A DNA stretch of 64,000 nt from Acidobacteriota bacterium (GCA_021325515.1 JAJPHC010000063.1:1-64000), one strand, 5' to 3'; positions 1 through 64,000 are shown, counted from the stretch's first letter. Program-made: numbers and translations. The notes: a model not told the origin generated them from the sequence alone.

Positions 1-104
1 CGCCCCTCCTCGACGATGTCCCGCATCGCCTGCGTCGGGGCTTCGCGCGTTCGGCCCGTCAGAACCGCAACGGTATTGCGCCGAATTCGAGGACAGAGCA
101 CTAG

Positions 105-132
105 TGCCTGTTCTCTGTTGCGTGTTGCCTTA
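105..132. repeat. Short heptamer array before the M50 gene
   Basis: Four consecutive 7-base units related to TGCCTGT (TGCCTGT, TCTCTGT, TGCGTGT, TGCCTTA). The array runs into the presumed -10 box of the next gene. Positions 99-106 also form the perfect palindrome CACTAGTG. It belongs to the class of period-7 arrays seen elsewhere in this window. Positions 1-104 show no gene that can be supported: open frames exist on both strands, but none has a recognisable product. Confidence 0.6.
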
Positions 133-136
133 AACT
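131..136 (+). promoter_or_regulatory. Candidate -10 box (TAAACT), near-leaderless
   Basis: TAAACT fits TANNNT and ends six bases before the ATG at 143, with no Shine-Dalgarno sequence between. This spacing implies transcription starting at or next to the start codon. No convincing -35 box is seen. Confidence 0.45.
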
Positions 137-142
137 CCCCGG

Positions 143-814
143 ATGCTCCACCTCGGATCGATCGGCGGCACGACTATCGACGTCGATCTCACGTTCATCA
201 TCCTCATCTTCTTCTTCGCGCTTTCCGCGTATGACCCTCAGCGCGGCGCGGCGTACGCGTTGGTGTGGGCGCCGATCCTCTTCATCAGCGTGCTGGTGCA
301 CGAGCTTGCGCATGCGGCCGCGATCGCGCTCTTCGGGTACGGGTCGAGCCGCATCATCCTCGGCGGAATCGGCGGTCTCACGTTCAACGAGCGCCGCGCG
401 CGGCCGTGGCACGACGTCGTCATCAGCCTCGCCGGACCCTTGTCGAGCTTCGCGCTCGCCTTCCTCTGTGCCTGGATCTTCACCCACGTCGACTACGTGA
501 TGCGCGACGAGATGTTGAAGGTCTTCCTTCCGCTGATGGTGTCGGCGTCGGTGATCTGGGGAGAGTTCAACCTCCTGCCGATTCCTCCACTCGACGGAGG
601 AAGCGCGGTGCGCAATCTGCTGAGATCGTTCCTGCGCGAGGAGCTCGCGTTCGTCATCACAACGTGGATCGCCCTCCCGGCGGGCATCGCCGTGGTGGCG
701 TATTCACTCCTCGTCTGGCGCCAGTTCTTCGTCGCGATTCTCATCGGCTGGTTCACCTGGAACAACTACCAGAGGTGGCTGTTATACCGGCAACGCGGTT
801 ATCCGGACGAGTAA
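143..814 (+). CDS. Site-2 protease family (M50) membrane metalloprotease
   Basis: A 223-residue polytopic membrane protein. The zinc-binding HELAH motif lies at residues 53-57 inside a membrane helix, and the second motif NLLPIPPLDGG lies at residues 143-153. Together they define the M50 (SpoIVFB/S2P) fold, which cleaves substrates within the bilayer. There is no PDZ or CBS domain, so this is a minimal member. The substrate cannot be told from the sequence; the gene stands alone, with a signalling gene 54 bases downstream. The ATG follows a TANNNT box directly. Confidence 0.88.
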   Translation: MLHLGSIGGTTIDVDLTFIILIFFFALSAYDPQRGAAYALVWAPILFISVLVHELAHAAAIALFGYGSSRIILGGIGGLTFNERRARPWHDVVISLAGPLSSFALAFLCAWIFTHVDYVMRDEMLKVFLPLMVSASVIWGEFNLLPIPPLDGGSAVRNLLRSFLREELAFVITTWIALPAGIAVVAYSLLVWRQFFVAILIGWFTWNNYQRWLLYRQRGYPDE

Positions 815-830
815 GCGGCGGCAATTCCCT

Positions 831-836
831 TACAAT
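831..836 (+). promoter_or_regulatory. Candidate -10 box (TACAAT)
   Basis: TACAAT lies 32 bases before the ATG at 869, in the short gap after the M50 gene. This suggests the large signalling gene has its own promoter with a leader of about 25 bases. Confidence 0.4.
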
Positions 837-868
837 CTGTTCCCATATCTCGCGATCCGTTTTCGTCG

Positions 869-3800
869 ATGGCAACGTACCCGAGTGAATCCTCGCCCCC
901 CGCGGAGCCTTCGCGTCTGGAGAGGGCACGTTCAGCGCTCGCCCAGGTGGGTGCGCAGTTCCGCGATGGCCGGCGCCGCTCGATGAGGATGTCCCTCAGC
1001 ATCCTGAAGGCCCAGCAGGATGCGACGCTCGATGGAATCCTCGTCGTCGATGCTCAGGGCCGAGTCCTCTCGTACAACCGGCGGTTCCTGGAGATCTGGG
1101 GCATCCCGGAGACTGCCGCCGCTTCCGGCGACGACAACGAGCTCCTCGGGTACGCCGCCGAGCTGGTGTGCGACTGGGACGGGTTCATCGATCTCGTCAA
1201 TCATCTCTACGAACATCCGCACGAGGTTCGCACCGACGACGAAGTCCCGTTGAAGGACGGCCGGATTCTGTCGCGGGCATCGGTGCCCGTGGTCTCGCGC
1301 GGGGCCGTCATCGGGCGCGCGTGGTACTTCCGCGACATCACCGAAGCGAGCAAGGACAAGGCGCTGCAGTCGGCGCTCTTCCGCATCGCGGAGCTGAGCC
1401 GGCACGAGACGAGCCTGGCGAAGCTCTACGCATCGATTCACGAGATCATCGGCACGCTGATGGATGCGACGAACTTCTATGTCGCGGAAGTCGACGCAGC
1501 GCGTGGCGACCGGCTCACGTTCCCCTACTTCGTCGACGCCTTCGACACGGTCCCCGAAGGACTGCCGGTCGGACGCGGGCTGACGGCGTACGTTCTCCGC
1601 ACCGGGCAGCCGCTGCTCGCAACGCCGGCGAAGTTTCAGGAGCTCGTAGCCGCCGGCGAAGTCGAAGAAGTCGGCACCCCCTCGGTCGACTGGCTCGGCG
1701 TCCCGCTGAGCACGGGCGATCACACCTGGGGTGCGATCGGCGTGCAGACTTACGACGAAAAGACGCGCTATACCGAGCGGGATCGCGAGATCCTGCTCTT
1801 CGTCGCCCAACACATCGCTGCAGCAATCGAAGAGAAGCGGCGCGAGACGGCGCTGATGTCGAGCGAGCGCCGCTACCGGCAGATGTTCGAGAACAACCGC
1901 GCCGTGCAGTTGCTGCTCGATCCGGCTACCGGCGCGATTCTCGACGCCAACATGGCCGCCGCCGATTTCTACGGCTACTCGGTCGCCGAGCTGCGCACCA
2001 TGCGCATCTGGGACATCAATGTCCTCGGCGAAGAGAAAGTGCGTGAGGAGATGGCGAACGCGGCGCGCCAGGAGCGGAGCTACTTCGTCTTCCGCCATAT
2101 GCGCGCGAACGGCGAGATCCGCGACGTCGAAGTCCACTCCGGACCGATCGATGCCGGCGGCCGCACCGCTCTCTACTCGATCATTCACGACGTCACGGAA
2201 CGCCGCCGCGCCGAGCAGGCGCTGCAGCAGAGCGAAGAGAAGTACCGCAACATCTTCAACTACGCGTCCGTCGGCATTTATCAGTCCACGCCCGACGGCC
2301 GCTTCATCACCGCGAACACGACGCTCGCGCGCATGCTCGGCTTCGACTCCGTCGAGGAGCTGCTGCAGCGGACGCTCTCCGAGGACATCTACTACGATCC
2401 TCAGCAGCGCGATGAGCTGATCCGGAAGTTCGAGCCGCTCGGTTACGCCAGCAACTGCGAGCTGCAGTGGCGCCGCAAAGACGGCTCACCGATCTGGATC
2501 CAGCTCAACGCTCACGCGATCAAGGCCGGAAAGGGAACGCTCTACTTCGAAGGCTTCGTCTACGACATCACCGAGCGCAAGCACGCCGAGGACATGCTGA
2601 GATCCCAGTCGGCGGCGATGACGGCGTCGATGGACGGCATCGGCATCCTCAACGAAGAGCTGCAGTTCACCTATCTCAACGATGCGCTGGCGAAGCTGTA
2701 CGGCTACGCCAGCCCGCATCACATGCAGAACGTCACGCTGTTCGAGCTCTATGACGAGAAGGATGTGGGGCGCTTCACCAATGTGATTCTCCCCGCGGTG
2801 AAGCAGCGCGGGCGCTGGCGCGGCGAGGTCACGGGACGGCGCCGCGACGGCACGACGCTTCCGGAGGAAATCTCACTCACCGCGATCGACGGCGGCGGCG
2901 TCGTCCTCGTCGTGCGCGACGTCACCGAACGGACGTACGCCGAGGAGCAGATCAAGCATCTCGCCTATCACGACGCGCTGACCGGCCTTCCGAACCGGCT
3001 GCTGTTCAAGGATCGCCTGGCCGTCGCGCTGTCGCACGCCCAGCGCGAGCGCACGCGCCTCGCGGTGCTCTTCCTCGATCTCGATCGATTCAAGGTCATC
3101 AACGACTCCCTCGGCCACAGCATCGGCGACCGCCTGCTGCAGGCCGTCGCGGAGCGGGTGCAGCTCTGTGTTAGAGATTCCGACACCCTGGCCCGTCTCG
3201 GCGGCGACGAGTTCACGCTGATGATCCCCAACCTGCTCCGCTCGGAAGACGCGGCGCCGGTGGCCCAGAAGATCCTGGAAGCCGTCCGCAATCCGTTCAC
3301 GATCGAAGGGCGGGAGTTCTTCATCACCACATCCATCGGCATCAGCCTCTATCCCGAAGATGGAATGGATGCCGAGACGCTGATCAAGAACGCCGACACG
3401 GCGATGTATCAGGCGAAGGAACTGGGCCGCGACAACTATCAGTTGTTCAACGCGTTCATCAATGCGCGCGCGCTGCAGCGGATCGCGCTGGAGCACGGAC
3501 TCCGCCGCGCGCTGCTCGACGAACAGCTCCGCGTCCACTATCAGCCGATCTTCGATCTGCGCGCAGGACGGATCGTCGGCATGGAGGCGCTGCTGCGCTG
3601 GACGCATCCGGAGATGGGACCGATCTCGCCTTCGACCTTCATCCCGCTCGCCGAGTCCACGGGCCTCATGATGCCCATCGGCGAATGGGCACTGCGCACC
3701 GCGGTCAAGCAGGCCAAGGCGTGGCATGACGCGGGACACAAGAATCTGTCGCTCGCCGTGAACCTCTCGGTGACGCAGTTGCAGCAGCCGGATCTCGTCG

Positions 3801-4240
3801 CCCGCGTGAAAGACGCGCTGCAGGAAACGGGGCTTCCTCCTCGCCTGCTCGAGCTGGAGATCACCGAGTCGAGCGCGATGCAGAGTCCCGAGGCTAGCAT
3901 TCGCACGCTGTACGAGTTGAAGAGACTTGGAATCCGCATCTCGCTCGACGATTTCGGCACCGGCCACTCATCGCTCAGCTACCTGAAGCGCTTCCCGATC
4001 GACACGCTGAAGATCGACCAGTCGTTCGTGCGCGACATCAACTCGGATCCCGACACGGCAGCGATCGTCACCGCGATCATCGCCATGGCGCACTCGCTGC
4101 GGCTGAAGGTGATCGCCGAGGGAGTCGAGCATACGGAACAGGCCAACTTCCTCCGGCACTATGCGTGCGATCAGATGCAGGGATTCCTGATCAAGCCGCC
4201 GGTGTGCGCGGACGAGTTCTTCGAGTTGATCGCCGTGTGA
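869..4240 (+). CDS. Multi-PAS/GAF diguanylate cyclase-phosphodiesterase (GGDEF-EAL)
   Basis: 1123 residues, no membrane segment, so a soluble sensor. Order: PAS (about 45-160), GAF (175-325), three further PAS domains (332-695), GGDEF (705-865), EAL (875-1120). The GGDEF signature is intact at 778-782, with the RDSD inhibitory site five residues upstream. EAL is intact at 906-908, and the later DDFGTG loop is present. Both activities are therefore plausible: synthesis of cyclic di-GMP from GTP and its hydrolysis to pGpG. Which one dominates cannot be told. It is monocistronic and ends in a hairpin shared with the convergent PKD gene. Confidence 0.95.
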   Translation: MATYPSESSPPAEPSRLERARSALAQVGAQFRDGRRRSMRMSLSILKAQQDATLDGILVVDAQGRVLSYNRRFLEIWGIPETAAASGDDNELLGYAAELVCDWDGFIDLVNHLYEHPHEVRTDDEVPLKDGRILSRASVPVVSRGAVIGRAWYFRDITEASKDKALQSALFRIAELSRHETSLAKLYASIHEIIGTLMDATNFYVAEVDAARGDRLTFPYFVDAFDTVPEGLPVGRGLTAYVLRTGQPLLATPAKFQELVAAGEVEEVGTPSVDWLGVPLSTGDHTWGAIGVQTYDEKTRYTERDREILLFVAQHIAAAIEEKRRETALMSSERRYRQMFENNRAVQLLLDPATGAILDANMAAADFYGYSVAELRTMRIWDINVLGEEKVREEMANAARQERSYFVFRHMRANGEIRDVEVHSGPIDAGGRTALYSIIHDVTERRRAEQALQQSEEKYRNIFNYASVGIYQSTPDGRFITANTTLARMLGFDSVEELLQRTLSEDIYYDPQQRDELIRKFEPLGYASNCELQWRRKDGSPIWIQLNAHAIKAGKGTLYFEGFVYDITERKHAEDMLRSQSAAMTASMDGIGILNEELQFTYLNDALAKLYGYASPHHMQNVTLFELYDEKDVGRFTNVILPAVKQRGRWRGEVTGRRRDGTTLPEEISLTAIDGGGVVLVVRDVTERTYAEEQIKHLAYHDALTGLPNRLLFKDRLAVALSHAQRERTRLAVLFLDLDRFKVINDSLGHSIGDRLLQAVAERVQLCVRDSDTLARLGGDEFTLMIPNLLRSEDAAPVAQKILEAVRNPFTIEGREFFITTSIGISLYPEDGMDAETLIKNADTAMYQAKELGRDNYQLFNAFINARALQRIALEHGLRRALLDEQLRVHYQPIFDLRAGRIVGMEALLRWTHPEMGPISPSTFIPLAESTGLMMPIGEWALRTAVKQAKAWHDAGHKNLSLAVNLSVTQLQQPDLVARVKDALQETGLPPRLLELEITESSAMQSPEASIRTLYELKRLGIRISLDDFGTGHSSLSYLKRFPIDTLKIDQSFVRDINSDPDTAAIVTAIIAMAHSLRLKVIAEGVEHTEQANFLRHYACDQMQGFLIKPPVCADEFFELIAV

Positions 4241-4247
4241 GTGGGCC

Positions 4248-4266
4248 GCCGGGCGAGACGCCCGGC
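4248..4266. terminator. GC-rich hairpin between convergent genes
   Basis: GCCGGGCG, a three-base AGA loop, then CGCCCGGC: a perfect 8-bp stem with no U-tract. It sits between two convergent stop codons (4240 and 4297). The core CGGGCGAGACGCCCG recurs as its reverse complement at 48852-48866, and the tail GAGACGCCCGCGCTCC also recurs there, so this is a dispersed repeat as well as a likely bidirectional terminator. Confidence 0.55.
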
Positions 4267-4296
4267 GACTGCGGACGAGACGCCCGCGCTCCACTA

Positions 4297-5733
4297 CTAC
4301 TTCTTGACGGAGCGGCGGCGGACCTTGTCGGTCACGACGACGTTCGTGCTGTTCACCGACTTGTCGCCCAGCGCATCGGTCACCGTCAGCGTCACGGTGT
4401 ACGTCCCGGTGAGCAGATACGAGTGGCTCGCGACCTGTCCCTGGGCCGATGAGCGATCGCCGAAATCCCACGCGTACGTATACGGCATCATCCCGCCGCC
4501 CACGTTTCCGGTGAACGTGAATTGCTGGAACGGCAGCGGCGTCGGGGCGTAAACCGTCATCGCCGCGGTGAGCGGACAATGCTTCACCACATACGAGAGC
4601 GATCCGCTTTGATCGGTGGAAGCGCGCTCGATCGATCCGATGTAGGCGCTCCCGGCCCAGGCCGGCGCATAGCGGCCGCCGACATTGCTTCGAAAGAGAT
4701 CGGGCGTGAACAACGCGTCGCTGATGAGTGCGCCGCCGCTGGTTAGACGGCGAAGGCGATAGTCGCCCGGAAAGACCGACACGCCGAGCGGCACATCGAG
4801 ATACGCGATCGCCCACTCATTGAGCGTCGCGTTCCAGATCATGCCGACAGGCACGACATCGATGCCGCTGCCGGCCACGATGCGCGCGTCGGCGCCGCTG
4901 ATGCCCGACGTGTCGGCGCGCACCCAGCGAAGCTCCGTGTTGCCGCCGCTCGCCGCCTGGTACAGCAGAGCGATCGCGGACGCGCCTCCGGTGAGCATCG
5001 GCATCTGTGCATTCGTCGTCAGCAGATTCGTTCTCAGTTCGCTGTACTGGGAGTCGAAGATGCTGAGATAGAGCGTCGGCTGATTGGCGATGATGCGGTA
5101 CCACGACACGCCGATCACCCCGTTCGACGCGACGGCGATTCGAGGAACCGGTGGATCGGCGATGAAGAACTCGATGCGGCGATCGAGCACGGCGCCCGCC
5201 GGCCCGCTCTGCAGCGGGATCGACGTCACCCAGAGTCCGGCGTCAGCGCTGAATGGAATGCTGTAGACGATCTCCCACCGCGCGAGCTGCGGGTTGTACG
5301 CGGCATCGAACTGCTGATTCGCGTAGATCGGGTGAGATGGCCCGACCTGAATCTCAGGACCGACGCGAACACCCGAGCCGTTGATCTCCTGAAACATCAG
5401 CGCGCCGCTCGGCGCGAAGAAAACGACGGCGAACTCGCCGCCTCCCGAGAGCAACTTCAGATCGTGGCTGACCACGGACGAAGTTGCGGTCGTGTCGCCG
5501 AGCTGCTTCAGGTTCTGATCGAAGCGTGTGAAGACGAGCGGAACATTGTCGTTGCGCCGAGCGACGCCGACGACCGAGCCGTTCCATGCAACGGCACCCG
5601 CGGGGCGGTTCGGAAACGCACCCTGGTTCGAAGTTTCCTGATAATCGTCCGTGCAGTCCGCGCCATGAGCAGCGATTCCGGCTGCGAGCAGAGCGGCAGC
5701 AAAGACGATTCGCGCCTGTTTCTGAAGTCCCAT
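4297..5733 (-). CDS. Secreted PKD-domain protein
   Basis: 478 residues. A Sec signal peptide occupies about residues 1-25 (charged start, alanine/leucine core). The middle looks like beta-propeller or beta-sandwich repeats, with no catalytic motif that I recognise. A PKD domain lies near 390-470, shown by the YAWDFGDRS and GTYTVTLTVTD signatures. The extreme C-terminus is basic (KVRRRSVKK). PKD modules usually mediate adhesion or substrate binding on exported proteins, so an extracellular or periplasmic role is likely. GGAGG lies about nine bases before the ATG. Confidence 0.8.
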   Translation of the reverse strand: MGLQKQARIVFAAALLAAGIAAHGADCTDDYQETSNQGAFPNRPAGAVAWNGSVVGVARRNDNVPLVFTRFDQNLKQLGDTTATSSVVSHDLKLLSGGGEFAVVFFAPSGALMFQEINGSGVRVGPEIQVGPSHPIYANQQFDAAYNPQLARWEIVYSIPFSADAGLWVTSIPLQSGPAGAVLDRRIEFFIADPPVPRIAVASNGVIGVSWYRIIANQPTLYLSIFDSQYSELRTNLLTTNAQMPMLTGGASAIALLYQAASGGNTELRWVRADTSGISGADARIVAGSGIDVVPVGMIWNATLNEWAIAYLDVPLGVSVFPGDYRLRRLTSGGALISDALFTPDLFRSNVGGRYAPAWAGSAYIGSIERASTDQSGSLSYVVKHCPLTAAMTVYAPTPLPFQQFTFTGNVGGGMMPYTYAWDFGDRSSAQGQVASHSYLLTGTYTVTLTVTDALGDKSVNSTNVVVTDKVRRRSVKK

Positions 5734-5763
5734 CCGCCCCGCCCTCCGACGTGATTATTTAAG

Positions 5764-6324
5764 TTATTTACGACCTGCGCCGGAGTATAGCAGTTCGTCT
5801 GTCGTCAGCACGGCCGCGTACTCGCCCGCCAGATTTGCGAGCGACATCGCATGCACTTCGGCCGAAGTCCGCCAGTTGCCGTCGAAATCGCGGCGGCCAA
5901 ACGTCGCCGTCGCATCGCGGACGACGATCGTGTCGAAGCCGAGGTTGCCTGACATCCTCGCCGTCGCCTCGACGGAGTTGTTCGTGATCACACCGGTGAT
6001 GACCACGCGCGTGACACCGCCGGCGCGCAGTTCCTGTTCGAGCGTCGTGCCGATGAACGCGCTGTTCACCATCTTCTCGATCACACGCTCACCCACGAGC
6101 GGCCGCGCCTCCGTCTTGAACTCGGCCAGCGGCTGATCGGGTGCGTACGTCGAATTCGAATCCCTCGAGACGTGGCGGATGTGGAAGACGGGCGCCTCCG
6201 CTCGGCGCCAGTGCGCGAGCAGGCGCGCGATGTTCGCCTCGCATTCGGGATTGTTGCGATCGGCGCCCCAGCTCGGATCGTCGATCGCCTTCTGCATGTC
6301 GATGATGAGCAGCGCGGTGTTCAA
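5764..6324 (-). CDS. Isochorismatase-family hydrolase with Ser at the nucleophile position
   Basis: 186 residues with the alpha/beta fold of the nicotinamidase/isochorismatase superfamily. Asp9 (IIDMQ) and Lys84 match two catalytic residues, and the ARMSGNLGFDT stretch follows the nucleophile loop. The nucleophile, normally Cys in TNxCVxxTAR, is Ser117 (ITNNSVEATAR). The amidase chemistry is therefore uncertain; some members of the superfamily lack the Cys. The start is probably the TTG at 6324, six bases after the dnaE stop, so it is likely co-transcribed with dnaE. Confidence 0.8.
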   Translation of the reverse strand: MNTALLIIDMQKAIDDPSWGADRNNPECEANIARLLAHWRRAEAPVFHIRHVSRDSNSTYAPDQPLAEFKTEARPLVGERVIEKMVNSAFIGTTLEQELRAGGVTRVVITGVITNNSVEATARMSGNLGFDTIVVRDATATFGRRDFDGNWRTSAEVHAMSLANLAGEYAAVLTTDELLYSGAGRK

Positions 6325-6330
6325 TTGTTC

Positions 6331-9300
6331 TCAGACTGCGTTCGGATTTTTCGGAAACACATATTGCGCGCGGACGTGCAGCACTTCGAGCGCCGCCTTG
6401 AGCTCCGGGCCGGGCTGCACCCGGAAGTGGTGATTGACCTTCATCCGCACCTTCGGTCCACCGAGATCCTCCGGGACATCGACGATCGTGACGGTCACCG
6501 GCACTTCACCGAGGTGATCCTCGACGATCTCGCGGATCCTGCGCACGCGCTCTTCGTTCATTTCGGAGTAGCGCACTTCGAGCGCGATCTCCTTCACCCG
6601 CTTCTCGCGGATGCCTTCGAGCGGCACGATTTCCAGCGCGTTCAACTCGGGCGTGATCGGCGACTCGGAGAATGCCGCCGCGTGCACCGCGAACTGCGGC
6701 TCGGCTGCCGGCGCTTCTTCGATCGCGGCTGCGGCTTCGTTGAAGGCATCGGCATCCGATGCCGCCGGCGCGCCGAACAGGTCGAAGTTGTCCTTGCGAT
6801 CACCATACTTCTCGCGCTCGATTTCCTTCGGATCGCGATCATCTTCCGCATCGTCGATCGTCAGCTCGTATGCCGAAATGCGCGCGCCGCGCGCCTCCGG
6901 ATGCCCGCCGTACTCGTCGTCGATGTGCTGCGCCTGCTGCTCCGCCGATTGCAGCGACGCGCTGCGGCCCGCCTGCTGCCCTCCTGTGTCCTTCACCGCC
7001 GCCGTCAGGAGGATCGCGACGCCGTTGTCGAGCCAGTTCGCATACTTCGCATAGAGATCGCTGAAGACGACGACCTCGACCGACCCGAACTGATCGTCGA
7101 GGACGAACTTCGCCATCAGCTTTCCTTCATTCGGCCCCTTCTTGATCTTCGACTTCTTCATCTGCGACACGATGCCGCCGATGTTCACCGTCTCATCGAT
7201 GCGCTTGTAGAGCGTCTCGGTGTTGGCGTCGGCGAAGAGCTTGAGATCCTCCGCATATTTGTTCAGCGGATGCCCGCTGACGTAGAAGCCGAGGGTCTCT
7301 TTTTCGTAGCGGAGCTTTTCTTCGTCGGGCCATTCGTGTGCGACAGGCGCCCCCGCCTGTCGCGTCTCCCGGACAGGCGAGGACGCCTGTCCTCCACTCA
7401 TCATCGCGAACAACGAATTCTGCCCTCGCTCCTTCTCATCCTTCGTCCGCTGCGCGCTGTCGGCGGTCGACTCCAGCTTCTCGAACAGCGCCATGCGCGT
7501 ATTGCCGAGGAAATCGAACGATCCAGACTTGATGAGCGCTTCGAGCACTTTCTTGTTGCAGGCGCGCAGATCGACTTCCTCACAGAACTGGAGCAGCGAT
7601 TTGTACCGGCCGACGCGCCGGCGCGCTTCGAGAATCGACTCGATCGCGCTCTCGCCGACGCCCTTCACCGCGCCCAGACCGAAGCGGATGTTCGGGCCGA
7701 CAACCGTGAAGAACATGTTCGACTCGTTCACGTCCGGCGGCAGCACTTCGATCCCCATCGACTTCGCCTCGTGAATGAACTTCACGACCGCCTCGGTGCG
7801 ATCCATTTCGCTCGACATCAGCGCTGCCATGAAGTGCCGCGGGTGATGCACCTTCAGCCACGCCGTCTGATACGCGACGAGCGCGTACGCGACGGAGTGC
7901 GATTTGTTGAAGCCGTAGCGCGCGAAGGGCTCGATGTAATCGAAGATCTCGTTCGCCTTCTTCTTGTCATAGCCATTCGCCACGGAGCCTTCGACGAACT
8001 TGTCGCGCTCCTTGGCCATGATCGCGACATCCTTCTTGCCCATCGCCTTGCGCAGCAGGTCGGCTTGTCCCAGCGAGTAGTTCGCGACGCGTTGCGCGAT
8101 CTGCATGACCTGCTCCTGGTAGACGATGACGCCGTACGTCTCCTCCAGGATCTCCTTCATCACCGGCACGAGGTACTTCGGCTTCTGCGTGCCGATCTTG
8201 CACTTCACGTAGACGTCGACCATGCCCGCGTCGAGCGCGCCGGGGCGATAGAGCGCATTCAGTGCGGCGAGATCTTCGAATGCAGCAGGCCGCGACTTGC
8301 GGAGCAGGTCGACCATGCCGCCCGATTCGAACTGGAACACACCCTTCGTCCGCCCTTCCTGGAACAGCCGGAAGACCTCGGGATCGTCGAGCGGGATCGC
8401 ATCGATGTCGATGTCGATTCCGTCGACGGCCTTCACCGACTTCACCGCATCGTCGATGACCGTCAGCGTGCGGAGGCCGAGGAAGTCCATCTTCACGAGA
8501 CCCATCTTCTCGACGACGCGCATGTCGAACTGCGTCACGATTTCATCGCGGTTCGTGCGGTAGAGGGGAACGTAGTTGGTGACCGGCTCCGGCGTGATCA
8601 CGACGCCGGCGGCGTGCATGCCGGCGTGGCGCGACAGCCCTTCGAGCTTCTCGCCGATCTCGACGATCTTCTTCACTTCCTCGTCGTTCTTGATCGCGTC
8701 GGCCAGCGGCGCGTCCTTCTTCGCATCGGTGAGCGTGATGCCGGGACCGCCGGGAATCATCTTCGAGATCTTGTCGACGAAGCCGTACTGGTGGCCGAGG
8801 ACGCGGCCCACGTCGCGCACGACGGACTTCGCGGCCATCGTTCCGAACGTGATGATCTGCGCGACGTTCTCCTTCCCGTACTTGTCGCGCACGTAATCGA
8901 TGACTTCGCCGCGGCGATTCATGCAGAAGTCGAGATCGATGTCAGGCATCGAGATGCGCTCGGGGTTCAGGAATCGCTCGAAGAGAAGGTCGTACTCCAG
9001 CGGATCGACGTTCGTGATCCCCAGCGAGTAGGCGACCAGCGAACCTGCCGCTGAGCCGCGGCCCGGACCGACCGGGATGCCATGATCCTTCGCGTACTTG
9101 ATGAAGTCCCAGACCACGAGGAAGTAGCCGGGAAACTGCATGTTCCGGATGATCTCGATCTCGCGCTCGAGACGGTCCCAGTAGTGCGCGACTTCATGCT
9201 TCTTCTGCTTCGCCGCGAACAGCGGCGCCATCGCGTTGAGCCGCTTCTCGAGTCCCGCACGCGCGACCTTCGCGAAATGATCGGCGAGCGTCGAGCCTTC

Positions 9301-10179
9301 GGGCACGGGAAACTTCGGCAGATGATGTCCCTTGACGTCGAGCGACATGTTGATCCGCTCGGCGATCTTCACGGTATTCGCGACCGCCTGCTCGTAGCCG
9401 CGGAAGACGCGCGCCATCTCGTCGGGACCCTTGACGTAGAAGTCGTCGCTATAGAACTTCATCCGCTTTTCGTCGCCGAGCGTCTTGCCGGTGCCGATGC
9501 AGAGCAGGACCTCGTGCGCGAATGCGTCGTCCTTGCTGAGGTAATGCGAGTCGTTCGTCGCCACGAGCTGCAGTCCGGTTTCTTCGCCGAGCTGCGCCAT
9601 CATCGGGACGATCTTCTGTTGATCGGGAATGCCGTGATCCTGGATCTCGAGGAAGAAGTTGTCGGCGCCGAGGATGTCCTTGAATTGAAGGGCGGCATCG
9701 CGGGCCTTGCCGTAGTTGCCGGCGGCGAGCGCCTGCGAGACCTCACCCTTGAGGCACGATGAGAGAACGATCAGCCCTTCGCGATGTTCGCGCAGCAGCT
9801 CCTTGTCGATGCGCGGCTTGTAATAGAAACCTTCGGTGTAGCCGGCGCTCACGAGCTTGACGAGGTTCTTGTAACCCTCGTTGTTCGCGGCGAGAACGAT
9901 GAGGTGATTGTTGGCGCCGGCATCGGCCTGCTGATCTTCGACCGATGATTTGTCGAAGCGCGAGCCATATGCCATGTACATCTCGCAGCCGATGACCGGC
10001 TTCACGCCAACGCCTTTCATGGCGTTGTAGAACTCGACGGCGCCGAACATGTTGCCGTGATCGGTAATGGCGCAGGCGGGCATCCCGAGCTGCGAGACAC
10101 GCTTCGCCAGCGCCTCGGGGCGGCTCGCGCCGTCGAGGAGGGAGTATTCGGTATGGAGATGGAGATGAACGAAGGACAT
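6331..10179 (-). CDS. dnaE: DNA polymerase III subunit alpha
   Basis: 1282 residues, longer than the usual 1150-1200. The N-terminal PHP domain begins with the FVHLHLHTEYS motif. The palm motif PDIDLDF places the catalytic Asp residues at 413 and 415, with a further Asp at 417, then come the fingers, the HhH region and the OB fold. The extra length is in two linkers. Residues 930-947 are encoded by twin palindromic hairpins that resemble an intergenic repeat. About 1064-1173 is a low-complexity acidic/alanine linker. The enzyme is the replicative polymerase. A TAAAAT box lies 12 bases before the ATG. Confidence 0.97.
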   Translation of the reverse strand: MSFVHLHLHTEYSLLDGASRPEALAKRVSQLGMPACAITDHGNMFGAVEFYNAMKGVGVKPVIGCEMYMAYGSRFDKSSVEDQQADAGANNHLIVLAANNEGYKNLVKLVSAGYTEGFYYKPRIDKELLREHREGLIVLSSCLKGEVSQALAAGNYGKARDAALQFKDILGADNFFLEIQDHGIPDQQKIVPMMAQLGEETGLQLVATNDSHYLSKDDAFAHEVLLCIGTGKTLGDEKRMKFYSDDFYVKGPDEMARVFRGYEQAVANTVKIAERINMSLDVKGHHLPKFPVPEGSTLADHFAKVARAGLEKRLNAMAPLFAAKQKKHEVAHYWDRLEREIEIIRNMQFPGYFLVVWDFIKYAKDHGIPVGPGRGSAAGSLVAYSLGITNVDPLEYDLLFERFLNPERISMPDIDLDFCMNRRGEVIDYVRDKYGKENVAQIITFGTMAAKSVVRDVGRVLGHQYGFVDKISKMIPGGPGITLTDAKKDAPLADAIKNDEEVKKIVEIGEKLEGLSRHAGMHAAGVVITPEPVTNYVPLYRTNRDEIVTQFDMRVVEKMGLVKMDFLGLRTLTVIDDAVKSVKAVDGIDIDIDAIPLDDPEVFRLFQEGRTKGVFQFESGGMVDLLRKSRPAAFEDLAALNALYRPGALDAGMVDVYVKCKIGTQKPKYLVPVMKEILEETYGVIVYQEQVMQIAQRVANYSLGQADLLRKAMGKKDVAIMAKERDKFVEGSVANGYDKKKANEIFDYIEPFARYGFNKSHSVAYALVAYQTAWLKVHHPRHFMAALMSSEMDRTEAVVKFIHEAKSMGIEVLPPDVNESNMFFTVVGPNIRFGLGAVKGVGESAIESILEARRRVGRYKSLLQFCEEVDLRACNKKVLEALIKSGSFDFLGNTRMALFEKLESTADSAQRTKDEKERGQNSLFAMMSGGQASSPVRETRQAGAPVAHEWPDEEKLRYEKETLGFYVSGHPLNKYAEDLKLFADANTETLYKRIDETVNIGGIVSQMKKSKIKKGPNEGKLMAKFVLDDQFGSVEVVVFSDLYAKYANWLDNGVAILLTAAVKDTGGQQAGRSASLQSAEQQAQHIDDEYGGHPEARGARISAYELTIDDAEDDRDPKEIEREKYGDRKDNFDLFGAPAASDADAFNEAAAAIEEAPAAEPQFAVHAAAFSESPITPELNALEIVPLEGIREKRVKEIALEVRYSEMNEERVRRIREIVEDHLGEVPVTVTIVDVPEDLGGPKVRMKVNHHFRVQPGPELKAALEVLHVRAQYVFPKNPNAV
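7340..7392. repeat. Twin palindromic hairpins inside dnaE
   Basis: Two adjacent perfect hairpins. GCGACAGGCG pairs with CGCCTGTCGC at 7340-7363, and GGACAGGCG pairs with CGCCTGTCC at 7371-7392; both have four-base loops. The second stem and loop nearly match the intergenic hairpin at 57920-57947. The element keeps the dnaE reading frame open and encodes residues 930-947. Confidence 0.85.
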
Positions 10180-10191
10180 GAGAAGAGGTTG

Positions 10192-10197
10192 ATTTTA
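10192..10197 (-). promoter_or_regulatory. Candidate -10 box of dnaE (TAAAAT)
   Basis: On the minus strand TAAAAT ends 12 bases before the dnaE ATG, giving an expected leader of about six bases. Confidence 0.4.
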
Positions 10198-10357
10198 TCA
10201 GTCCATTCGATGCGAAGGACGGTCCATCACCCGGAAACCTTGCGCGGCGGCGCGGAGGCGATTCCTGCCGGGCCGATCACGGCGAGGTAGCCGGCTGCTA
10301 CGTTCGTCACGCGGTCGGACCGCGCGATCTCGGCAACAGATCAACATTCGACGACTT

Positions 10358-10363
10358 TATGCT
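10358..10363 (+). promoter_or_regulatory. Candidate -10 box (TATGCT) of the membrane gene
   Basis: TATGCT fits TANNNT and overlaps TATAAA at 10363-10368, in an AT-rich island just before the ATG at 10378. The 198-base divergent gap to dnaE (10180-10377) otherwise shows no gene or RNA that I recognise. Confidence 0.35.
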
Positions 10364-10377
10364 ATAAAGTACTTTGC

Positions 10378-11796
10378 ATGCGCACACTCGCCTTCGCACT
10401 CGTCCTCGGCTTCACCGGCGACCTCCTCCTCCGTGCGACTCCCTGGGGCATCAACGCGCCGCTCTGGATGCTCCTCTTCATCGGCGGGGCCGTGTGGCTC
10501 CTCCGCAGCGTCTCGGTGGCCGGCGCCGCCGGCGCGATGCTCGTCGCCTGCGGCCTCGCCTGGCGCGACTCCTCCGCCCTCGCCACGCTCGACGTCCTGC
10601 TCCTTCTCTTCTTCCTCGGCTTCGTCACTCTGCGCGCGCGCGGCGTGAGCGAGTGGAGCACCGGCATCCTGCGCGCTGCGCTCGGACTCCTCTACAGCGC
10701 GATCCTCTCCGTCGCCGGAGTCTTCCAACTGCTCTTCTTCGACATCCAGTGGCGCGAGCTGCAGCCCGGCAGACATGCCCGCCGCGCCCTGATCGTGCTG
10801 CGCGGCCTGGCGATCGCCTTTCCGCTGCTCATCATCTTCCTCGCGCTGCTGACCTCCGCCGACGCCGCGTTCGCGTCGATCGTCAAAGAGATCTTCCAGA
10901 TCGACATCGATGAGCTGATCAGCCATATCGTGCTGACGATCTTCATCGCGTGCGCGACCGCCGGCATCCTGCGATCGGCATCCCACACCGTAGAACTGCA
11001 CGATCCGCCGCGCCCCTCGTTTCTCCACCTCGACAGCGCGGAGACATCGGTCGCGATCGCGAGCATCGACGTCCTCTTCGCCGGATTCGTCGCGGTGCAG
11101 TTCCGCTACTTCTTCGGCGGCGCAACGCTGGTGAAGGTCGCGCCGAAGCTGACCTACGCCGACTACGCGCGCCGCGGCTTCTTCGAGCTCGTCACCGTCG
11201 CAGCGATCGTGCTGCCGGTGCTGCTCATCGCCGACTGGCTGATCACGAACCGGACGCCGCTCTTTCGCGCGCTCTCTCTCGCTCAGGTGCTCCTCGTCTT
11301 CGTCATGCTCGTCTCGGCCTACCGCCGCATGAGCCTCTACGTCGACGAGTTCGGCCTCACCGAGCTCCGCGTCTACACCACCGCGTTCATGTTCCTGCTC
11401 GCCGCGCTTCTCGCCTGGTTCGTACTCACCGTTCTCACGGGACATCGCGATCGATTCTTCATCGGCGCGATCGCCAGCGGTCTGATCGTCGTCATCGCGC
11501 TGCATGTCGTGAATCCAGACGACGTCATCGTCCGGACGAACATGGAGCGCGCCGCCGCGGGGAAGCGAGCGCTCGACACGAACTATCCGACGCAGCTCAG
11601 CATGGACGCCGTGCCGGCGCTCATGCCGATTGCAGCCCAACCATGCGTTGCACACCACCTCCTGACCATCGACCGGCGGAGCAACGCGGGCGACTGGAGG
11701 TCGTGGAATGCGTCGCGCGCCGAGGCTCATGGGCTCATCGACGCGCGGCGGAGGGAGTTGCAGGAAGCAGCGAAGAACTGCCGGAAAGACTGCTGA
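10378..11796 (+). CDS. DUF4173/DUF4153-type polytopic membrane protein
   Basis: 472 residues with about ten hydrophobic helices in the first 380 residues and a soluble C-terminal tail. The stretches LLTSADAAFASIV and YADYARRGFFELVTVAAIVLP are typical of the DUF4173 family, whose function is unknown. It is transcribed divergently from dnaE. The next gene converges on it with only eight bases between the stop codons. Confidence 0.8.
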   Translation: MRTLAFALVLGFTGDLLLRATPWGINAPLWMLLFIGGAVWLLRSVSVAGAAGAMLVACGLAWRDSSALATLDVLLLLFFLGFVTLRARGVSEWSTGILRAALGLLYSAILSVAGVFQLLFFDIQWRELQPGRHARRALIVLRGLAIAFPLLIIFLALLTSADAAFASIVKEIFQIDIDELISHIVLTIFIACATAGILRSASHTVELHDPPRPSFLHLDSAETSVAIASIDVLFAGFVAVQFRYFFGGATLVKVAPKLTYADYARRGFFELVTVAAIVLPVLLIADWLITNRTPLFRALSLAQVLLVFVMLVSAYRRMSLYVDEFGLTELRVYTTAFMFLLAALLAWFVLTVLTGHRDRFFIGAIASGLIVVIALHVVNPDDVIVRTNMERAAAGKRALDTNYPTQLSMDAVPALMPIAAQPCVAHHLLTIDRRSNAGDWRSWNASRAEAHGLIDARRRELQEAAKNCRKDC

Positions 11797-11804
11797 CCCA
11801 GTGC

Positions 11805-12356
11805 CTAGTTGAGGATCGCGTCCGGCACCTGATTCCTGACCGGCTTGATCGAGCGCAGGTACGCGTACACCGCTTTCAGATCGCTGTCGGTCATCTTCGA
11901 GAAATCCTGCCACGGCATCGGCGGAAGAATCGGCCGCGAGGTGCCCCAGTGCTTTCCGCTGCGCAGCGTCTTGATGAACATCTCTTCGGTCCAGATCCCC
12001 ATGCCGGTCGTCTGGTCCGGCGTGAGATTGCGCGCGAACGACACGCCCCACGGACCGGCGAACGCCGTGTTCGTCGCCGCACCGCTCCAGAGCCACGGGC
12101 CCGCGGGCTTCGGCGCCGGCGGCATCACGAGATTCTCCGGATGTCCGCTGAGCAGCCGCGTGCGGTCCGGCTCCGGCCCATTCGGTCCCATCTTCAGCGG
12201 CGTGTGGCAGTCGTTGCATCCGCCGATCGTGACCAGATATTCGCCGCGCGCGATCTGCTGCTGCTTCGTCTCGTTGGGCCGGGTGCTCTTCGCCAGCACC
12301 ACGCCGGCCAGGATGAGTGATGTCATTGCAATCGATGCGATCAGTGTCCGTTTCAT
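11805..12356 (-). CDS. Exported monoheme cytochrome c
   Basis: 183 residues. An N-terminal signal peptide (MKRTLIASIAMTSLILAGVV) is followed by one haem-binding motif, CNDCH. A PWQDFSKMTDSDLKAVYAYL-like C-terminal helix is usual for small class I cytochromes, with a Met that may be the distal ligand. The ATG at 12356 is preferred over upstream frames because GGAGG precedes it at good distance and the signal peptide starts there. It probably carries electrons in the periplasm; the partner is unknown. Confidence 0.87.
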   Translation of the reverse strand: MKRTLIASIAMTSLILAGVVLAKSTRPNETKQQQIARGEYLVTIGGCNDCHTPLKMGPNGPEPDRTRLLSGHPENLVMPPAPKPAGPWLWSGAATNTAFAGPWGVSFARNLTPDQTTGMGIWTEEMFIKTLRSGKHWGTSRPILPPMPWQDFSKMTDSDLKAVYAYLRSIKPVRNQVPDAILN

Positions 12357-12483
12357 GGTCGTCTTGCCTCCGCCGAGCAATCTACAATCGGCCAAAATCG
12401 ACGGATGCTCAGAGTTCGCTAGCGACATCCGAAATGTTTGCTAACAGCGGATCTCGTTCCTAAAGCAATCCTAAACAGCTCCG

Positions 12484-12489
12484 TATAAT
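12484..12489 (+). promoter_or_regulatory. Perfect -10 box (TATAAT), near-leaderless
   Basis: Consensus TATAAT ends eight bases before the ATG at 12498, with no Shine-Dalgarno sequence between. The transcript should start within a few bases of the start codon. Confidence 0.6.
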
Positions 12490-12497
12490 CACGGCTC

Positions 12498-12944
12498 ATG
12501 CGCAGAACTCCCATTGACGAAGGGATGTCGGTCATCGTCGGAACGGTCTCGCCAGACGGTCTGCCCGCAGGCTGCCGCGCGATCTGCGCGACCTCGGCCG
12601 ACGATCTGAAGACGATGACGGTCTACGTGCCGATGGCGACCAGCCGCGAAGTCGTCGCGAACGTCGCGACGACGCGCCGTCTCGCCGTCGTCGGCAGCTA
12701 CCCTCCCGATCACAGCACGATGCAGGTGAAGGGCACGACGACGAATGTCCGCCTCGCGCACGATTCGGAGCAGGAGCTCCTTCGCCTTCGTCTCGATCGC
12801 TTTGCCGATGTCCTCCATCTCCTCGGCGTGCCGCGCAGAATGGTTCGATCCATGAGCTACTGGCCCGCGTTCGCCATCGACATGAACGTGGAAGAAGTGT
12901 TCGAGCAGACGCCGGGACCGAAGGCAGGGACTCCGCTCCGATGA
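12498..12944 (+). CDS. PPOX-fold flavin-binding split-barrel protein
   Basis: 148 residues resembling the pyridoxamine-5'-phosphate oxidase-like split barrel, which binds FMN, F420 or haem in various families. The VIVGTVSPDGLPAGCRAI start and the mid-domain beta strands carry the fold. No complete FMN-binding signature can be assigned by eye. It overlaps the next gene by four bases (ATGA); that gene also begins with a PPOX domain, so the two are probably translated together and may act on the same signal. Confidence 0.75.
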   Translation: MRRTPIDEGMSVIVGTVSPDGLPAGCRAICATSADDLKTMTVYVPMATSREVVANVATTRRLAVVGSYPPDHSTMQVKGTTTNVRLAHDSEQELLRLRLDRFADVLHLLGVPRRMVRSMSYWPAFAIDMNVEEVFEQTPGPKAGTPLR

Positions 12945-14284
12945 TCCGGCTCGCAGAGATCTCCCGCTGTTTTCAGGGCGTCATTCCCAGCATGATCGTG
13001 ACGGCCGATTCGCGCGGGATTCCCAACGTCACGTATTTGAGCCAGGTGCATCTCATCGACGAGAAGCATGTCGCGCTCTCCTGCCAGTTCTTCAACAAGA
13101 CGCGCCGCAATCTCGACGAGAACCCGAACGCGTGGGTCGAGGTCTACGACCCGCTGACGATGCAGACGTATCGCCTGCGCCTCCGCTTCCTTCACTCCGA
13201 GAAGAGCGGCCCGCTCTTCGACGCGATGTCGCTACGCATTCAGGCCATCGCCGCGCACACGGGAATGAGCGGTGTCTTCCGGCTGATCGCCGCCGATGTC
13301 TTCGAGGTGCTCAGCGTGGAGAAGAACGAGGGCTTCCTCGCCGAGACGCCGGAGATGAGCGAAGAAACCTCCGTGGACGGGCTGCGCAGCGAAATGCGCG
13401 GCCTGCAGTACATATCGGAACAGATCAACCGCGCCGGCTGCCTGGAGACGCTGCTGGAGGCCGTGCTCGAGTCGCTCGACCGTTTCTTCGGCTTCGAGCA
13501 CACCATGATTCTTCTGCAGGACGAGTGCAGCGGAAAGTTAGTCACGATGGCCAGCCGCGGCTACGGCGAGAGCGGCGTCGGCGCAGAAGTGCGGCCGGGA
13601 GAGGGACTGATCGGCACCGTCGCGCAGCAGCGGAAGATCCTCCGCATCAGCGGTCTCTCCAGCGAGCTGCGCTACGGGCGCACCGTGGCCCGCGAAGCCG
13701 GCAACATGAATCCGGAGGTGCCGCTGCCCGGCCTGCCCGACGCGCAGAGCGCGCTCGTCATCCCCCTGACCCTCGGCGACCGCCTCCTCGGAGTGATTGC
13801 CGCCGATGACCGCGATCCGCTCCGCTTCGGCGAATGGGATGAGGCCTATCTCAACATCATCGCCAATCAGATCGCGCTCGGCGTCGACCGGATGAGCGAC
13901 GACGCCGAAGTCTCGTTCGCGGAGCGACAGGCGGCCGCGCCGGCCGTGGTCCCGTCATCCGCGGCGAAGCGGGTCTTCACGTTCTACGCGAACGACGATT
14001 GCGTCTTCATCGACGGCGAGTACCTCATCCGCAACGTTCCCGGCCGCATCCTCTGGAAACTCCTCGGCGATTTCCAGCGCGAAGGGCGCACGGAGTTCTC
14101 TAACCGCGAGCTGCGCCTCGATGCATCGCTCGGACTGCCGCCGATCAAGGACAACCTCGAATCGCGCCTGATCCTGTTGCGCAAGCGGCTCGATGAGAAG
14201 TGTCCCGATGTGCGCATCGTGCCGACGGCGAGAGGCCGGTTCGCGCTGCAGGTCGGTGCAACCGTGGAGCTGGTCGAGAAGTAG
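12941..14284 (+). CDS. PPOX-GAF-winged-helix regulatory protein
   Basis: 447 residues. Residues 1-125 form a PPOX-like split barrel (TADSRGIPNVTYLSQVHLI). Residues 155-305 form a GAF domain (LLEAVLESLDRFFGFEHTM, then an ALVIPLTLGDRLLGVIAADD core). Residues 345-440 resemble an OmpR-like winged helix (FSNRELRLDAS, SRLILLRKRLDEK). The combination suggests a flavin or redox ligand sensor coupled to DNA binding. It is coupled to the upstream PPOX gene by ATGA. The 2-oxoacid dehydrogenase genes that follow have a palindrome in their promoter and could be its target; that is inference. Confidence 0.75.
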   Translation: MIRLAEISRCFQGVIPSMIVTADSRGIPNVTYLSQVHLIDEKHVALSCQFFNKTRRNLDENPNAWVEVYDPLTMQTYRLRLRFLHSEKSGPLFDAMSLRIQAIAAHTGMSGVFRLIAADVFEVLSVEKNEGFLAETPEMSEETSVDGLRSEMRGLQYISEQINRAGCLETLLEAVLESLDRFFGFEHTMILLQDECSGKLVTMASRGYGESGVGAEVRPGEGLIGTVAQQRKILRISGLSSELRYGRTVAREAGNMNPEVPLPGLPDAQSALVIPLTLGDRLLGVIAADDRDPLRFGEWDEAYLNIIANQIALGVDRMSDDAEVSFAERQAAAPAVVPSSAAKRVFTFYANDDCVFIDGEYLIRNVPGRILWKLLGDFQREGRTEFSNRELRLDASLGLPPIKDNLESRLILLRKRLDEKCPDVRIVPTARGRFALQVGATVELVEK

Positions 14285-14360
14285 TTCGACTCTGTTGATC
14301 CCGAGCGCAGCGAGGATCTGCCCAGCAGGCGACCGAGCCCCAGAAACTTTTCGCATTCCT

Positions 14361-14375
14361 CTAAGAAACTCTTAG
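14361..14375. promoter_or_regulatory. Palindromic operator candidate upstream of the E1 genes
   Basis: CTAAGA, three bases, TCTTAG: a perfect 6-bp inverted repeat. It lies 24 bases upstream of a TACATT -10 candidate at 14399-14404, the position expected for a regulator site next to the -35 region. Confidence 0.4.
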
Positions 14376-14426
14376 CAATCGCGTTTTCTCCCGCGCCGTA
14401 CATTGCTCGGCGAAGGGAGAAACACC

Positions 14427-15395
14427 GTGACCACCGTTGAATCCATCGTGGATCGTTCCGTGACGCAGAAGCTGGAGACGATGCTTCTGATCCGGACTTT
14501 CGAAGAGAAATCGGCAGAGCTGAAGGCCGCCGGCCACTCGCCGAGCATGTGCACGTCCGTCGGGCAGGAAGCGTCGGCCGTCGGAGTCATCAGCGCGCTC
14601 GATGAGCGGGACCTGATCCTGACCAATCACCGCAGCGCAGGACATCTGCTCGCGCGCGGCGCCGATCCGAATCGCGTCATGGCCGAGATTCATGGCAAGG
14701 CGACCGGGTATTGCGGAGGCAAGAGCGGCAGTCTCCATATCTCCGTGAAAGAGATCGGCGTGATCCTCACTTCGACGATCGTCGGCGGAGAGCTCTCGCT
14801 CGCGACCGGCGTCGGGCTCTCGCTGCAGATGCTCGAGATGCAGGGCATCGCCACGGTCTTCTTCGGCGATGGCGCGGCGACGGAGGGCATCTTCCACGAG
14901 TCGGTGAATCTCGCCGCCGTGTGGGATCTGCCCGTTCTTTATGTCTGCGAGAACAACCAGTGGCAGGCGTACGTGCACCGGAAGGAGACGATGCGCATCG
15001 ATCACATCAGCGAGTGGGGCGCCCGTTACGGAATCCGTACCGCGACGGTCGATGGCAACGACGTCGAAGCCGTCGCCGCCGCCGCGCGTGACGCCGTCGC
15101 CTACATCCGCGAGACGGGCAAGCCGTTCCTGCTGGAGACGTACACCTATCGCCTGCGCGGACACATGGAGCCCGATGATCAGGCTTACGTCGACAAGGAA
15201 GAGCTGTCGCGCTGGCGCTCGAAGGATCCGATCACCGCGCTGGAGCGCAAGCTCGTCACCGACGGCGTGCTCACCGCGACGGAGCTCGCGGCGATGAAGG
15301 AGACCGTGCGCAAGAAGGTCGAAGCCGCGGCTCAGTTCGCGATCACGTCGCCCTATCCCACCCTCGATCAACTGACGGCCGGCGTCTATGCATGA
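14427..15395 (+). CDS. Thiamine-diphosphate 2-oxoacid dehydrogenase E1, alpha subunit
   Basis: 322 residues from the GTG at 14427, chosen because AAGGGAG lies seven bases upstream; an upstream TTG at 14403 lacks such support. The GDGAATEG motif and the later EN of the diphosphate/Mg2+ site are present, as are GQEASAVGVISAL and YCGGKSGSLH. It is the alpha half of an E1 that decarboxylates pyruvate, acetoin or a branched-chain 2-oxoacid. The E2 and E3 genes are not in this window, so the substrate stays open. The beta gene follows ten bases later. Confidence 0.92.
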   Translation: MTTVESIVDRSVTQKLETMLLIRTFEEKSAELKAAGHSPSMCTSVGQEASAVGVISALDERDLILTNHRSAGHLLARGADPNRVMAEIHGKATGYCGGKSGSLHISVKEIGVILTSTIVGGELSLATGVGLSLQMLEMQGIATVFFGDGAATEGIFHESVNLAAVWDLPVLYVCENNQWQAYVHRKETMRIDHISEWGARYGIRTATVDGNDVEAVAAAARDAVAYIRETGKPFLLETYTYRLRGHMEPDDQAYVDKEELSRWRSKDPITALERKLVTDGVLTATELAAMKETVRKKVEAAAQFAITSPYPTLDQLTAGVYA

Positions 15396-15405
15396 GGAGA
15401 TGACG

Positions 15406-16368
15406 ATGACTACGAACATGATCACGCCAGACCAGGCGATGGTGGACGGGCTCGCGGAAGAGATGCGGCGCGATCCGCGCGTCATCACCTTCGGCGAAGG
15501 AACCGCAACGAAGCACTACGAGCTTGTCGAAGAATTCGGCAGGAAGCGTGTGCGCAATACACCGCTGGCCGAGGGGATCATCGCCGGGACGGCAGCGGGC
15601 GCGGCGGCGACAGGGCTGCGGCCCGTCGTCGATCTGCTCTTCGCGCCATTCCTGACGTTTGCGATGGAGGAGCTGGTCAACAGCGCCGGCAAGCTGCGCT
15701 TCATCTCCGGCGGACAGTTCTCGTTTCCGATGGTGGCGATCGCGCGCACCGGCGCCGGATGGGCCGTCGGCGGGCAGCACAATCACAACATCGAGTCGTG
15801 GTTCGTCCACTCGCCCGGCATCAAAGTCGTGATGCCTTCCACGGCCGCCGATTTCAAGGGGCTGATGAAGAGCGCGATCCGCGATGAGAATCCGGTCATG
15901 TTCTTCGCCGACATCGGCCTGCTGCATACGCCGGGCGAAGTTCCCGAAGGCGATAACGTCGTCCCGATTGGCAAGGCCGCGCTGCGGCGCGAGGGATCGG
16001 ATGTGTCGCTGATCTCCTACGGCAAGACCGTTGGCAAGTGTCTCGAGGCGGCGAATCTGCTGCTCGCGGAGGGAATCTCCGCGGAAGTGATCGACCTCCG
16101 TTCGCTGAAGCCGCTGGATGAAGCAGGCGTGCTCAGCTCCGTGTTGAAGACGGGACGCGCGGTCGTCGTGCACGAAGCGTCAGGCATCTGCGGCGTCGGC
16201 GCAGAAGTCGCGGCGATCATCGCCGAGAAGGCGTTCTCGCAACTGAAAGCGCCGGTCGTCCGAATCACCGGCCCCGATGCCCCGCCCGCCGCGTCCTATC
16301 CGCTCGAGCAGGCGTTCGTCCCGCAGCCGGACCGGATCGCCGCCGCGGCACGCCGCATCTGCGCATGA
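15406..16368 (+). CDS. 2-oxoacid dehydrogenase E1, beta subunit
   Basis: 320 residues from the ATG at 15406, which has GAGGAG six bases upstream; in-frame ATGs at 15388 and 15400 are alternatives. The first would overlap the alpha gene by eight bases. The transketolase-like pyrimidine domain (MVDGLAEEMRRDPRVITFGE, LADVGL-type strands) is followed by the C-terminal transketolase domain (VIDLRSLKPLDEAGVLSSV). It pairs with the alpha subunit to form the E1 heterotetramer. Acetoin, pyruvate and branched-chain types cannot be told apart here. Confidence 0.92.
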   Translation: MTTNMITPDQAMVDGLAEEMRRDPRVITFGEGTATKHYELVEEFGRKRVRNTPLAEGIIAGTAAGAAATGLRPVVDLLFAPFLTFAMEELVNSAGKLRFISGGQFSFPMVAIARTGAGWAVGGQHNHNIESWFVHSPGIKVVMPSTAADFKGLMKSAIRDENPVMFFADIGLLHTPGEVPEGDNVVPIGKAALRREGSDVSLISYGKTVGKCLEAANLLLAEGISAEVIDLRSLKPLDEAGVLSSVLKTGRAVVVHEASGICGVGAEVAAIIAEKAFSQLKAPVVRITGPDAPPAASYPLEQAFVPQPDRIAAAARRICA

Positions 16369-16378
16369 TTCCGATGGT

Positions 16379-16406
16379 GGATGGGTCTCCGCCCGGGGAC
16401 CCATCC
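16379..16406 (+). terminator. Hairpin after the E1 operon
   Basis: GGATGGGTC pairs with GACCCATCC around a ten-base loop, eleven bases after the stop codon. There is no U-tract. It probably acts as a terminator or 3'-end stabiliser. Confidence 0.5.
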
Positions 16407-16420
16407 CGAAGGCACGAAAG

Positions 16421-16534
16421 CAGAATTCAGAATGCAGAATCACAGAATTCAGAATGAAAAATGAAGGCAGGTACAGGGGCGAGGGCGCGGCCTTCCTTCT
16501 TCATTCTGAATTCTGTGATTCTGCATTCTGAATT
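16421..16534. repeat. Long inverted repeat of CAGAATN heptamers
   Basis: The left arm at 16424-16457 and the right arm at 16501-16534 are perfect 34-base reverse complements, and similarity continues inward for about ten more bases. Each arm is itself built from 7-base units of the form CAGAATN. The element lies between convergent genes and would form a very long hairpin in RNA or cruciform in DNA. Confidence 0.9.
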
Positions 16535-16595
16535 TCGCTTTTGACTTCCGTCGCCTCACGAAAAGCGAGGGCGCGACGACAAGCGAATCCCACCG

Positions 16596-16637
16596 TTAAG
16601 TTGAATTTCCAGGTGTGACCCCCGGGAACCAACTTAA
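16596..16637. repeat. 42-bp TTAA-ended palindrome, copy 1
   Basis: Starts TTAAGTTG and ends CAACTTAA, with GGTGTGACCCCC in the centre. It is 42 bases long, like four of the five other copies in the window. It encodes the last 13 residues and supplies the stop codon of the minus-strand membrane protein. Confidence 0.9.
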
Positions 16638-17318
16638 GCGGGAGTCGAGGAGCTCGCGCAGGTTCGTCATCTCCAGGAAGAGGTGACGGTGGCGGATGCA
16701 GTGGACCGAGATTGCGAAGAAGAGCACGGAGAGGACGGCGAGAAACACGAAGGATGCGGGGCTGCTCGCCGGCAGTGGAGCGGATGAGCTCTTGGTGAAC
16801 AGCTCCTGCATCAGCATCAGCATGAACAGCGGCAACGGCAGAAAGACGAGCGCCGACAGCACGCGGCTCGCCTGGATCCTGAAGTACGGGCGGAGCGACA
16901 GCATCGACAGCGCGATGAAGTAGCTGAGCATCATCACCGCGCCGAAATGCATTTCCGAGAGCGGCTGCAACGCTCCGTTAGCCCCGCGCAGGATCGGCAG
17001 CATGCGCGCCTGCAGCAGCACCAGCGCAGTGAGCGACGTGACCGCGCCGCCGACCGACACGAGGGCCATGAACGCCGCGAAGAGGTTTCGCGCCGCGAGC
17101 AGCGCCGCCATCCGGAGGAAGATCGCCGCCGTCGCCATCCCCGCAATCAGCGCCACGATGATCGCCCACGAAGCGCTCTGCACCGGGCGCAGCGGAGCCG
17201 CATGCAGCGCGACGAAGCTGACCATGCCACTCTGCAGTTCCCTGCTCGATTCCACCGCGCTCGTGAGCGCGAGAAAAAGGCAGAATGCCGTTCCGGCGTA
17301 GAACAGAGGCTTCGGCAT
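16596..17318 (-). CDS. Six-helix membrane protein of unknown function
   Basis: 240 residues with six hydrophobic segments, the first near residues 5-22 and the last near 195-215. No motif or family is recognised. The final 13 residues (LSWFPGVTPGNST) and the TAA come from the palindromic repeat at 16596-16637, so the native C-terminus was probably replaced or extended when the repeat arrived. It is convergent with the E1 operon, and its upstream side faces the Rof gene on the same strand. Confidence 0.7.
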   Translation of the reverse strand: MPKPLFYAGTAFCLFLALTSAVESSRELQSGMVSFVALHAAPLRPVQSASWAIIVALIAGMATAAIFLRMAALLAARNLFAAFMALVSVGGAVTSLTALVLLQARMLPILRGANGALQPLSEMHFGAVMMLSYFIALSMLSLRPYFRIQASRVLSALVFLPLPLFMLMLMQELFTKSSSAPLPASSPASFVFLAVLSVLFFAISVHCIRHRHLFLEMTNLRELLDSRLSWFPGVTPGNST

Positions 17319-17339
17319 GCGTCGAAAGAAGTGTACGCG

Positions 17340-17576
17340 CTACAACTCGCGCATGTCGATGATGTGGTCGAGCTGAATGTCGTGCCGCCCGGTCTGCGAC
17401 TCGAATTTCACGAATTCCTTACCGCCGGCGCTGTAGACGTCCGCGATGCGGCCCCGCTCGGTCCGCCGCGCTCCTTCCCCAAAGCTGAACTTCAGCTCGA
17501 CGACCTTCTTCTTCACCGCGGCCGCTTCGTAGCGGTCATGCATGTCACAGGAAACGGGCTTGTAGTCTTCCGCCAT
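17340..17576 (-). CDS. rof: Rof-like (Rho-binding antiterminator family) protein
   Basis: 78 residues. The YKPVSCDMHDRYEAAAVKKKVVEL start and the final LDHIIDMREL strand match the small Sm-like Rof/YaeO family, which in enterobacteria binds Rho and inhibits termination. Length and strand pattern fit. The gene is upstream of the six-helix membrane protein on the same strand, 21 bases away. A role in Rho control here is by homology only; similar folds occur in uncharacterised RNA-binding proteins. Confidence 0.7.
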   Translation of the reverse strand: MAEDYKPVSCDMHDRYEAAAVKKKVVELKFSFGEGARRTERGRIADVYSAGGKEFVKFESQTGRHDIQLDHIIDMREL

Positions 17577-17668
17577 GGTTCCTCCGCCTTTCAGTCTTGA
17601 GCAGGTTCGGTGCCGGATGGGGACCGCGGGACCGCGAGCCCGCGTGCCCGCGCAACCGCGAGCCGGGA

Positions 17669-17674
17669 TACACT
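17669..17674 (+). promoter_or_regulatory. Candidate -10 box (TACACT), near-leaderless
   Basis: TACACT ends six bases before the ATG at 17681, with no Shine-Dalgarno sequence. The 17620-17665 stretch before it is a GC-rich repeat in which the decamer ACCGCGAGCC occurs twice (17631 and 17655). Confidence 0.45.
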
Positions 17675-17680
17675 CCCCAC

Positions 17681-17944
17681 ATGCAGATGATGCTCTGGAT
17701 GAATCTCGGGTTCGCGAGCGTACTTCTTCTCATTCTCATCATCTCGTTTCGATCGCGCGCCGTTGTCTTCTGTCAGTATCTCGAAACCATGACCGGCATC
17801 GAGTTGAAACCATCCGATGTCCGGCGCGTCTTCGCCGAGCGCGGCCGTGATGGTGTGCGCGAGCTCTTCCTCGATCTCATCATTCGCGAGGATCTCAAGC
17901 AGGGGCCGATCGAGGTTCCGGAAGAAGAATCGGTTACAACTTAG
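17681..17944 (+). CDS. Small single-span membrane protein, unknown
   Basis: 87 residues from the ATG at 17681; the upstream part of the open frame is repeat-like and rejected. One membrane helix (about residues 4-24, MNLGFASVLLLILIISF) is followed by a charged cytoplasmic-type domain with FAERGRDGVRELFLDLIIRE. No family is recognised. The leaderless-type -10 box six bases upstream supports this start. It precedes the M16 peptidase gene by about 120 bases. Confidence 0.6.
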   Translation: MQMMLWMNLGFASVLLLILIISFRSRAVVFCQYLETMTGIELKPSDVRRVFAERGRDGVRELFLDLIIREDLKQGPIEVPEEESVTT

Positions 17945-18063
17945 GGTTTCCGGTTGCGCGAACCTGCAGTTGCGAGGTAAAGAGCACCTCGAGAACCCGG
18001 ACTGCAACCGCGCGAGGCGCGAGACTCCGCACCCGCGCACCCAGACATCAGAAGGAGATCTCC

Positions 18064-20910
18064 ATGTTACGCAGACAAGCTCTGCTTGCCGCCTGCATTC
18101 TGCTCGCGGCAGCAACCCTGAGCGCGGCCACGCCTCAGGGCGACAACATCCTTCCGTTCCATGCCACCGAGAAGACTCTCGCCAATGGACTGAAGGTCAT
18201 CGTCGTCCCCACCGGCTTCCCGAACATCGTCTCGCTGCAGATCCCGGTCATGACCGGCTCGCGCAACGAAGTCGAGCCCGGCAAGTCCGGCTTCGCCCAC
18301 TTCTTCGAGCACATCATGTTCCGCGGCACGCCCACGTATCCGCCCGAGAAGTACGGCGCGATCCTTCAGAAGGCCGGCGCGCGCCAGAACGCCTACACCT
18401 CGGACGACTACACGAACTTCCACACGACGTTCGCGAAGGAAGACCTCGAGAAGATGCTCGAGATCGAGGCCGACCGCTTCAAGAACCTCACCTATTCACC
18501 CGAGGTCTTCAAGACCGAATCGCGCGCAGTCCTCGGCGAGTACAACAAGAACTCGCAGAGCCCGATCCGCAAGATCATCGAAGTGCAGCATGACGCGGCC
18601 TTCACCACGCACACCTACAAGCACACCACGATGGGCTTCATCAAAGACATCGAGGACATGCCGAATCAGTACGACTACTCGCGCGAGTTCTTCTCGCGCT
18701 GGTACCGCCCGGGCAACGTGACGGTCATCGTCGCCGGCGACGTCGATCCCAACAAGGTGATCCCGCTCGTCGAGAAGTACTGGGGCGACTGGAAGCCCGG
18801 CACGTTCCAGGCGAACATCCCCGCCGAGCCCGCGCCGTCGAAGCCCGTCTACGCCCACGTCGACTGGCCGACGCAGACGCTTCCCTGGGTCACCGTCGGC
18901 TTCCGCGTGCCCGGCTTCGACGAGAACTCGAAGGAGATCCCCGCCATCGACACCGCGCTCGATCTCGAGTTCGGCGACACCTCGGATCTCTACAAGCGGC
19001 TCGTCGAGCAGGAGCAGAAGGTCGACCGCATCTTCTTCTACAACGACCCGCGCGTCGATCCGTCGATCTACACCGTCTTTGCGCGTGTGAAGAATCCGAA
19101 GGATGCTCTTCTCGTTCGCGACGCGATCATCGAAACGTTCGCGAAGCTGCGCAACAAGCAGGAGCCGGCCGCCCGCGTCGAGGAAGCGAAATCGAATTCG
19201 CGCTATGCATTCGTCCGCTCGCTCGATACGACGGAAGCGATCGCCGACACGCTGGCGGCGTTCGTCCACTATCGCCGCTCGTTCGACACCGTCAACAACT
19301 ACTACCGCCAGCTCGCGGCGCTCACCCCGGCCGACATTCAGCAGGTCGCGCAGAAGTACTTCACCGACAACTCGCTGGTCGTGACGACGCTCTCCAGGGA
19401 TCCGCTCCCGGAGGGCGTCGCGGCTCTGCCGATGATCTCCTCGATGGGCGCGGAGAAGGCCGCCGGCGCCGCTTCCGCGATTCGCGTCATCAAACAGAAG
19501 TCGGTGCTGCCTCAGATCGAGGTGAAGCTGCTGTTCAACGCCGGCTCTTCGAGCGATCCGGCCGGCAAGGAAGGTCTCGCGCAGCTCGCCGCCTCGATGA
19601 TCACCGAGGCTGGATCACAGTCGATGACGACTTCGGAGATCAGCCGCGCTCTCTATCCGATGGCCGGCGCCTGGTCTTCGCAGGTCGACAAGGACATGAC
19701 CACGATCACCGGCTCGATCCACAAGGACAACTGGCAGAAGTTCTTCGACATCGTCGTCCCCACGCTGCTCTCGCCGGGATACCGCGATGAAGATTTTCAG
19801 CGCCTCAAGGACTCGCAGCTCAACGCGCTGAAGCAGGATCTGCGCAACAACAACGAAGAGGAGCTCGGCAAGGAGCGCCTCCAGGTGAACCTGTTCGCCG
19901 GAACGCCCTACGGCCATCCGTCGCTCGGCACGATCGCCGGACTCGAGTCGATCACGCTCGATGACGTGAAGAAGTTCGTCGCCGCCAACTACACGCGCGG
20001 CAATCTCGTCGTGGGTGTCTCCGGTGATTTCCCTGACGCGATGCTTTCGCAGCTCGAGAGCGATCTTGCCGCACTCCCCGCCGGCACGCTGTCGGAAGGG
20101 AAGAAGTCGCTCGCGCCGATCGCCGGCCACAAGCCTCAGGGTCTCGAAGTCGAGATCGTGAAGAAGGACACGCGCGCGACTGCCGTCTCGATGGGCTTCC
20201 CAATTCCCGTCACGCGCGACAGCGCGGACTTCGCAGCGCTCAACGTCGCGCGCGCCTGGCTCGGCGAGCATCGCGCGTCGAGCGGCCAGCTCTACAACCG
20301 CATCCGCGAAGTGCGCGGCCTCAACTACGGCGATTACGCCTACATCGAGTTCTTCACGCATCCCGGCGCGATCTTCTTCCCGACGCCGAACATCGGCCGC
20401 CGCTCGCAGACCTTCGAGATCTGGATTCGTCCCGTCGTTCCCGTCAACGCGCACATGGCGACGCGCATCGCGCTCTATGAGCTGCAGAAGCTGATCGACA
20501 AGGGACTCTCGAAGGAAGACTTCGAGACCACGCGCGACTATCTGATGAAGAACGCCTACCTCATGACCGCATCGCAGGACCAGAACCTCGGCTACGCGCT
20601 CGACTCGTGGTGGTACGGCATTCCCGAGTACACGCAGTACATGCGCGCGCAGTACGCAAAGCTGACGCGCGATGATGTGAACAAGGCGATCCGGAAGTAC
20701 CTCTCGGCGAAAAATCTCTCGCTCGTCTACATCACGAAGGACGCCGAAGGGCTGCGCGATCAGCTCCTGAAGGATGCGCCGTCGTCGATCACGTACGACG
20801 CGCCCAAGCCGCAGCTCGCAGCCGAGGACAAGGTGATCGGTTCGTACAAACTGAACATCAAACCGGAAAACGTGAAGATCACGCCGGTCGAGCAGGTGTT
20901 CGCGAAGTAA
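18064..20910 (+). CDS. Exported M16 zinc peptidase (two-domain insulinase/pitrilysin family)
   Basis: 948 residues with a signal peptide (about 1-20). The zinc motif HFFEH lies at 79-83, and the downstream Glu region is in FKTESRAVLGEY. Two M16 halves follow one another: the second half (from about 480) keeps the fold (LFNAGSSSDPAGKEGLAQLAA) but lacks HxxEH, as is usual for the non-catalytic half. It probably degrades or processes peptides in the periplasm or outside. AAGGAG precedes the ATG. The cytochrome genes begin 130 bases downstream, after a hairpin. Confidence 0.93.
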   Translation: MLRRQALLAACILLAAATLSAATPQGDNILPFHATEKTLANGLKVIVVPTGFPNIVSLQIPVMTGSRNEVEPGKSGFAHFFEHIMFRGTPTYPPEKYGAILQKAGARQNAYTSDDYTNFHTTFAKEDLEKMLEIEADRFKNLTYSPEVFKTESRAVLGEYNKNSQSPIRKIIEVQHDAAFTTHTYKHTTMGFIKDIEDMPNQYDYSREFFSRWYRPGNVTVIVAGDVDPNKVIPLVEKYWGDWKPGTFQANIPAEPAPSKPVYAHVDWPTQTLPWVTVGFRVPGFDENSKEIPAIDTALDLEFGDTSDLYKRLVEQEQKVDRIFFYNDPRVDPSIYTVFARVKNPKDALLVRDAIIETFAKLRNKQEPAARVEEAKSNSRYAFVRSLDTTEAIADTLAAFVHYRRSFDTVNNYYRQLAALTPADIQQVAQKYFTDNSLVVTTLSRDPLPEGVAALPMISSMGAEKAAGAASAIRVIKQKSVLPQIEVKLLFNAGSSSDPAGKEGLAQLAASMITEAGSQSMTTSEISRALYPMAGAWSSQVDKDMTTITGSIHKDNWQKFFDIVVPTLLSPGYRDEDFQRLKDSQLNALKQDLRNNNEEELGKERLQVNLFAGTPYGHPSLGTIAGLESITLDDVKKFVAANYTRGNLVVGVSGDFPDAMLSQLESDLAALPAGTLSEGKKSLAPIAGHKPQGLEVEIVKKDTRATAVSMGFPIPVTRDSADFAALNVARAWLGEHRASSGQLYNRIREVRGLNYGDYAYIEFFTHPGAIFFPTPNIGRRSQTFEIWIRPVVPVNAHMATRIALYELQKLIDKGLSKEDFETTRDYLMKNAYLMTASQDQNLGYALDSWWYGIPEYTQYMRAQYAKLTRDDVNKAIRKYLSAKNLSLVYITKDAEGLRDQLLKDAPSSITYDAPKPQLAAEDKVIGSYKLNIKPENVKITPVEQVFAK

Positions 20911-20942
20911 GCGCCTCTCCAACGATTCCCCCCTCCAACGTT

Positions 20943-20970
20943 CCCCTCTCCCCGCCAGCGGGGAGAGGGG
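20943..20970 (+). terminator. Strong GC hairpin after the M16 gene
   Basis: CCCCTCTCCCCG pairs perfectly with CGGGGAGAGGGG around a four-base loop, 32 bases after the M16 stop. A related, less perfect hairpin lies at 44320-44347, so this is also a dispersed repeat. There is no U-tract. Confidence 0.65.
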
Positions 20971-21040
20971 CAACATCCCGCTTGGGTGTAAGCTTTCCGA
21001 AATCGGCGACTACGTGGATCCCTCTGGAAAGGAACGCACC

Positions 21041-23053
21041 ATGCGGCACTGGGGCCTGGTCAGTGTTCTGTCTCTTCTGATTGCGGCAGCGGCTGGAGGC
21101 GAAGGGCGCGGACGCGCAAGCGCGAAGCCGGCAACGCCGCACTTCGGTGACGGACAGCTCGAAGCGTACTGGGCCGATCAGCAGATCGCGTACATCCGTC
21201 CCGGTCTGCACATCGTCATCAACTCCGTAAACATCGACAGCGATCGCAAAGCCACGGTCGATTTCAATCTCTTCGATGATGCGAAGCAGCCGCTCGATCG
21301 CGAAGGAAACGCGACACCGGGCGCGGTCTCGATGCACTTCATCCTCTCCATGTACGACGCGGCGACGCGCACGTACACGCCGATCGTCACCGCAGATTCA
21401 GGCGGACGCTTCACCGATCTTCAGTCGGGGCACGGCACCTACACTTTCGGTACGCCCCTGCCTCCGCTGTATGACGCGGCGAAGACGTACACCGCCGGCG
21501 TGTACGCCACGCGGATGCTCGCGGATCTCGTCGGCAAGGACTACGTCGCGAATGCGGAGCTCGACTTCCGCCCCGATGGAGATGCGATCAAGGATCGCTG
21601 GGACATCATTCGCGACTCGACGAGCTGCAACAACTGCCACGATCCCCTCTCCGCACACGGAGGCGAGCGCCGCGACGTGAAGCTCTGCGTCCTCTGCCAC
21701 ACGCCGGGTGCGAAGGACGCCGCGGGCACCTCGATCGACATGACGATGATGGTTCACAGGATTCACCGCGGTGTGAATCTCGCGAACAAGCCGTATGTCC
21801 TCACCGCACCGAACAACGCGAAGTTCGATTTCTCGAACGTCGTCTTCCCGAATGACCTGCGCAACTGCGCGGAGTGCCACGAAGGATCCGATGCGGCGAA
21901 CAAGCCTTCCCAGGCGAGCGTCTGGTACTCGTTCCCGTCGCGCACGTCGTGCGGCTCCTGTCACGACAATGTCGACTTTGCGACCGGAGCGAATCATCCC
22001 GGCGGCAAGCAGCCCGATGACTCGAACTGCGCGAAGTGCCACATCGCCGACAGCGGCAAGGAATACGACGCATCGATCAAAGCGGCGCACACCGTTCCCT
22101 ACAAATCGAGACAACTGAAGGGACTGATCGCGCAGATCATCAGCATCACGAACTTCGCGCCGGGACAGAAGCCGACGGTCGTCGTCGACCTGAAGAACGG
22201 CGACGGCAGCGCAGTCGACGGAAAAGGTCTGACCTTCGGATTGATGTACGCGGGCCCAGCCTCCGACTTCAGAACGAACGTGCGTGAAAACGCGGCCAGC
22301 ACGGCGATCGATCCGGCGACGGGCCGCACGTCGTACACCTTCACGACGCCGCTCCCCGCCGACGCCGGCGGAACCTGGGCAGTCGCCGCAGATGTCAGCA
22401 GGACCGTGCAACTGATCCGCGCCGACAAGCTGCCGAACATTCCCGTCATCGAGAGCAGCAACGCCGTCCAGTACACGACGGCTGACAAATCCGCGGTGAT
22501 GCCGCGCAGAACCGTCGTCACGACGCAGCAATGCAACGCCTGCCACGACTCGCTGCGCGCGCATGCCGGACAGACCACGACGACTGCCGAGTGCGTGATC
22601 TGCCACAACGCATCGGGCAACGACGCAGCGGCCCGCCCGACGAGCGAAGGTCTGCCGGAGTCGATCTCGTTCCAGCGGATGATTCATCGCATTCATCGCG
22701 GCACACAGCTGACGCAGGACTACACCTTGTTCGACTCCGCCGGCGGACGGCATCACTACAATGCGATTCCGTTCTCCGGCGACACGCGCAACTGCGCGAA
22801 GTGTCACGTCGCAGGGTCGACCACCCTCCCGCTTCCGGCGGGCGGCGCACCGGTGATCACGCTGCGCGATTACTACACGCCCCAGGCTCCAACCTCCGCC
22901 GCCTGCCTCGGTTGTCACGACACGCTCGAGACGTCCGCGCACGCCTACATCAACACCACGACATTCGGCGGGACGAGGGCCGCCGCCGAATCGTGCTCGA
23001 CATGCCACGGGCCGGGAAAGGAACACGACGTCGCGAAGGCACACGCGCGGTGA
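21041..23053 (+). CDS. OmcA/MtrC-family decaheme cytochrome c
   Basis: 670 residues from the ATG at 21041 (AAAGGA seven bases upstream). A signal peptide without a lipobox Cys is followed by beta-rich domains and two pentaheme blocks. Ten CxxCH motifs are present: CNNCH, CVLCH, CAECH, CGSCH, CAKCH, then CNACH, CVICH, CAKCH, CLGCH, CSTCH. Family members sit on the outer face of the outer membrane and pass electrons to extracellular acceptors. Unlike Shewanella MtrC/OmcA, it is not predicted to be a lipoprotein. It overlaps or abuts the DmsE-type gene. Confidence 0.93.
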   Translation: MRHWGLVSVLSLLIAAAAGGEGRGRASAKPATPHFGDGQLEAYWADQQIAYIRPGLHIVINSVNIDSDRKATVDFNLFDDAKQPLDREGNATPGAVSMHFILSMYDAATRTYTPIVTADSGGRFTDLQSGHGTYTFGTPLPPLYDAAKTYTAGVYATRMLADLVGKDYVANAELDFRPDGDAIKDRWDIIRDSTSCNNCHDPLSAHGGERRDVKLCVLCHTPGAKDAAGTSIDMTMMVHRIHRGVNLANKPYVLTAPNNAKFDFSNVVFPNDLRNCAECHEGSDAANKPSQASVWYSFPSRTSCGSCHDNVDFATGANHPGGKQPDDSNCAKCHIADSGKEYDASIKAAHTVPYKSRQLKGLIAQIISITNFAPGQKPTVVVDLKNGDGSAVDGKGLTFGLMYAGPASDFRTNVRENAASTAIDPATGRTSYTFTTPLPADAGGTWAVAADVSRTVQLIRADKLPNIPVIESSNAVQYTTADKSAVMPRRTVVTTQQCNACHDSLRAHAGQTTTTAECVICHNASGNDAAARPTSEGLPESISFQRMIHRIHRGTQLTQDYTLFDSAGGRHHYNAIPFSGDTRNCAKCHVAGSTTLPLPAGGAPVITLRDYYTPQAPTSAACLGCHDTLETSAHAYINTTTFGGTRAAAESCSTCHGPGKEHDVAKAHAR

Positions 23054-24003
23054 ATGAGGTGAGTGTGAGGAGTTGGTTTGCAGCAGCATTCATCCTGCTG
23101 CTCCTTCAGGGAGCTGCGATGGCAGCACCCGCCCGCAAGCGCGAGAAGATCCCGCCGGAGAAACTCCACAACACCTGCGAAGACTGTCACGGCGATCGCG
23201 TCGAACGTTTCCGCACGAACACGCACGGCTTCGGCCGCCATCCTGAAGACGGCCCGTTACCCGATTCCTTCTGCGAAGCCTGCCATGGCGACGGCCGCGC
23301 GCATAACGAGAGCGGCGGCGAAGCATCGCTCATCTACGTTCCGTACGGACGCGAAGGAGCCGACCGCGCGTGCCTCAAGTGCCATGACCAGAACTCGCGC
23401 GAGCCGGAGTCGATTCATGTCCCTCTCCGCGTGCGCGTGAACCAGCCGGCCGGCGTACACGCCAATTCCGAGATGGTCAACTGCTTGACTTGTCATTCGA
23501 TCCAGCACGAGGAACCGCGCTCGCCCTATCTCCTCCGCTGGCAGCAGGAAAAACTCTGCGCGATCTGCCATCCGGCGGAGGTGGCGTCGTTCCGCAATCA
23601 GCCGTACTCGCACCGGCTCGGACGCGGCGGCATGGAGTGCTCCTCCTGTCACGATCCGCATGCGGGCGCAGGCACGGACAACCTGCGCATGACGGCGGCG
23701 GGCGAGCTCCCCTGCCTCAATTGCCACGCGGAACAGCGCGGGCCGCACGCATTCGAACATGGCGATGGCGCCGAGAACGGATGCCTCAACTGCCACGACA
23801 TTCATGGTTCGTCCAATCCGAAGATGCTCAAGCGCGCCTCCGTCGCGCAGCTCTGCATCGAGTGTCATTCGCCGCTGTCGGCGGCGTCGTTCGGCTCGCA
23901 GCCTCCGTCGTTCCACAACCTCGCATCGCCGCGCTTTCAGAACTGCACCACGTGCCATGTGAAGATTCATGGATCGGATCGCGATCCGCACCTGCTGGAG
24001 TAG
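23050..24003 (+). CDS. DmsE/MtrA-type periplasmic decaheme cytochrome c
   Basis: 317 residues. The GTG at 23050 overlaps the upstream stop (GTGA); GTGs at 23059 and 23065 are alternatives. A signal peptide ends near QGAAMA. Ten CxxCH motifs follow: CEDCH, CEACH, CLKCH, CLTCH, CAICH, CSSCH, CLNCH, CLNCH, CIECH, CTTCH. The pattern is that of DmsE/MtrA, which fills the barrel lumen and moves electrons across the outer membrane. It directly precedes the barrel gene, with no gap. Confidence 0.92.
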   Translation: MNEVSVRSWFAAAFILLLLQGAAMAAPARKREKIPPEKLHNTCEDCHGDRVERFRTNTHGFGRHPEDGPLPDSFCEACHGDGRAHNESGGEASLIYVPYGREGADRACLKCHDQNSREPESIHVPLRVRVNQPAGVHANSEMVNCLTCHSIQHEEPRSPYLLRWQQEKLCAICHPAEVASFRNQPYSHRLGRGGMECSSCHDPHAGAGTDNLRMTAAGELPCLNCHAEQRGPHAFEHGDGAENGCLNCHDIHGSSNPKMLKRASVAQLCIECHSPLSAASFGSQPPSFHNLASPRFQNCTTCHVKIHGSDRDPHLLE

Positions 24004-25980
24004 ATGAAGATGAGAACGCTGACACGGCTCGCTCTTCTGCTGCTCCTGCCATCGGTCGCATTCGCGCAAGCCGCGCCCGGCTCCATCCCGCCCGTGGCCA
24101 CCGAGCCCGCGCCTCCCGGGCCACTCGACATCGAGATCGGCTACCGCACGCTCTCGCTCAAAGGAAACGAAGATCTCTATCGCACGCAGATCAACGAGCG
24201 CCGCGGCATCTTCATCCGCTCGATGACGATCCTGACCAGCGAGCCGCGCGACATCTCGCAGATCGATCGCCTGCGCATCGACGGAACGGAGATCGGCCCC
24301 GGCTCGCCGGCCAGCGCGCTTCGTCTCGAAGCCAGCCGGTACAGCTACTACCGCCTGCTCTTCACCTGGCGGCGCACGAATTCGTTCAGCGCACTTCCCG
24401 CGTTCGCGAATCCTCTCCTCGAGCAGGGAGTGATCACGGGACAGCACACCTACGACCGCCGGCGCGACATGATGGACGCACAACTCGACCTGCTGCCGCG
24501 CGCGAAGATCACGCCGTTCATCGGCTTCGGATTCCGGAAGCTGAGCGGGCCCGGCACGAGCACCTTCACCACGGGGACGAATGAGTTCCAGCTCTCGCAG
24601 AGCGTCGAGGAGCGGGAGCACGAATATCGCGGCGGCGCGTACTACGACTTCGGATCGGTGCGCGGCTCGATCACACAAGGCTGGCGGCGGCTTCGGTCGG
24701 ATCAGACATGGACACTGCTGTCGCGCGACGGGAACGAGAGCGATCCCGTCCTCAATCACCCGACATTCGCAACCGCGATGCAGCGCGACGATCACAGCCG
24801 CACGCGCACGCCGTTCACGAACGCCGTGTTCGCCGCGCAGGTCGCACCGCGCATTCGTCTCAAAGCCAGCTACGTGCGCTATTCGGCCGAAACGGATGAC
24901 GAAGGAACCGGCGATCTCGCCGGCTCCTTCATCTCGCTGCCGATGCTGCGCTTCTTCAACGTCATGAGCGAGCGAGTTTCCTCGAGCGCGAAGAAGACTG
25001 TCACGCGCGGGAGCGGCCGAGCCGAAGTCCTGGTGCACAAGGATGTGACGCTGTTCGCGGCGTATCAGAACGAGCGCCGCGACATCGCCGGAACCGGCCT
25101 GCTCGATACGCTCTATCAGGAGACGCTGAATTTCGATGGCCTCGACAAACGCGACATCGAGGCGATTCTCCGCAGCAACAGCTCCATCCATCGCCGCAGC
25201 AACCTCGGCCTGGCAGGAATCTCGTTCCGCGCCCCGGGACCGCTTTCCCTTCGCTTCGAAGCGCGCGATGACCGGCAGCAGCTCGACGTCGCGAAGGACC
25301 TCGCGGAAATCGTGCTTCCCGGAAATCAGTGGGGCACGTGGGACCGGCATGTGAAGACGCTCGACGGCACCGCGTCGTTCATGCGCGGCAACGTCTACCT
25401 CGGCGCCTCCTACCGGCGCGATCGTGCGAACGTGGCGGTGTTCCGCAGCGACTTCCTCGATCGCGATCGCGCGCGCGTTCGCGCGAGCTGGCGCAGGACG
25501 AAATGGTTCCACGCCAGTCTCAGCGCCACCGAGACGCGGCAGTCGAATGATCGAACGGACACGGCGCTGCACGCGAAGTCGAGGCAGTACGGCGGCGACT
25601 TCGAAGCGATTCCGTGGCATGCCATCTCCTTCCACGGCTCGGTCTCGCGCTTCACGACCGACAGCAGAATTCTGATCCGCCATCCGGAGACCTTCATCAC
25701 GGAGCCCTCGATTTACGCAGGACGCGGCACGGCGCTCGACGGCGGCGTCACGGTGACCCACGGCCTCTTCACGTTCGCCGCGAACGGCGGGCGTTTCCGC
25801 AATCGCGGAGAAAATCCGTTCACGATCCGGCGCGCGACGCTGCACGCCGGCTTCTCGTTTCCGAACTCGCGGGCCGGCATGCTGCTCGAGCTCGCGCGCG
25901 ACAAGTACAGCGACACGAACGCGTCCTTCTCGAACTACACGGCATCGCGCGCCGGCATTTACGCGACCTATAGACCTTGA
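24004..25980 (+). CDS. MtrB/PioB-type outer-membrane beta-barrel
   Basis: 658 residues. The signal peptide ends at SVAFA; the rest is alternating amphipathic strands with frequent terminal aromatic residues, ending in a YATYRP strand. Length and position right after the DmsE-type gene match MtrB/PioB, the sleeve of porin-cytochrome conduits. The CxxC found near the N-terminus of Shewanella MtrB is absent. The ATG follows the upstream TAG immediately, so the three genes form one operon. The barrel assignment is by pattern and context; sequence similarity in this family is low. Confidence 0.85.
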   Translation: MKMRTLTRLALLLLLPSVAFAQAAPGSIPPVATEPAPPGPLDIEIGYRTLSLKGNEDLYRTQINERRGIFIRSMTILTSEPRDISQIDRLRIDGTEIGPGSPASALRLEASRYSYYRLLFTWRRTNSFSALPAFANPLLEQGVITGQHTYDRRRDMMDAQLDLLPRAKITPFIGFGFRKLSGPGTSTFTTGTNEFQLSQSVEEREHEYRGGAYYDFGSVRGSITQGWRRLRSDQTWTLLSRDGNESDPVLNHPTFATAMQRDDHSRTRTPFTNAVFAAQVAPRIRLKASYVRYSAETDDEGTGDLAGSFISLPMLRFFNVMSERVSSSAKKTVTRGSGRAEVLVHKDVTLFAAYQNERRDIAGTGLLDTLYQETLNFDGLDKRDIEAILRSNSSIHRRSNLGLAGISFRAPGPLSLRFEARDDRQQLDVAKDLAEIVLPGNQWGTWDRHVKTLDGTASFMRGNVYLGASYRRDRANVAVFRSDFLDRDRARVRASWRRTKWFHASLSATETRQSNDRTDTALHAKSRQYGGDFEAIPWHAISFHGSVSRFTTDSRILIRHPETFITEPSIYAGRGTALDGGVTVTHGLFTFAANGGRFRNRGENPFTIRRATLHAGFSFPNSRAGMLLELARDKYSDTNASFSNYTASRAGIYATYRP

Positions 25981-26000
25981 CGGGGAGCAGTGTTTTTCTT

Positions 26001-26028
26001 CCTGCCGCCTGCTGCCGGCCGCCTGCTG
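26001..26028. repeat. Heptamer array after the barrel gene
   Basis: Four 7-base units: CCTGCCG, CCTGCTG, CCGGCCG, CCTGCTG. It lies between the barrel stop codon and the -10 box of the YceH gene, and is the same class as the other period-7 arrays in the window. Confidence 0.6.
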
Positions 26029-26036
26029 TCTGAACA

Positions 26037-26042
26037 TACAAT
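26037..26042 (+). promoter_or_regulatory. Candidate -10 box (TACAAT), near-leaderless
   Basis: TACAAT ends six bases before the ATG at 26049, with no Shine-Dalgarno sequence. It marks a transcript separate from the cytochrome operon. Confidence 0.5.
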
Positions 26043-26048
26043 CCCCGC

Positions 26049-26708
26049 ATGTACGTTGCTCCGCTCGATGATTCGCAGAAGCGCCCTCGCCTCCCCCGCA
26101 CGCTCGACCCGAATGAGATTCGCGTGCTCGGCGCGCTGATGGAAAAACAGCTCTCCACTCCCGAGTACTACCCGCTGACGCTGAACGCGCTGGTCGCTGC
26201 CTGCAATCAGAAGTCGAACCGTGAGCCGGTGATGGAGCTTTCGGAAACCGAGGTGCAGCGCGCGCTCGATCGCCTGCAGGATGAGAAGCTCGTCTGGAAG
26301 GTGATGGGTGGCCGCGCCGTGCGTTACGACCACAACCTCGACGCGCTGTGGCACATCGATCGTCCGGCCAAGGCGCTGCTGACGCTGCTGTTCCTCCGCG
26401 GACCGCAGACGGCGGGCGAGATGCGCGGCCGCAGCGACCGGCTGCATTCCTTCGACAGCGTGGCCGACGCCGAATCGAAGCTGCAGGAGATGGCTTCGCA
26501 TCCGGAGCCGCTCGTGCAGCGGATGCCTCGACGCCCGGGCCAGAAGGAAGAGCGGTGGGCGCACACCGCCGGCGGCGCGGTCGTCGAAGACGTGCAGCCG
26601 GCAGCCGAAGCGGCTCCATCGCTGTCGATGCGCGTCACCCAATTGGAAGAGCAGGTCGCGGCGTTGACCGAAGAACTGCACGCACTCAAGCAGAAGCTCG
26701 GCGAATAG
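26049..26708 (+). CDS. YceH family (DUF480) protein
   Basis: 219 residues. The LDPNEIRVLGALMEKQLSTP start and SNREPVMELSETEVQRALD match the DUF480/YceH family, which has two tandem winged-helix domains. A coiled-coil segment (about 190-218, MRVTQLEEQVAALTEELHAL) ends the protein. Function is unknown; a DNA-binding or scaffold role is possible. It converges on the GlpD-like gene with three bases between stops. Confidence 0.9.
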   Translation: MYVAPLDDSQKRPRLPRTLDPNEIRVLGALMEKQLSTPEYYPLTLNALVAACNQKSNREPVMELSETEVQRALDRLQDEKLVWKVMGGRAVRYDHNLDALWHIDRPAKALLTLLFLRGPQTAGEMRGRSDRLHSFDSVADAESKLQEMASHPEPLVQRMPRRPGQKEERWAHTAGGAVVEDVQPAAEAAPSLSMRVTQLEEQVAALTEELHALKQKLGE

Positions 26709-26711
26709 CGC

Positions 26712-27851
26712 CTAACCACCGGCTGCTTCAATCGCGAACACCGGCTCGCGCGCTTTTCGCACGTGGCCGAAGTAGTTGTCGACGCGCATGCTCACCCGTT
26801 TCGCGAGCGACATGAACGTCGTCATCTTCCCGCCGAACACGTTGATGAGATTGCCGTGGCGGATCACGCGATACTCGCGGCCGATCGCGCTCGGATTCTC
26901 GGCGCGTCCTACCAGCGGCCGCACGCCGGCGAACGTCGACGCGATGTCGTCCCGCGAGAGCTTCTCGCGAAAGTAGCGGTTGTAGCGCGCGAGCAGGTAC
27001 TCGACTTCCTCTTCCGACGCGTGCACTCCGTCGGGCGGCTCCTCGTGCACGACCTCGGTCGTTCCCACCAGCGTCGTCTCTTTCCACGGCAGCACGAAGA
27101 AGACGCGGCGGTCAGTGACCGACTGCAGCAGCAATCCGTAGTCGCTCACACGCTGTTTCAGAATGAGGTGGCTGCCGCGAACGAGCGACAGCCGGTACCG
27201 CGAACGGATGCCGTTCTGTTCGAGCAGCTGATTCATCCAGGGGCCTGCGGCATTGATGACGAGATCGAAGTGCAGCTCTTCGTTAGCCGTCCGGACGGTC
27301 CAGCCGCCATCCTCCCGCCGCAGCCCGAGAACCGCCGTGCGCTCGCGGATGGTGGCGCCGTCGCGGGCCGCGGAGCCGGCGACCGTCTGCACCAGCGCCG
27401 CGTCATCCACCTGCGCATCCCAGTACGAGAAGCCGCCGCGCAACCCATGAGCGGCGAGCGGCGCGCGCGCCAGCACCTCCTCACGGCTCAGCTTGCGATG
27501 CCGTGCGATGTTCTGGCGGCCGGCCAGGAGATCGTATAGCGCGAGGCCGATGCGGATCTCGATCCGGCTGCGCGGGCTGTCCGAGTAGACCGGCAGAACG
27601 ATCTCGATCGGATGGACCAGCTGCGGCAGATGCCGGAGCAGCCACGCCCGATCGTGCAGCGCTTCATGGACGAGACCGAAGTGCAGACCCTCGAGATAGC
27701 GGACGCCGCCGTGAATCATCTTCGTCGTCGCCGATGAGGTCTGCGCGCCGCACACACCCTTCTCGAAGAGCGTGACGGCGTACCCCTTCCGCGCCAGCTC
27801 CCAGGTGATGCCCGCTCCGTTGATCCCTCCGCCGATGACTGCAATACGCAT
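26712..27851 (-). CDS. GlpD-like FAD-dependent glycerol-3-phosphate oxidoreductase, short form
   Basis: 379 residues. The N-terminal FAD-binding motif GGGINGAG (residues 7-14) and the KMIHGGVRYLEGLHFGLVHE block are diagnostic of glycerol-3-phosphate dehydrogenases/oxidases. Usual GlpD proteins are about 500 residues and carry a C-terminal cap domain; this one ends just after the FAD domain (NVFGGKMTTFMSLA), so that cap is missing. It likely oxidises glycerol-3-phosphate or a related alcohol. The start at MRIAVIGGG is set by the Rossmann strand. Confidence 0.85.
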   Translation of the reverse strand: MRIAVIGGGINGAGITWELARKGYAVTLFEKGVCGAQTSSATTKMIHGGVRYLEGLHFGLVHEALHDRAWLLRHLPQLVHPIEIVLPVYSDSPRSRIEIRIGLALYDLLAGRQNIARHRKLSREEVLARAPLAAHGLRGGFSYWDAQVDDAALVQTVAGSAARDGATIRERTAVLGLRREDGGWTVRTANEELHFDLVINAAGPWMNQLLEQNGIRSRYRLSLVRGSHLILKQRVSDYGLLLQSVTDRRVFFVLPWKETTLVGTTEVVHEEPPDGVHASEEEVEYLLARYNRYFREKLSRDDIASTFAGVRPLVGRAENPSAIGREYRVIRHGNLINVFGGKMTTFMSLAKRVSMRVDNYFGHVRKAREPVFAIEAAGG

Positions 27852-27929
27852 GGCTGACGTCGCTTCGCGACTGCTGAACCGTACCATGCAAAAACGCTGG
27901 CAGCCCATTCGCAATTGCTCAGCGGCTGA

Positions 27930-29111
27930 ATGACCGTCACATCGATTGAAACGCGACGAGGTGGCGATCTCGCAGTCATGCTGACCGGCGGTGGAGCACG
28001 GGCCGCGTACCAGGTCGGGCTGCTGCGCGGGATCGCCAGACACTTCCCAGACCTTCGCATTCAAATCATCACCGGGGTGTCGGCCGGCGCGATCAACGCG
28101 GTCTTTCTCGCCTCTCACGAAGGAACGCTCGCCGAACAGACAGCAGAGCTGGCGCAGGCTTGGAGCACCCTCGAGTGCCGCCACATCTTCCGCTTCGACT
28201 TCCGGTCGATCCTGCCGTTCCGATCGGCGATCGCGTCGATCTTCCCGCGCAAGCGATGGGCCGGCCCGCGCGGCGTCGTCGACACCGCTCCCCTCTGCGA
28301 GCTTCTCCTGAAGATGTACCACGCGAATCCCGGTCAGCCGATCGCAGGAATCCGGCGCAATCTCCAGCGTGGACTGCTCACCGCCGTCGCGGTGATCACA
28401 CTCGACTACAACACCGGGCAGAACGTCCGCTGGGTTCAGGGCCGCCACGGGGGAAACATCTTCGAGGGAACGAACCGCCGCGCCGTCGAGACGTCTCTGA
28501 CGGTCGAGCATGTTCTCGCGTCCGCCGCTCTTCCTCTGGTGTTCCCCGCGGTCCGCATCGGCAATGAGTGGCATGGCGACGGCGGGATCCGTCTCGCCGC
28601 GCCGCTGTCGGCAGCGGTACAGCTTGGAGCGTCGCGCGTCATCGCGATGTCGACCGGCTATCAGCGAACGCTGGCCGAGGCATCGCAGCCGGAAGTGTGC
28701 GGATATCCGCCGGCGGCGCAGGTTCTCAACCAGCTCGTCAACGCGATCTTCCTCGACGTGATCGATGAAGACGTCGCGCGCATGGAGAGGATGACGGAGC
28801 TTCTGCGGCACCTCGAGGCGGAGCAGCGGGGAGGACTTCGTCCCGTCGATCTTCTCGTCCTCCGACCGCAGCAGGACCTCGGCAAACTCGCGGCGGAATA
28901 CGAGCACTATCTGCCGCGCAGCATCAAGTACGTGACCCGCGCGCTCGGCGCGAAGCAGACCGAGTCGCCGGATTTCGTCTCGCTGTTGATGTTCGAGCCG
29001 CACTACACGCAGCGGCTGATCGAGATTGGCGAAGCCGACATCGACTCGCAACTCGACCGGGTGCGCGCATTCCTCGGCGGCGAAGCGGAAGAGAGACGCG
29101 AAGCTGTGTAG
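27930..29111 (+). CDS. Patatin-like phospholipase
   Basis: 393 residues. The oxyanion loop GGGARAAYQVG (about 15-25), the nucleophile elbow GVSAG and the DGG containing the catalytic Asp (GDGGIRLAAP) are all intact, so an active Ser-Asp dyad lipid acyl hydrolase is expected. No signal peptide is seen, so it acts in the cytoplasm or at the inner membrane. The 78-base divergent gap to the GlpD-like gene contains no clear promoter. Confidence 0.9.
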   Translation: MTVTSIETRRGGDLAVMLTGGGARAAYQVGLLRGIARHFPDLRIQIITGVSAGAINAVFLASHEGTLAEQTAELAQAWSTLECRHIFRFDFRSILPFRSAIASIFPRKRWAGPRGVVDTAPLCELLLKMYHANPGQPIAGIRRNLQRGLLTAVAVITLDYNTGQNVRWVQGRHGGNIFEGTNRRAVETSLTVEHVLASAALPLVFPAVRIGNEWHGDGGIRLAAPLSAAVQLGASRVIAMSTGYQRTLAEASQPEVCGYPPAAQVLNQLVNAIFLDVIDEDVARMERMTELLRHLEAEQRGGLRPVDLLVLRPQQDLGKLAAEYEHYLPRSIKYVTRALGAKQTESPDFVSLLMFEPHYTQRLIEIGEADIDSQLDRVRAFLGGEAEERREAV

Positions 29112-29130
29112 GACACCGGGAGATCCGTCT

Positions 29131-29159
29131 TGACGGAATCATGACCATCCTCTAATTTC
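29131..29159 (+). promoter_or_regulatory. Sigma70-like promoter
   Basis: TTGACG (29131-29136), a 17-base spacer, then TAATTT (29154-29159). This is the best -35/-10 pair in the window. It serves the secreted-protein gene at 29208 with a leader of about 40 bases. CGTCAA at 29160-29165 makes an inverted repeat with the -35 box. Confidence 0.6.
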
Positions 29160-29207
29160 GTCAACGCACAACTGACCACGCAGCACTGACATCGATCGGA
29201 GGCGAAC

Positions 29208-30404
29208 ATGAACCGCGTCGCTCTCTCCCTCGCAGTCGCCGTGTTGTTGTCCCTCGAGGCTCACGCCCAGTGCGGCGTGGAGCGCTGGTCGATCAAGACC
29301 GGAACCGATTCCGGCGCGTCATCGATCAACCTCTCGACCTACACCTCGAACACGATCTACAACTTCTACCAGTCGGTGCGCCCGTCGACGGTTCCGTCGA
29401 ACAGCCGCGTGGCTCCGCGCGAGACGACGCAGTATCGCGTCAGCGGCACGCTGACGAAATACGTGCGCGAATCGGATTCCGACTATCACCTCGTCATCAC
29501 CGATACGTCGGGACGGACGATGATCGTGGAGATTCCATCTCCCAATTGCGTCGGCTCCGGCAGTCCCTTCGGAACCGGCATCGCTCATGCGCGCAGCCAG
29601 TTCGACGCGCGGCTCACTGCGACGACCTCGTTCAAGTCGACGTCGATTCCGGTGACGATCAAAGGCATCGGCTTCTGGGATTACCTCCACGGCCAGACGG
29701 GTGTCGCACCCAACGGGATCGAAGTGCATCCGGTCCTCGACATCGTCTTCAACAGTCCGAAGACGGGCGACGAGGGAGTGCCGCTGCCCGATCTCGTGCT
29801 GCCGCGGGACGTCGTGCTCGACAACGATGGCGGACGCGTCCATGTGTACCGCGGCGGTGAAGCGATCGGCGACGTGCTCTTCCATGGCGGGCCGGTGATC
29901 GAGAATCCGCGGCTCGAGATTCTGTTCGTCGGCGACCACTGGACCGATGCGGCACGCGGCGATGTCCTCCGCACCGCACGCGCGATCAGCGGCGATCCGC
30001 GCTTCCAGGATCTGGCGCGCTACGGCGTCGGAACGTTCGGTATGGCCGTCGACTCACGCCTCGTGCAGCAGCGGCTGTCGATGACGGCGGCCGGCATCAG
30101 CACGCAGGCTGCGGAGATGAACGATCTCGATGTCCAGCGCGCACTCTCTTCGGCGATCGACGCCGGCAGGATCCAGTTGAACGACGAGAACGCGGTCTAC
30201 CTCGTCATGCTCGATCCGACGATCAACGCCGCCGTCGGCGAAACGCGCGACTGGCTTTCGTATCACTCGCAGTTCCATCCCACCGATCTCGCGATGTCGT
30301 ACTCGGTGATTCGTGGTGGTCTCGATGAGACTGCGCTGCGCGAGGCGATGTGGGCGGGCGTGGTCCGCACGCTGGTGAATCCGGCGGGGAACGGTTGGTA
30401 CTGA
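29208..30404 (+). CDS. Conserved secreted protein of unknown function
   Basis: 398 residues with a signal peptide ending at AHA, then CGVERWSIKTGTD at the mature N-terminus. The first half (to about 195) holds VSGTLTKYVRESDSDYHLVI, IVEIPSPNC and GFWDYLHGQTGVAPNGIEVHPVLDI, which I recognise as a recurring exported module of uncharacterised proteins. Its HGQ and His-Pro residues hint at a nuclease-like fold, but no function can be asserted. The second half has no recognised domain. GGAGG precedes the ATG, with a sigma70-like promoter upstream. Confidence 0.75.
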   Translation: MNRVALSLAVAVLLSLEAHAQCGVERWSIKTGTDSGASSINLSTYTSNTIYNFYQSVRPSTVPSNSRVAPRETTQYRVSGTLTKYVRESDSDYHLVITDTSGRTMIVEIPSPNCVGSGSPFGTGIAHARSQFDARLTATTSFKSTSIPVTIKGIGFWDYLHGQTGVAPNGIEVHPVLDIVFNSPKTGDEGVPLPDLVLPRDVVLDNDGGRVHVYRGGEAIGDVLFHGGPVIENPRLEILFVGDHWTDAARGDVLRTARAISGDPRFQDLARYGVGTFGMAVDSRLVQQRLSMTAAGISTQAAEMNDLDVQRALSSAIDAGRIQLNDENAVYLVMLDPTINAAVGETRDWLSYHSQFHPTDLAMSYSVIRGGLDETALREAMWAGVVRTLVNPAGNGWY

Positions 30405-30712
30405 GAGCGCTGCCACTGGTTCTCCTCCTGACCGGCTGCACGATGTTCGTGCCGCTCCATGCGTTCCGCATGGCGGAGGAGAATCAGCGCCGCATCGCAA
30501 AGGTCCGCATCGGCCAGACGCTCGCCGAAGTCGAGCACGTGATGGGCAAGCCGCCCGAGCGGCGCGACGCACGCACCCGCTTCGACGGCTTGTCCGTCGA
30601 AGAGTGGCGCTATCTCACCGACTACGTCCGCAAAATGGATACGACGATCACCTTCGTCGGCGGAAAAGTAGAGGAGATTCATGCTGTGCCCTGGGAAGAG
30701 GAGAAGGATTAG
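30395..30712 (+). CDS. BamE/SmpA-like outer-membrane lipoprotein
   Basis: 105 residues from the TTG at 30395, which overlaps the preceding gene by ten bases and has GGGGA upstream. The lipobox is LLTGC. The fold signature KVRIGQTLAEVEHVMGKP, then an EEWRY strand, matches the SmpA/OmlA/BamE domain, part of outer-membrane protein assembly or related small lipoproteins. Its stop codon falls in the octamer quasi-palindrome that follows. Confidence 0.75.
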   Translation: MVLRALPLVLLLTGCTMFVPLHAFRMAEENQRRIAKVRIGQTLAEVEHVMGKPPERRDARTRFDGLSVEEWRYLTDYVRKMDTTITFVGGKVEEIHAVPWEEEKD

Positions 30713-30840
30713 GTTTCTGGGGTGCTGGGGTGCTGGGGTGTTGGGGTGCTAGGGTGCTGGGGCGCTAGGTAACTTGGTAGCAACGTACCAAGCTACCCAG
30801 AGACCCAGTAGCCCAGCGCCCCAGTAACCTAGAAACCCGG
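30710..30840. repeat. Octamer quasi-palindrome containing two stop codons
   Basis: About seven GGGGTGCT-type 8-base units on the left meet a degenerate mirror-image arm on the right. At the centre GGTAACTTGGTA pairs with TACCAAGCTACC (30768-30797, eleven of twelve pairs, six-base loop). The outer ends GGTTTCT and AGAAACC pair too. Both convergent neighbours end inside it, with TAG stops at 30710-30712 (plus) and 30829-30831 (minus). Confidence 0.85.
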
Positions 30841-31593
30841 CACTGCGTTCCTCAACGCATCGATCTCCGACAGAATCGCCGACACGAGTGCCTCGGTCGC
30901 GATCCTCCCCTTCTCGCGCGTTGCCAGCGTCGCATCGCCCCACACGCCGCTCGCCGAATACGTTCCCTCTTCGTTCTTCGGGTCACGGGTGAGCGGGCCG
31001 GGATGATCGCCGTGATAGTCGCTGACGGCCTTCTTCATGTCGACCGACTGCGGCGCGATGTACAGCATCATCGACGTCTCGATCTCGTCGGCGTGCGAAC
31101 CGCCCGGCTCTTTGCGAATCGTCTTCACGACGGGCTCGATCACATCGAGATCGGTGAAGCGCAGCAGGATCCCCTCCTGCTTCAGCGCATCGGCTGCCGC
31201 CTGCAGCGGCCTGCGCGTCGAGACTCCCGTGTTGATCACATAGAACCGCCGCGGCCCCGGACGCGCCAGCGTGCGGCAGATGTCGATGATCATGTCGCGC
31301 GCCGTCTCGAATCGCAGGGACGTCGATCCCGGATACTCGACGAACGCCGGATAGAAGCTGTAGTTCACGACGGGCGCGACGACCACATCCTCCCGATCGA
31401 GCACGCGCTTCGTCAGATATTCGGCGATGAGATAGTCATTCTTCAGGCGAAGGTGCGGACCATGCTCCTTCGACTCCGCTCCGAGCGGAATCACCACCAC
31501 CGCATCCTTCGTCAGCACCTTCTCCGCCTCGGGCCAGGAGAGGTTCTCGAGCAGGATGCCATGCGCAAACAGGAGAGCTCCGAGCAGAAACAT
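30829..31593 (-). CDS. Creatininase-family metal-dependent amidohydrolase
   Basis: 254 residues. A short hydrophobic N-terminus looks like a signal peptide, unusual for this family. Metal-binding residues of the creatininase fold are visible in ESKEHGPHLRLKND (Glu, His, Asp) and in GGSHADEIETS (His, Glu). The family opens cyclic amides such as creatinine and includes enzymes of riboflavin or mycofactocin pathways, so the substrate is open. The gene follows mgtE on the same strand after 11 bases, so it is probably its operon partner. Confidence 0.83.
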   Translation of the reverse strand: MFLLGALLFAHGILLENLSWPEAEKVLTKDAVVVIPLGAESKEHGPHLRLKNDYLIAEYLTKRVLDREDVVVAPVVNYSFYPAFVEYPGSTSLRFETARDMIIDICRTLARPGPRRFYVINTGVSTRRPLQAAADALKQEGILLRFTDLDVIEPVVKTIRKEPGGSHADEIETSMMLYIAPQSVDMKKAVSDYHGDHPGPLTRDPKNEEGTYSASGVWGDATLATREKGRIATEALVSAILSEIDALRNAVPGF

Positions 31594-31604
31594 GGGTGCC
31601 CCCG

Positions 31605-33005
31605 CTAAAGCAGCGTGCCGTGCAGAATCAACAGCGCCACCGTGAAGTAGATACAGAGCCCGGTCACATCGACGAGCGTCGCCACGAACGGCGCGGAGCT
31701 CGTCGCCGGATCGAAATTCAATCGCCGCAGAAGAAACGGCAGCATGCTTCCTGCCAGCGTCCCGAACGTCACGACGCCGATCAGAGCCACCCACACCGTC
31801 AACGCCACGAGCATGTAGTGCACGCCGTACTCGGTCAGATGCAGCCGCTCCCACAACACGATACGGATGAAGCCGATGAAGCCGAGGAGCGAGCCGAGCA
31901 TGACTCCGGAGACGATCTCGCGGCGGAAGACGCGCCACCAGTCGCGCAACCGCAATTCGCGCAACGCCAGCGAGCGGATGATCAGCGACGTCGCCTGCGA
32001 TCCCGAGTTGCCGCCGCTAGAAATGATCAGCGGGACGAATAGCGCCAGCACCACCGCATGCGCGATCTCCCCTTCGAAGTAGCTCATCGCGGTCGCCGTC
32101 AGCATCTCGCCGAGAAAAAGTGCGGAGAGCCAGCCGGCGCGCTTGCGGATCATCGAGAAGAGTCCGACGTTCAGATACGGCGCGTCGAGCGCCTCCATGC
32201 CGCCGAGCTTCTGGATGTCTTCGGTCGCTTCCTGCTCCGCCACATCGAGCACGTCATCGACCGTGATGACGCCGAGCATGTGTCCCTGCGCATCGGTCAC
32301 CGGCAAGGCCACACGGTCATACTTCTCGAACAGCTTCAGCACCTCTTCGCGGTCGTCGGTCGCATGCACGGCCACGAGCGGCGGATCATCGATCGACGTC
32401 ACCTTCGCGGCAGGATCGGCGAGCACGAGAGAACTGAGACGGATGTCTTCGAGCAGGACGCCGGCGGCGCTGACGATGTAGACGACATTGAGCGTCTCTT
32501 TCGAGCGGCCGGTGCGGCGGATGTGATCGAGCGCCTCCTGCGCCGTCATCTCCGGACGGATCGTCACGTAGCGCGGCGACATGTAGCGTCCCGCGGTCTC
32601 CTCCGGATATCCGAGGAGGGCACGGGCACTGCGCAATTCGTCGGGGGAGAGCGTGGCGAGCAGGCGCCGCGTGACTTCCGCCGGCATCTCTTCGAGAAGG
32701 CGCGTGCGGTCGTCGGGGCTCATCCCCTCGAGTACCGTCCGCACCTGCTCGTTGGAGAGCGACTCGATCAACCCTTCCTGGTGATCGGGCGGGAGATAGG
32801 AGAAGACATCCGCCGCGAATTCCTTTGGAAGGACGCGGAAGACGAACGCTTCTTCCTCCGCCGGAAGCGCGATGATGAGATCCGCGACGTCGGGTGCGTG
32901 CAGGTCGCTGAGCTGCTCGCGCAACTCGAGCCAGTTGCGATCGATGATCAACTGCCGCAACTTCAGATCGAGGCGCGCCTCATCTTGTGTAGAGCTCTGA
33001 GCCAT
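31605..33005 (-). CDS. mgtE: Magnesium transporter MgtE
   Basis: 466 residues. Order: MgtE N-terminal helical domain (about 35-135), two CBS domains (about 140-265), then a five-helix transmembrane domain (about 280-466) with the signature SSGGNSGSQATSLIIRSLAL. It is a Mg2+-gated channel-like importer in the inner membrane. The full length matches the family. No M-box-like leader fits in the 70-base divergent gap to the next gene. Confidence 0.96.
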   Translation of the reverse strand: MAQSSTQDEARLDLKLRQLIIDRNWLELREQLSDLHAPDVADLIIALPAEEEAFVFRVLPKEFAADVFSYLPPDHQEGLIESLSNEQVRTVLEGMSPDDRTRLLEEMPAEVTRRLLATLSPDELRSARALLGYPEETAGRYMSPRYVTIRPEMTAQEALDHIRRTGRSKETLNVVYIVSAAGVLLEDIRLSSLVLADPAAKVTSIDDPPLVAVHATDDREEVLKLFEKYDRVALPVTDAQGHMLGVITVDDVLDVAEQEATEDIQKLGGMEALDAPYLNVGLFSMIRKRAGWLSALFLGEMLTATAMSYFEGEIAHAVVLALFVPLIISSGGNSGSQATSLIIRSLALRELRLRDWWRVFRREIVSGVMLGSLLGFIGFIRIVLWERLHLTEYGVHYMLVALTVWVALIGVVTFGTLAGSMLPFLLRRLNFDPATSSAPFVATLVDVTGLCIYFTVALLILHGTLL

Positions 33006-33060
33006 TCACCTTCCCGTTGCAGCATACCTTCCAGCCGCGCTAAATCGCTCCTGAACCTGC

Positions 33061-33066
33061 CATAAT
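33061..33066 (+). promoter_or_regulatory. Candidate -10 box (CATAAT), near-leaderless
   Basis: CATAAT, one mismatch from consensus, ends nine bases before the ATG at 33076. No Shine-Dalgarno sequence is present. Confidence 0.4.
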
Positions 33067-33075
33067 TGCCGTTCG

Positions 33076-34197
33076 ATGACAGACCTGCGGCTCGAATTGC
33101 TGGGAGATTTCCGTCTCGTCGCTTCCGGAAGTCTCGTGAATGTCTCCGCGAAAAAGGCGCAGGCGCTGCTCGCGTATCTCGCGGTGAAGCCATCGCAGCT
33201 CGTGTCGCGCGACAAGATCGCGTCGCTGCTCTGGGGCAGCTTTGCTCCGGAACAGGCGCGACAGAGCCTGCGGCAACTGCTCTCCACGCTGCGCCGCGAG
33301 CTGAAGCCTCTGGGCGACGATCCGATCCTCGTGGAAGAGAACGACTTCCTGAGCGTCGACGCGAAACAGGTCGCCTGCGACGTCGTCGAATTCGAAGCAG
33401 GTGTTGCGGCCGGAACGGATCAGTCGCTGCGGACCGCGGTGGACATCTACGCCGGCGATTTTCTGGAAGGCTTCGAGCTCGATGAGGACCGCTTCGATCA
33501 GTGGGTCCTCGGCGAGCGCGATCGCCTGCACCGCATGGCGCTTCGCGCCCATGGTCAACTGGTTGACCTTCTCACCCGCAACGGCGCCGTCGACGCCGCG
33601 ATCGCCACTGCCCAGCACTCGCTGCGCATCGATCCACTGCAGGAGGCGATGCACCGCACGCTGATGCGCCTCTACATGCAGAGCGGCGATCTCGTCAACG
33701 CGCTGCAGCAGTACGACGTGCTGGCCAAGACGCTCAAGCGCGAGCTCGGCGTGAATCCCGACGCGGAAACGCTCAAGCTGCAGCGCGATATCGCCGCGAT
33801 GCGCGCTCGCCGCAAGACAGGCGAGATCGATCTCAACAAGAAGAGCGTCCTGATCGTCGAGGACAATCAACTGAACCGCGAGCTCGCGAACGCGCTGCTG
33901 AAGACGGCGGGCTATCAGGTCCTCACGGCGCAGGATGGCGCCGAGGCGCTGATGGTGCTGGGGCGCGAGCATGTCGATCTGATGCTGCTCGATATCGACC
34001 TGCCGTTCATCGATGGACACAGCATTCTGCAGGCCGTCCGCGAGAAGGGCATCGAGATTCCGGCGATCGTCGTCTCCGGGCTTCCGGGCGAGGAACCCGA
34101 AGTCCGCGCGCTGGAGATCGGCGCGATCGACTTCATTCGCAAGCCGGTGAAGAACAGCGTGCTGCTTGCGCGAGTTGCCCGGGCATTGAAGGCTTGA
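33076..34197 (+). CDS. SARP/BTAD transcriptional activator fused to a receiver domain
   Basis: 373 residues. Residues 1-95 are an OmpR-type winged helix (LWGSFAPEQARQSLRQLLSTL), 96-240 the bacterial transcriptional activator domain of SARP regulators (tetratricopeptide-like), and 255-373 a receiver domain with its acidic pocket (VEDN) and phospho-acceptor Asp306 in LLDIDLP, plus KP near the end. Receiver domains normally precede the DNA-binding part; here the receiver is C-terminal. It probably links phosphorylation to transcription. A second receiver gene follows. Confidence 0.85.
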   Translation: MTDLRLELLGDFRLVASGSLVNVSAKKAQALLAYLAVKPSQLVSRDKIASLLWGSFAPEQARQSLRQLLSTLRRELKPLGDDPILVEENDFLSVDAKQVACDVVEFEAGVAAGTDQSLRTAVDIYAGDFLEGFELDEDRFDQWVLGERDRLHRMALRAHGQLVDLLTRNGAVDAAIATAQHSLRIDPLQEAMHRTLMRLYMQSGDLVNALQQYDVLAKTLKRELGVNPDAETLKLQRDIAAMRARRKTGEIDLNKKSVLIVEDNQLNRELANALLKTAGYQVLTAQDGAEALMVLGREHVDLMLLDIDLPFIDGHSILQAVREKGIEIPAIVVSGLPGEEPEVRALEIGAIDFIRKPVKNSVLLARVARALKA

Positions 34198-34240
34198 TGG
34201 GACGGATGGGACCTATGGGACCTATGGGACCTATGGGCGG
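34197..34240 (+). repeat. Nonamer array ATGGGACCT
   Basis: Four to five tandem 9-base units (ATGGGACGG, then ATGGGACCT three times, then a partial unit). It starts at the last base of the upstream stop codon. Confidence 0.85.
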
Positions 34241-34275
34241 ACATGCATCAGCTTGCCTCCTTTCTTTGGCGGACC

Positions 34276-34281
34276 TACATT
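34276..34281 (+). promoter_or_regulatory. Candidate -10 box (TACATT), near-leaderless
   Basis: TACATT ends nine bases before the ATG at 34291. It supports this start over the longer open frame that begins at 34243. Confidence 0.4.
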
Positions 34282-34290
34282 TGGTCCCTC

Positions 34291-34653
34291 ATGAAACTTC
34301 TGGTCGTCGAGGACAAGCCGCTCGTCGTGCGCGCTGCGGAGATCGCGGGAGAACGGCTCAGGATGTCCGTCGACTGTGCTTCCGACGGCTGGGATGCGAT
34401 CGCGCGCCTCGAAGCAGAGCGCTATGACGCGATCCTGATCGACGCCGATCTGCCGCATCGCAGCGGCTTCGGAGTGCTCGCATTCCTGCATGAAGAACAT
34501 GGGCGCGAGCTCCCCCATGTGCTGCTCCTCAGCTCGGACACCGGGAGCGTGCGGCGCCATCTCGCGGAAGGAACCGTGCGCGTGATGCGGACGACGGAGA
34601 GTGCGGAGGAACTGGAGCAGGCACTCCAATCCAGCGCCGCGTGGCAGTCGTAA
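34291..34653 (+). CDS. Stand-alone response regulator receiver domain
   Basis: 120 residues, a single receiver domain without output. The acidic residues (VED, residues 6-8) and the phospho-acceptor Asp51 (LIDADLP) are present. The conserved Lys near the end (KP) is replaced by Arg in VRVMRTTES, so phospho-signalling may be altered. It follows the SARP-receiver gene and could compete for or relay phosphate. No kinase is nearby. Confidence 0.82.
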   Translation: MKLLVVEDKPLVVRAAEIAGERLRMSVDCASDGWDAIARLEAERYDAILIDADLPHRSGFGVLAFLHEEHGRELPHVLLLSSDTGSVRRHLAEGTVRVMRTTESAEELEQALQSSAAWQS

Positions 34654-34660
34654 TTACGGC

Positions 34661-35053
34661 ATGCCGACTTCTTACGACGAGATTCTGCGCACTGCCTACG
34701 CCACCTTCGCCAACGGCGACCTCGAAGGCTACCTCTCCTTCTGCACCCCCGACATCGAGTTCGTCATCCCCGGAAAGAACAGGCTGTCGAAGACCTACAG
34801 CCGCTCCGAATTCGTCTCCGGGCTGATCACCGATGTCATGCGTCTGACGAATGGCTCGTTCAAAGAAACTGTGCTCGATGTCTTCACGAGCGATCGCGGC
34901 GGAGTCGTCCGCGCACATCACGAGCTGACGCGCGAGGACGGCAAGCGCCACACGTACCGCACGCTGCACGTGTACGACATCGAAGACGGCCGCCTCGCCA
35001 GCTTCCGTGAAGTGCCGGAGGATCTCGAGGTCTTCAATCAGGCGTGGGGATAG
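34661..35053 (+). CDS. SnoaL-like/NTF2-fold protein
   Basis: 130 residues starting seven bases after the previous stop. A helix-sheet pattern with YATFANGDLEGYLSFCTPDIEFVIPG is typical of the SnoaL/NTF2 cone fold, used by small isomerases, hydrolases and ligand-binding proteins. No catalytic residue can be assigned. It probably shares a transcript with the receiver gene and converges on the PLP decarboxylase. Confidence 0.8.
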   Translation: MPTSYDEILRTAYATFANGDLEGYLSFCTPDIEFVIPGKNRLSKTYSRSEFVSGLITDVMRLTNGSFKETVLDVFTSDRGGVVRAHHELTREDGKRHTYRTLHVYDIEDGRLASFREVPEDLEVFNQAWG

Positions 35054-35066
35054 TTCTCCCCATCTC

Positions 35067-36446
35067 TTACGATGAGATCGCGGCGAGAATCGCGTTCGCC
35101 GAGCGCTCCACGTCTTCCTCCGATGTCGACCAGTTGCTCACCGAGATCCGCATCGCGGCCATGCCGTGCCACGTCGTGCCGGCGAGCCAGCAGGTACCTT
35201 CGCGCTGCACGCGCGTGATCACGTCGCGCGTCGCCACATCATCGTCGTCGAACCGCACGAGCACCTGATTGAGCACCACATCGTTGAGAATCTTCGCGCG
35301 CGGATTGCGCGAGAGGATCTCCGCGAACTGGCGCGCGCGCGTGCAAAGCCGCTCCACGAGATCCTCGACGCCCTTCCTCCCCAGCGTGCGCAGCGCCGCA
35401 TAGACCGTGATGCCGCGCGCGCGCCGCGAGAACTCAGGCACCCACTCGAAGTTGTCGCGCTCCATGCCGGCGGAATGTTCGATGTATTCGGCCGTGACGA
35501 TCATCGCCGAGCGATGCGCTGCCGGATTGCGCGTGATCGCGACGCCGCAGTCGTACGGCACATTCAGCCACTTGTGCGCGTCGGTCGCCCACGAGTCGGC
35601 GAGCTCGACACCATCGATCAGGCTGCGGCGGCCGGCGCACGCCGCGGCCCAGAGTCCAAACGCGCCATCGACGTGCATCCATGCCTCGCGCTCCCGCGCG
35701 ATCGCCGCGATCTCGCGCAGAGGATCGATGGCGCCGGTGTTCACGTTGCCGGCCTGCGCGCAGATGATCGTCGGTCCGGAGAGATGTTCGGTCAGGCGCG
35801 CCAGCTCGCCCGCGATCATCCTCCCCTGCCCATCCGACGGCACGGCGATCATCGAGTTGGTGCCGAAGCCCAGCATCCGCAGCGACGTGTGAATCGTCAC
35901 GTGCGCTTCGGCGCTGACGACGACATTGACGCGCGGGGCGCCGGCCAGCCCGTCTTCTTCCACGTTCCAGCCCGCCTTGCGCAGCACCGCATGGCGCGCC
36001 GCGGCGAGACAGGTGAAGTTCGCCATCTGGCAGCCGGTGACGAATCCGAGGCTGGCATCGATGGGGAGGCCGAAGAGCTCGAGCAGCCAGCCGCGCGCGA
36101 CCTCCTCGACGACTGACGCGATCGGCGACGTCACGAAGATGCCCGCGTTCTGATCCCATGTGCTGGTCATCCAGTCGGCGGCAAGCGCGACAGGCAACGA
36201 GCCGCCGATGACGAAGCCGAAGTAGCGGGGGCCGGGCATTGCGACGGCGCCCCGTTCAGCCTGCGCTGCCAGCGCGTGCAGGACGGCGCTCGGATCGTCG
36301 CCGTCGTCGGACAGCGGCATGGCGAGCCCGTCGAGCAGTTCCTGCCGAGTAGCGCGCGCGCCGACGTACCGTTCCGGCAAGCCGGCGAGGAACGATGCGG
36401 CGTGACGGTGCGCGATGTCGAGCAGTCCTTCGTCCATCAGTTTCAT
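35067..36446 (-). CDS. Group II PLP-dependent amino-acid decarboxylase
   Basis: 459 residues from the ATG at 36446. The Schiff-base Lys lies in SWATDAHKWLNVPYDCG, and MHVDGAFGLWAA carries the Asp that contacts the PLP ring nitrogen. This is the aromatic-amino-acid/glutamate decarboxylase fold; the substrate cannot be fixed. A TATTGT box seven bases upstream supports this start over one ten codons earlier. Confidence 0.88.
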   Translation of the reverse strand: MKLMDEGLLDIAHRHAASFLAGLPERYVGARATRQELLDGLAMPLSDDGDDPSAVLHALAAQAERGAVAMPGPRYFGFVIGGSLPVALAADWMTSTWDQNAGIFVTSPIASVVEEVARGWLLELFGLPIDASLGFVTGCQMANFTCLAAARHAVLRKAGWNVEEDGLAGAPRVNVVVSAEAHVTIHTSLRMLGFGTNSMIAVPSDGQGRMIAGELARLTEHLSGPTIICAQAGNVNTGAIDPLREIAAIAREREAWMHVDGAFGLWAAACAGRRSLIDGVELADSWATDAHKWLNVPYDCGVAITRNPAAHRSAMIVTAEYIEHSAGMERDNFEWVPEFSRRARGITVYAALRTLGRKGVEDLVERLCTRARQFAEILSRNPRAKILNDVVLNQVLVRFDDDDVATRDVITRVQREGTCWLAGTTWHGMAAMRISVSNWSTSEEDVERSANAILAAISS

Positions 36447-36453
36447 GAGCCGC

Positions 36454-36459
36454 ACAATA
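36454..36459 (-). promoter_or_regulatory. Candidate -10 box (TATTGT), near-leaderless
   Basis: On the minus strand TATTGT ends seven bases before the decarboxylase ATG at 36446. No Shine-Dalgarno sequence is seen. Confidence 0.45.
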
Positions 36460-36510
36460 GGCAGGACAATCGTCATGCGTCAAATCCGCGGTCTCTGAAG
36501 GGAAAACGCG

Positions 36511-36942
36511 ATGCCCTGGGTCACAACCGACAAGTCGAAGCTCGACGTGGAGATGATCCACGCCTTTCTCTCTCGCGACGCCTACTGGTCGCTCGGCATT
36601 CCCCGAGAGCTCGTCGAAAAAGCAATCGCCGGCTCACTCTGCTTCGCCGTCTTCGACGATGAGAACCGGCAGGCAGGCTTCGCCCGCGTCATCACCGACT
36701 ACGCATCGTTCGCCTATCTCGCCGATGTATTCGTCCTCCCCTCGCGCCGCGGCCAAGGACTCTCGAAGCTGCTGATGAAAGCGATCCGCGAACACGAGGA
36801 ACTGCAGGTGGTCCGCCGCTGGATGCTCGTCACACGTGATGCGCACCGGCTATACGAACAGTTCGGATTCCAGACCGTGGCGCGGCCGGAGCGAATGATG
36901 GAGATCGTGCGCGTGAACGCCTACGGGCAGGAAATGCAGTAA
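36511..36942 (+). CDS. GNAT-family N-acetyltransferase
   Basis: 143 residues. The acetyl-CoA loop is LPSRRGQGLSKLLM (Q/RxxGxG/A type), preceded by strand YLADVFVL and followed by LYEQFGFQ, the usual C-terminal signature. Acceptor unknown. GAAGGGA precedes the ATG. Confidence 0.9.
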   Translation: MPWVTTDKSKLDVEMIHAFLSRDAYWSLGIPRELVEKAIAGSLCFAVFDDENRQAGFARVITDYASFAYLADVFVLPSRRGQGLSKLLMKAIREHEELQVVRRWMLVTRDAHRLYEQFGFQTVARPERMMEIVRVNAYGQEMQ

Positions 36943-36981
36943 AGGAATCTTTGCCCGCCCGGTGCGTTGAAGAATCGCGAA

Positions 36982-38130
36982 ATGCACACACGTTCCACCC
37001 GTGAGATCCGCATCGGAAACATCCGCATCGGCGGCTCCAATCCGATCGCCGTTCAATCCATGGCCGCCACCCGTACGCAGGATGTGGCCGCCACCATCCG
37101 CCAGGTCGAGTTGCTCGAGCTTGCCGGTGCCGACGTCATCCGCATCGCCGTCGACAATCCGAAGGATGTCGTCGCGCTCGCCGAGATCCGCGCGGCGCGT
37201 CCCAACGCGAACCTCGTCATCGATCTGCAGGAGAACTACCGGCTCGCCGAAAAGGTCGCGCCGTTCGTGCAGAAACTCCGCTACAACCCCGGCCATCTCT
37301 ACCACATCGAGCGCGACAAGCCGGTGAAGGAGAAGGTCCGCTACCTCGTCGAGATCGCCCGTTCGTACAACTGCGCGATGCGCATCGGCGTCAACGCCGG
37401 CTCCGTCGATCCCGAAAAGCTCTCGCAGTATTCGAAGGAAGACTCGATCTCTCCGATGCTCGACTCCGCTCTCGAGCATTGCGCGATGCTCGACGACCTC
37501 GGTTTCGACCAGTACTGCGTCTCGCTCAAGGACTCCGATCCGAACAAGGTCATCGACGCGAACCTCCGCTTCGCCGAAGCCCGGCCTGACGTTCCGCTGC
37601 ACCTCGGCGTCACCGAAGCGGGCATGCCGCCCGATGGCGTGATCAAGACGCGCATTGCCTTCGAGCAGCTCATCACGCGCGGCATCGGCGATACGATCCG
37701 CGTCTCACTCACTCTCCCCTTCGAGAACAAGGGCGACGAAGTGACCGTCGGGCGCCAGATTCTCGACGACATCGAGCACGGCCGCTTCCGCTCCGTTCCG
37801 CGCTTCGAACAGAAGGGGATGAACATCATCAGTTGTCCCTCCTGCTCGCGCGTCGAGAACGAGGCGTTCATCGATCTCGCGCACAAGGTCAAGGAGATGA
37901 CCGAGTACGCGAAGGATCATGCGATCACGATCGCGGTGATGGGCTGCCGTGTGAACGGGCCCGGCGAAACGGACGATGCGGACCTCGGTATGTGGTGCGC
38001 GCCGAGCTTCGTGAATCTGAAGCGCGGCCCGGAATCGATCGGATCGTTCACCTACGACGAGATCCTCGGCCGCCTGCGGCAGGAGCTCGACAAGCTGATC
38101 GAGGAAAAGGCGTCCGTCACCTCCGCATGA
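36982..38130 (+). CDS. ispG: 4-hydroxy-3-methylbut-2-enyl diphosphate synthase
   Basis: 382 residues from the ATG at 36982; a TTG five codons earlier is less likely. IspG converts methylerythritol cyclodiphosphate to HMBPP in the MEP isoprenoid pathway, using a 4Fe-4S cluster. The N-terminal TIM barrel carries [16 protein letters not shown]; cluster ligands lie in ISCPSCSR and [10 protein letters not shown] with the final Glu. It is the two-domain bacterial form. It overlaps lspA by four bases (ATGA). Confidence 0.97.
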
Positions 38131-38609
38131 AGCGCATTCACTACATCGCGATCTCCGCCGTCATCATCGTTCTCGACGCGATCACGAAATGGCTCGTCAG
38201 CGCGCGCATCGCGCTGCACGACTCCGTCACGGTGATCCCCGACTTCTTCTCGATCGTGCACGTCCGCAATACCGGCGCGGCGTTCGGCATCGGCGCGAAT
38301 GCGGAATCGCATTTCGTGCCGCTGCTGCTGAACAGCGGCGCCATTCTCGTGTTCCTGATCGTCGTGGCCTACGCGCTCCGCACACCGCTGGCCGATCGCA
38401 CCCTGCAGATCGGACTGCATCTCATCGTCGGCGGAGCGATCGGAAATCTCGTCGACCGTTTCCGCTTCGGCTACGTCGTCGATTTTCTCGACGTCTACGT
38501 GCGCGATCACCACTGGCCCGCATTCAACGTGGCCGATTCGGCGATCTGCATCGGCATCGCCCTCCTCTTCCTCGACATGAAGAAGAAGCCCGAGCCGGTC
38601 ACCGCGTAG
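38127..38609 (+). CDS. lspA: Signal peptidase II (prolipoprotein)
   Basis: 160 residues, four membrane helices. Catalytic Asp motifs are in [16 protein letters not shown] and FNVADSAI. It cleaves diacylated prolipoproteins before the lipid-modified Cys. It is translationally coupled to ispG, and several lipoproteins in the window are likely substrates. Confidence 0.96.
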
Positions 38610-38777
38610 ACCTTCGAACGCCGACTTCGTTCCGTAACAACGTTGACCGTCTCGACACCGGGCGGCTTCAGCTTTCCGAATCGCATTCACGGTTTCGCGA
38701 ACCGGCCGCACGGCCCTGCTCTGACAAGGACGTGTGGCACATCCGCTGCGGCCTCTGGAAGGCAGAAGGAGGCCGTC

Positions 38778-41700
38778 ATGCGTTTCGTAACAATGCTCGC
38801 CGCAATCGCGCTCTCCCTGGCAGCAGTCGCAGCTCCGCAACACGCTTCACTCCCTTCCCTCACCATCAATGACGAAAACGGCGGTACCGCGTTATCCATC
38901 CAGTCGCTGCACGTCGATGTGATTCTTCGCGGCCATCTCGCACGAACGACGTACGAGATCACCTACGCCAACCAGCTCGATCGCGATCTCGATGGCGATT
39001 TTTCGTTTCCGCTTCCGGCGGAGGCCGAGGTGAGCGATATCGCGCTCTACTTCGGCACGGTGCTTCGCCACGGTGTCGCGGTGCAGCGCGAACAGGCTCG
39101 CACGGCGTATGACGAAACGATCCACCGGCGGCGCGTCGATCCCGCGCTCGCCGAATGGTCGTCGTCATCGCGCGCCTTTCACTTCCGCGTCTACCCGATT
39201 CCCGCGCGCAGCACGAAGGTCGTGCACATCGCCTACGATCAGGAGATCGCCGGCTCGCCGTACGAGCTCGATCTGCGCTACGGCGAGGTGATTCCCGAGT
39301 TCCGGCTTTCGATCGATGGCAGAGCGATCGTCGACGCGACAGGCATCGATCTTCGCCGCAGCGGCGACGTCCGCACGGCGAAAAGCAACGGCAGCAAGGT
39401 CGACGCCTTCGTACGCGCGACGACGCCCGACGAAGAATCGGGCTATGTCGTCTTCTCTCCTTCGGACAAGACGTTCTACGCAACCGCGGCCGTCGCGATT
39501 CACAGCGCAAGGCGAAGCGTCACTCCGGCCCATCACGTCACGGTTCTGTACGACGCATCAGCGAGCGCCGTCCAGCGCGATGCGGCGAGGCTCCGCGAAT
39601 TTCTCGCGGCGTTTCTCGCCAGGCAGGATCCGTTCGTTCGCGTGGCCGTCGTGCCATTCCACGTGGCGGTGGAAAATGGGCGCGAGACCACGCCGCAGGG
39701 ACTCGATGCACTCCTCGCCGATATCCCGCTGGCCGGCGCGACCGATCTCGCCGGCGCCATCGACGTCCTCGGCACCGTGCGCGGCGACTCGCGACTGCTG
39801 CTCGTGACCGACGGCATCAGCAACATCGGCGACTCCACGCGCCTCGGTCACTCCATCGCGGCGCTCACGAAACTGCGTCGCAACGTCACGGTCGTGAACG
39901 CGTCGCGCTCCGCCGACGACAACGTGCTCAACGACCTGGCGCGTGCGTCGGGCGGCTGGCTCGTCGATCTCACGCGCAGCGACCCCGATGCCGCGGCGGA
40001 GTCGGCGATGCAGTTGTCGTCGCGACTCGCGTTTCTGAGCACATCGCCGCTCATCCGCGATGTCGTGCCGCAGGCGATCCTCGCGGCGGCGGATCAACGG
40101 GCGATCGTCAATGCGCGATCGCGGGAGGAATTCACGACGCTGCCGGTCAACGCCGGCACGGCACATCACGAAGTCCTGCTGCAACGGCTGGTTAGCGACG
40201 ACGAAGTGGATCTCGTGCGGCGGGCCTGGGCGCGCGCGCGGCTGCGCGAGCTGATCGAACAGGGGGCTTCCCCCGAGGAGGTGCTCGACCATGGGCGCCG
40301 CTTCAATGAGCTGACGCCGCGCACGTCGCTGCTGATTCTCGAGACATGGCACGACTATGAGATGTGGAACATCCCGCTGCCGAAGGATCTCGCCGATCAG
40401 CGAGCCGCGGAACTGGCTGCGTTCGAGCGGCAGCGCCCGAAGGAGGGACCGGCGGGAACCGTCACGGTCGTCGGGCGCACGAACGAGGCCCCGCCGGCCA
40501 ACAACGCGTGGTTCATTCGCGGCACGGTAACGACGAGCGGTTCGCCGCTGCCGGGAGCCACGGTCACGCTGCAATCCACGGATGGGCAGTCGAGGACAGC
40601 GGTGACGGACGGCAATGGTCGCTTCTGGATCGCACTGCCCACGGCTCCTTCGGGCTTCACTCTTCGATCCGAGCTGGAAGGCCTCATGCCGGTGACACAC
40701 AGCTTCCCGGCAAGAACGCCGACGGGATCGATGGTCGAGATCGCGATGCGTCTCTCGGCCATCGCGGAAGCCATTACGGTCACCGCGAGTGCACCGATCC
40801 TTCCTTCGACGGCGTCGATTGCCACGAACATCGACCGATCCCTCGCGAACCGCGATCCGCGCGCGCTGGCCGATCGACTCCTCGGGTCGCTCGACACGAA
40901 CGACGCGATCGAGATCGAGGACGAGGCGACGATGAAGACGACGATCGCCGAGCGCTCCCGGAAGATTGCGGACGTCATCGCGAAGCTGCGCGGGCTGAAT
41001 TCGACCGGCGATCGCTATCGCTACTACGCGGCCGCACGCTCCGTGCTCGGCGGCGAGAAGCTGTTCCAGGCGCAGGCGGCACTCGCTCTGCGCAGCGACT
41101 CGCAGGAGATGGCCGTCCGCGTGCTCACGGATCTCGTCGAAGCGTGGCCCGATGACGCCGCGACGCTGCGGCTCATCGGACGCGTGCTCGCCGGCTGGCA
41201 CCGGCCGGACCTCGCGCAGTTGCTCTTCGAGCGCGCGATCGAGCTCGATCCGGATCGCACCCAGAGCTGGCGCGAGCTCATGCTCCTCCTCGCTTCTCAG
41301 GGAAGAGAACAGGCGCTCGAGAAGGTGCAGCAGCGTTATGCGTCGCTGACGCATGATCCGCGCATGCGCCAGGTCGAGAACGTCCTCAACCAGGAGCTGC
41401 AGCAGCGCCATGCCGGAACGGATCCGCGGATCGATCTGTCAGCCGACATTCAGATCGAGGGGATGTGGGACTCGAACTACACCGACGTCGATCTGCACGT
41501 CATCGAGCCCGATGGCGAGGAGGTCTTCTACAGCCACATGCAGAGCAAGCATGGCGGGCGCCTGCACGAAGACATCACGACCGGATTCGGCCCGGAGATC
41601 TACACGATCGCACACCGCGAAAAGGGACCGTACCGGATCGTTCTGCAGACGTACGCGCCGGACAACACGCGCGTCATGCGCGAAACGCTCGCGCACGTGA

Positions 41701-41786
41701 TCGTCTGGGTGGGCGGCGAGCGCCGCGATTACGTCGTGGCGCTGCCGAACACGAATGAGCAGCGACTCGTCGCTGTCATCGAGTAA
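38778..41786 (+). CDS. Large exported VIT/vWA protein with carboxypeptidase-regulatory-like and DUF2135-like domains
   Basis: 1002 residues from the ATG at 38778 (AGAAGGAGG five bases upstream). Signal peptide, then a VIT domain (about 30-150), a vWA domain with MIDAS-type DASAS, an ATDLAGA segment and TDG, a helical region, a carboxypeptidase-regulatory-like beta-sandwich (about 585-660) with an ITVTASAP stretch resembling TonB-plug leaders, a TPR-like segment (about 790-890), and a C-terminal DUF2135-like domain (MWDSNYTDVDLHVIEPDGEE). It is probably a periplasmic or surface scaffold; no enzymatic site is seen. Confidence 0.85.
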   Translation: MRFVTMLAAIALSLAAVAAPQHASLPSLTINDENGGTALSIQSLHVDVILRGHLARTTYEITYANQLDRDLDGDFSFPLPAEAEVSDIALYFGTVLRHGVAVQREQARTAYDETIHRRRVDPALAEWSSSSRAFHFRVYPIPARSTKVVHIAYDQEIAGSPYELDLRYGEVIPEFRLSIDGRAIVDATGIDLRRSGDVRTAKSNGSKVDAFVRATTPDEESGYVVFSPSDKTFYATAAVAIHSARRSVTPAHHVTVLYDASASAVQRDAARLREFLAAFLARQDPFVRVAVVPFHVAVENGRETTPQGLDALLADIPLAGATDLAGAIDVLGTVRGDSRLLLVTDGISNIGDSTRLGHSIAALTKLRRNVTVVNASRSADDNVLNDLARASGGWLVDLTRSDPDAAAESAMQLSSRLAFLSTSPLIRDVVPQAILAAADQRAIVNARSREEFTTLPVNAGTAHHEVLLQRLVSDDEVDLVRRAWARARLRELIEQGASPEEVLDHGRRFNELTPRTSLLILETWHDYEMWNIPLPKDLADQRAAELAAFERQRPKEGPAGTVTVVGRTNEAPPANNAWFIRGTVTTSGSPLPGATVTLQSTDGQSRTAVTDGNGRFWIALPTAPSGFTLRSELEGLMPVTHSFPARTPTGSMVEIAMRLSAIAEAITVTASAPILPSTASIATNIDRSLANRDPRALADRLLGSLDTNDAIEIEDEATMKTTIAERSRKIADVIAKLRGLNSTGDRYRYYAAARSVLGGEKLFQAQAALALRSDSQEMAVRVLTDLVEAWPDDAATLRLIGRVLAGWHRPDLAQLLFERAIELDPDRTQSWRELMLLLASQGREQALEKVQQRYASLTHDPRMRQVENVLNQELQQRHAGTDPRIDLSADIQIEGMWDSNYTDVDLHVIEPDGEEVFYSHMQSKHGGRLHEDITTGFGPEIYTIAHREKGPYRIVLQTYAPDNTRVMRETLAHVIVWVGGERRDYVVALPNTNEQRLVAVIE

Positions 41787-41807
41787 GCAACGGCGCGATC
41801 CGCGCCA

Positions 41808-41838
41808 GGAGTCGCCGGGCAGGACGCCCGGCGGCTCC
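41808..41838. terminator. GC hairpin between convergent genes
   Basis: GGAGTCGCCGGGC pairs with GCCCGGCGGCTCC around a five-base loop (twelve of thirteen pairs, one T-G). It lies between the VIT/vWA stop and the convergent gene stop at 41856. It is related to the GCCGGGCG hairpin at 4248-4266. Confidence 0.6.
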
Positions 41839-41855
41839 CCAGGTGCAGCGAATGG

Positions 41856-42236
41856 TCAGGGATCCTGCCGGCTGGCGCTTGAAGAGCGGTGAAGCGAGAG
41901 ATGACGAATGACTTCTCCGCCGGGCAGCAGCTTCGCCGTTCCCGTCAGCGCCGCTTCCTTCAGCGTGAACGTCCAACGAGACTTCAGCCGGCCGCCATCG
42001 TAATCACCGGTAAGTGTTTCGCCCTCGACGCGCATCTCGAGCGTACCCATTGTCTCCTCGTTTCCATCGACGATCTTGTTCATCGTCACGGTGAGGGTCG
42101 ACTCGCTCTTCTCCGCGATGTGATAGACGACGATTTCGTCGCGGCACGCAGCCCGAGCGCCGGTGCACTTCGATGTTCCCGTCCACGTCCCGATGAATAG
42201 CGAGACCGGCAGCAGCAGCGCGGCAAGGAACGGCAT
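41856..42236 (-). CDS. Small exported protein, unknown
   Basis: 126 residues. An N-terminal hydrophobic segment ([16 protein letters not shown]) is followed by a single beta-rich domain with two early Cys residues; no family recognised. Its start codon overlaps the scoB stop by one base (TGATG), so the two are translationally coupled, although a functional link to CoA transfer is not obvious. Confidence 0.65.
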   Translation of the reverse strand: MPFLAALLLPVSLFIGTWTGTSKCTGARAACRDEIVVYHIAEKSESTLTVTMNKIVDGNEETMGTLEMRVEGETLTGDYDGGRLKSRWTFTLKEAALTGTAKLLPGGEVIRHLSLHRSSSASRQDP

Positions 42237-42892
42237 CAGACCTCCATCACGGGCACGTCACCCTTCACGATGACGCGCGGCTCGGTGAGCTCCTGCACCT
42301 GCTCCGGCGTCACGCCGGGCGCCACTTCGATCAACTGCAGCCCATCTTCGGTCACGTCGAGCACGCAGTAATCGGTGATGATGCGATTCACGCAGCGCAC
42401 GCCGGTCAACGGCAGCGCGCACTTGCGGAGAATCTTCTTCTCCCCCTTCTTCGTGACGTGCTCCATCGTCACGATGAGCCGCCGCGCGCCGGCCACGAGG
42501 TCCATCGCGCCGCCCATCCCTTTCACCATCGCGCCGGGCACCATCCAGTTGGCGATGTCGCCATGCTCGGATACCTGCATGGCGCCGAGAATCGAGAGAT
42601 CGATCTTTCCGCCGCGGATCATCGAGAACGAATCGGCGCTGGAGAAAAACGAGGCGCCGGGCAGCGTCGTCACCGTCTGCTTGCCGGCGTTGATGAGATC
42701 GGCATCGACTTCGTCATCCTTCGGAAACGGTCCGAGGCCGAGAATGCCGTTCTCCGACTGGAGGATGACTTCCATTCCCTCCGGAATGCAGTTGGCGACG
42801 AGCGTCGGCATGCCGATGCCGAGGTTGACGTAGTAGCCGTCGCGCAGTTCCTGCGCGGCACGGCGGACGATCTGTTCGCGATTGAGTGGCAT
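42236..42892 (-). CDS. scoB: 3-oxoacid CoA-transferase subunit B
   Basis: 218 residues. The subunit B signature with the catalytic Glu lies in [31 protein letters not shown] is also typical. With ScoA it moves CoA from succinyl-CoA (or acetyl-CoA) to a 3-oxoacid, feeding ketone-body or branched-chain breakdown. It follows scoA by three bases and overlaps the small exported protein gene by one base. Confidence 0.93.
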
Positions 42893-42895
42893 CGT

Positions 42896-43591
42896 CTATC
42901 CCTTCCTCACCGTACGCTGCTCGATTCGTTTCTTCCGCGGCGCAACGATGAGCCGGTGCACGAAGACGCCGGGCGTGTGAACGTGATCGGGATCGAGCTC
43001 GCCCACTTCCACCAGCTCCTCGACTTCCGCGATGCAGATCTTTCCCGCGGTCGCCGCCATCGGATTGAAGTTCCGCGCGCTCTTGCGATAGACGAGGTTG
43101 CCGTAGCGATCGCCCTTCCATGCGGCGACGAGCGAGAAGTCGCCGACGATGCCGCGCTCCATCACGTACATCCGGCCGTCGAAGTCGCGCGACTCTTTCC
43201 CGTCGGCGACGATCGTTCCGTAACCGGCTGGGGTGAAGAACGCCGGGATGCCTGCGCCACCGGCGCGCATCCGTTCGGCGAGTGTGCCCTGCGGGCAGAA
43301 TTCGACTTCGAGCTCTCCCGCCAGATACTGGCGCTCGAACTCCGCATTCTCACCGACGTACGACGACACCATCTTGCGGATCTGTTTCGTCTGCAGGAGG
43401 AGACCGAGTCCCCAGTCGTCGACGCCGGCGTTGTTGGAGACGCAGGTGAGATTCTTCACGCCGCTCTCCACGAGGGCATTGATGAGATTCTCGGGAATGC
43501 CGCAGAGACCGAAGCCGCCGACGACGAGCGTCGATCCGTCGTTGATGTCCTTGACCGCCTCTGCAGCGGAGGCGACGAGTTTGTTGATCAT
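42896..43591 (-). CDS. scoA: 3-oxoacid CoA-transferase subunit A
   Basis: 231 residues. It begins with the glycine-rich [15 protein letters not shown] loop of family I CoA-transferases; the [13 protein letters not shown] segment also fits. First gene of the scoA-scoB operon. The specific oxoacid (acetoacetate or 3-oxoadipate) cannot be told from the sequence. Confidence 0.93.
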
Positions 43592-43650
43592 GGCGGCAGG
43601 AAGATATCAAAAGCGCGCAGCGATTCGCGGCGCTCCTGCCGCGCGTTTCG

Positions 43651-44220
43651 TCAGCCCTCGCACGCGAGGCGGAGGAAGTCCTGCTCCGCCGGTGTCGCCG
43701 GCGCGAGCAGCGAGCGCCCTGCGAGCTCGCGCGAGAGGAGCACGATGTTCTCCATCTTCCGGCGCGCTCGCGAGACCGCTCCGAAACGATCGAGACGCCG
43801 GGCGCTGTCGTAGACCGGCTGAAACGCGCTTTGATCACGCAGCAGCTGGATGAAGTGAATCGCCGGCTGCTCGACGACGGCGAGATCCCCGATCACCGAC
43901 AGCGCAGGAAGAATCGGTCTTCTGCGGTCGAACAGCACGAACAGCATGAGCGTCCGCTCCCACTGCGCGATGTCAGCGCCCAGCGGCCGGAGACAGCCAA
44001 GAGTGAGCGCCTGCGCGAAGTAGTGCTCGCACGCCGCTTCACCGCGGATGGTGAGAAAACTGCCGAGCTGTGCCACTGCGCTGGCAAATTGCAGATTGAG
44101 GCTCGGCATCGCCGGATGCGGCGCGGCACCGCGTGCAATCCGCGCGAACGACGTCAGCGGCTCGATGGTGGTCAGCGGCGTGTGCATGGGAACGGTGGGC
44201 ACAGCCAGAGCATTGGACAT
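43651..44220 (-). CDS. Hypothetical protein
   Basis: 189 residues from the ATG at 44220. Mostly helical and soluble, with no signal peptide and no recognised motif. The open frame, codon pattern and position between two intact genes support a real gene. It ends 60 bases before the scoA start on the same strand, so a shared transcript is possible. Confidence 0.5.
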   Translation of the reverse strand: MSNALAVPTVPMHTPLTTIEPLTSFARIARGAAPHPAMPSLNLQFASAVAQLGSFLTIRGEAACEHYFAQALTLGCLRPLGADIAQWERTLMLFVLFDRRRPILPALSVIGDLAVVEQPAIHFIQLLRDQSAFQPVYDSARRLDRFGAVSRARRKMENIVLLSRELAGRSLLAPATPAEQDFLRLACEG

Positions 44221-44319
44221 GCTGCACAATCGGGCCTGCTTTCCTCACGCGCAAGAGAGGTAGACGAACCGCTATCGGTTCGTTGCTTCGCGGTGACATT
44301 GTTACGCCCTCACCTCTGG

Positions 44320-44347
44320 CCCCTCTCCCGCGGAGCGGGGCGAGGGG
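44320..44347. repeat. CCCCTCTCCC-type hairpin
   Basis: CCCCTCTCCCGC pairs with GCGGGGCGAGGGG (one bulge) in the gap between the hypothetical gene and mrp. It is related to the perfect hairpin at 20943-20970. Confidence 0.5.
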
Positions 44348-44373
44348 GACGGCGGACGCGCAAAGCGCCACAT

Positions 44374-45495
44374 CTAATGCGCGTGGGCGTGATCGTGATC
44401 GTGATCGTGATGATGATGCTCATCGGGGCCGTGCGTGTGTCCCAGCATCCCGCTCTCGATCTGCTTCACGATCGACTGCGCGAGATCGCGGAATGACGCC
44501 GCGGCGGCAGACGACGGATCGAGCACCACGATCGGCTCGCCGCTGTCTCCTCCCACCACGACCTTCGGATCGAGCGGCACTTCGCCGAGGAAGGGGACGC
44601 CGAGGAGCTCGGCAGTCTTGCGGCCGCCGCCGTGCCCGAAGATCTCTTCCCGCTCGCCGCAATGCCTGCAGATGTAGAAGCTCATGTTCTCGACGATGCC
44701 GATCACCGGCACGTTGACCTTGCGGAACATCGCCAGGCCTTTGCGCGCGTCGATGAGCGCCACGTCCTGCGGCGTTGTCACGATGACCGCCCCTGTCAGC
44801 GGCACCTTCTGCGTCATCGTGAGCTGCGCATCGCCGGTGCCCGGCGGCAGATCGATGATCATGAAGTCGAGCACGCCCCATTTCACATCGGTGAGGAACT
44901 GATCGAGCGCCTTCATCACCATCGGGCCGCGCCAGATGACCGGCGTATCCGGATCGGTGATGAGTCCCAGCGACATGGTCTTCACGCCATGGTTTTCCAT
45001 CGGCATGATCTTCTCGTCCGACTCATCGATCTGCGGCCGCCCTTCGATGCCGAGCATCATCTGCTGCGATGGACCGTAGATGTCCGCATCGAGCAGCCCG
45101 ACCGTGTAGCCGAGCGAGCGGAGCGCGAGCGCGAGATTCGTCGACACCGTCGACTTCCCGACGCCTCCCTTGCCGGAGGCGACGGCGATCTTGTACTTCA
45201 CATCGCCCAGGATTCCGCCTTGTGCCGCCGGTGCGGATGCAGCAGGCTGACGCGCGCCGATGTCGAGCGACACATGCACGTTCGTCACGCCGGGCAGCGC
45301 CTTCACCGCTTCTTCCGCATCGTGCGCGATCTGCTCGCCGACCTTCGGATTCTCCGTCTGGAAGCGGATGGTGAAGATCACGCTGCCGCCTTCGACGCGG
45401 AGATCGTGAACGAATCCGAACGAGACGATGTCGCGCGAGAGTCCGGGGAAGCGAACCTTCTTCAGCGCCTCAAGTACGTCTTCCTGTGTTGCCAT
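44374..45495 (-). CDS. mrp: Mrp/ApbC-type iron-sulfur cluster carrier ATPase
   Basis: 373 residues from the ATG at 45495. An N-terminal MIP18/DUF59 domain (about 1-85) precedes a P-loop ATPase with GKGGVGKSTVSTNLA and the cluster-binding CRHCG pair. It likely carries 4Fe-4S clusters to apoproteins. The last 20 residues are a His/Asp-rich tail, encoded by GATCGT-like hexamers, that may bind metal. It overlaps the LOG gene by 26 bases. Confidence 0.93.
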   Translation of the reverse strand: MATQEDVLEALKKVRFPGLSRDIVSFGFVHDLRVEGGSVIFTIRFQTENPKVGEQIAHDAEEAVKALPGVTNVHVSLDIGARQPAASAPAAQGGILGDVKYKIAVASGKGGVGKSTVSTNLALALRSLGYTVGLLDADIYGPSQQMMLGIEGRPQIDESDEKIMPMENHGVKTMSLGLITDPDTPVIWRGPMVMKALDQFLTDVKWGVLDFMIIDLPPGTGDAQLTMTQKVPLTGAVIVTTPQDVALIDARKGLAMFRKVNVPVIGIVENMSFYICRHCGEREEIFGHGGGRKTAELLGVPFLGEVPLDPKVVVGGDSGEPIVVLDPSSAAAASFRDLAQSIVKQIESGMLGHTHGPDEHHHHDHDHDHAHAH

Positions 45496-46237
45496 TTCGA
45501 TTCTTCTCCTCTTTGAAGCGCTCGTACGAGGCACGAATGATCGGAATCGCCTCTTCAGAGGAGGAGACGACGGACACCACGTCGAGATCGCCGGGGCTGA
45601 CCAGACCACGCTCGACCATCGTCTGCTGGATCCAGTCGATCAAACCGGGCCACATTGTACCGACGAGGATGAGCGGATGCTCTGTGACGTGCTTCACCTG
45701 CAGAAGCTGCCAGACCATGAACAGCTCGAGCGCGGTTCCTATGCCGCCGGGAAAGACGATGAACGCCGACGACAGCCGGACGAAGTGGTGCAGCCGCGAG
45801 AAGAACGTTCGGTGGCGGAAGACCTTGTTGACGAATGGGTTGGCGCCTTCTTCCTTCGGAAGATGGATGGCGAGGCCGAACGAGCGCGCGTGGCTCTCGA
45901 CCTGCCCTTCGACCGCGCCGGCGTTCGCCGCCTCCATGAGTCCGGGTCCGCCGCCGGTGACGATGTCCACGCCCATCCTCGCCAGCTCGTAGCTGAGCTT
46001 CTTCACCTCGGCGTAGATCGGATCGCCCGGCTGGATGCGCGAGCTGCCGAAGATCGACACGCGATAGTGCTCGACCCGCTCCGGCTGGATCTGATCGAGA
46101 TCGTTGATCGTGTCCCAGAGGTGATAGATCGCGCGATCGAGAATGTGACTCGGATCGATCGATGAACGTTTCTTTGCTGTCGCCTTGCGGAGCTCTTCGA
46201 GCTGAGGAGTGGTCGTCCGATCTTTTTCGCTGGCCAT
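45470..46237 (-). CDS. LOG-family protein (lysine decarboxylase-like)
   Basis: 255 residues. The PGGIGTALELF motif and GGGPGLMEAANAGA define the LOG family, which includes cytokinin-activating phosphoribohydrolases and PpnN-like nucleotide nucleosidases. It probably cleaves nucleoside monophosphates. It starts directly after the SPOR-gene stop and overlaps mrp, so SPOR-LOG-mrp form one operon. Confidence 0.9.
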   Translation of the reverse strand: MASEKDRTTTPQLEELRKATAKKRSSIDPSHILDRAIYHLWDTINDLDQIQPERVEHYRVSIFGSSRIQPGDPIYAEVKKLSYELARMGVDIVTGGGPGLMEAANAGAVEGQVESHARSFGLAIHLPKEEGANPFVNKVFRHRTFFSRLHHFVRLSSAFIVFPGGIGTALELFMVWQLLQVKHVTEHPLILVGTMWPGLIDWIQQTMVERGLVSPGDLDVVSVVSSSEEAIPIIRASYERFKEEKNRNGNTGRRT

Positions 46238-46897
46238 CTATTTCACGATCCAGACATCCTTCGCATATTCGCGAAGCTTCGGCTCCGCAGCGCGCGCTTC
46301 CACCTCGGTGGCGAACTTCACGCGGACGCGAAAGATCGGGCCCTTCTCGTTCGACCCACGATCGACATAGGCACCTGTGAAGCCTGCGCCGATGACTTTG
46401 GCGGCGAGTGCTTCAGCGGTTTTCTGATCGGAGCTCGAGAGGAGCTGCGCGTAGACGGAGGGACCCGCTTGCGGAGCCGGCGCCTTGTGAATCACAGGCG
46501 CTTCGGCTGTCGTGGTGGAAGGCGCGGCCGGCGTCGGAGCAGGCAGAGGCGCGGGCGCCTGTCCTGCACTTGTTTCCGTGATCGTCGGCGCAGCAGCCGA
46601 GTCTGTGACAGGCGCAGTGGAGGTCGCGGTGGACGTCGATTTGAAATCGTCCGCATTGACGCCGAGCTCGACGATGCGTCCATCATCTTTCTTCTTCGGC
46701 ATCACGCTCGCCTCGGTGATCACCGCAGGCTCCTTGCGCACGATCAGCCGCTCGTCGTTCTGACCCTTGCCGATCATCAGGCCGAAGGCGAACGACGCAG
46801 CCAGAGAGAGCAGCAGGAGGACGAAGGCGAGAAAGGCCTGCCCTGCCGTCAGCGAGATTTCATAGTGGGATTGATCGTCGTTGAGCTCGTCGGACAT
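46238..46897 (-). CDS. SPOR-domain membrane protein
   Basis: 219 residues from the ATG at 46897 (GGGAGGGAGGG upstream). One membrane helix near residues 20-42, an alanine/proline-rich linker, then a C-terminal SPOR domain (about 140-219, YAQLLSSSDQKTAEALAAKV). SPOR domains bind denuded peptidoglycan at division sites. It is a bitopic inner-membrane protein with the SPOR domain in the periplasm. Confidence 0.87.
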   Translation of the reverse strand: MSDELNDDQSHYEISLTAGQAFLAFVLLLLSLAASFAFGLMIGKGQNDERLIVRKEPAVITEASVMPKKKDDGRIVELGVNADDFKSTSTATSTAPVTDSAAAPTITETSAGQAPAPLPAPTPAAPSTTTAEAPVIHKAPAPQAGPSVYAQLLSSSDQKTAEALAAKVIGAGFTGAYVDRGSNEKGPIFRVRVKFATEVEARAAEPKLREYAKDVWIVK

Positions 46898-46922
46898 CAC
46901 ACCCTCCCTCCCTTTGGGGATC

Positions 46923-47014
46923 GAAATTGAAAATGGAAAATTGAAAATTGAAAATTTCCCGAAATCTCGATCGCGTCATTCATTTTCAATTTTCAATTTT
47001 CAATTTTTCAATTT
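46923..47014. repeat. Inverted arms of AAAATTG heptamers
   Basis: The left arm (46923-46957) and right arm (46981-47014) are near-perfect reverse complements, each built from AAAATTG units (period 7, with one 8-base unit), separated by about 23 bases. The right arm contains the stop codon of the lipoprotein gene at 47008. It is extremely AT-rich against the surrounding DNA. Confidence 0.9.
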
Positions 47015-47685
47015 GCCGAGCGTGGAGCGGCAGGCCCAGCCGCGTTCCAGTTTGTGTGATAGACGACGCCATTGTCAAAGTAGATGGCAGAGGCGCCGCC
47101 GTCGGATTTCGGATAGATCCAGACCGAGTAAACGCGGCTGTTCTGAACGACCTGCTTGATCCAGTCCTCGCGCGGAAGACCGACGAGCTTGCGGACCTCG
47201 TCTTCCTTCATTCCCTGCTTCACACCGGCGAAGGCATTCATCGAGACGAAGCGCCGTTGCTCGGCCTCGCCGGCTTTCCTCAGTGCTTCCGCATTCTGCG
47301 GTTCGTACTTCAGCGCCTCGCGATAGAGCTCGATCGCCCGGTCGTACCGCGAGAGGATGTTCATGTACTCATCGCCGAGCATGATCTTCTCTTTCGCAAA
47401 CAGCGTTGCGGCGCGCGGATCGGCGGTGCGCTTGTAATACTCGTCGAGCTTGTCGATGAACGACACGTACAGTTGCTCGATCTTCTGATGATTGGCGAGA
47501 AGAAGCTCGATCTGCTGCTTGCGCGATGCATCGGCGGGGGGCTTCGGCTGCGCGTTGCGCATGGTCTGAAGCCACTGGTAGTCGGCCTCGATCAGGCTCC
47601 ACTCATGGTCATTGGGAGCCTTGGCCGGGGCGGATGAGACACAAGCCGACAGAAGCAGTGAGAGAAGGATCAGGGATTTCCGCAT
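47008..47685 (-). CDS. Lipoprotein with TPR-like region
   Basis: 225 residues from the ATG at 47685. Lipobox LLSAC at about residues 9-14. The middle (about 95-150) has a TPR-like pair (YDRAIELYREALKYEPQNAEAL). The C-terminal 80 residues have VKQGMKEDEVRKLVGLP, which resembles the small BamE/SmpA strand-helix motif. The TGA stop lies in the AAAATTG repeat. Confidence 0.75.
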   Translation of the reverse strand: MRKSLILLSLLLSACVSSAPAKAPNDHEWSLIEADYQWLQTMRNAQPKPPADASRKQQIELLLANHQKIEQLYVSFIDKLDEYYKRTADPRAATLFAKEKIMLGDEYMNILSRYDRAIELYREALKYEPQNAEALRKAGEAEQRRFVSMNAFAGVKQGMKEDEVRKLVGLPREDWIKQVVQNSRVYSVWIYPKSDGGASAIYFDNGVVYHTNWNAAGPAAPRSAN

Positions 47686-47697
47686 CGAACCGTGGTT

Positions 47698-47703
47698 ATT
47701 GTA
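47698..47703 (-). promoter_or_regulatory. Candidate -10 box (TACAAT)
   Basis: On the minus strand TACAAT ends 12 bases before the lipoprotein ATG at 47685, giving an expected leader of about six bases. Confidence 0.4.
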
Positions 47704-47717
47704 ACTGAGGAGCGCGT

Positions 47718-48827
47718 TCACTTCTTCAACGCGTTCGCCAGCTTCACGACTTCCGCTTCCATCCCCGCGCCGAACTCTGCCTTGATCTCCAGAATCCAGC
47801 CGTAGAGCAGCTCGCTGAGGACATCCTGCACGAGCGCCATGTGATTCTGCGTTCCGCTGGCGATGACGTTGTTGTAGAGCTGATCGAAGTCGACGCGCGC
47901 TTCGTTCACGAAGTTCATGCCCGACAGATACGGCATGGTGTCCGGCGAGAGATGCAGGAGCACGCGATCGACGAAGTCGTAGACGTGATCGCCGATCCGT
48001 TGAAACACGAGGGAGAAGATCTGCTGGAAGAGGCCGTTGTAGCGCTCGACCAGACCCTCGAGCTCGTACTCCGATTCGATGGCCGCACGCTTTTCGGATG
48101 TGGCCTCGCCGCCCGCATCCTGGACGAAATTCACCGCCAGCAATCCCCACAGCGTGCGGCACGTGACGAAGTTCGAGAGGTAGCTGCGCGCGCAGATCTG
48201 CTCGATGGTCTGCGGTTCCGTCAGCAGCGAGAGGATGAGCGAGTCTTCGTCGCCGAGCTCGAGGCTGTAGGCCTTCATGTCGGCGCCGGGAACCGCTTCC
48301 AGCATGCGGTCGAGCCGCGCGAGTCCGCGCCAGATCAGCGACCAGTGCTCGATCTGCCGCACTCCGTCGATCATCAACCGTTCCGTCGGGAGATTCAGCT
48401 TGATGATCTCCGCCGGGAACTCCGCGTTGAACTCGATCGTGTAGGAACCGGATCTGCGTGCGAGAGCAGTGACGATGATGCCGCGGACCTGCTTCTCGAT
48501 CGCGCGGCTCAGTTCCTCCGGCCGAAGATAACCAAGCTCACACAGCAGCGCCCCGATGCGATGCGAGACGACGAGGCGCGACATCGCCGTTTCGTACTCA
48601 TGCAGATTCAGATCGCCAGAGCGCAGCAGCGTCTCCGCGAGGCCCATGTCGGGATCGCTGCTCGCCGCGTAGACGATCCGTCCCTCCTCGAAGTAGATCG
48701 AGTCGTTGCGGCTTCCCGCCTGCAGCGAGACGATCCCTGTCTCCCCGCTCCGCACGAACGATCGGAAGAGATCCGGCACCGTCGTTTCCTCGAGGGCGCC
48801 GTCGATAGTGAGATGGTCTTCGGACAT
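47718..48827 (-). CDS. DUF4388-domain protein
   Basis: 369 residues from the ATG at 48827. An N-terminal DUF4388 (PATAN-like) domain, IDGALEETTVPDLFRSFVRSGETG, is followed by helical and winged-helix-like segments with no clear output. DUF4388 proteins often accompany two-component or GTPase signalling. A GGDEF gene lies directly upstream on the same strand. A TATCGT box six bases before the ATG supports this start. Confidence 0.8.
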   Translation of the reverse strand: MSEDHLTIDGALEETTVPDLFRSFVRSGETGIVSLQAGSRNDSIYFEEGRIVYAASSDPDMGLAETLLRSGDLNLHEYETAMSRLVVSHRIGALLCELGYLRPEELSRAIEKQVRGIIVTALARRSGSYTIEFNAEFPAEIIKLNLPTERLMIDGVRQIEHWSLIWRGLARLDRMLEAVPGADMKAYSLELGDEDSLILSLLTEPQTIEQICARSYLSNFVTCRTLWGLLAVNFVQDAGGEATSEKRAAIESEYELEGLVERYNGLFQQIFSLVFQRIGDHVYDFVDRVLLHLSPDTMPYLSGMNFVNEARVDFDQLYNNVIASGTQNHMALVQDVLSELLYGWILEIKAEFGAGMEAEVVKLANALKK

Positions 48828-48833
48828 GAGGAA

Positions 48834-48839
48834 ACGATA
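48834..48839 (-). promoter_or_regulatory. Candidate -10 box (TATCGT), near-leaderless
   Basis: On the minus strand TATCGT ends six bases before the DUF4388 ATG at 48827. Confidence 0.4.
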
Positions 48840-48851
48840 ACAGAAGGAGCG

Positions 48852-48866
48852 CGGGCGTCTCGCCCG
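48852..48866. repeat. Dispersed GC palindrome CGGGCGTCTCGCCCG
   Basis: The exact reverse complement of the core at 4250-4264, with matching flanking sequence (GGAGCGCGGGCGTCTC), in the gap between the GGDEF stop (48879) and the DUF4388 start. Confidence 0.7.
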
Positions 48867-48878
48867 GCCGCTCACCTC

Positions 48879-50165
48879 CTACATCGCTGCGGGCCGCGTT
48901 GCGTCTTCGATCGTCGCGACGCCGACTGCGTTCTTCGTCGTCGACTTGACGCGATACATCGCGGCGTCGGCCTGGCGGATGAGGCCGTCCTTGGTGATGC
49001 CGTGCGTCGGATACGTCGCGATGCCGAAGCTCGCCGTGATCGAGATCTCCACCGTCGGCTCGAGCCGGAACGCGCTCGCCGTCATCGACTTCTTCACGCG
49101 GTTTGCGACGAGCATCGCCTGATCCGAATCCGTCTGCGGGAGGATGATGCAGAACTCGTCGCCGCCGAAGCGGACGACTTTGTCGATGCCGCGCACCGCG
49201 CTGAGAATCCGCTTCGCGACTTCCTGCAACGTGCGTGAGCCGCTGAGATGCCCGTAGAAGTTGTTCACCATCTTCAGATCGTCGAGGTCGAGGAAGATGA
49301 TGCTGAACAGCGACCCGTAGCGGCGCGCGCGCTCGATCTCCTCGTCGAGGTAAGACTCGAAGAAGCGGCGGTTGTAGGCCTTCGTCAGGTCATCGCGCAT
49401 CGCAAGATCGCGGCTGCGCGTCAACTGGTAGATGTTGCCGAGCACACCCGTCACCGCGGTCAGATAGCGCGTGACGCTGTTGCTCGTCTCCTGATCGAGC
49501 TCGTCGTTCGCCGTGATCGGAACTTTGATCACGCCGATGAGATCCTGCTCGAACTGCAACGGCATGACGATCATCCCGGCCTGCCGGTCGAATTCGATGA
49601 ACTTGCCCGAGGCCAGGGCGCGCTGGAGGACGTCGGGAGGAATGCCGGGTAGAAATTCGCCGGTCTCCTGATAGCTCAGGTCATTGCTGAAGCTGACGAC
49701 GTAGCGCTCCATCCGCGGATCGTGCAGGAACAACGTGCCGCGCGCGAGCCCGAGAATGTTGAGCACCGTCCGAGTGATGCGCTCGGAGACTTCCTTCGCC
49801 TCCACCATCGACATCAGCTCGTGAATCTGCGTCAGGTATCCGACCTCCGCCTCGAGCTGCGCCGCGTGCACCGCGGCGTCGGCGAGATCGGTTGCGAATG
49901 CGAGGTAGTGCTCCGGTGACGCGAGGAACGTCTGCCGGTCGATCACGAGCTCGCCCTGGCGGCGATTTTCGTGCGGCCCCAGGATGATGCGGACCAGACT
50001 CTTGCGGGGAGGATCGGTGAACAGCGGCGCCTGGTCTTCATCCAGGATCACGACGCGCGAAAGATCGCGCTCGCTGTCCAATGCGAAGTCTCTTCCCGGG
50101 CACTTCTCGCGAAGTGCAGCGACGAGATCATCGCGATCGCTGAACACGCCGACGAACTGACTCAT
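48879..50165 (-). CDS. Diguanylate cyclase with N-terminal sensor region
   Basis: 428 residues from the ATG at 50165; an in-frame ATG six codons upstream (50183) is an alternative. The N-terminal 260 residues include a GAF-like domain (IHELMSMVEAKEVSERITRTV), then GGDEF with intact RFGGDEF and the inhibitory site RGID five residues before it. It is predicted to make cyclic di-GMP from GTP. It shares its short divergent gap with the glycosyltransferase gene. Confidence 0.93.
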   Translation of the reverse strand: MSQFVGVFSDRDDLVAALREKCPGRDFALDSERDLSRVVILDEDQAPLFTDPPRKSLVRIILGPHENRRQGELVIDRQTFLASPEHYLAFATDLADAAVHAAQLEAEVGYLTQIHELMSMVEAKEVSERITRTVLNILGLARGTLFLHDPRMERYVVSFSNDLSYQETGEFLPGIPPDVLQRALASGKFIEFDRQAGMIVMPLQFEQDLIGVIKVPITANDELDQETSNSVTRYLTAVTGVLGNIYQLTRSRDLAMRDDLTKAYNRRFFESYLDEEIERARRYGSLFSIIFLDLDDLKMVNNFYGHLSGSRTLQEVAKRILSAVRGIDKVVRFGGDEFCIILPQTDSDQAMLVANRVKKSMTASAFRLEPTVEISITASFGIATYPTHGITKDGLIRQADAAMYRVKSTTKNAVGVATIEDATRPAAM

Positions 50166-50185
50166 TTGACCGTAGCGCTCCATTC

Positions 50186-50191
50186 TACAAT
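50186..50191 (+). promoter_or_regulatory. Candidate -10 box (TACAAT)
   Basis: TACAAT ends 12 bases before the ATG at 50204, giving a very short leader. Confidence 0.4.
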
Positions 50192-50203
50192 GCGCAACTT
50201 CTG

Positions 50204-51022
50204 ATGCGCATCGCGCAACTCGTTCTCCCCGATTCCTCCTCCTACGAGCGGAAGTGCCAGCGCCTCGATGCCGCCGCACTCGCGCCGCGCCACGAGGTCG
50301 TGCTGATCGCCGATCCCAGGGAAGCCGCCGGCTTCGATCTGGCGCATGTCTATGGCCCGAGAGAACTTCCGCCTGCGATGTTCGCCGGCTTTCCGGTTGC
50401 CTATGTGGCAAGCGGCGACGTCCACAAGCCGCGATTTTCCTTCCGTGCACCCGTCGAACCGGACTACGTGCTTTCGCCGGTCGAAGGCGATGACCTCACG
50501 CTCCTGCCGGAAGCGGTGGCGGATGAATATTTCCCGTCGTCTCCACTCCGCGCGCCGGGCGAGAAGGGCGCGCCGCACGTCATCGCATCGATCGACCGTC
50601 CTTCGACCCGCAACATCGTCGAGCAGACGCTCGCGCGCATCCGCCGCTTTCGCGAAGACATCGAATGGCAGCTCTTCACTCACGATCCGCGGCCGGACGA
50701 GCTCTCGCCGCTTGGCGCCTGGATCGATCCCGCGATCGATGCCTACGACTACGACGGCTGCACGGCGGAAGCGCTCGTCGCAGGCCTCCCCGTCATCGCC
50801 TCACGCACTCCGATCAACGTGCATCGCTGCGAAGAGGGACGCACCGGACTGCTGGTTCCCCCTCGCGATCCCAACGAGCTCGTTCATGCGATACTAGCCG
50901 CCCTGTTCAAGCCTGAGGTGGCCGAACCGAGAGTCAACGCGGCCCGACAGACCGCGTCGAAGTTTCGTATCAGACAGCGCCTTCGTGTGCTTGGCCAGAT
51001 CTACGAGAACGTGACCACATGA
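50204..51022 (+). CDS. Compact GT4-like glycosyltransferase
   Basis: 272 residues, shorter than usual GT4 enzymes (350-400). The C-terminal half keeps the sugar-nucleotide-binding end: DGCTAEALVAGLPVIASRTPINVHRCEEGRTGLLVPPRDPNEL-type positions. The N-terminal acceptor domain is reduced. It may be an enzyme with a small acceptor or a degenerate binding protein. It overlaps the CCA/poly(A) polymerase gene by four bases (ATGA). Confidence 0.7.
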   Translation: MRIAQLVLPDSSSYERKCQRLDAAALAPRHEVVLIADPREAAGFDLAHVYGPRELPPAMFAGFPVAYVASGDVHKPRFSFRAPVEPDYVLSPVEGDDLTLLPEAVADEYFPSSPLRAPGEKGAPHVIASIDRPSTRNIVEQTLARIRRFREDIEWQLFTHDPRPDELSPLGAWIDPAIDAYDYDGCTAEALVAGLPVIASRTPINVHRCEEGRTGLLVPPRDPNELVHAILAALFKPEVAEPRVNAARQTASKFRIRQRLRVLGQIYENVTT

Positions 51023-52248
51023 CTTCGATCTCCGAGCTTCCCAACCCGCAGCGTCGCGCTCTCGAGCTCGTGAAACAGGTGGCCACGGAAAAGGGACTCA
51101 AACCTTTCCTCGTCGGCGGTCCTGTCCGCGATCTCCTCCTCGGCCGTCCCGCGATCGACATCGATCTCACGCTGGAGGAAGGGAGTGCGGAGCTCGCGCG
51201 CGGCGTCGCGAAAGCAGTCAACGGGCGTGTCCGCTCGTTCCCGCAGTTCCTCACCTACAAAGTCGAAGGCGATGGTCTGCCGGAGATCGACATCGCGACG
51301 GCGCGCAAGGAGAAGTACCGCGCGCCCGGCGCACTGCCGACGGTGAGTGAAGGAAAGCTGCGCGACGATCTTCAGCGCCGCGATTTTTCGATCAATGCGA
51401 TCGCGATGAGTCTCGGCGACGAGTCGCTGCAGGATCCTCTGCATGGCGAGAGCGACCTGCGCCAGCGGCTCATTCGCGTGCTGCACGAGAAGAGCTTCAT
51501 CGATGATCCGACGCGCGTCTTCCGCGCGATCCGCCTCGCGACGCGCCTCGACTTCGCACTCGATGACAAGACGTTCGAGCTGATGAGCGAAGCGATCGCC
51601 ACCGGCGCATTCGCCACCATCTCGAAGGAGCGCGTCTGGCACGAGACGTTCCTCGCGATGGACGAGCAGGCGGCACCGCAGGTGCTGGCCGAACTGCGCC
51701 ACAGCGGCGCACTCGACATCGTGTTCGGGCCGCCGCGTGACGACGTGCGTCCGCAGCTCGACGAAGTCGCACGCGTGCTGGCCAACGAGCCTGATCTCGA
51801 CCGCTACGTGCTCTACACGGGCGTGCTGCTGCGCGGCGACGCCGATGCAACCTCGCGGCTCGAAGGCTCGGGGTTTTCACAGAAGCGTGCGAGGAACGCG
51901 CTGCATATCGCCTACGACCTCACGCGCTTCGAAGATGCGCTGGCCTCTGCTCACAATGACCGGCAGCGCTTCCGCCTCTACAAGAATGCGACGCCGGAGA
52001 TGCGCGCCCTCATCGGAGCTCATGACCCGGACGAAGCGGCGCGGCTCGTGCGCTTCCGGGAGTTTCTCGATTTCAAGCTGCCGCTCCGCGGCAACGAGCT
52101 CGAAGTCCCCGGCGGTCCGCACGTGGCGAAGGCGCTGGAACGAACGCGCGAGGCCGTGTTCAACGGTGAGATCACCGTTGACGAAGCCCGCGAGTTTGCG
52201 CGCGAAATCGCGCTGAAGTACCTTAATGAAACCAGAATTGAAAATTGA
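51019..52248 (+). CDS. Class II CCA tRNA nucleotidyltransferase / poly(A) polymerase
   Basis: 409 residues. The head-domain motifs are GGPVRDLLLGRPAIDIDLT (Gly-Gly-x-Val-Arg-Asp with the DxD metal site), RRDFSINAIA, and DPTRVFRAIRLATRLDF. It adds CCA to tRNA 3' ends or poly(A) tails; the two cannot be told apart by eye. The last codons and the TGA stop are part of the AAAATTG repeat. Confidence 0.9.
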   Translation: MTSISELPNPQRRALELVKQVATEKGLKPFLVGGPVRDLLLGRPAIDIDLTLEEGSAELARGVAKAVNGRVRSFPQFLTYKVEGDGLPEIDIATARKEKYRAPGALPTVSEGKLRDDLQRRDFSINAIAMSLGDESLQDPLHGESDLRQRLIRVLHEKSFIDDPTRVFRAIRLATRLDFALDDKTFELMSEAIATGAFATISKERVWHETFLAMDEQAAPQVLAELRHSGALDIVFGPPRDDVRPQLDEVARVLANEPDLDRYVLYTGVLLRGDADATSRLEGSGFSQKRARNALHIAYDLTRFEDALASAHNDRQRFRLYKNATPEMRALIGAHDPDEAARLVRFREFLDFKLPLRGNELEVPGGPHVAKALERTREAVFNGEITVDEAREFAREIALKYLNETRIEN

Positions 52249-52339
52249 AAATTGAACACTGACAATAGAGCCGTGCACACCAGCCGCAGGCCAGGGAGCC
52301 TGGCCGTCCTGCTCTTTTCAATTTTCAATTTTCAATTTG
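52234..52339. repeat. AAAATTG-heptamer inverted pair across a gene junction
   Basis: The left arm (52234-52256) has the form GAATTGAAAATTGAAAATTG; the right arm (52315-52339) is its mirror image. The left arm holds the stop codon of the upstream gene (TGA at 52246-52248). The right arm encodes the signal-peptide core of the downstream gene. Between them GGCCAGG pairs with CCTGGCC at 52289-52305. Confidence 0.9.
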
Positions 52340-53097
52340 CCATCTGCGCCAGCGCGCAAACCCAGCCTCACGACATCACGCAGGTCGACACGGCGCCGTC
52401 CGGCGGCGCGATCGCAGTTCCACTCCCGGAGTCGCAGGCGCGACGGCTGAGAAAGTACGAGATCCCCGAGCTCGTCGGAACACGCCAGGCGCTCGGCCCG
52501 CAGTTGATCGACGGCCGGCTCCCCCGCCCTCTGGTCGATTTCCGCGCCTTCGCCGGCCCTGTCGAGCAGCGTATCTCGCTGTTCGAAGGCGGCCTCGTCG
52601 CGATTTCGATGAACGGCGCGGGGGGCACGATCCGCAAGAAGATGATCATTCCGCAGGATGCGCTCACTGCGTATCTGAAGATGATCAACGCGACGAATCT
52701 CGCCGCGGTGCAGGAGCGCTCGCTGCCGAATGCCACGGGCAGCGCCAGCGCTCAACTGCGCGCGTACGATGATCGCGGTGCGTTCGTCGAGCGCCGCTTC
52801 GACCCGACTGCAGCACTTCCAAAGCCGCTGCAGGATCAGGTGCTCCCGCTGCAGGATCTTCTTCGTGCGATGTCCGAGGACCGCACCGTCACGAATACCG
52901 TCGCCGGCTACGATCCGCAGATCGGCGATCAGCTCGTCGGCGACGACAAGAAGACGTGGAAGGTCGTGCGCGTCATCGCCGACTCGAACATCGTCGTGCT
53001 GCATTGCACGACCGATCCGACCACGATCTACGTGCAGAAAAAGGATCTGTACAACTACTTCATCGGCGCGGCGCCAAAGGCTCCTCAACAACCCTGA
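52273..53097 (+). CDS. Exported protein with repeat-derived signal peptide
   Basis: 274 residues from the GTG at 52273, 25 bases after the upstream stop. The signal peptide (charged MHTSRRPGS, hydrophobic core, cleavage at ASA) has its core encoded by the AAAATTG repeat arm. The mature protein has no recognised domain; it shows beta-rich blocks and a DKKTWKVVRVIADSNIVVLH stretch. It overlaps rsmD by one stop/start (TGATG). An upstream TTG at 52252 is an alternative start. Confidence 0.65.
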   Translation: MHTSRRPGSLAVLLFSIFNFQFAICASAQTQPHDITQVDTAPSGGAIAVPLPESQARRLRKYEIPELVGTRQALGPQLIDGRLPRPLVDFRAFAGPVEQRISLFEGGLVAISMNGAGGTIRKKMIIPQDALTAYLKMINATNLAAVQERSLPNATGSASAQLRAYDDRGAFVERRFDPTAALPKPLQDQVLPLQDLLRAMSEDRTVTNTVAGYDPQIGDQLVGDDKKTWKVVRVIADSNIVVLHCTTDPTTIYVQKKDLYNYFIGAAPKAPQQP

Positions 53098-53636
53098 TGC
53101 CCACGGTGCGCGTGACAGCAGGAACGCTGCGCGGACGGCGCATTCCAGTGCCGCCGGCTGATGTCCGCCCCACCTCCGAGCGCGCGCGCCAGGCATTCTT
53201 CAACATCCTCGGCGATCGCATCGCCGGCGCGCGCTTCCTCGACCTCTTCTCCGGCAGCGGCGTCTTTTCATTCGAAGCGCTCTCGCGGGGCGCTGCATCC
53301 ACACTCGCCATCGACAGCTCGCGGCGCAACATCGAGACGATCACGCGGCTGGCCAAAGAGCTCCAGGTCGCGGTCGCGACGATGACTTCTGATGTCCTGA
53401 AAGCGCTTGCGATGCTCGGCGATCAGACATTCGACGTCGCCTACGCCGATCCGCCGTACGACTATGCGCACTACGATGAGCTGGCCGCGGCGCTCGCCGG
53501 AAAGGCCGGGCTCTTTGCCATCGAGCACCGGAAAGGGACGCATCCTTTCACCGGTCAGGCGGCCATCGCGCGGCGTGCGGAGTACGGCGAGGTATGGATT
53601 ACGCTATTTGAATCACAAGGAGAATCATGGAACTGA
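53097..53636 (+). CDS. rsmD: 16S rRNA (guanine-N2)-methyltransferase RsmD
   Basis: 179 residues. The SAM-binding motif is FLDLFSGSGVFSFEALSRGA, and the catalytic motif is ADPPY. The GTLRGRRIPVP start and ERARQAFFNIL are characteristic of RsmD. It methylates G966 in E. coli 16S rRNA. It starts at the upstream stop (TGATG) and overlaps phoH by ten bases. Confidence 0.92.
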   Translation: MPTVRVTAGTLRGRRIPVPPADVRPTSERARQAFFNILGDRIAGARFLDLFSGSGVFSFEALSRGAASTLAIDSSRRNIETITRLAKELQVAVATMTSDVLKALAMLGDQTFDVAYADPPYDYAHYDELAAALAGKAGLFAIEHRKGTHPFTGQAAIARRAEYGEVWITLFESQGESWN

Positions 53637-54595
53637 CTCTCGACGAACAAGGAACGCACACACTCTTCGGCCATCACGACGAGAACCTCCGCATGCTCGA
53701 GGACGAGTTCGCGGTCAAGATCTCGTCGCGCGGCAACGAGATCTTCGTGCAGGGCTCGCCCGAGGGGGTGGCGACCGTCGAGAAGCTGCTCGACGAGATG
53801 CAGCAGCTCATCCGCCAGGGATATCCGCTCAAGCGCTCCGATATTTCGACCGGCATGCGCGTGCTGCGCGACAAGCCGGAAGTGAACATCGTCGACTTCT
53901 TCACCGACGATTCGCTCGGCGCATCGCTCAAGCGCGTCGTCACGCCGCGCAATCTCGCGCAGAAGCTCTACCTGCAGGCCGTGCAGGAGCATGACATCGT
54001 GTTCGCGATCGGTCCGGCGGGAACTGGCAAGACGTTTCTCGCGGTCGCGGCGGCGGCGGCGGCGCTCGCCGAGAAGTCGATCAAGCGCATCATCCTTTGC
54101 CGTCCCGCGGTCGAAGCAGGCGAGCGCCTCGGCTTTCTGCCGGGCGACATCGCCGAAAAAGTGAATCCGTATCTCCGCCCGCTCTACGACTCGCTGTACG
54201 ACATCATCGGCTTCGAGAAAGTCGAGAAGATGATGGAGCGCAGCGTGATCGAGATCGCGCCGCTGGCCTTCATGCGCGGCCGGACGCTCAACGACTCGTT
54301 CATCATCCTCGACGAAGCGCAGAACACGACTCCCGAGCAGATGAAGATGTTCCTCACCCGCCTCGGCTTCGGATCGAAGTGTGTCGTCACCGGCGACGTG
54401 ACGCAGGTCGATCTGCCGACCGGCAAGAAGTCGGGACTGCGCGAGGCGCGCAACATCCTCGGCGCGGTGGAAGGGATCCGCTTCTTCGACTTCAACGAGC
54501 GCGATGTCGTCCGCCATCCGCTCGTCGCGAAGATCGTCGTCGCCTACGACAAGATCGACCGCGAGCGCAAAGTGGAAGAGGGCCACGCGGAATGA
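53627..54595 (+). CDS. PhoH/YbeZ-family ATPase
   Basis: 322 residues. A short N-terminal KH-like region precedes the ATPase with Walker A GPAGTGKT and Walker B FIILDEAQN. The PhoH/YbeZ family, found next to YbeY in many bacteria, is linked to RNA handling. ATGA overlap with ybeY supports co-translation. Confidence 0.95.
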   Translation: MELTLDEQGTHTLFGHHDENLRMLEDEFAVKISSRGNEIFVQGSPEGVATVEKLLDEMQQLIRQGYPLKRSDISTGMRVLRDKPEVNIVDFFTDDSLGASLKRVVTPRNLAQKLYLQAVQEHDIVFAIGPAGTGKTFLAVAAAAAALAEKSIKRIILCRPAVEAGERLGFLPGDIAEKVNPYLRPLYDSLYDIIGFEKVEKMMERSVIEIAPLAFMRGRTLNDSFIILDEAQNTTPEQMKMFLTRLGFGSKCVVTGDVTQVDLPTGKKSGLREARNILGAVEGIRFFDFNERDVVRHPLVAKIVVAYDKIDRERKVEEGHAE

Positions 54596-54999
54596 CCACG
54601 ATCGACATCAGCGGCAGCGTGCCTCGATTCGCGCGGCGCGACATCGCGACATTCACCCGCCGCGTGCTGCGGATTCTCGATGTCTACGCCGATGATCTGG
54701 CGATCGCGTTCGTGAGCGACGCCGAGATGAAGAAGCTCAATCGCGACTTCCGCCACAAGAACAAGACGACCGACGTCCTCACGTTCCCCGGCGATGAGCC
54801 CGCACACCTCGGCGACATCGTGATCTCGGTCGATCAGGCAAAACGCCAGGCCGCGGACGAGAAGCACTCGCTCGCCACAGAGATCCGCTACCTCCTCGTG
54901 CACGGAGTCCTGCACGCCCTCGGCTACAACCACGAAACGGACAACGGCGAAATGAACGCCCTCGAGCTCGAAGTCCGAGCCAAAGCCGGCCTCCGTTAA
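54592..54999 (+). CDS. ybeY: Endoribonuclease YbeY (rRNA maturation)
   Basis: 135 residues from the ATG at 54592. The zinc-binding HGVLHALGYNHETD motif (HxxxHxxxxxH) and TTDVLTFP are diagnostic. It processes 16S rRNA ends with partners in the PhoH cluster. Its TAA stop is the first full codon of the TTAA repeat at 54996, so the repeat is flush with the gene end. Confidence 0.95.
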   Translation: MTTIDISGSVPRFARRDIATFTRRVLRILDVYADDLAIAFVSDAEMKKLNRDFRHKNKTTDVLTFPGDEPAHLGDIVISVDQAKRQAADEKHSLATEIRYLLVHGVLHALGYNHETDNGEMNALELEVRAKAGLR

Positions 55000-55037
55000 G
55001 TTGGTTTTCGGGGGTCACACCTGGAAAATCAACTTAA
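54996..55037. repeat. 42-bp TTAA-ended palindrome, copy 2
   Basis: TTAAGTTGGTTTTCGGGG at the left and CAACTTAA at the right, 42 bases. It contains the ybeY stop. Its centre is in the GGGGGTCACACC orientation. Confidence 0.9.
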
Positions 55038-55068
55038 CGGCGGTTCGGTTGCGACGGTCTGACGCCCG

Positions 55069-55110
55069 TTAAGTTGATTTTCCAGGTGTGACCCCCGAAA
55101 CTCAACTTAA
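55069..55110. repeat. 42-bp TTAA-ended palindrome, copy 3 (inverted)
   Basis: The opposite orientation to copy 2 (centre GGTGTGACCCCC), 31 bases downstream. It contains the stop codon of the minus-strand DUF4388 gene (TGA, 55102-55104). Copies 2 and 3 together form a larger inverted pair between two convergent genes. Confidence 0.9.
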
Positions 55111-56262
55111 CGCGATGATGCCGTCTTTCCAGAGCTTGTGGAAGATGAGCAGTGCGTCGGTCTCGCGGATGGGGCTGATCTTGATCAGGGAGCCGATGTC
55201 CCACTGGCCGTTGATGCGCGAGAGGATGAAGCCTTCGTTCGGTGTGAAGTTCATCTGCGTGATCTCCTCGAACGTGCGCGACACGCGCGGAACCTTCGAG
55301 TCGAGCAGACCATCGCGGCGCAGCTCGTTGATGATCAGCGTCTCGGCGGACTTGATCGCCGTCCTGACCTTCGGGTGATTCGGATCGAGGTTCTGCGCGG
55401 CGCGCAACAGCCGCTGCGCCTTCTCGAAATCACCCGTGCGGATCGCTGCCTGCGCGCGCCCCAGCATCCCCGCGATCTCGTCCTCTTCCGTCATCGGCGC
55501 CGGAGCCGCCGGCGCCGGCGCGGCCTGCGTCTCCGCCTCGACCACCGCCGCGCGCTGCGCTCCCGGATCCTCGAACCGCACGAGCCCCTGCCGCGCGAGT
55601 GCGCACAGCGTCTCCTCCACGCGGAACGCCGACGATCGGCTCTCGACGATGATGTCGGCAATCGTGCGCCGCCCATCGATCGCGCGCACGACCGATTCCT
55701 GCACTTCCTCGAGGTCGAAGTCGGGCGGAAGCTCATGCTCGAGGATGGGGATCACGACCTGGCTCGGAATCACCTCGCGGATGCGCGACCATTCGTCGAC
55801 GCGACGCGTTCCTTCCATGATGATGCCGGTCACATCGACCTGCAGCGGCACGAGTTCCTGCTTCGGCAGTTCTCCGTCGAGAAACTGAAAATCCCCCTCG
55901 GTCCAGAGGAAGATGTCGTAGATCTCCTCCTCCGCCTTGAGCCGCATCAGCCGGATCAGCTCCTGCTCGCTGATCACCTCGATCTTCACCAGGATCTTGC
56001 CGAGGAGCATGCCGGATTGGCGCTGCACATCCATGGCCTTGGTGAGCTCCGGCTCGGTCAGATATCCGTACGACATCAGGAACTGGCCGAGGTATTCGCG
56101 CGGGTCGTTGGACGCGGAGGAAATAACGCGGCCACCCTTGAAGAAGATCTTCTTCTCCACGGCTTTGTTCGTCAGCACGAGGGTACCGGTCTTCTGTCCA
56201 AGGCTGAGCCACTGGAGCAGATCGCCGGGCTGCATCGTCTTGAGGTTTCCGGATACGCCCAT
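55102..56262 (-). CDS. DUF4388-domain protein
   Basis: 386 residues. The N-terminal DUF4388 domain ([21 protein letters not shown], first ~80 residues) is followed by a MshEN-like segment ([20 protein letters not shown]), an alanine/proline linker and a helical C-terminal domain. Its last residues (IIALS) and TGA come from the palindromic repeat. It is divergent from methylmalonyl-CoA mutase, with only 42 bases between start codons. Confidence 0.8.
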
Positions 56263-56276
56263 TCGAAAGGGTCAAA

Positions 56277-56297
56277 ATTATACGTGTTCGATAAACT
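56277..56297. promoter_or_regulatory. Divergent -10 boxes
   Basis: TATAAT on the minus strand (56277-56282, for the DUF4388 gene, 14 bases to its ATG) and TAAACT on the plus strand (56292-56297, for the mutase, seven bases to its ATG) are nine bases apart. The gap of 42 bases between start codons is too short for two independent promoters to be occupied at once. Confidence 0.5.
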
Positions 56298-56304
56298 GCG
56301 CCCG

Positions 56305-57879
56305 ATGAAGACTTCCTCCGATCTCGAAATTCCGATCGCTTTCGACGAATCGTCACTGCTTGAACGCGGCTTCGAGCCCTCGCGCGATCTCGGCCATCCC
56401 GGCGAGTTCCCGTACACCCGCGGGCCGCAGGCGTCGATGTATCGCGGCAAGCTCTGGACGATGCGGCAGTACGCCGGTTTCTCGACGGCAAGCGAGTCGA
56501 ACAAGCGCTATCGCTATCTGCTGGAGCGCGGCACGACGGGACTGTCGGTCGCCTTCGACCTCCCGACGCAGATCGGCATGGACTCGGACGACGCGCTGGC
56601 GCGCGGGGAAGTCGGCAAGGTCGGCGTCGCGATCGACTCGATCGAAGACATGGAATTGCTGCTCGATCAGATTCCGCTCGACAAGGTATCGATCTCGATG
56701 ACGATCAACGCACCGGCGTCGATTCTGCTCTCCCTGCTGCTCATCGTCGCGGAACGGCGTGGCGTGCCGTGGTCGAAGCTCAACGGCACGATTCAGAACG
56801 ACATCCTCAAGGAGTATGCGGCGCGCGGGACCTACATCTTTCCACCCGCACCTTCGATGCGCATCGTGACGGACATCTTCGAATTCTGCGCGAAGGAAGT
56901 GCCGCGCTGGAACACGATCTCCGTCTCCGGCTATCACATCCGCGAGGCAGGATCGACGGCGGTGCAGGAAGTCGCGTTCACGCTCGCGAATGGTCTGCAG
57001 TACGTGCAGGCGGCGGTCGATCGCGGCCTCGATGTCGACACGTTCGCGCCGCGCATCTCGTTCTTCTTCAACGCGCACAACGACTTCATCGAAGAAATCG
57101 CAAAGTTCCGCGCGGCGCGCAAGCTGTGGGCGATGATGATGAATGAGCGCTACAACCCGAAGGACGCGCGATCGCTCGCGCTGCGCTTCCATGCGCAAAC
57201 CGCAGGTTCGACCCTCACCGCCCAGCAGCCGGAGAACAACGTGATCCGCGTCGCGTATCAGGCGATGGCCGCGGTGCTCGGCGGCTGCCAGTCGCTGCAC
57301 ACGAATGGCCGCGATGAGGCGCTCGCGCTGCCGACGGAAGAAGCGGCGAAGATCGCGCTGCGAACGCAGCAGATCCTCGCCTGGGAGACCGGCGTCACGA
57401 GCTCTGCGGATCCGCTCGCCGGATCGTATGCGGTCGAGTCGCTCACGCTCGACATCGAGCGGAAAGCGCGCGAGCTCATCGCAAAGATCGAGTCGATGGG
57501 CGGCGCGATGGCGTCGATCGAATCAGGCTTCATGCAGCACGAGATCGGCGACTCCGCCTATCAGGCGCAGCGGGCGCTCGAGGAAAAGCGCGCGATCGTC
57601 GTCGGCGTGAACGAATTCACCGAGACGGAATCGTCGACGCTGCCGACGCTCGTGATCGACGAAAGCGTCGAGCGCGATCAGGTCGCGCGCCTCGAAGCCT
57701 TCCGCGCGCGCCGCAGCGGCGAGTGGAAACAGGCCCTGACCTCGCTCGACGACGGCGCGCGCAGCGGCGCGAACCTCATGCCGCTCATCGCGAATGCTGT
57801 CCGCAGCGACTGCACGATCGGCGAGATCGTCGGAACGTTGAAGCAAACGTTCGGCGAGCATCGCGATCAGGGCTTCTAA
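56305..57879 (+). CDS. Methylmalonyl-CoA mutase, substrate-binding (large/alpha) domain
   Basis: 524 residues. The diagnostic [22 protein letters not shown] and [20 protein letters not shown] are present, with a full TIM-barrel domain. The C-terminal B12-binding domain (GxDxHxxG) is missing, so it must pair with a separate cobalamin subunit, which is not in this window. It isomerises methylmalonyl-CoA to succinyl-CoA, or a related acyl-CoA. The leaderless-type start fits the TAAACT box seven bases upstream. Confidence 0.9.
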
Positions 57880-57947
57880 TGTAGGACAGCCGCCACAGCC
57901 TGTCCTACATTCCCGCCGAGTAGGACAGGCGAGGGCGCCTGTCCTAC
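57880..57947. repeat. Twin palindromic hairpins between convergent genes
   Basis: TGTAGGACAG pairs with CTGTCCTACA at 57880-57909, and GTAGGACAGGCG pairs perfectly with CGCCTGTCCTAC at 57920-57947. The second is the close relative of the hairpin inside dnaE at 7371-7392. Lying between two convergent stops, it probably also ends both transcripts. Confidence 0.85.
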
Positions 57948-57950
57948 ACC

Positions 57951-59579
57951 CTATCTCACTGCGCGGCTGCGGTTCGCCTGCGTGACTTTCACTTCGACCG
58001 ATTTGCGCGAGACGTTTCCGCTGAAGTCGGACGCTTCGACCACGATCGTGTACTTGCGATCCTTGTTGCCCGCGCGCTCGGCGCGCAGGTTCAACGTCAT
58101 CGATCCCGTGATTTCCCAATCGGGCGCCGTATCTCCGTCGCCTGTGCCATTGACCGGCTGATCGGATGACACCGACGCGATGTGAACCGCGGGATTCGTA
58201 TCGGCCGCATCGAAGGTGACGGCTTCGATCTTCACCGCGACCATCTTGTGATCCGGCGGCCAGAGAGTGTCGGGCGTCGCCGTGAGCCGCAGGAACTCGG
58301 GCGGCGTCGTGTCCTGCACCGTGACCGTGAACGAGCCCGTGCTTCGATTTCCATGCGCATCCGTTGCCGCACACTGCACCGTCGCCGTGCCGAGCGCGAA
58401 CGTAGCGCCGGACGCCGGCGTGCAACTCACGGCGACGTTTCCATCCACGAGATCGGTGGCCTTCGCCACCCACGTCACGACTGCGCCCGAAGGTGACGTC
58501 GCTTCCGCAGTGATGTTCGCCGGGAGCGTCATGGCCGGCGGCGTCGTATCGACCACCGTGACCTTGAAGCTGCCGCTGGAGGAGCCTGCGCCATTCGTCG
58601 CCGTGCAGTTGACGGTCGTCGCTCCCAGAGCGAAGGTCGATCCTGATGGCGGTGTACAGGCGACGACTCCGTTTTCCGTCGCGGTGACGACATACGCCAC
58701 CGCCGCGCCGCTGGCGCTCGTTGCCTCGGCGACGATGTCCGCGGGGAGATTCAGAACGGGCGGACCGCCGTTGACTGTGACCGTGAACGAGCCCGTGGCG
58801 AAGTTCGCGAACGAGTCCTTCGCAACGCAATTCACGATCGTCATTCCAACCGGAAACGTCGATCCCGATGATGGCGTGCAGGTCACCGGCACAGACCCCG
58901 CGATCGCGTCCGTGGCGCTGGCCGTGTACGTGACGACGGGATCGCCGGTCACGATCGGAGCAGGAAGGCTCAGGACCGGCGGAGCGGTGTCGGTCACGAA
59001 CACGGTGAACGCTCCGCTCGCCGAGCCGAAGCTGTCGCTGGCCGTGCAATTCACGATCGTGGGACCGAGAGGAAACTGCGTGCCTGTCTGGTGATCGCAC
59101 GTGACAGAGAGGCCGGAGCCGCCCTGGCTGACGCCCGTGGCGTTGAAGAAAACCACCGCTCCGCTCGCGCTCGCCGCTTCCGCAACGACGACCTCGGGGA
59201 TGCTGAGCAGCGGCGGAGCCTGAATCACTTCCACGACGACATCGAAGAACGCGGGCCCGAGGTGGCGAGTCGTGCCGTCGAGATCAGTGGCATAGACATC
59301 GATCGAGTACCGCCCTTCGGTGAGGGTCACCTCGACGGGCACCCAGACATCGAGCCGCGTGTCGGAAGCGACATTGGGGATGATTCGGAACGTTCCGGCA
59401 GGTCCCGCGAAGACGACGGCCGTCGAATCCGAGCCCGCCAATCCGGTGCCGAAGATCGCGATGAACTGCTCGGGATTCCCGGCGAAGAACGACGCCGGCG
59501 AAACACGATCGATCGACCCGGCCGCCGCCGTCAGCGAGAAAAGAGCGGTGAAAAGAAATGCTGCCACAAAAGCGCGCAT
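57951..59579 (-). CDS. Exported HYR-repeat protein
   Basis: 542 residues from the ATG at 59579. Signal peptide, then an N-terminal IPT/TIG-like region (VSPASFFAGNPEQFIAIFG), then about four tandem HYR (hyalin-repeat) modules of 75-85 residues, each with a paired Cys pattern and TxVxCTATD-like strand. HYR modules act in adhesion or as structural spacers on surface proteins. A short C-terminal beta domain ends the protein. TACTCT four bases upstream fits TANNNT but is very close to the start. Confidence 0.85.
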   Translation of the reverse strand: MRAFVAAFLFTALFSLTAAAGSIDRVSPASFFAGNPEQFIAIFGTGLAGSDSTAVVFAGPAGTFRIIPNVASDTRLDVWVPVEVTLTEGRYSIDVYATDLDGTTRHLGPAFFDVVVEVIQAPPLLSIPEVVVAEAASASGAVVFFNATGVSQGGSGLSVTCDHQTGTQFPLGPTIVNCTASDSFGSASGAFTVFVTDTAPPVLSLPAPIVTGDPVVTYTASATDAIAGSVPVTCTPSSGSTFPVGMTIVNCVAKDSFANFATGSFTVTVNGGPPVLNLPADIVAEATSASGAAVAYVVTATENGVVACTPPSGSTFALGATTVNCTATNGAGSSSGSFKVTVVDTTPPAMTLPANITAEATSPSGAVVTWVAKATDLVDGNVAVSCTPASGATFALGTATVQCAATDAHGNRSTGSFTVTVQDTTPPEFLRLTATPDTLWPPDHKMVAVKIEAVTFDAADTNPAVHIASVSSDQPVNGTGDGDTAPDWEITGSMTLNLRAERAGNKDRKYTIVVEASDFSGNVSRKSVEVKVTQANRSRAVR

Positions 59580-59657
59580 CGGGAGAGTATGCACTCCACT
59601 GTTCCCGCAGTAAATCCCGGAGGCACGCCGTTCGTGTTCGGCCCCTTCCGCCATGGA

Positions 59658-59663
59658 TATAAT
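59658..59663 (+). promoter_or_regulatory. Perfect -10 box (TATAAT) of carA, near-leaderless
   Basis: Consensus TATAAT ends nine bases before the carA ATG at 59673. No Shine-Dalgarno sequence and no clear -35 box are seen. Confidence 0.55.
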
Positions 59664-59672
59664 CCGCGCCCA

Positions 59673-60779
59673 ATGCCTCCCGCACTTCTCGTTCTCGAAG
59701 ATGGAACCGTCTACCGCGGCACATCCTTTGGCGCCACTGCCGATACGATCGGCGAAGTCGTCTTCAACACTTCGCTGACCGGCTATCAGGAAATCGCGAC
59801 CGATCCTTCCTACCGCTTTCAGATCGTCGTGATGACCTACCCGCACATCGGCAACTACGGGGTCGAGAACATCGTGCAGCAGAGCGATGCTCCGCAGGTC
59901 GCAGGCTTCGTCGTGCGGGACGCGATCGAAGAGCCGTCGAACCTGCACGCGGAAGCGTCGCTCTCCGCCTACTTCGCCGCCACGAACATCAGCGCGATTC
60001 AGGGCATCGACACGCGCGCTCTCACGCGGCGCATCCGCAACGAAGGGGCGATGCGCGGCATGATCACGACGCGCGCCGATCGTCCGATCGACGACATCGT
60101 CGCCGAGATCCGCAATGCGCCCTCGATGTCGGGCCTCGATCTCGTGCAGCGCGTGAGCACATCGTCGAAGTACGACTTCAATGAAAACGCGGCCGGTGCG
60201 AAGCGCCGCATCGCGGTGTACGACTTCGGCGTGAAGCGCGACATCCTCCGCCAGCTCACGCGGCAGAATTGCGACGTCACCGTCTTCCCCGCGCAAACCG
60301 ATCCGCGCACGATTCTCGACGCGAAGTTCGACGGCGTCCTGCTCTCCAACGGACCGGGCGATCCGGAACCGGTCACCTACGCGCAGGAGAACATCCGCAA
60401 GCTCATCGGCCAGATTCCTCTCTTCGGCATCTGCCTCGGCCATCAACTGCTCGGACTCGCGCTCGGCGGCCGGACGTACAAGCTGAAGTTCGGACATCGC
60501 GGCGGCAATCATCCGGTCAAGGATCTGCGCAGCGGCCGCGTCGAGATCACCGCGCAGAATCATGGCTTCTCCGTCGATCCCGACTCGCTGAGCGAGAACG
60601 ATGTCGAATACACGCACATCAATCTGAATGATCAGACGCTGGAAGGCTTCCGGCACCGGCGCGAGCCCGTGGTCGCCGTGCAGTACCACCCCGAGGCGGC
60701 ACCAGGGCCGCACGACTCGTTCTATCTCTTCGATGACTTCATGAGAATGATCGAGGAGTGGCGTGTATCTCGCGATTGA
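59673..60779 (+). CDS. carA: Carbamoyl-phosphate synthase small subunit
   Basis: 368 residues. The N-terminal swivelling domain (LEDGTVYRGTSFGA) precedes a class I glutaminase with the nucleophile Cys in FGICLGHQLLGLA and the His/Glu pair in QYHPEA. It supplies ammonia to CarB for carbamoyl-phosphate in pyrimidine and arginine synthesis. carB is not in the window: pnuC follows instead, overlapping by 17 bases. Confidence 0.96.
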   Translation: MPPALLVLEDGTVYRGTSFGATADTIGEVVFNTSLTGYQEIATDPSYRFQIVVMTYPHIGNYGVENIVQQSDAPQVAGFVVRDAIEEPSNLHAEASLSAYFAATNISAIQGIDTRALTRRIRNEGAMRGMITTRADRPIDDIVAEIRNAPSMSGLDLVQRVSTSSKYDFNENAAGAKRRIAVYDFGVKRDILRQLTRQNCDVTVFPAQTDPRTILDAKFDGVLLSNGPGDPEPVTYAQENIRKLIGQIPLFGICLGHQLLGLALGGRTYKLKFGHRGGNHPVKDLRSGRVEITAQNHGFSVDPDSLSENDVEYTHINLNDQTLEGFRHRREPVVAVQYHPEAAPGPHDSFYLFDDFMRMIEEWRVSRD

Positions 60780-61338
60780 GATCGCCGCGGTTCTCATCAC
60801 TGCGCTCAGCGTCTATCTGAGTGTGAAGGAGAACATCTGGTCGTGGCCGACGGCCATCGCCGGCGTGCTGCTGTTCGTCGCCGTCTTCTTTCATTCGAAG
60901 TTATATGCCGATATGTCACTGCAGTTCATCTATGCCGTGATCTCCATCTACGGCTGGTATGAATGGCTCCACGGCGGCAGCAACAGGACGCAGCTCAAGG
61001 TCTCGAGCGCGCCGGTGGCGACGCTGGTCATCGGCTCGATCATCACGGCCATTGCGATTCTGCCCATCGGGTACATGTTCCAGCGATACACCGATGCCTC
61101 GCTCCCCTTCGCCGACTCGTCGCTCGTCGCCTTCAGCCTTTTCGCGCAGTTCCTGATGGCGAAGAAGTACATCGAGAACTGGTATTTCTGGATTCTCGTC
61201 GATGTCTTCTACGTGCCGCTCTATTCGTACAAGCAGCTCTATCCGACGGCCGCGCTCTATCTCGCGTTCATCCCGCTCTGTGTGGCGGGGCTGATGGAGT
61301 GGCGCAAGTCGATGGCTGCCGCGACGGTCATCGCGTGA
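60763..61338 (+). CDS. pnuC: Nicotinamide riboside transporter PnuC
   Basis: 191 residues, about seven membrane helices. Family motifs ENIWSWPTAIAG and IYGWYEWLHGG are intact; the Trp-rich stretch lines the substrate channel. It imports nicotinamide riboside by facilitated diffusion. The GTG at 60763 has GAGGAG four bases upstream, within carA. It converges on the GGDEF-TonB gene with an 11-base overlap. Confidence 0.92.
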   Translation: MYLAIEIAAVLITALSVYLSVKENIWSWPTAIAGVLLFVAVFFHSKLYADMSLQFIYAVISIYGWYEWLHGGSNRTQLKVSSAPVATLVIGSIITAIAILPIGYMFQRYTDASLPFADSSLVAFSLFAQFLMAKKYIENWYFWILVDVFYVPLYSYKQLYPTAALYLAFIPLCVAGLMEWRKSMAAATVIA

Positions 61339-62560
61339 TCCGGAAGTCGACTCGCAGGATCGTATCGAGCGGCACGGGCACGCCTCCCTGCGTCGCAGGC
61401 TGCCAGTGCGATTCCAGCGCGGCCGCGCGCGCGGCTTCATCGAATCCATAGCCGCGTGAGGGACCGACGATCTCGGCGCGCGTGACGCGGCCTTTTTCGT
61501 CGACGGTGACGCGCAGCTCGACCGTCGCTTCGATGCGCCGGTCGCGCGCCATCTGCGGATAGCGGGGCACGACGGGAATCAGCAGTTGCGGAGGAACGAT
61601 CGGCGCAGGCTCGGCTGGGCGCGGTGCAGGAGTCTCCGGCGGCGCAGCCGGCGGAGGGACCACGGCAGCCTGCTGGGGCGGCACGACGATCGGAGCCGGC
61701 TTGGCATCGAGTTGCGATGTGAGATTGCTGATCTGCGCCTGCAGCTTCTGAATCTCCGCGGCACTCTGATCGGGATGAGGATCGCTGCGGCGTATCTGCT
61801 CGCGCGTGAGCTCATTGATCTTCGTCTGCAGCGTCGCAATCTGCAGCCGCAATTGCTCGTCATTCACCGCCGGCTGCCGGATCGCAGACCGCGGTGCCCG
61901 TGCGGGCGCCACGACGATCGGCCGGTCGTTCAACGTCATCACCACACCGGAGAGCACCACGGCTGCAGCGAATCCGGCAGCGAACCACCAGACGATGCGC
62001 CGCTTGAGACGTGCGCGCGCCGCTGTCGCTTTCTTTTCCGCATAGAGCCGTTCGTCGGCGCGCGCGAGCAGCGAACGGCGGACCATCCCCTCCGAGGGCC
62101 ACGAGGCGACACCGACGGAAAAGGAAAGCGGCACGCGGATGCGCTCGCGCTCCGCCGGCGTGAAGAACTCATGCGATCGCATCGCGTCGCGGGCGCGCTC
62201 TCCGAGTTGCCGCGCTTCCTCCGCATCGACTCCCGGAAGCAGCACGATGAACTCGTCGCCGCCGTAGCGGAAGAGCATGTCACCGCTGCGAAAATGCGTC
62301 CGCAGCAGGGTCGCGGTCGTGCGCAGCACATCATCGCCGGAGAGATGCCCGTAGCGGTCGTTCACCTGCTTGAAGAGATCGAGATCGATCAGCACCAGCG
62401 AGAGCTTGCCGCAGAGGCTCACCATCTCCTCCCAGCGCTCGTCGAGCAAAGACGTCAGCAGGCGAGCGTTGTAGAGGCCCGTCAGATCATCGCGGAACGC
62501 CAGATCCGACTCCGCTGGCTGGAGCGGTGCCAGGACGTTTCGCTCGCCGTTCCCGATCAT
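61328..62560 (-). CDS. Diguanylate cyclase fused to a TonB C-terminal domain
   Basis: 410 residues. GGDEF domain (about 20-185) with RYGGDEF (motif 100-104) and the RSGD inhibitory site (91-94), so an active, feedback-inhibited cyclase is expected. One membrane helix follows (about 189-209), then a coiled coil (232-286), a Pro-rich stretch (287-328) and a TonB C-terminal domain (329-410, RYPQMARDRRIEATVELRVTV). Topology: GGDEF in the cytoplasm, TonB_C in the periplasm. It overlaps pnuC by 11 bases and lies just after the LolC/E-type gene on the same strand. Confidence 0.9.
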   Translation of the reverse strand: MIGNGERNVLAPLQPAESDLAFRDDLTGLYNARLLTSLLDERWEEMVSLCGKLSLVLIDLDLFKQVNDRYGHLSGDDVLRTTATLLRTHFRSGDMLFRYGGDEFIVLLPGVDAEEARQLGERARDAMRSHEFFTPAERERIRVPLSFSVGVASWPSEGMVRRSLLARADERLYAEKKATAARARLKRRIVWWFAAGFAAAVVLSGVVMTLNDRPIVVAPARAPRSAIRQPAVNDEQLRLQIATLQTKINELTREQIRRSDPHPDQSAAEIQKLQAQISNLTSQLDAKPAPIVVPPQQAAVVPPPAAPPETPAPRPAEPAPIVPPQLLIPVVPRYPQMARDRRIEATVELRVTVDEKGRVTRAEIVGPSRGYGFDEAARAAALESHWQPATQGGVPVPLDTILRVDFRITR

Positions 62561-62571
62561 TGGACTGCTTG

Positions 62572-62577
62572 ACGGTA
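62572..62577 (-). promoter_or_regulatory. Possible -10 box (TACCGT) of the GGDEF-TonB gene
   Basis: On the minus strand TACCGT lies 11 bases before the ATG at 62560 and directly after the stop of the upstream permease. It is a weak match, and the gene may simply be read through from the permease. Confidence 0.25.
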
Positions 62578-63783
62578 CTACTCGTGCCGCAGCGCTTCAA
62601 CCGGATTCAGCTTCGCGGCGCGCAGCGACGGCACGATCGTCGCCGCGAACGAGACGAGCAGCGAGAACGCGGCGATGATCGCCAGGTCCATCCACCTCGT
62701 CACGAACGGGATCGACGACACGTAATACACCTCGGCGATCTCCGGCGGGAACGACAGCAGCTTGAAGCGAGTCATCACCCAGCAGATCAGCGTGCCGAGT
62801 CCGATGCCGGCGGCGGTGCCTGCGAAGCCGACCATCGATCCGTACCAGACGAAGATGCGCGCCACGAGGTGCTGCTCCGCTCCCATCGACGTCAGAATGC
62901 CGATCTCCTTCCGCTTCTCGTGCACGGTCATGATGAGCGTCGAAACGATGTTGAACGTCGAGACGAAGACGATCAGGCCGATGACGATGAAGAGCACGAT
63001 CTGCTGCAGCTTCAGCATCGAGAAGAGCTGGCGGTTGAGATCGCGCCAGTCGCTCACCGCGTAGTGATGGGAGGTCCTGTTGTCGATGTCGCGCACCGCG
63101 TCGTCGATCGCGGTGCCGGGCAGGAGCTTCACTTCGATCAGATTCGCCGAGCCTTCCATGCCGGTCAGGCGCTCCGCTTCGCGAAGGTCGATGAAGAGCC
63201 AGCGCGCGTCGTATTCGTAGAAGCCGGTGTCGAACACGTTCGTCACGACGAATGATGACGATTGCGGCATGAAGCTGCCTTGGCGGTCGCTCGGCACCGT
63301 GACGCTGATCGACGAGCCCTGCGTAACGCCGAGGCGCTTCGCCATGTACTTGCCGAGAGCGACGCCATGCAGCGTGCCCGCCGGTCCGACGACTCGGGCC
63401 AGCATCGGAGATGTTTTCGCGCGCGCGGGATCGATCCCCTTCAGCGTGACTTCCGCGCCGGTCGCGTTGGCCTCGGTCGTCACCAGCGCGATCTTGAAGA
63501 CGACTGGCGAAGCCTCGGCGACGCCCGGAGTTTCTCTCAGGATTTTCAGCACGGAGGAGGTGTTGGTGATCGGCCCCCCGACCGAGTAGACATAGACCTC
63601 GGCATTCCCGCCGAGAAGCTTGCGCTGAAGATCGCCGCGATACCCCGTCATGAGCGCCATCGAGATGACGAGCGCCATGACGCCGATGACAAGTCCGAAG
63701 ATCGAGACGAGCCCCACCGCGGACACGAGCGCATCCGTGGGCCGCCGCAGATACCGCCAGGCAATGAGCCGAGCCAGATTCAC
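62578..63783 (-). CDS. LolC/LolE-family lipoprotein-releasing permease
   Basis: 401 residues with the MacB/LolC layout: one N-terminal helix (LVSAVGLVSIFGLVIGVMALV), a large periplasmic domain (about 45-265), and three C-terminal helices (QIVLFIVIGLIVFVSTFNIV onward). The cytoplasmic KRKEIGILTSMGA coupling helix is typical. With a LolD ATPase it lifts outer-membrane lipoproteins from the inner membrane. LolD is not adjacent in the window. The GTG start at 63783 lies nine bases after the TAAACT box. Confidence 0.9.
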   Translation of the reverse strand: MNLARLIAWRYLRRPTDALVSAVGLVSIFGLVIGVMALVISMALMTGYRGDLQRKLLGGNAEVYVYSVGGPITNTSSVLKILRETPGVAEASPVVFKIALVTTEANATGAEVTLKGIDPARAKTSPMLARVVGPAGTLHGVALGKYMAKRLGVTQGSSISVTVPSDRQGSFMPQSSSFVVTNVFDTGFYEYDARWLFIDLREAERLTGMEGSANLIEVKLLPGTAIDDAVRDIDNRTSHHYAVSDWRDLNRQLFSMLKLQQIVLFIVIGLIVFVSTFNIVSTLIMTVHEKRKEIGILTSMGAEQHLVARIFVWYGSMVGFAGTAAGIGLGTLICWVMTRFKLLSFPPEIAEVYYVSSIPFVTRWMDLAIIAAFSLLVSFAATIVPSLRAAKLNPVEALRHE

Positions 63784-63792
63784 GCGCCGCGT

Positions 63793-63798
63793 AGTTTA
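63793..63798 (-). promoter_or_regulatory. -10 box (TAAACT) formed at the edge of a repeat
   Basis: On the minus strand TAAACT ends nine bases before the permease GTG. Half of it is the TTAA terminus of palindrome copy 4, so the repeat helps to build the promoter. Confidence 0.4.
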
Positions 63799-63837
63799 AG
63801 TTGGTCCGCGGGGGTCACACCTGGAAAATCAACTTAA
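63796..63837. repeat. 42-bp TTAA-ended palindrome, copy 4
   Basis: 42 bases, GGGGGTCACACC orientation. The left arm is slightly diverged (GGTCCGCG in place of GGTTTTCG), so this copy looks older than copy 5. Confidence 0.9.
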
Positions 63838-63846
63838 CGCCGCACG

Positions 63847-63888
63847 TTAAGTTGGTTTTCGGGGGTCACACCTGGAAAATCAACTTAA
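63847..63888. repeat. 42-bp TTAA-ended palindrome, copy 5
   Basis: 42 bases, the same orientation as copy 4 and nine bases after it. It is identical to copy 2 over the readable length. Confidence 0.9.
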
Positions 63889-63909
63889 CGGCGTGCCAGA
63901 CCGGGCGCG

Positions 63910-63960
63910 TTAAGTTGATTTTCCAGGTGTGACCCCCAAAACCCCCAAAAACCAACTTAA
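63910..63960. repeat. TTAA-ended palindrome, copy 6 (51 bases, internal duplication)
   Basis: Opposite orientation to copies 4 and 5. It is nine bases longer than the others because CCCCCAAAA is duplicated. The right TTAA end supplies the stop codon of the partial gene at the window edge. Confidence 0.9.
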
Positions 63961-64000
63961 CGGGTGATGCGGCCTTCGATGGATGTTGTGATCGTGTGGT
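63957..64000 (-). CDS. Partial 3' end of a gene running off the window
   Basis: Only the last 13 readable codons (ending SIEGRITR, then TAA) are visible on the minus strand. The stop lies in palindrome copy 6. The product cannot be identified from so little sequence, and whether it is a real gene depends on DNA outside the window. Confidence 0.35.
   Translation of the reverse strand, partial: HTITTSIEGRITR

Follow-up and report, generated by a model that had tools for sequence, protein, structure and literature searches.

The window, by which we mean the whole 64-kb stretch of DNA analysed here, lies on contig C52 of a 5.38-Mb, 63-contig genome. Three plus-strand genes occupy positions 21041-25980: gene A (21041-23053) overlaps gene B (23050-24003) by 4 bases, and B directly abuts gene C (24004-25980), as an earlier reading of the sequence alone had described. 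That sequence-only reading counted 20 haems in the operon, which agrees with the 10 CXXCH motifs that we find in A and the 10 in B. The genes and the domains of A are as follows.

21041..23053, + strand: gene A, OmcA/MtrC-family decahaem outer cytochrome, 670 aa (TIGR03507, 10 CXXCH)
21161..21568, + strand: A domain I, N-terminal beta domain, residues about 41-176 (AlphaFold2 model)
21626..22042, + strand: A domain II, first five haem motifs, residues 196-334 (CXXCH positions)
22124..22480, + strand: A domain III, second beta domain, residues about 362-480 (beta-rich in model)
22532..23044, + strand: A domain IV, second five haem motifs, residues 498-668 (CXXCH positions, PF22113)
23050..24003, + strand: gene B, DmsE/MtrA-family periplasmic decahaem cytochrome, 317 aa, GTG start (TIGR03508, 6r2q_A)
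24004..25980, + strand: gene C, predicted 26-strand outer-membrane beta-barrel of MtrB fold, 658 aa (AlphaFold2, Foldseek, VIA-align)

The trio is flanked by genes for an M16 peptidase and a DUF480 protein; no multi-CXXCH open frame other than A and B occurs in the 64-kb window, and scanning the operon for promoters, terminators and Rfam families turned up no more than would be expected. Because the barrel relatives that carry titles come from metagenome genomes of Thermoanaerobaculia and other Acidobacteriota, we place the host, by sequence relationship, in or near the class Thermoanaerobaculia.

Two decahaem cytochromes of the OmcA/MtrC and DmsE/MtrA families

Gene A matches the OmcA/MtrC family model TIGR03507 well above its NCBIfam cut-off (E=1.2e-119; 400.8 bits against 209.3), and its best PDB match by phmmer is MtrF (3pmq, 1.3e-34); with its 10 CXXCH motifs, the label of an OmcA/MtrC-type decaheme stands. 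The protein begins with a type-I-like signal peptide, after which two beta domains alternate with two pentahaem domains, a layout seen both in the 5+5 spacing of the haem motifs (residues 196, 216, 276, 304 and 330 in domain II; 498, 518, 585, 622 and 652 in domain IV) and in an AlphaFold2 model whose pLDDT of 59 supports the domain layout and is too weak for further fold claims. Domain I is beta-rich in this model, with pLDDT mostly 70-92, while domain IV matches the Pfam model for MtrC/MtrF domain II/IV (PF22113). All 20 Cys of A lie in haem motifs. Outside the CXXCH motifs, 10 His are invariant among homologues, a number equal to that of the haems; these are candidate distal haem ligands.

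The description of B as a DmsE/MtrA-type decaheme likewise holds: it scores just below the cut-off of the DmsE model TIGR03508 (E=1.6e-56; 191.7 bits against 192.2 in NCBIfam), and its residues 41-311 align to residues 65-325 of the MtrA chain 6r2q_A, nearly full length (E=4.8e-26). All 20 of its Cys belong to its 10 CXXCH motifs, every one of which is invariant in 21 homologues. The N-terminus is hydrophobic and qualifies as a secretion signal; in-frame GTG codons at 23059 and 23065 are alternative starts.

A barrel of predicted MtrB fold that escapes family models

Gene C had been called an MtrB/PioB-type barrel. Against Pfam and NCBIfam it gives no match at E<=1, and PF11854 (MtrB_PioB), having no match anywhere in the host genome, fails as a detector of this barrel family. 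The label therefore rests on profile and fold evidence, and there it finds support. An AlphaFold2 model built with 15 homologues (mean pLDDT 77.6) has 26 strands, the same count as MtrB (PMC8415449). The best solved match to this model is MtrB itself (6r2q_B; Foldseek E=3.7e-15), followed by a TonB receptor at 2.9e-08; by VIA-align, C superposes on 6r2q_B with a Z of 22.0 and an rmsd of 3.8 Å over 523 aligned residues, the next best structure reaching a Z of 15.3. We considered whether C might be an unrelated barrel, such as a TonB receptor or porin, but such barrels fall far below MtrB in the fold search. Identity between C and MtrB is only 9-11% in the structural alignments. A profile of C homologues matched acidobacterial PF11854 barrels by hhalign (probability 98, E 4e-14), a single comparison that we treat as supportive, not decisive. 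Given these fold-search and profile results, we predict the MtrB fold for C and regard it, although it fails the family model, as very probably a diverged homologue of MtrB.

The missing lipid anchor is lineage-wide

The sequence-only reading flagged three oddities: an outer cytochrome without a lipobox, a barrel without the CxxC of MtrB, and an outer cytochrome encoded first. All three features are present; on the sequences compared, only the first is genuinely odd. The outer cytochrome does come first, but mtrC, mtrA, mtrB is also the order in S. oneidensis, so that the arrangement is the familiar Shewanella one (PMC8805035). C does lack CxxC, as it contains no Cys at all, but this is not telling, because we found no CxxC within the first 150 residues of the acidobacterial PF11854 barrels examined.

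The absence of a lipobox, by contrast, is real and, judging from the homologues, lineage-wide. No Cys precedes the first haem motif of A, and a credible lipobox was found in 0 of 37 trio-type A proteins. An upstream start does not supply one: the open frame extends back to 20876, and the one earlier start listed for it, a GTG at 21014, adds MDPSGKERT, which contains no Cys. An LFSC motif in the homologue at L051 was also rejected as a lipobox, lying upstream of the likely start. The CX8C pair is missing too, both from domain III of A, which has no Cys outside CXXCH, and from the mature part of all 37 trio-type proteins.

A second set of acidobacterial outer cytochromes, which we take to be Holophaga/Geothrix-like, shares with A its membership of TIGR03507 and its 10 haems but differs in its anchor: all eight carry a lipobox. 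These proteins (L147-L152) are about 890 aa long, and the lipobox is followed by GTN repeats resembling a collagen-like linker. Some of their genes stand in tandem, often with two small pentahaem genes preceding them, and no B or C gene adjoins them.

Docking without lipid is feasible by analogy, because soluble MtrC lacking the lipid site joins MtrAB in vitro, and the resulting complex resembles the native one (PMC8415449). As for the disulfide, S. oneidensis MtrC deprived of its CX8C pair generates peroxide, and aerobic growth is arrested (PMC9973256).

Conservation of the trio and a second copy in the host

Homologues of C were found at E<=1e-3 in 43 of the 101 genomes searched, host included, a few of these matches being weak or partial. 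Among the loci fetched, the order A (10 haems), B (10 haems), C recurs at 26 others from the class, a count that includes a second trio in the host and one locus whose C is cut by a contig end; at five further class loci A is absent or truncated at a contig end. Nine trios from other acidobacterial classes keep the same order, with a NapC-like gene between A and B in one (G221) and a second A after C in another (G242). No rearranged trio was seen among the class loci and these nine. Conservation across dozens of genomes rules out a chance or misread frame.

The barrels of the nine outside trios and C form one family by profile comparison (E 2e-104). PF11854 finds matches in 71 of 297 genomes of a phylum sample, and the matches listed lie elsewhere than the trio barrels; the PF11854 barrels resemble C in profile and, where examined, in lacking an N-terminal CxxC, and differ from it in location and in that C scores nothing against PF11854.

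Two other arrangements were observed. Four class members (L063-L066) encode B with a very distant C-like barrel (~25% identity) and no A; these loci are possible MtrAB-only intermediates between the barrel family of the window and PF11854. At L104 (JASJCB010000160.1) and L144 the order is A-B-C-A, with an extra outer-cytochrome gene beyond the barrel, a tandem duplication reminiscent of Shewanella omcA/mtrC.

The second complete trio of the host lies on contig C27 and is 50% (A), 51% (B) and 39% (C) identical to that of the window. In a tree of concatenated A, B and C, the window trio groups with that of another genome, G001 (support 0.96), near the G009 trio and the C27 copy, and its branch is the longest in its group. 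Since this branch exceeds those of its neighbours, the window trio might be a second copy in the course of divergence, its role specialised or reduced. The sequence gives no sign of decay: every haem motif is preserved, as is each of the ten invariant non-CXXCH His of A.

Candidate routes from the quinone pool

The earlier observation that the window holds no CymA-like quinol dehydrogenase is correct, yet it is uninformative, because the genome encodes putative quinol-oxidising modules outside the window, one of which adjoins the second trio. There (L035:4580-14898; G000:C27 about 63580-73898), A2-B2-C2 are preceded, in order, by genes for a small monohaem cytochrome, a Rieske protein, a cytochrome b-11-haem fusion and a membrane protein with no Pfam match. 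The monohaem cytochrome, Rieske and cytochrome b-11-haem genes are likely to be a quinol-oxidising bc-type module wired to the conduit.

In relatives, NapC/NirT-domain multihaem proteins and cytochrome b561-multihaem proteins adjoin the trios; by size and domain, we assign the former as ImcH-like and the latter as CbcL-like. The host genome encodes one ImcH-like protein on C8 and one CbcL-like protein on C19, the latter 66% identical to one near a relative's trio. Together with the proteins of the C27 module, these are candidate quinol oxidases. Neighbours of the ImcH/NapC-like kind were known earlier at porin-cytochrome clusters (PMC13264449).

Two further loci were noted in the host genome. 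An alternative complex III cluster (L165; G000:C40 about 98400-105500) includes pentahaem and NrfD/ActD subunits. On C51, a giant 1337-aa open frame on the minus strand (L167:4489-8502; G000:C51 about 211488-215501) contains 42 CXXCH motifs, with 20 doubled-CXXCH stretches among them, and is adjoined by 6-, 6- and 9-haem genes; it encodes a giant multihaem cytochrome that is possibly extracellular or filament-forming.

A probable porin-cytochrome conduit

We consider it highly likely that the three genes together specify an MtrCAB-type porin-cytochrome conduit, whose assembly, lipid-free docking, outward direction and acceptor we infer. An MtrCAB-type identity, already proposed from the sequence, draws support from the homology of A and B, the predicted fold of C and the conserved gene order, and from these we infer function. 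Like the Shewanella complexes (S. oneidensis and S. baltica MtrCAB; 6r2q), the trio comprises three subunits in the same gene order with 10+10 haems, a four-domain outer cytochrome, an MtrA-type decahaem protein alignable over nearly its full length and a predicted 26-strand barrel. Unlike them, it has a barrel of only 9-11% identity without CxxC, an outer cytochrome without the N-terminal lipid Cys or the domain III CX8C disulfide, and no CymA in the cluster. By description, it can also be set beside MtrCAB Group 5 of the Acidobacteriia (Bryobacterales), which belongs to the same phylum but to another class than our Thermoanaerobaculia host; both have clustered MtrC, MtrA and MtrB and no adjoining quinone oxidoreductase, whereas the tetrahaem cytochrome directly downstream of mtrB in Group 5 is absent here (PMC8805035).

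In the mechanism that we propose, the ten-haem B would occupy the 26-strand barrel C and reach across the outer membrane, with the four-domain, MtrC-type A docked on the outer mouth of the barrel. Electrons from the quinone pool would arrive via the ImcH-like protein (C8), the CbcL-like protein (C19) or the Rieske/cytochrome b-11-haem module (C27), and A would hand them on to an acceptor outside the cell, for example humics or minerals of Fe(III)/Mn(IV). Contacts with the B and C proteins are probably all that holds A in place, since it lacks a lipid anchor.

The direction of flow is most likely outward. The same complex could instead run inward in the manner of MtoAB/PioAB, with Fe(II), a partner cell or some other reduced donor as the electron source. 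The reversibility in principle of NapC/ImcH-like and cytochrome bc-like modules favours such a role, and MtrAB homologues are known to run in both directions (PMC8805035). We nevertheless judge it improbable: an MtrC-type outer cytochrome is present here and absent from PioAB systems, and the host genome contains no RuBisCO, which leans away from CBB-based lithoautotrophy, the carbon-fixation check having covered RuBisCO only. In addition, Thermoanaerobaculum aquaticum, of the same class, is a cultured iron reducer, and the MAG assigned to it (mg007) has one MtrC and two MtrA among large multihaem cytochromes, resembling our host by description (PMC9671151).

The missing anchor raises another prospect, namely that A is set free outside the cell, where it would carry electrons in soluble form, and that the conduit proper consists of B and C. 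This would fit a protein without a lipobox or any Cys outside its haem motifs, and the contrast between 0/37 trio-type and 8/8 Holophaga-type proteins with a credible lipobox. The strict A-B-C synteny argues against it, as does the finding that protein contacts alone held soluble MtrC on MtrAB (PMC8415449), and we think release unlikely. That the conduit feeds a dedicated extracellular terminal reductase of the DMSO-reductase type, as in Shewanella DmsEFAB, is very unlikely: such complexes could serve DMSO reduction (PMC13264449) and B falls in the DmsE-named TIGR03508 (at 191.7 bits, just under the 192.2 cut-off), but we recognised no gene for a molybdoenzyme or another reductase next to the trio, the terminal position is taken by an OmcA/MtrC cytochrome, and B matches the MtrA chain over nearly its full length.

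Implications

MtrCAB was already known in other Acidobacteria (PMC8805035), and mtr homologues are stated to be common in Acidobacteriota (PMC8787282). Within the literature compared, what appears to be new is a barrel family without a model, the lineage-wide absence of anchor and disulfide, and the link between the second copy and a bc-type module. In GAL08, mtrC was found without mtrAB (PMC8787282); a barrel missed by existing models is a possible explanation. More broadly, and tentatively, since we regard the full combination as plausible but doubtful, the trios may represent a phylum-specific branch of Mtr systems, with its own barrel family, an outer cytochrome held or released without lipid, no CX8C switch, and a second copy coupled to a multihaem bc-type quinol oxidase.

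An anchor-less lineage offers a natural test of the Shewanella-based claim that docking contacts suffice to hold MtrC, and a lineage without CX8C a natural test of the claim, also from Shewanella, that the disulfide is needed against flavin-driven peroxide in air. Were the second copy coupled to a bc-type quinol oxidase that carries a multihaem domain, energy could be conserved when quinol is oxidised for extracellular respiration. Finally, if the conduit reading is right, barrel searches with PF11854 or NCBIfam overlook this system, and extracellular electron transfer in Acidobacteriota may therefore be under-counted.
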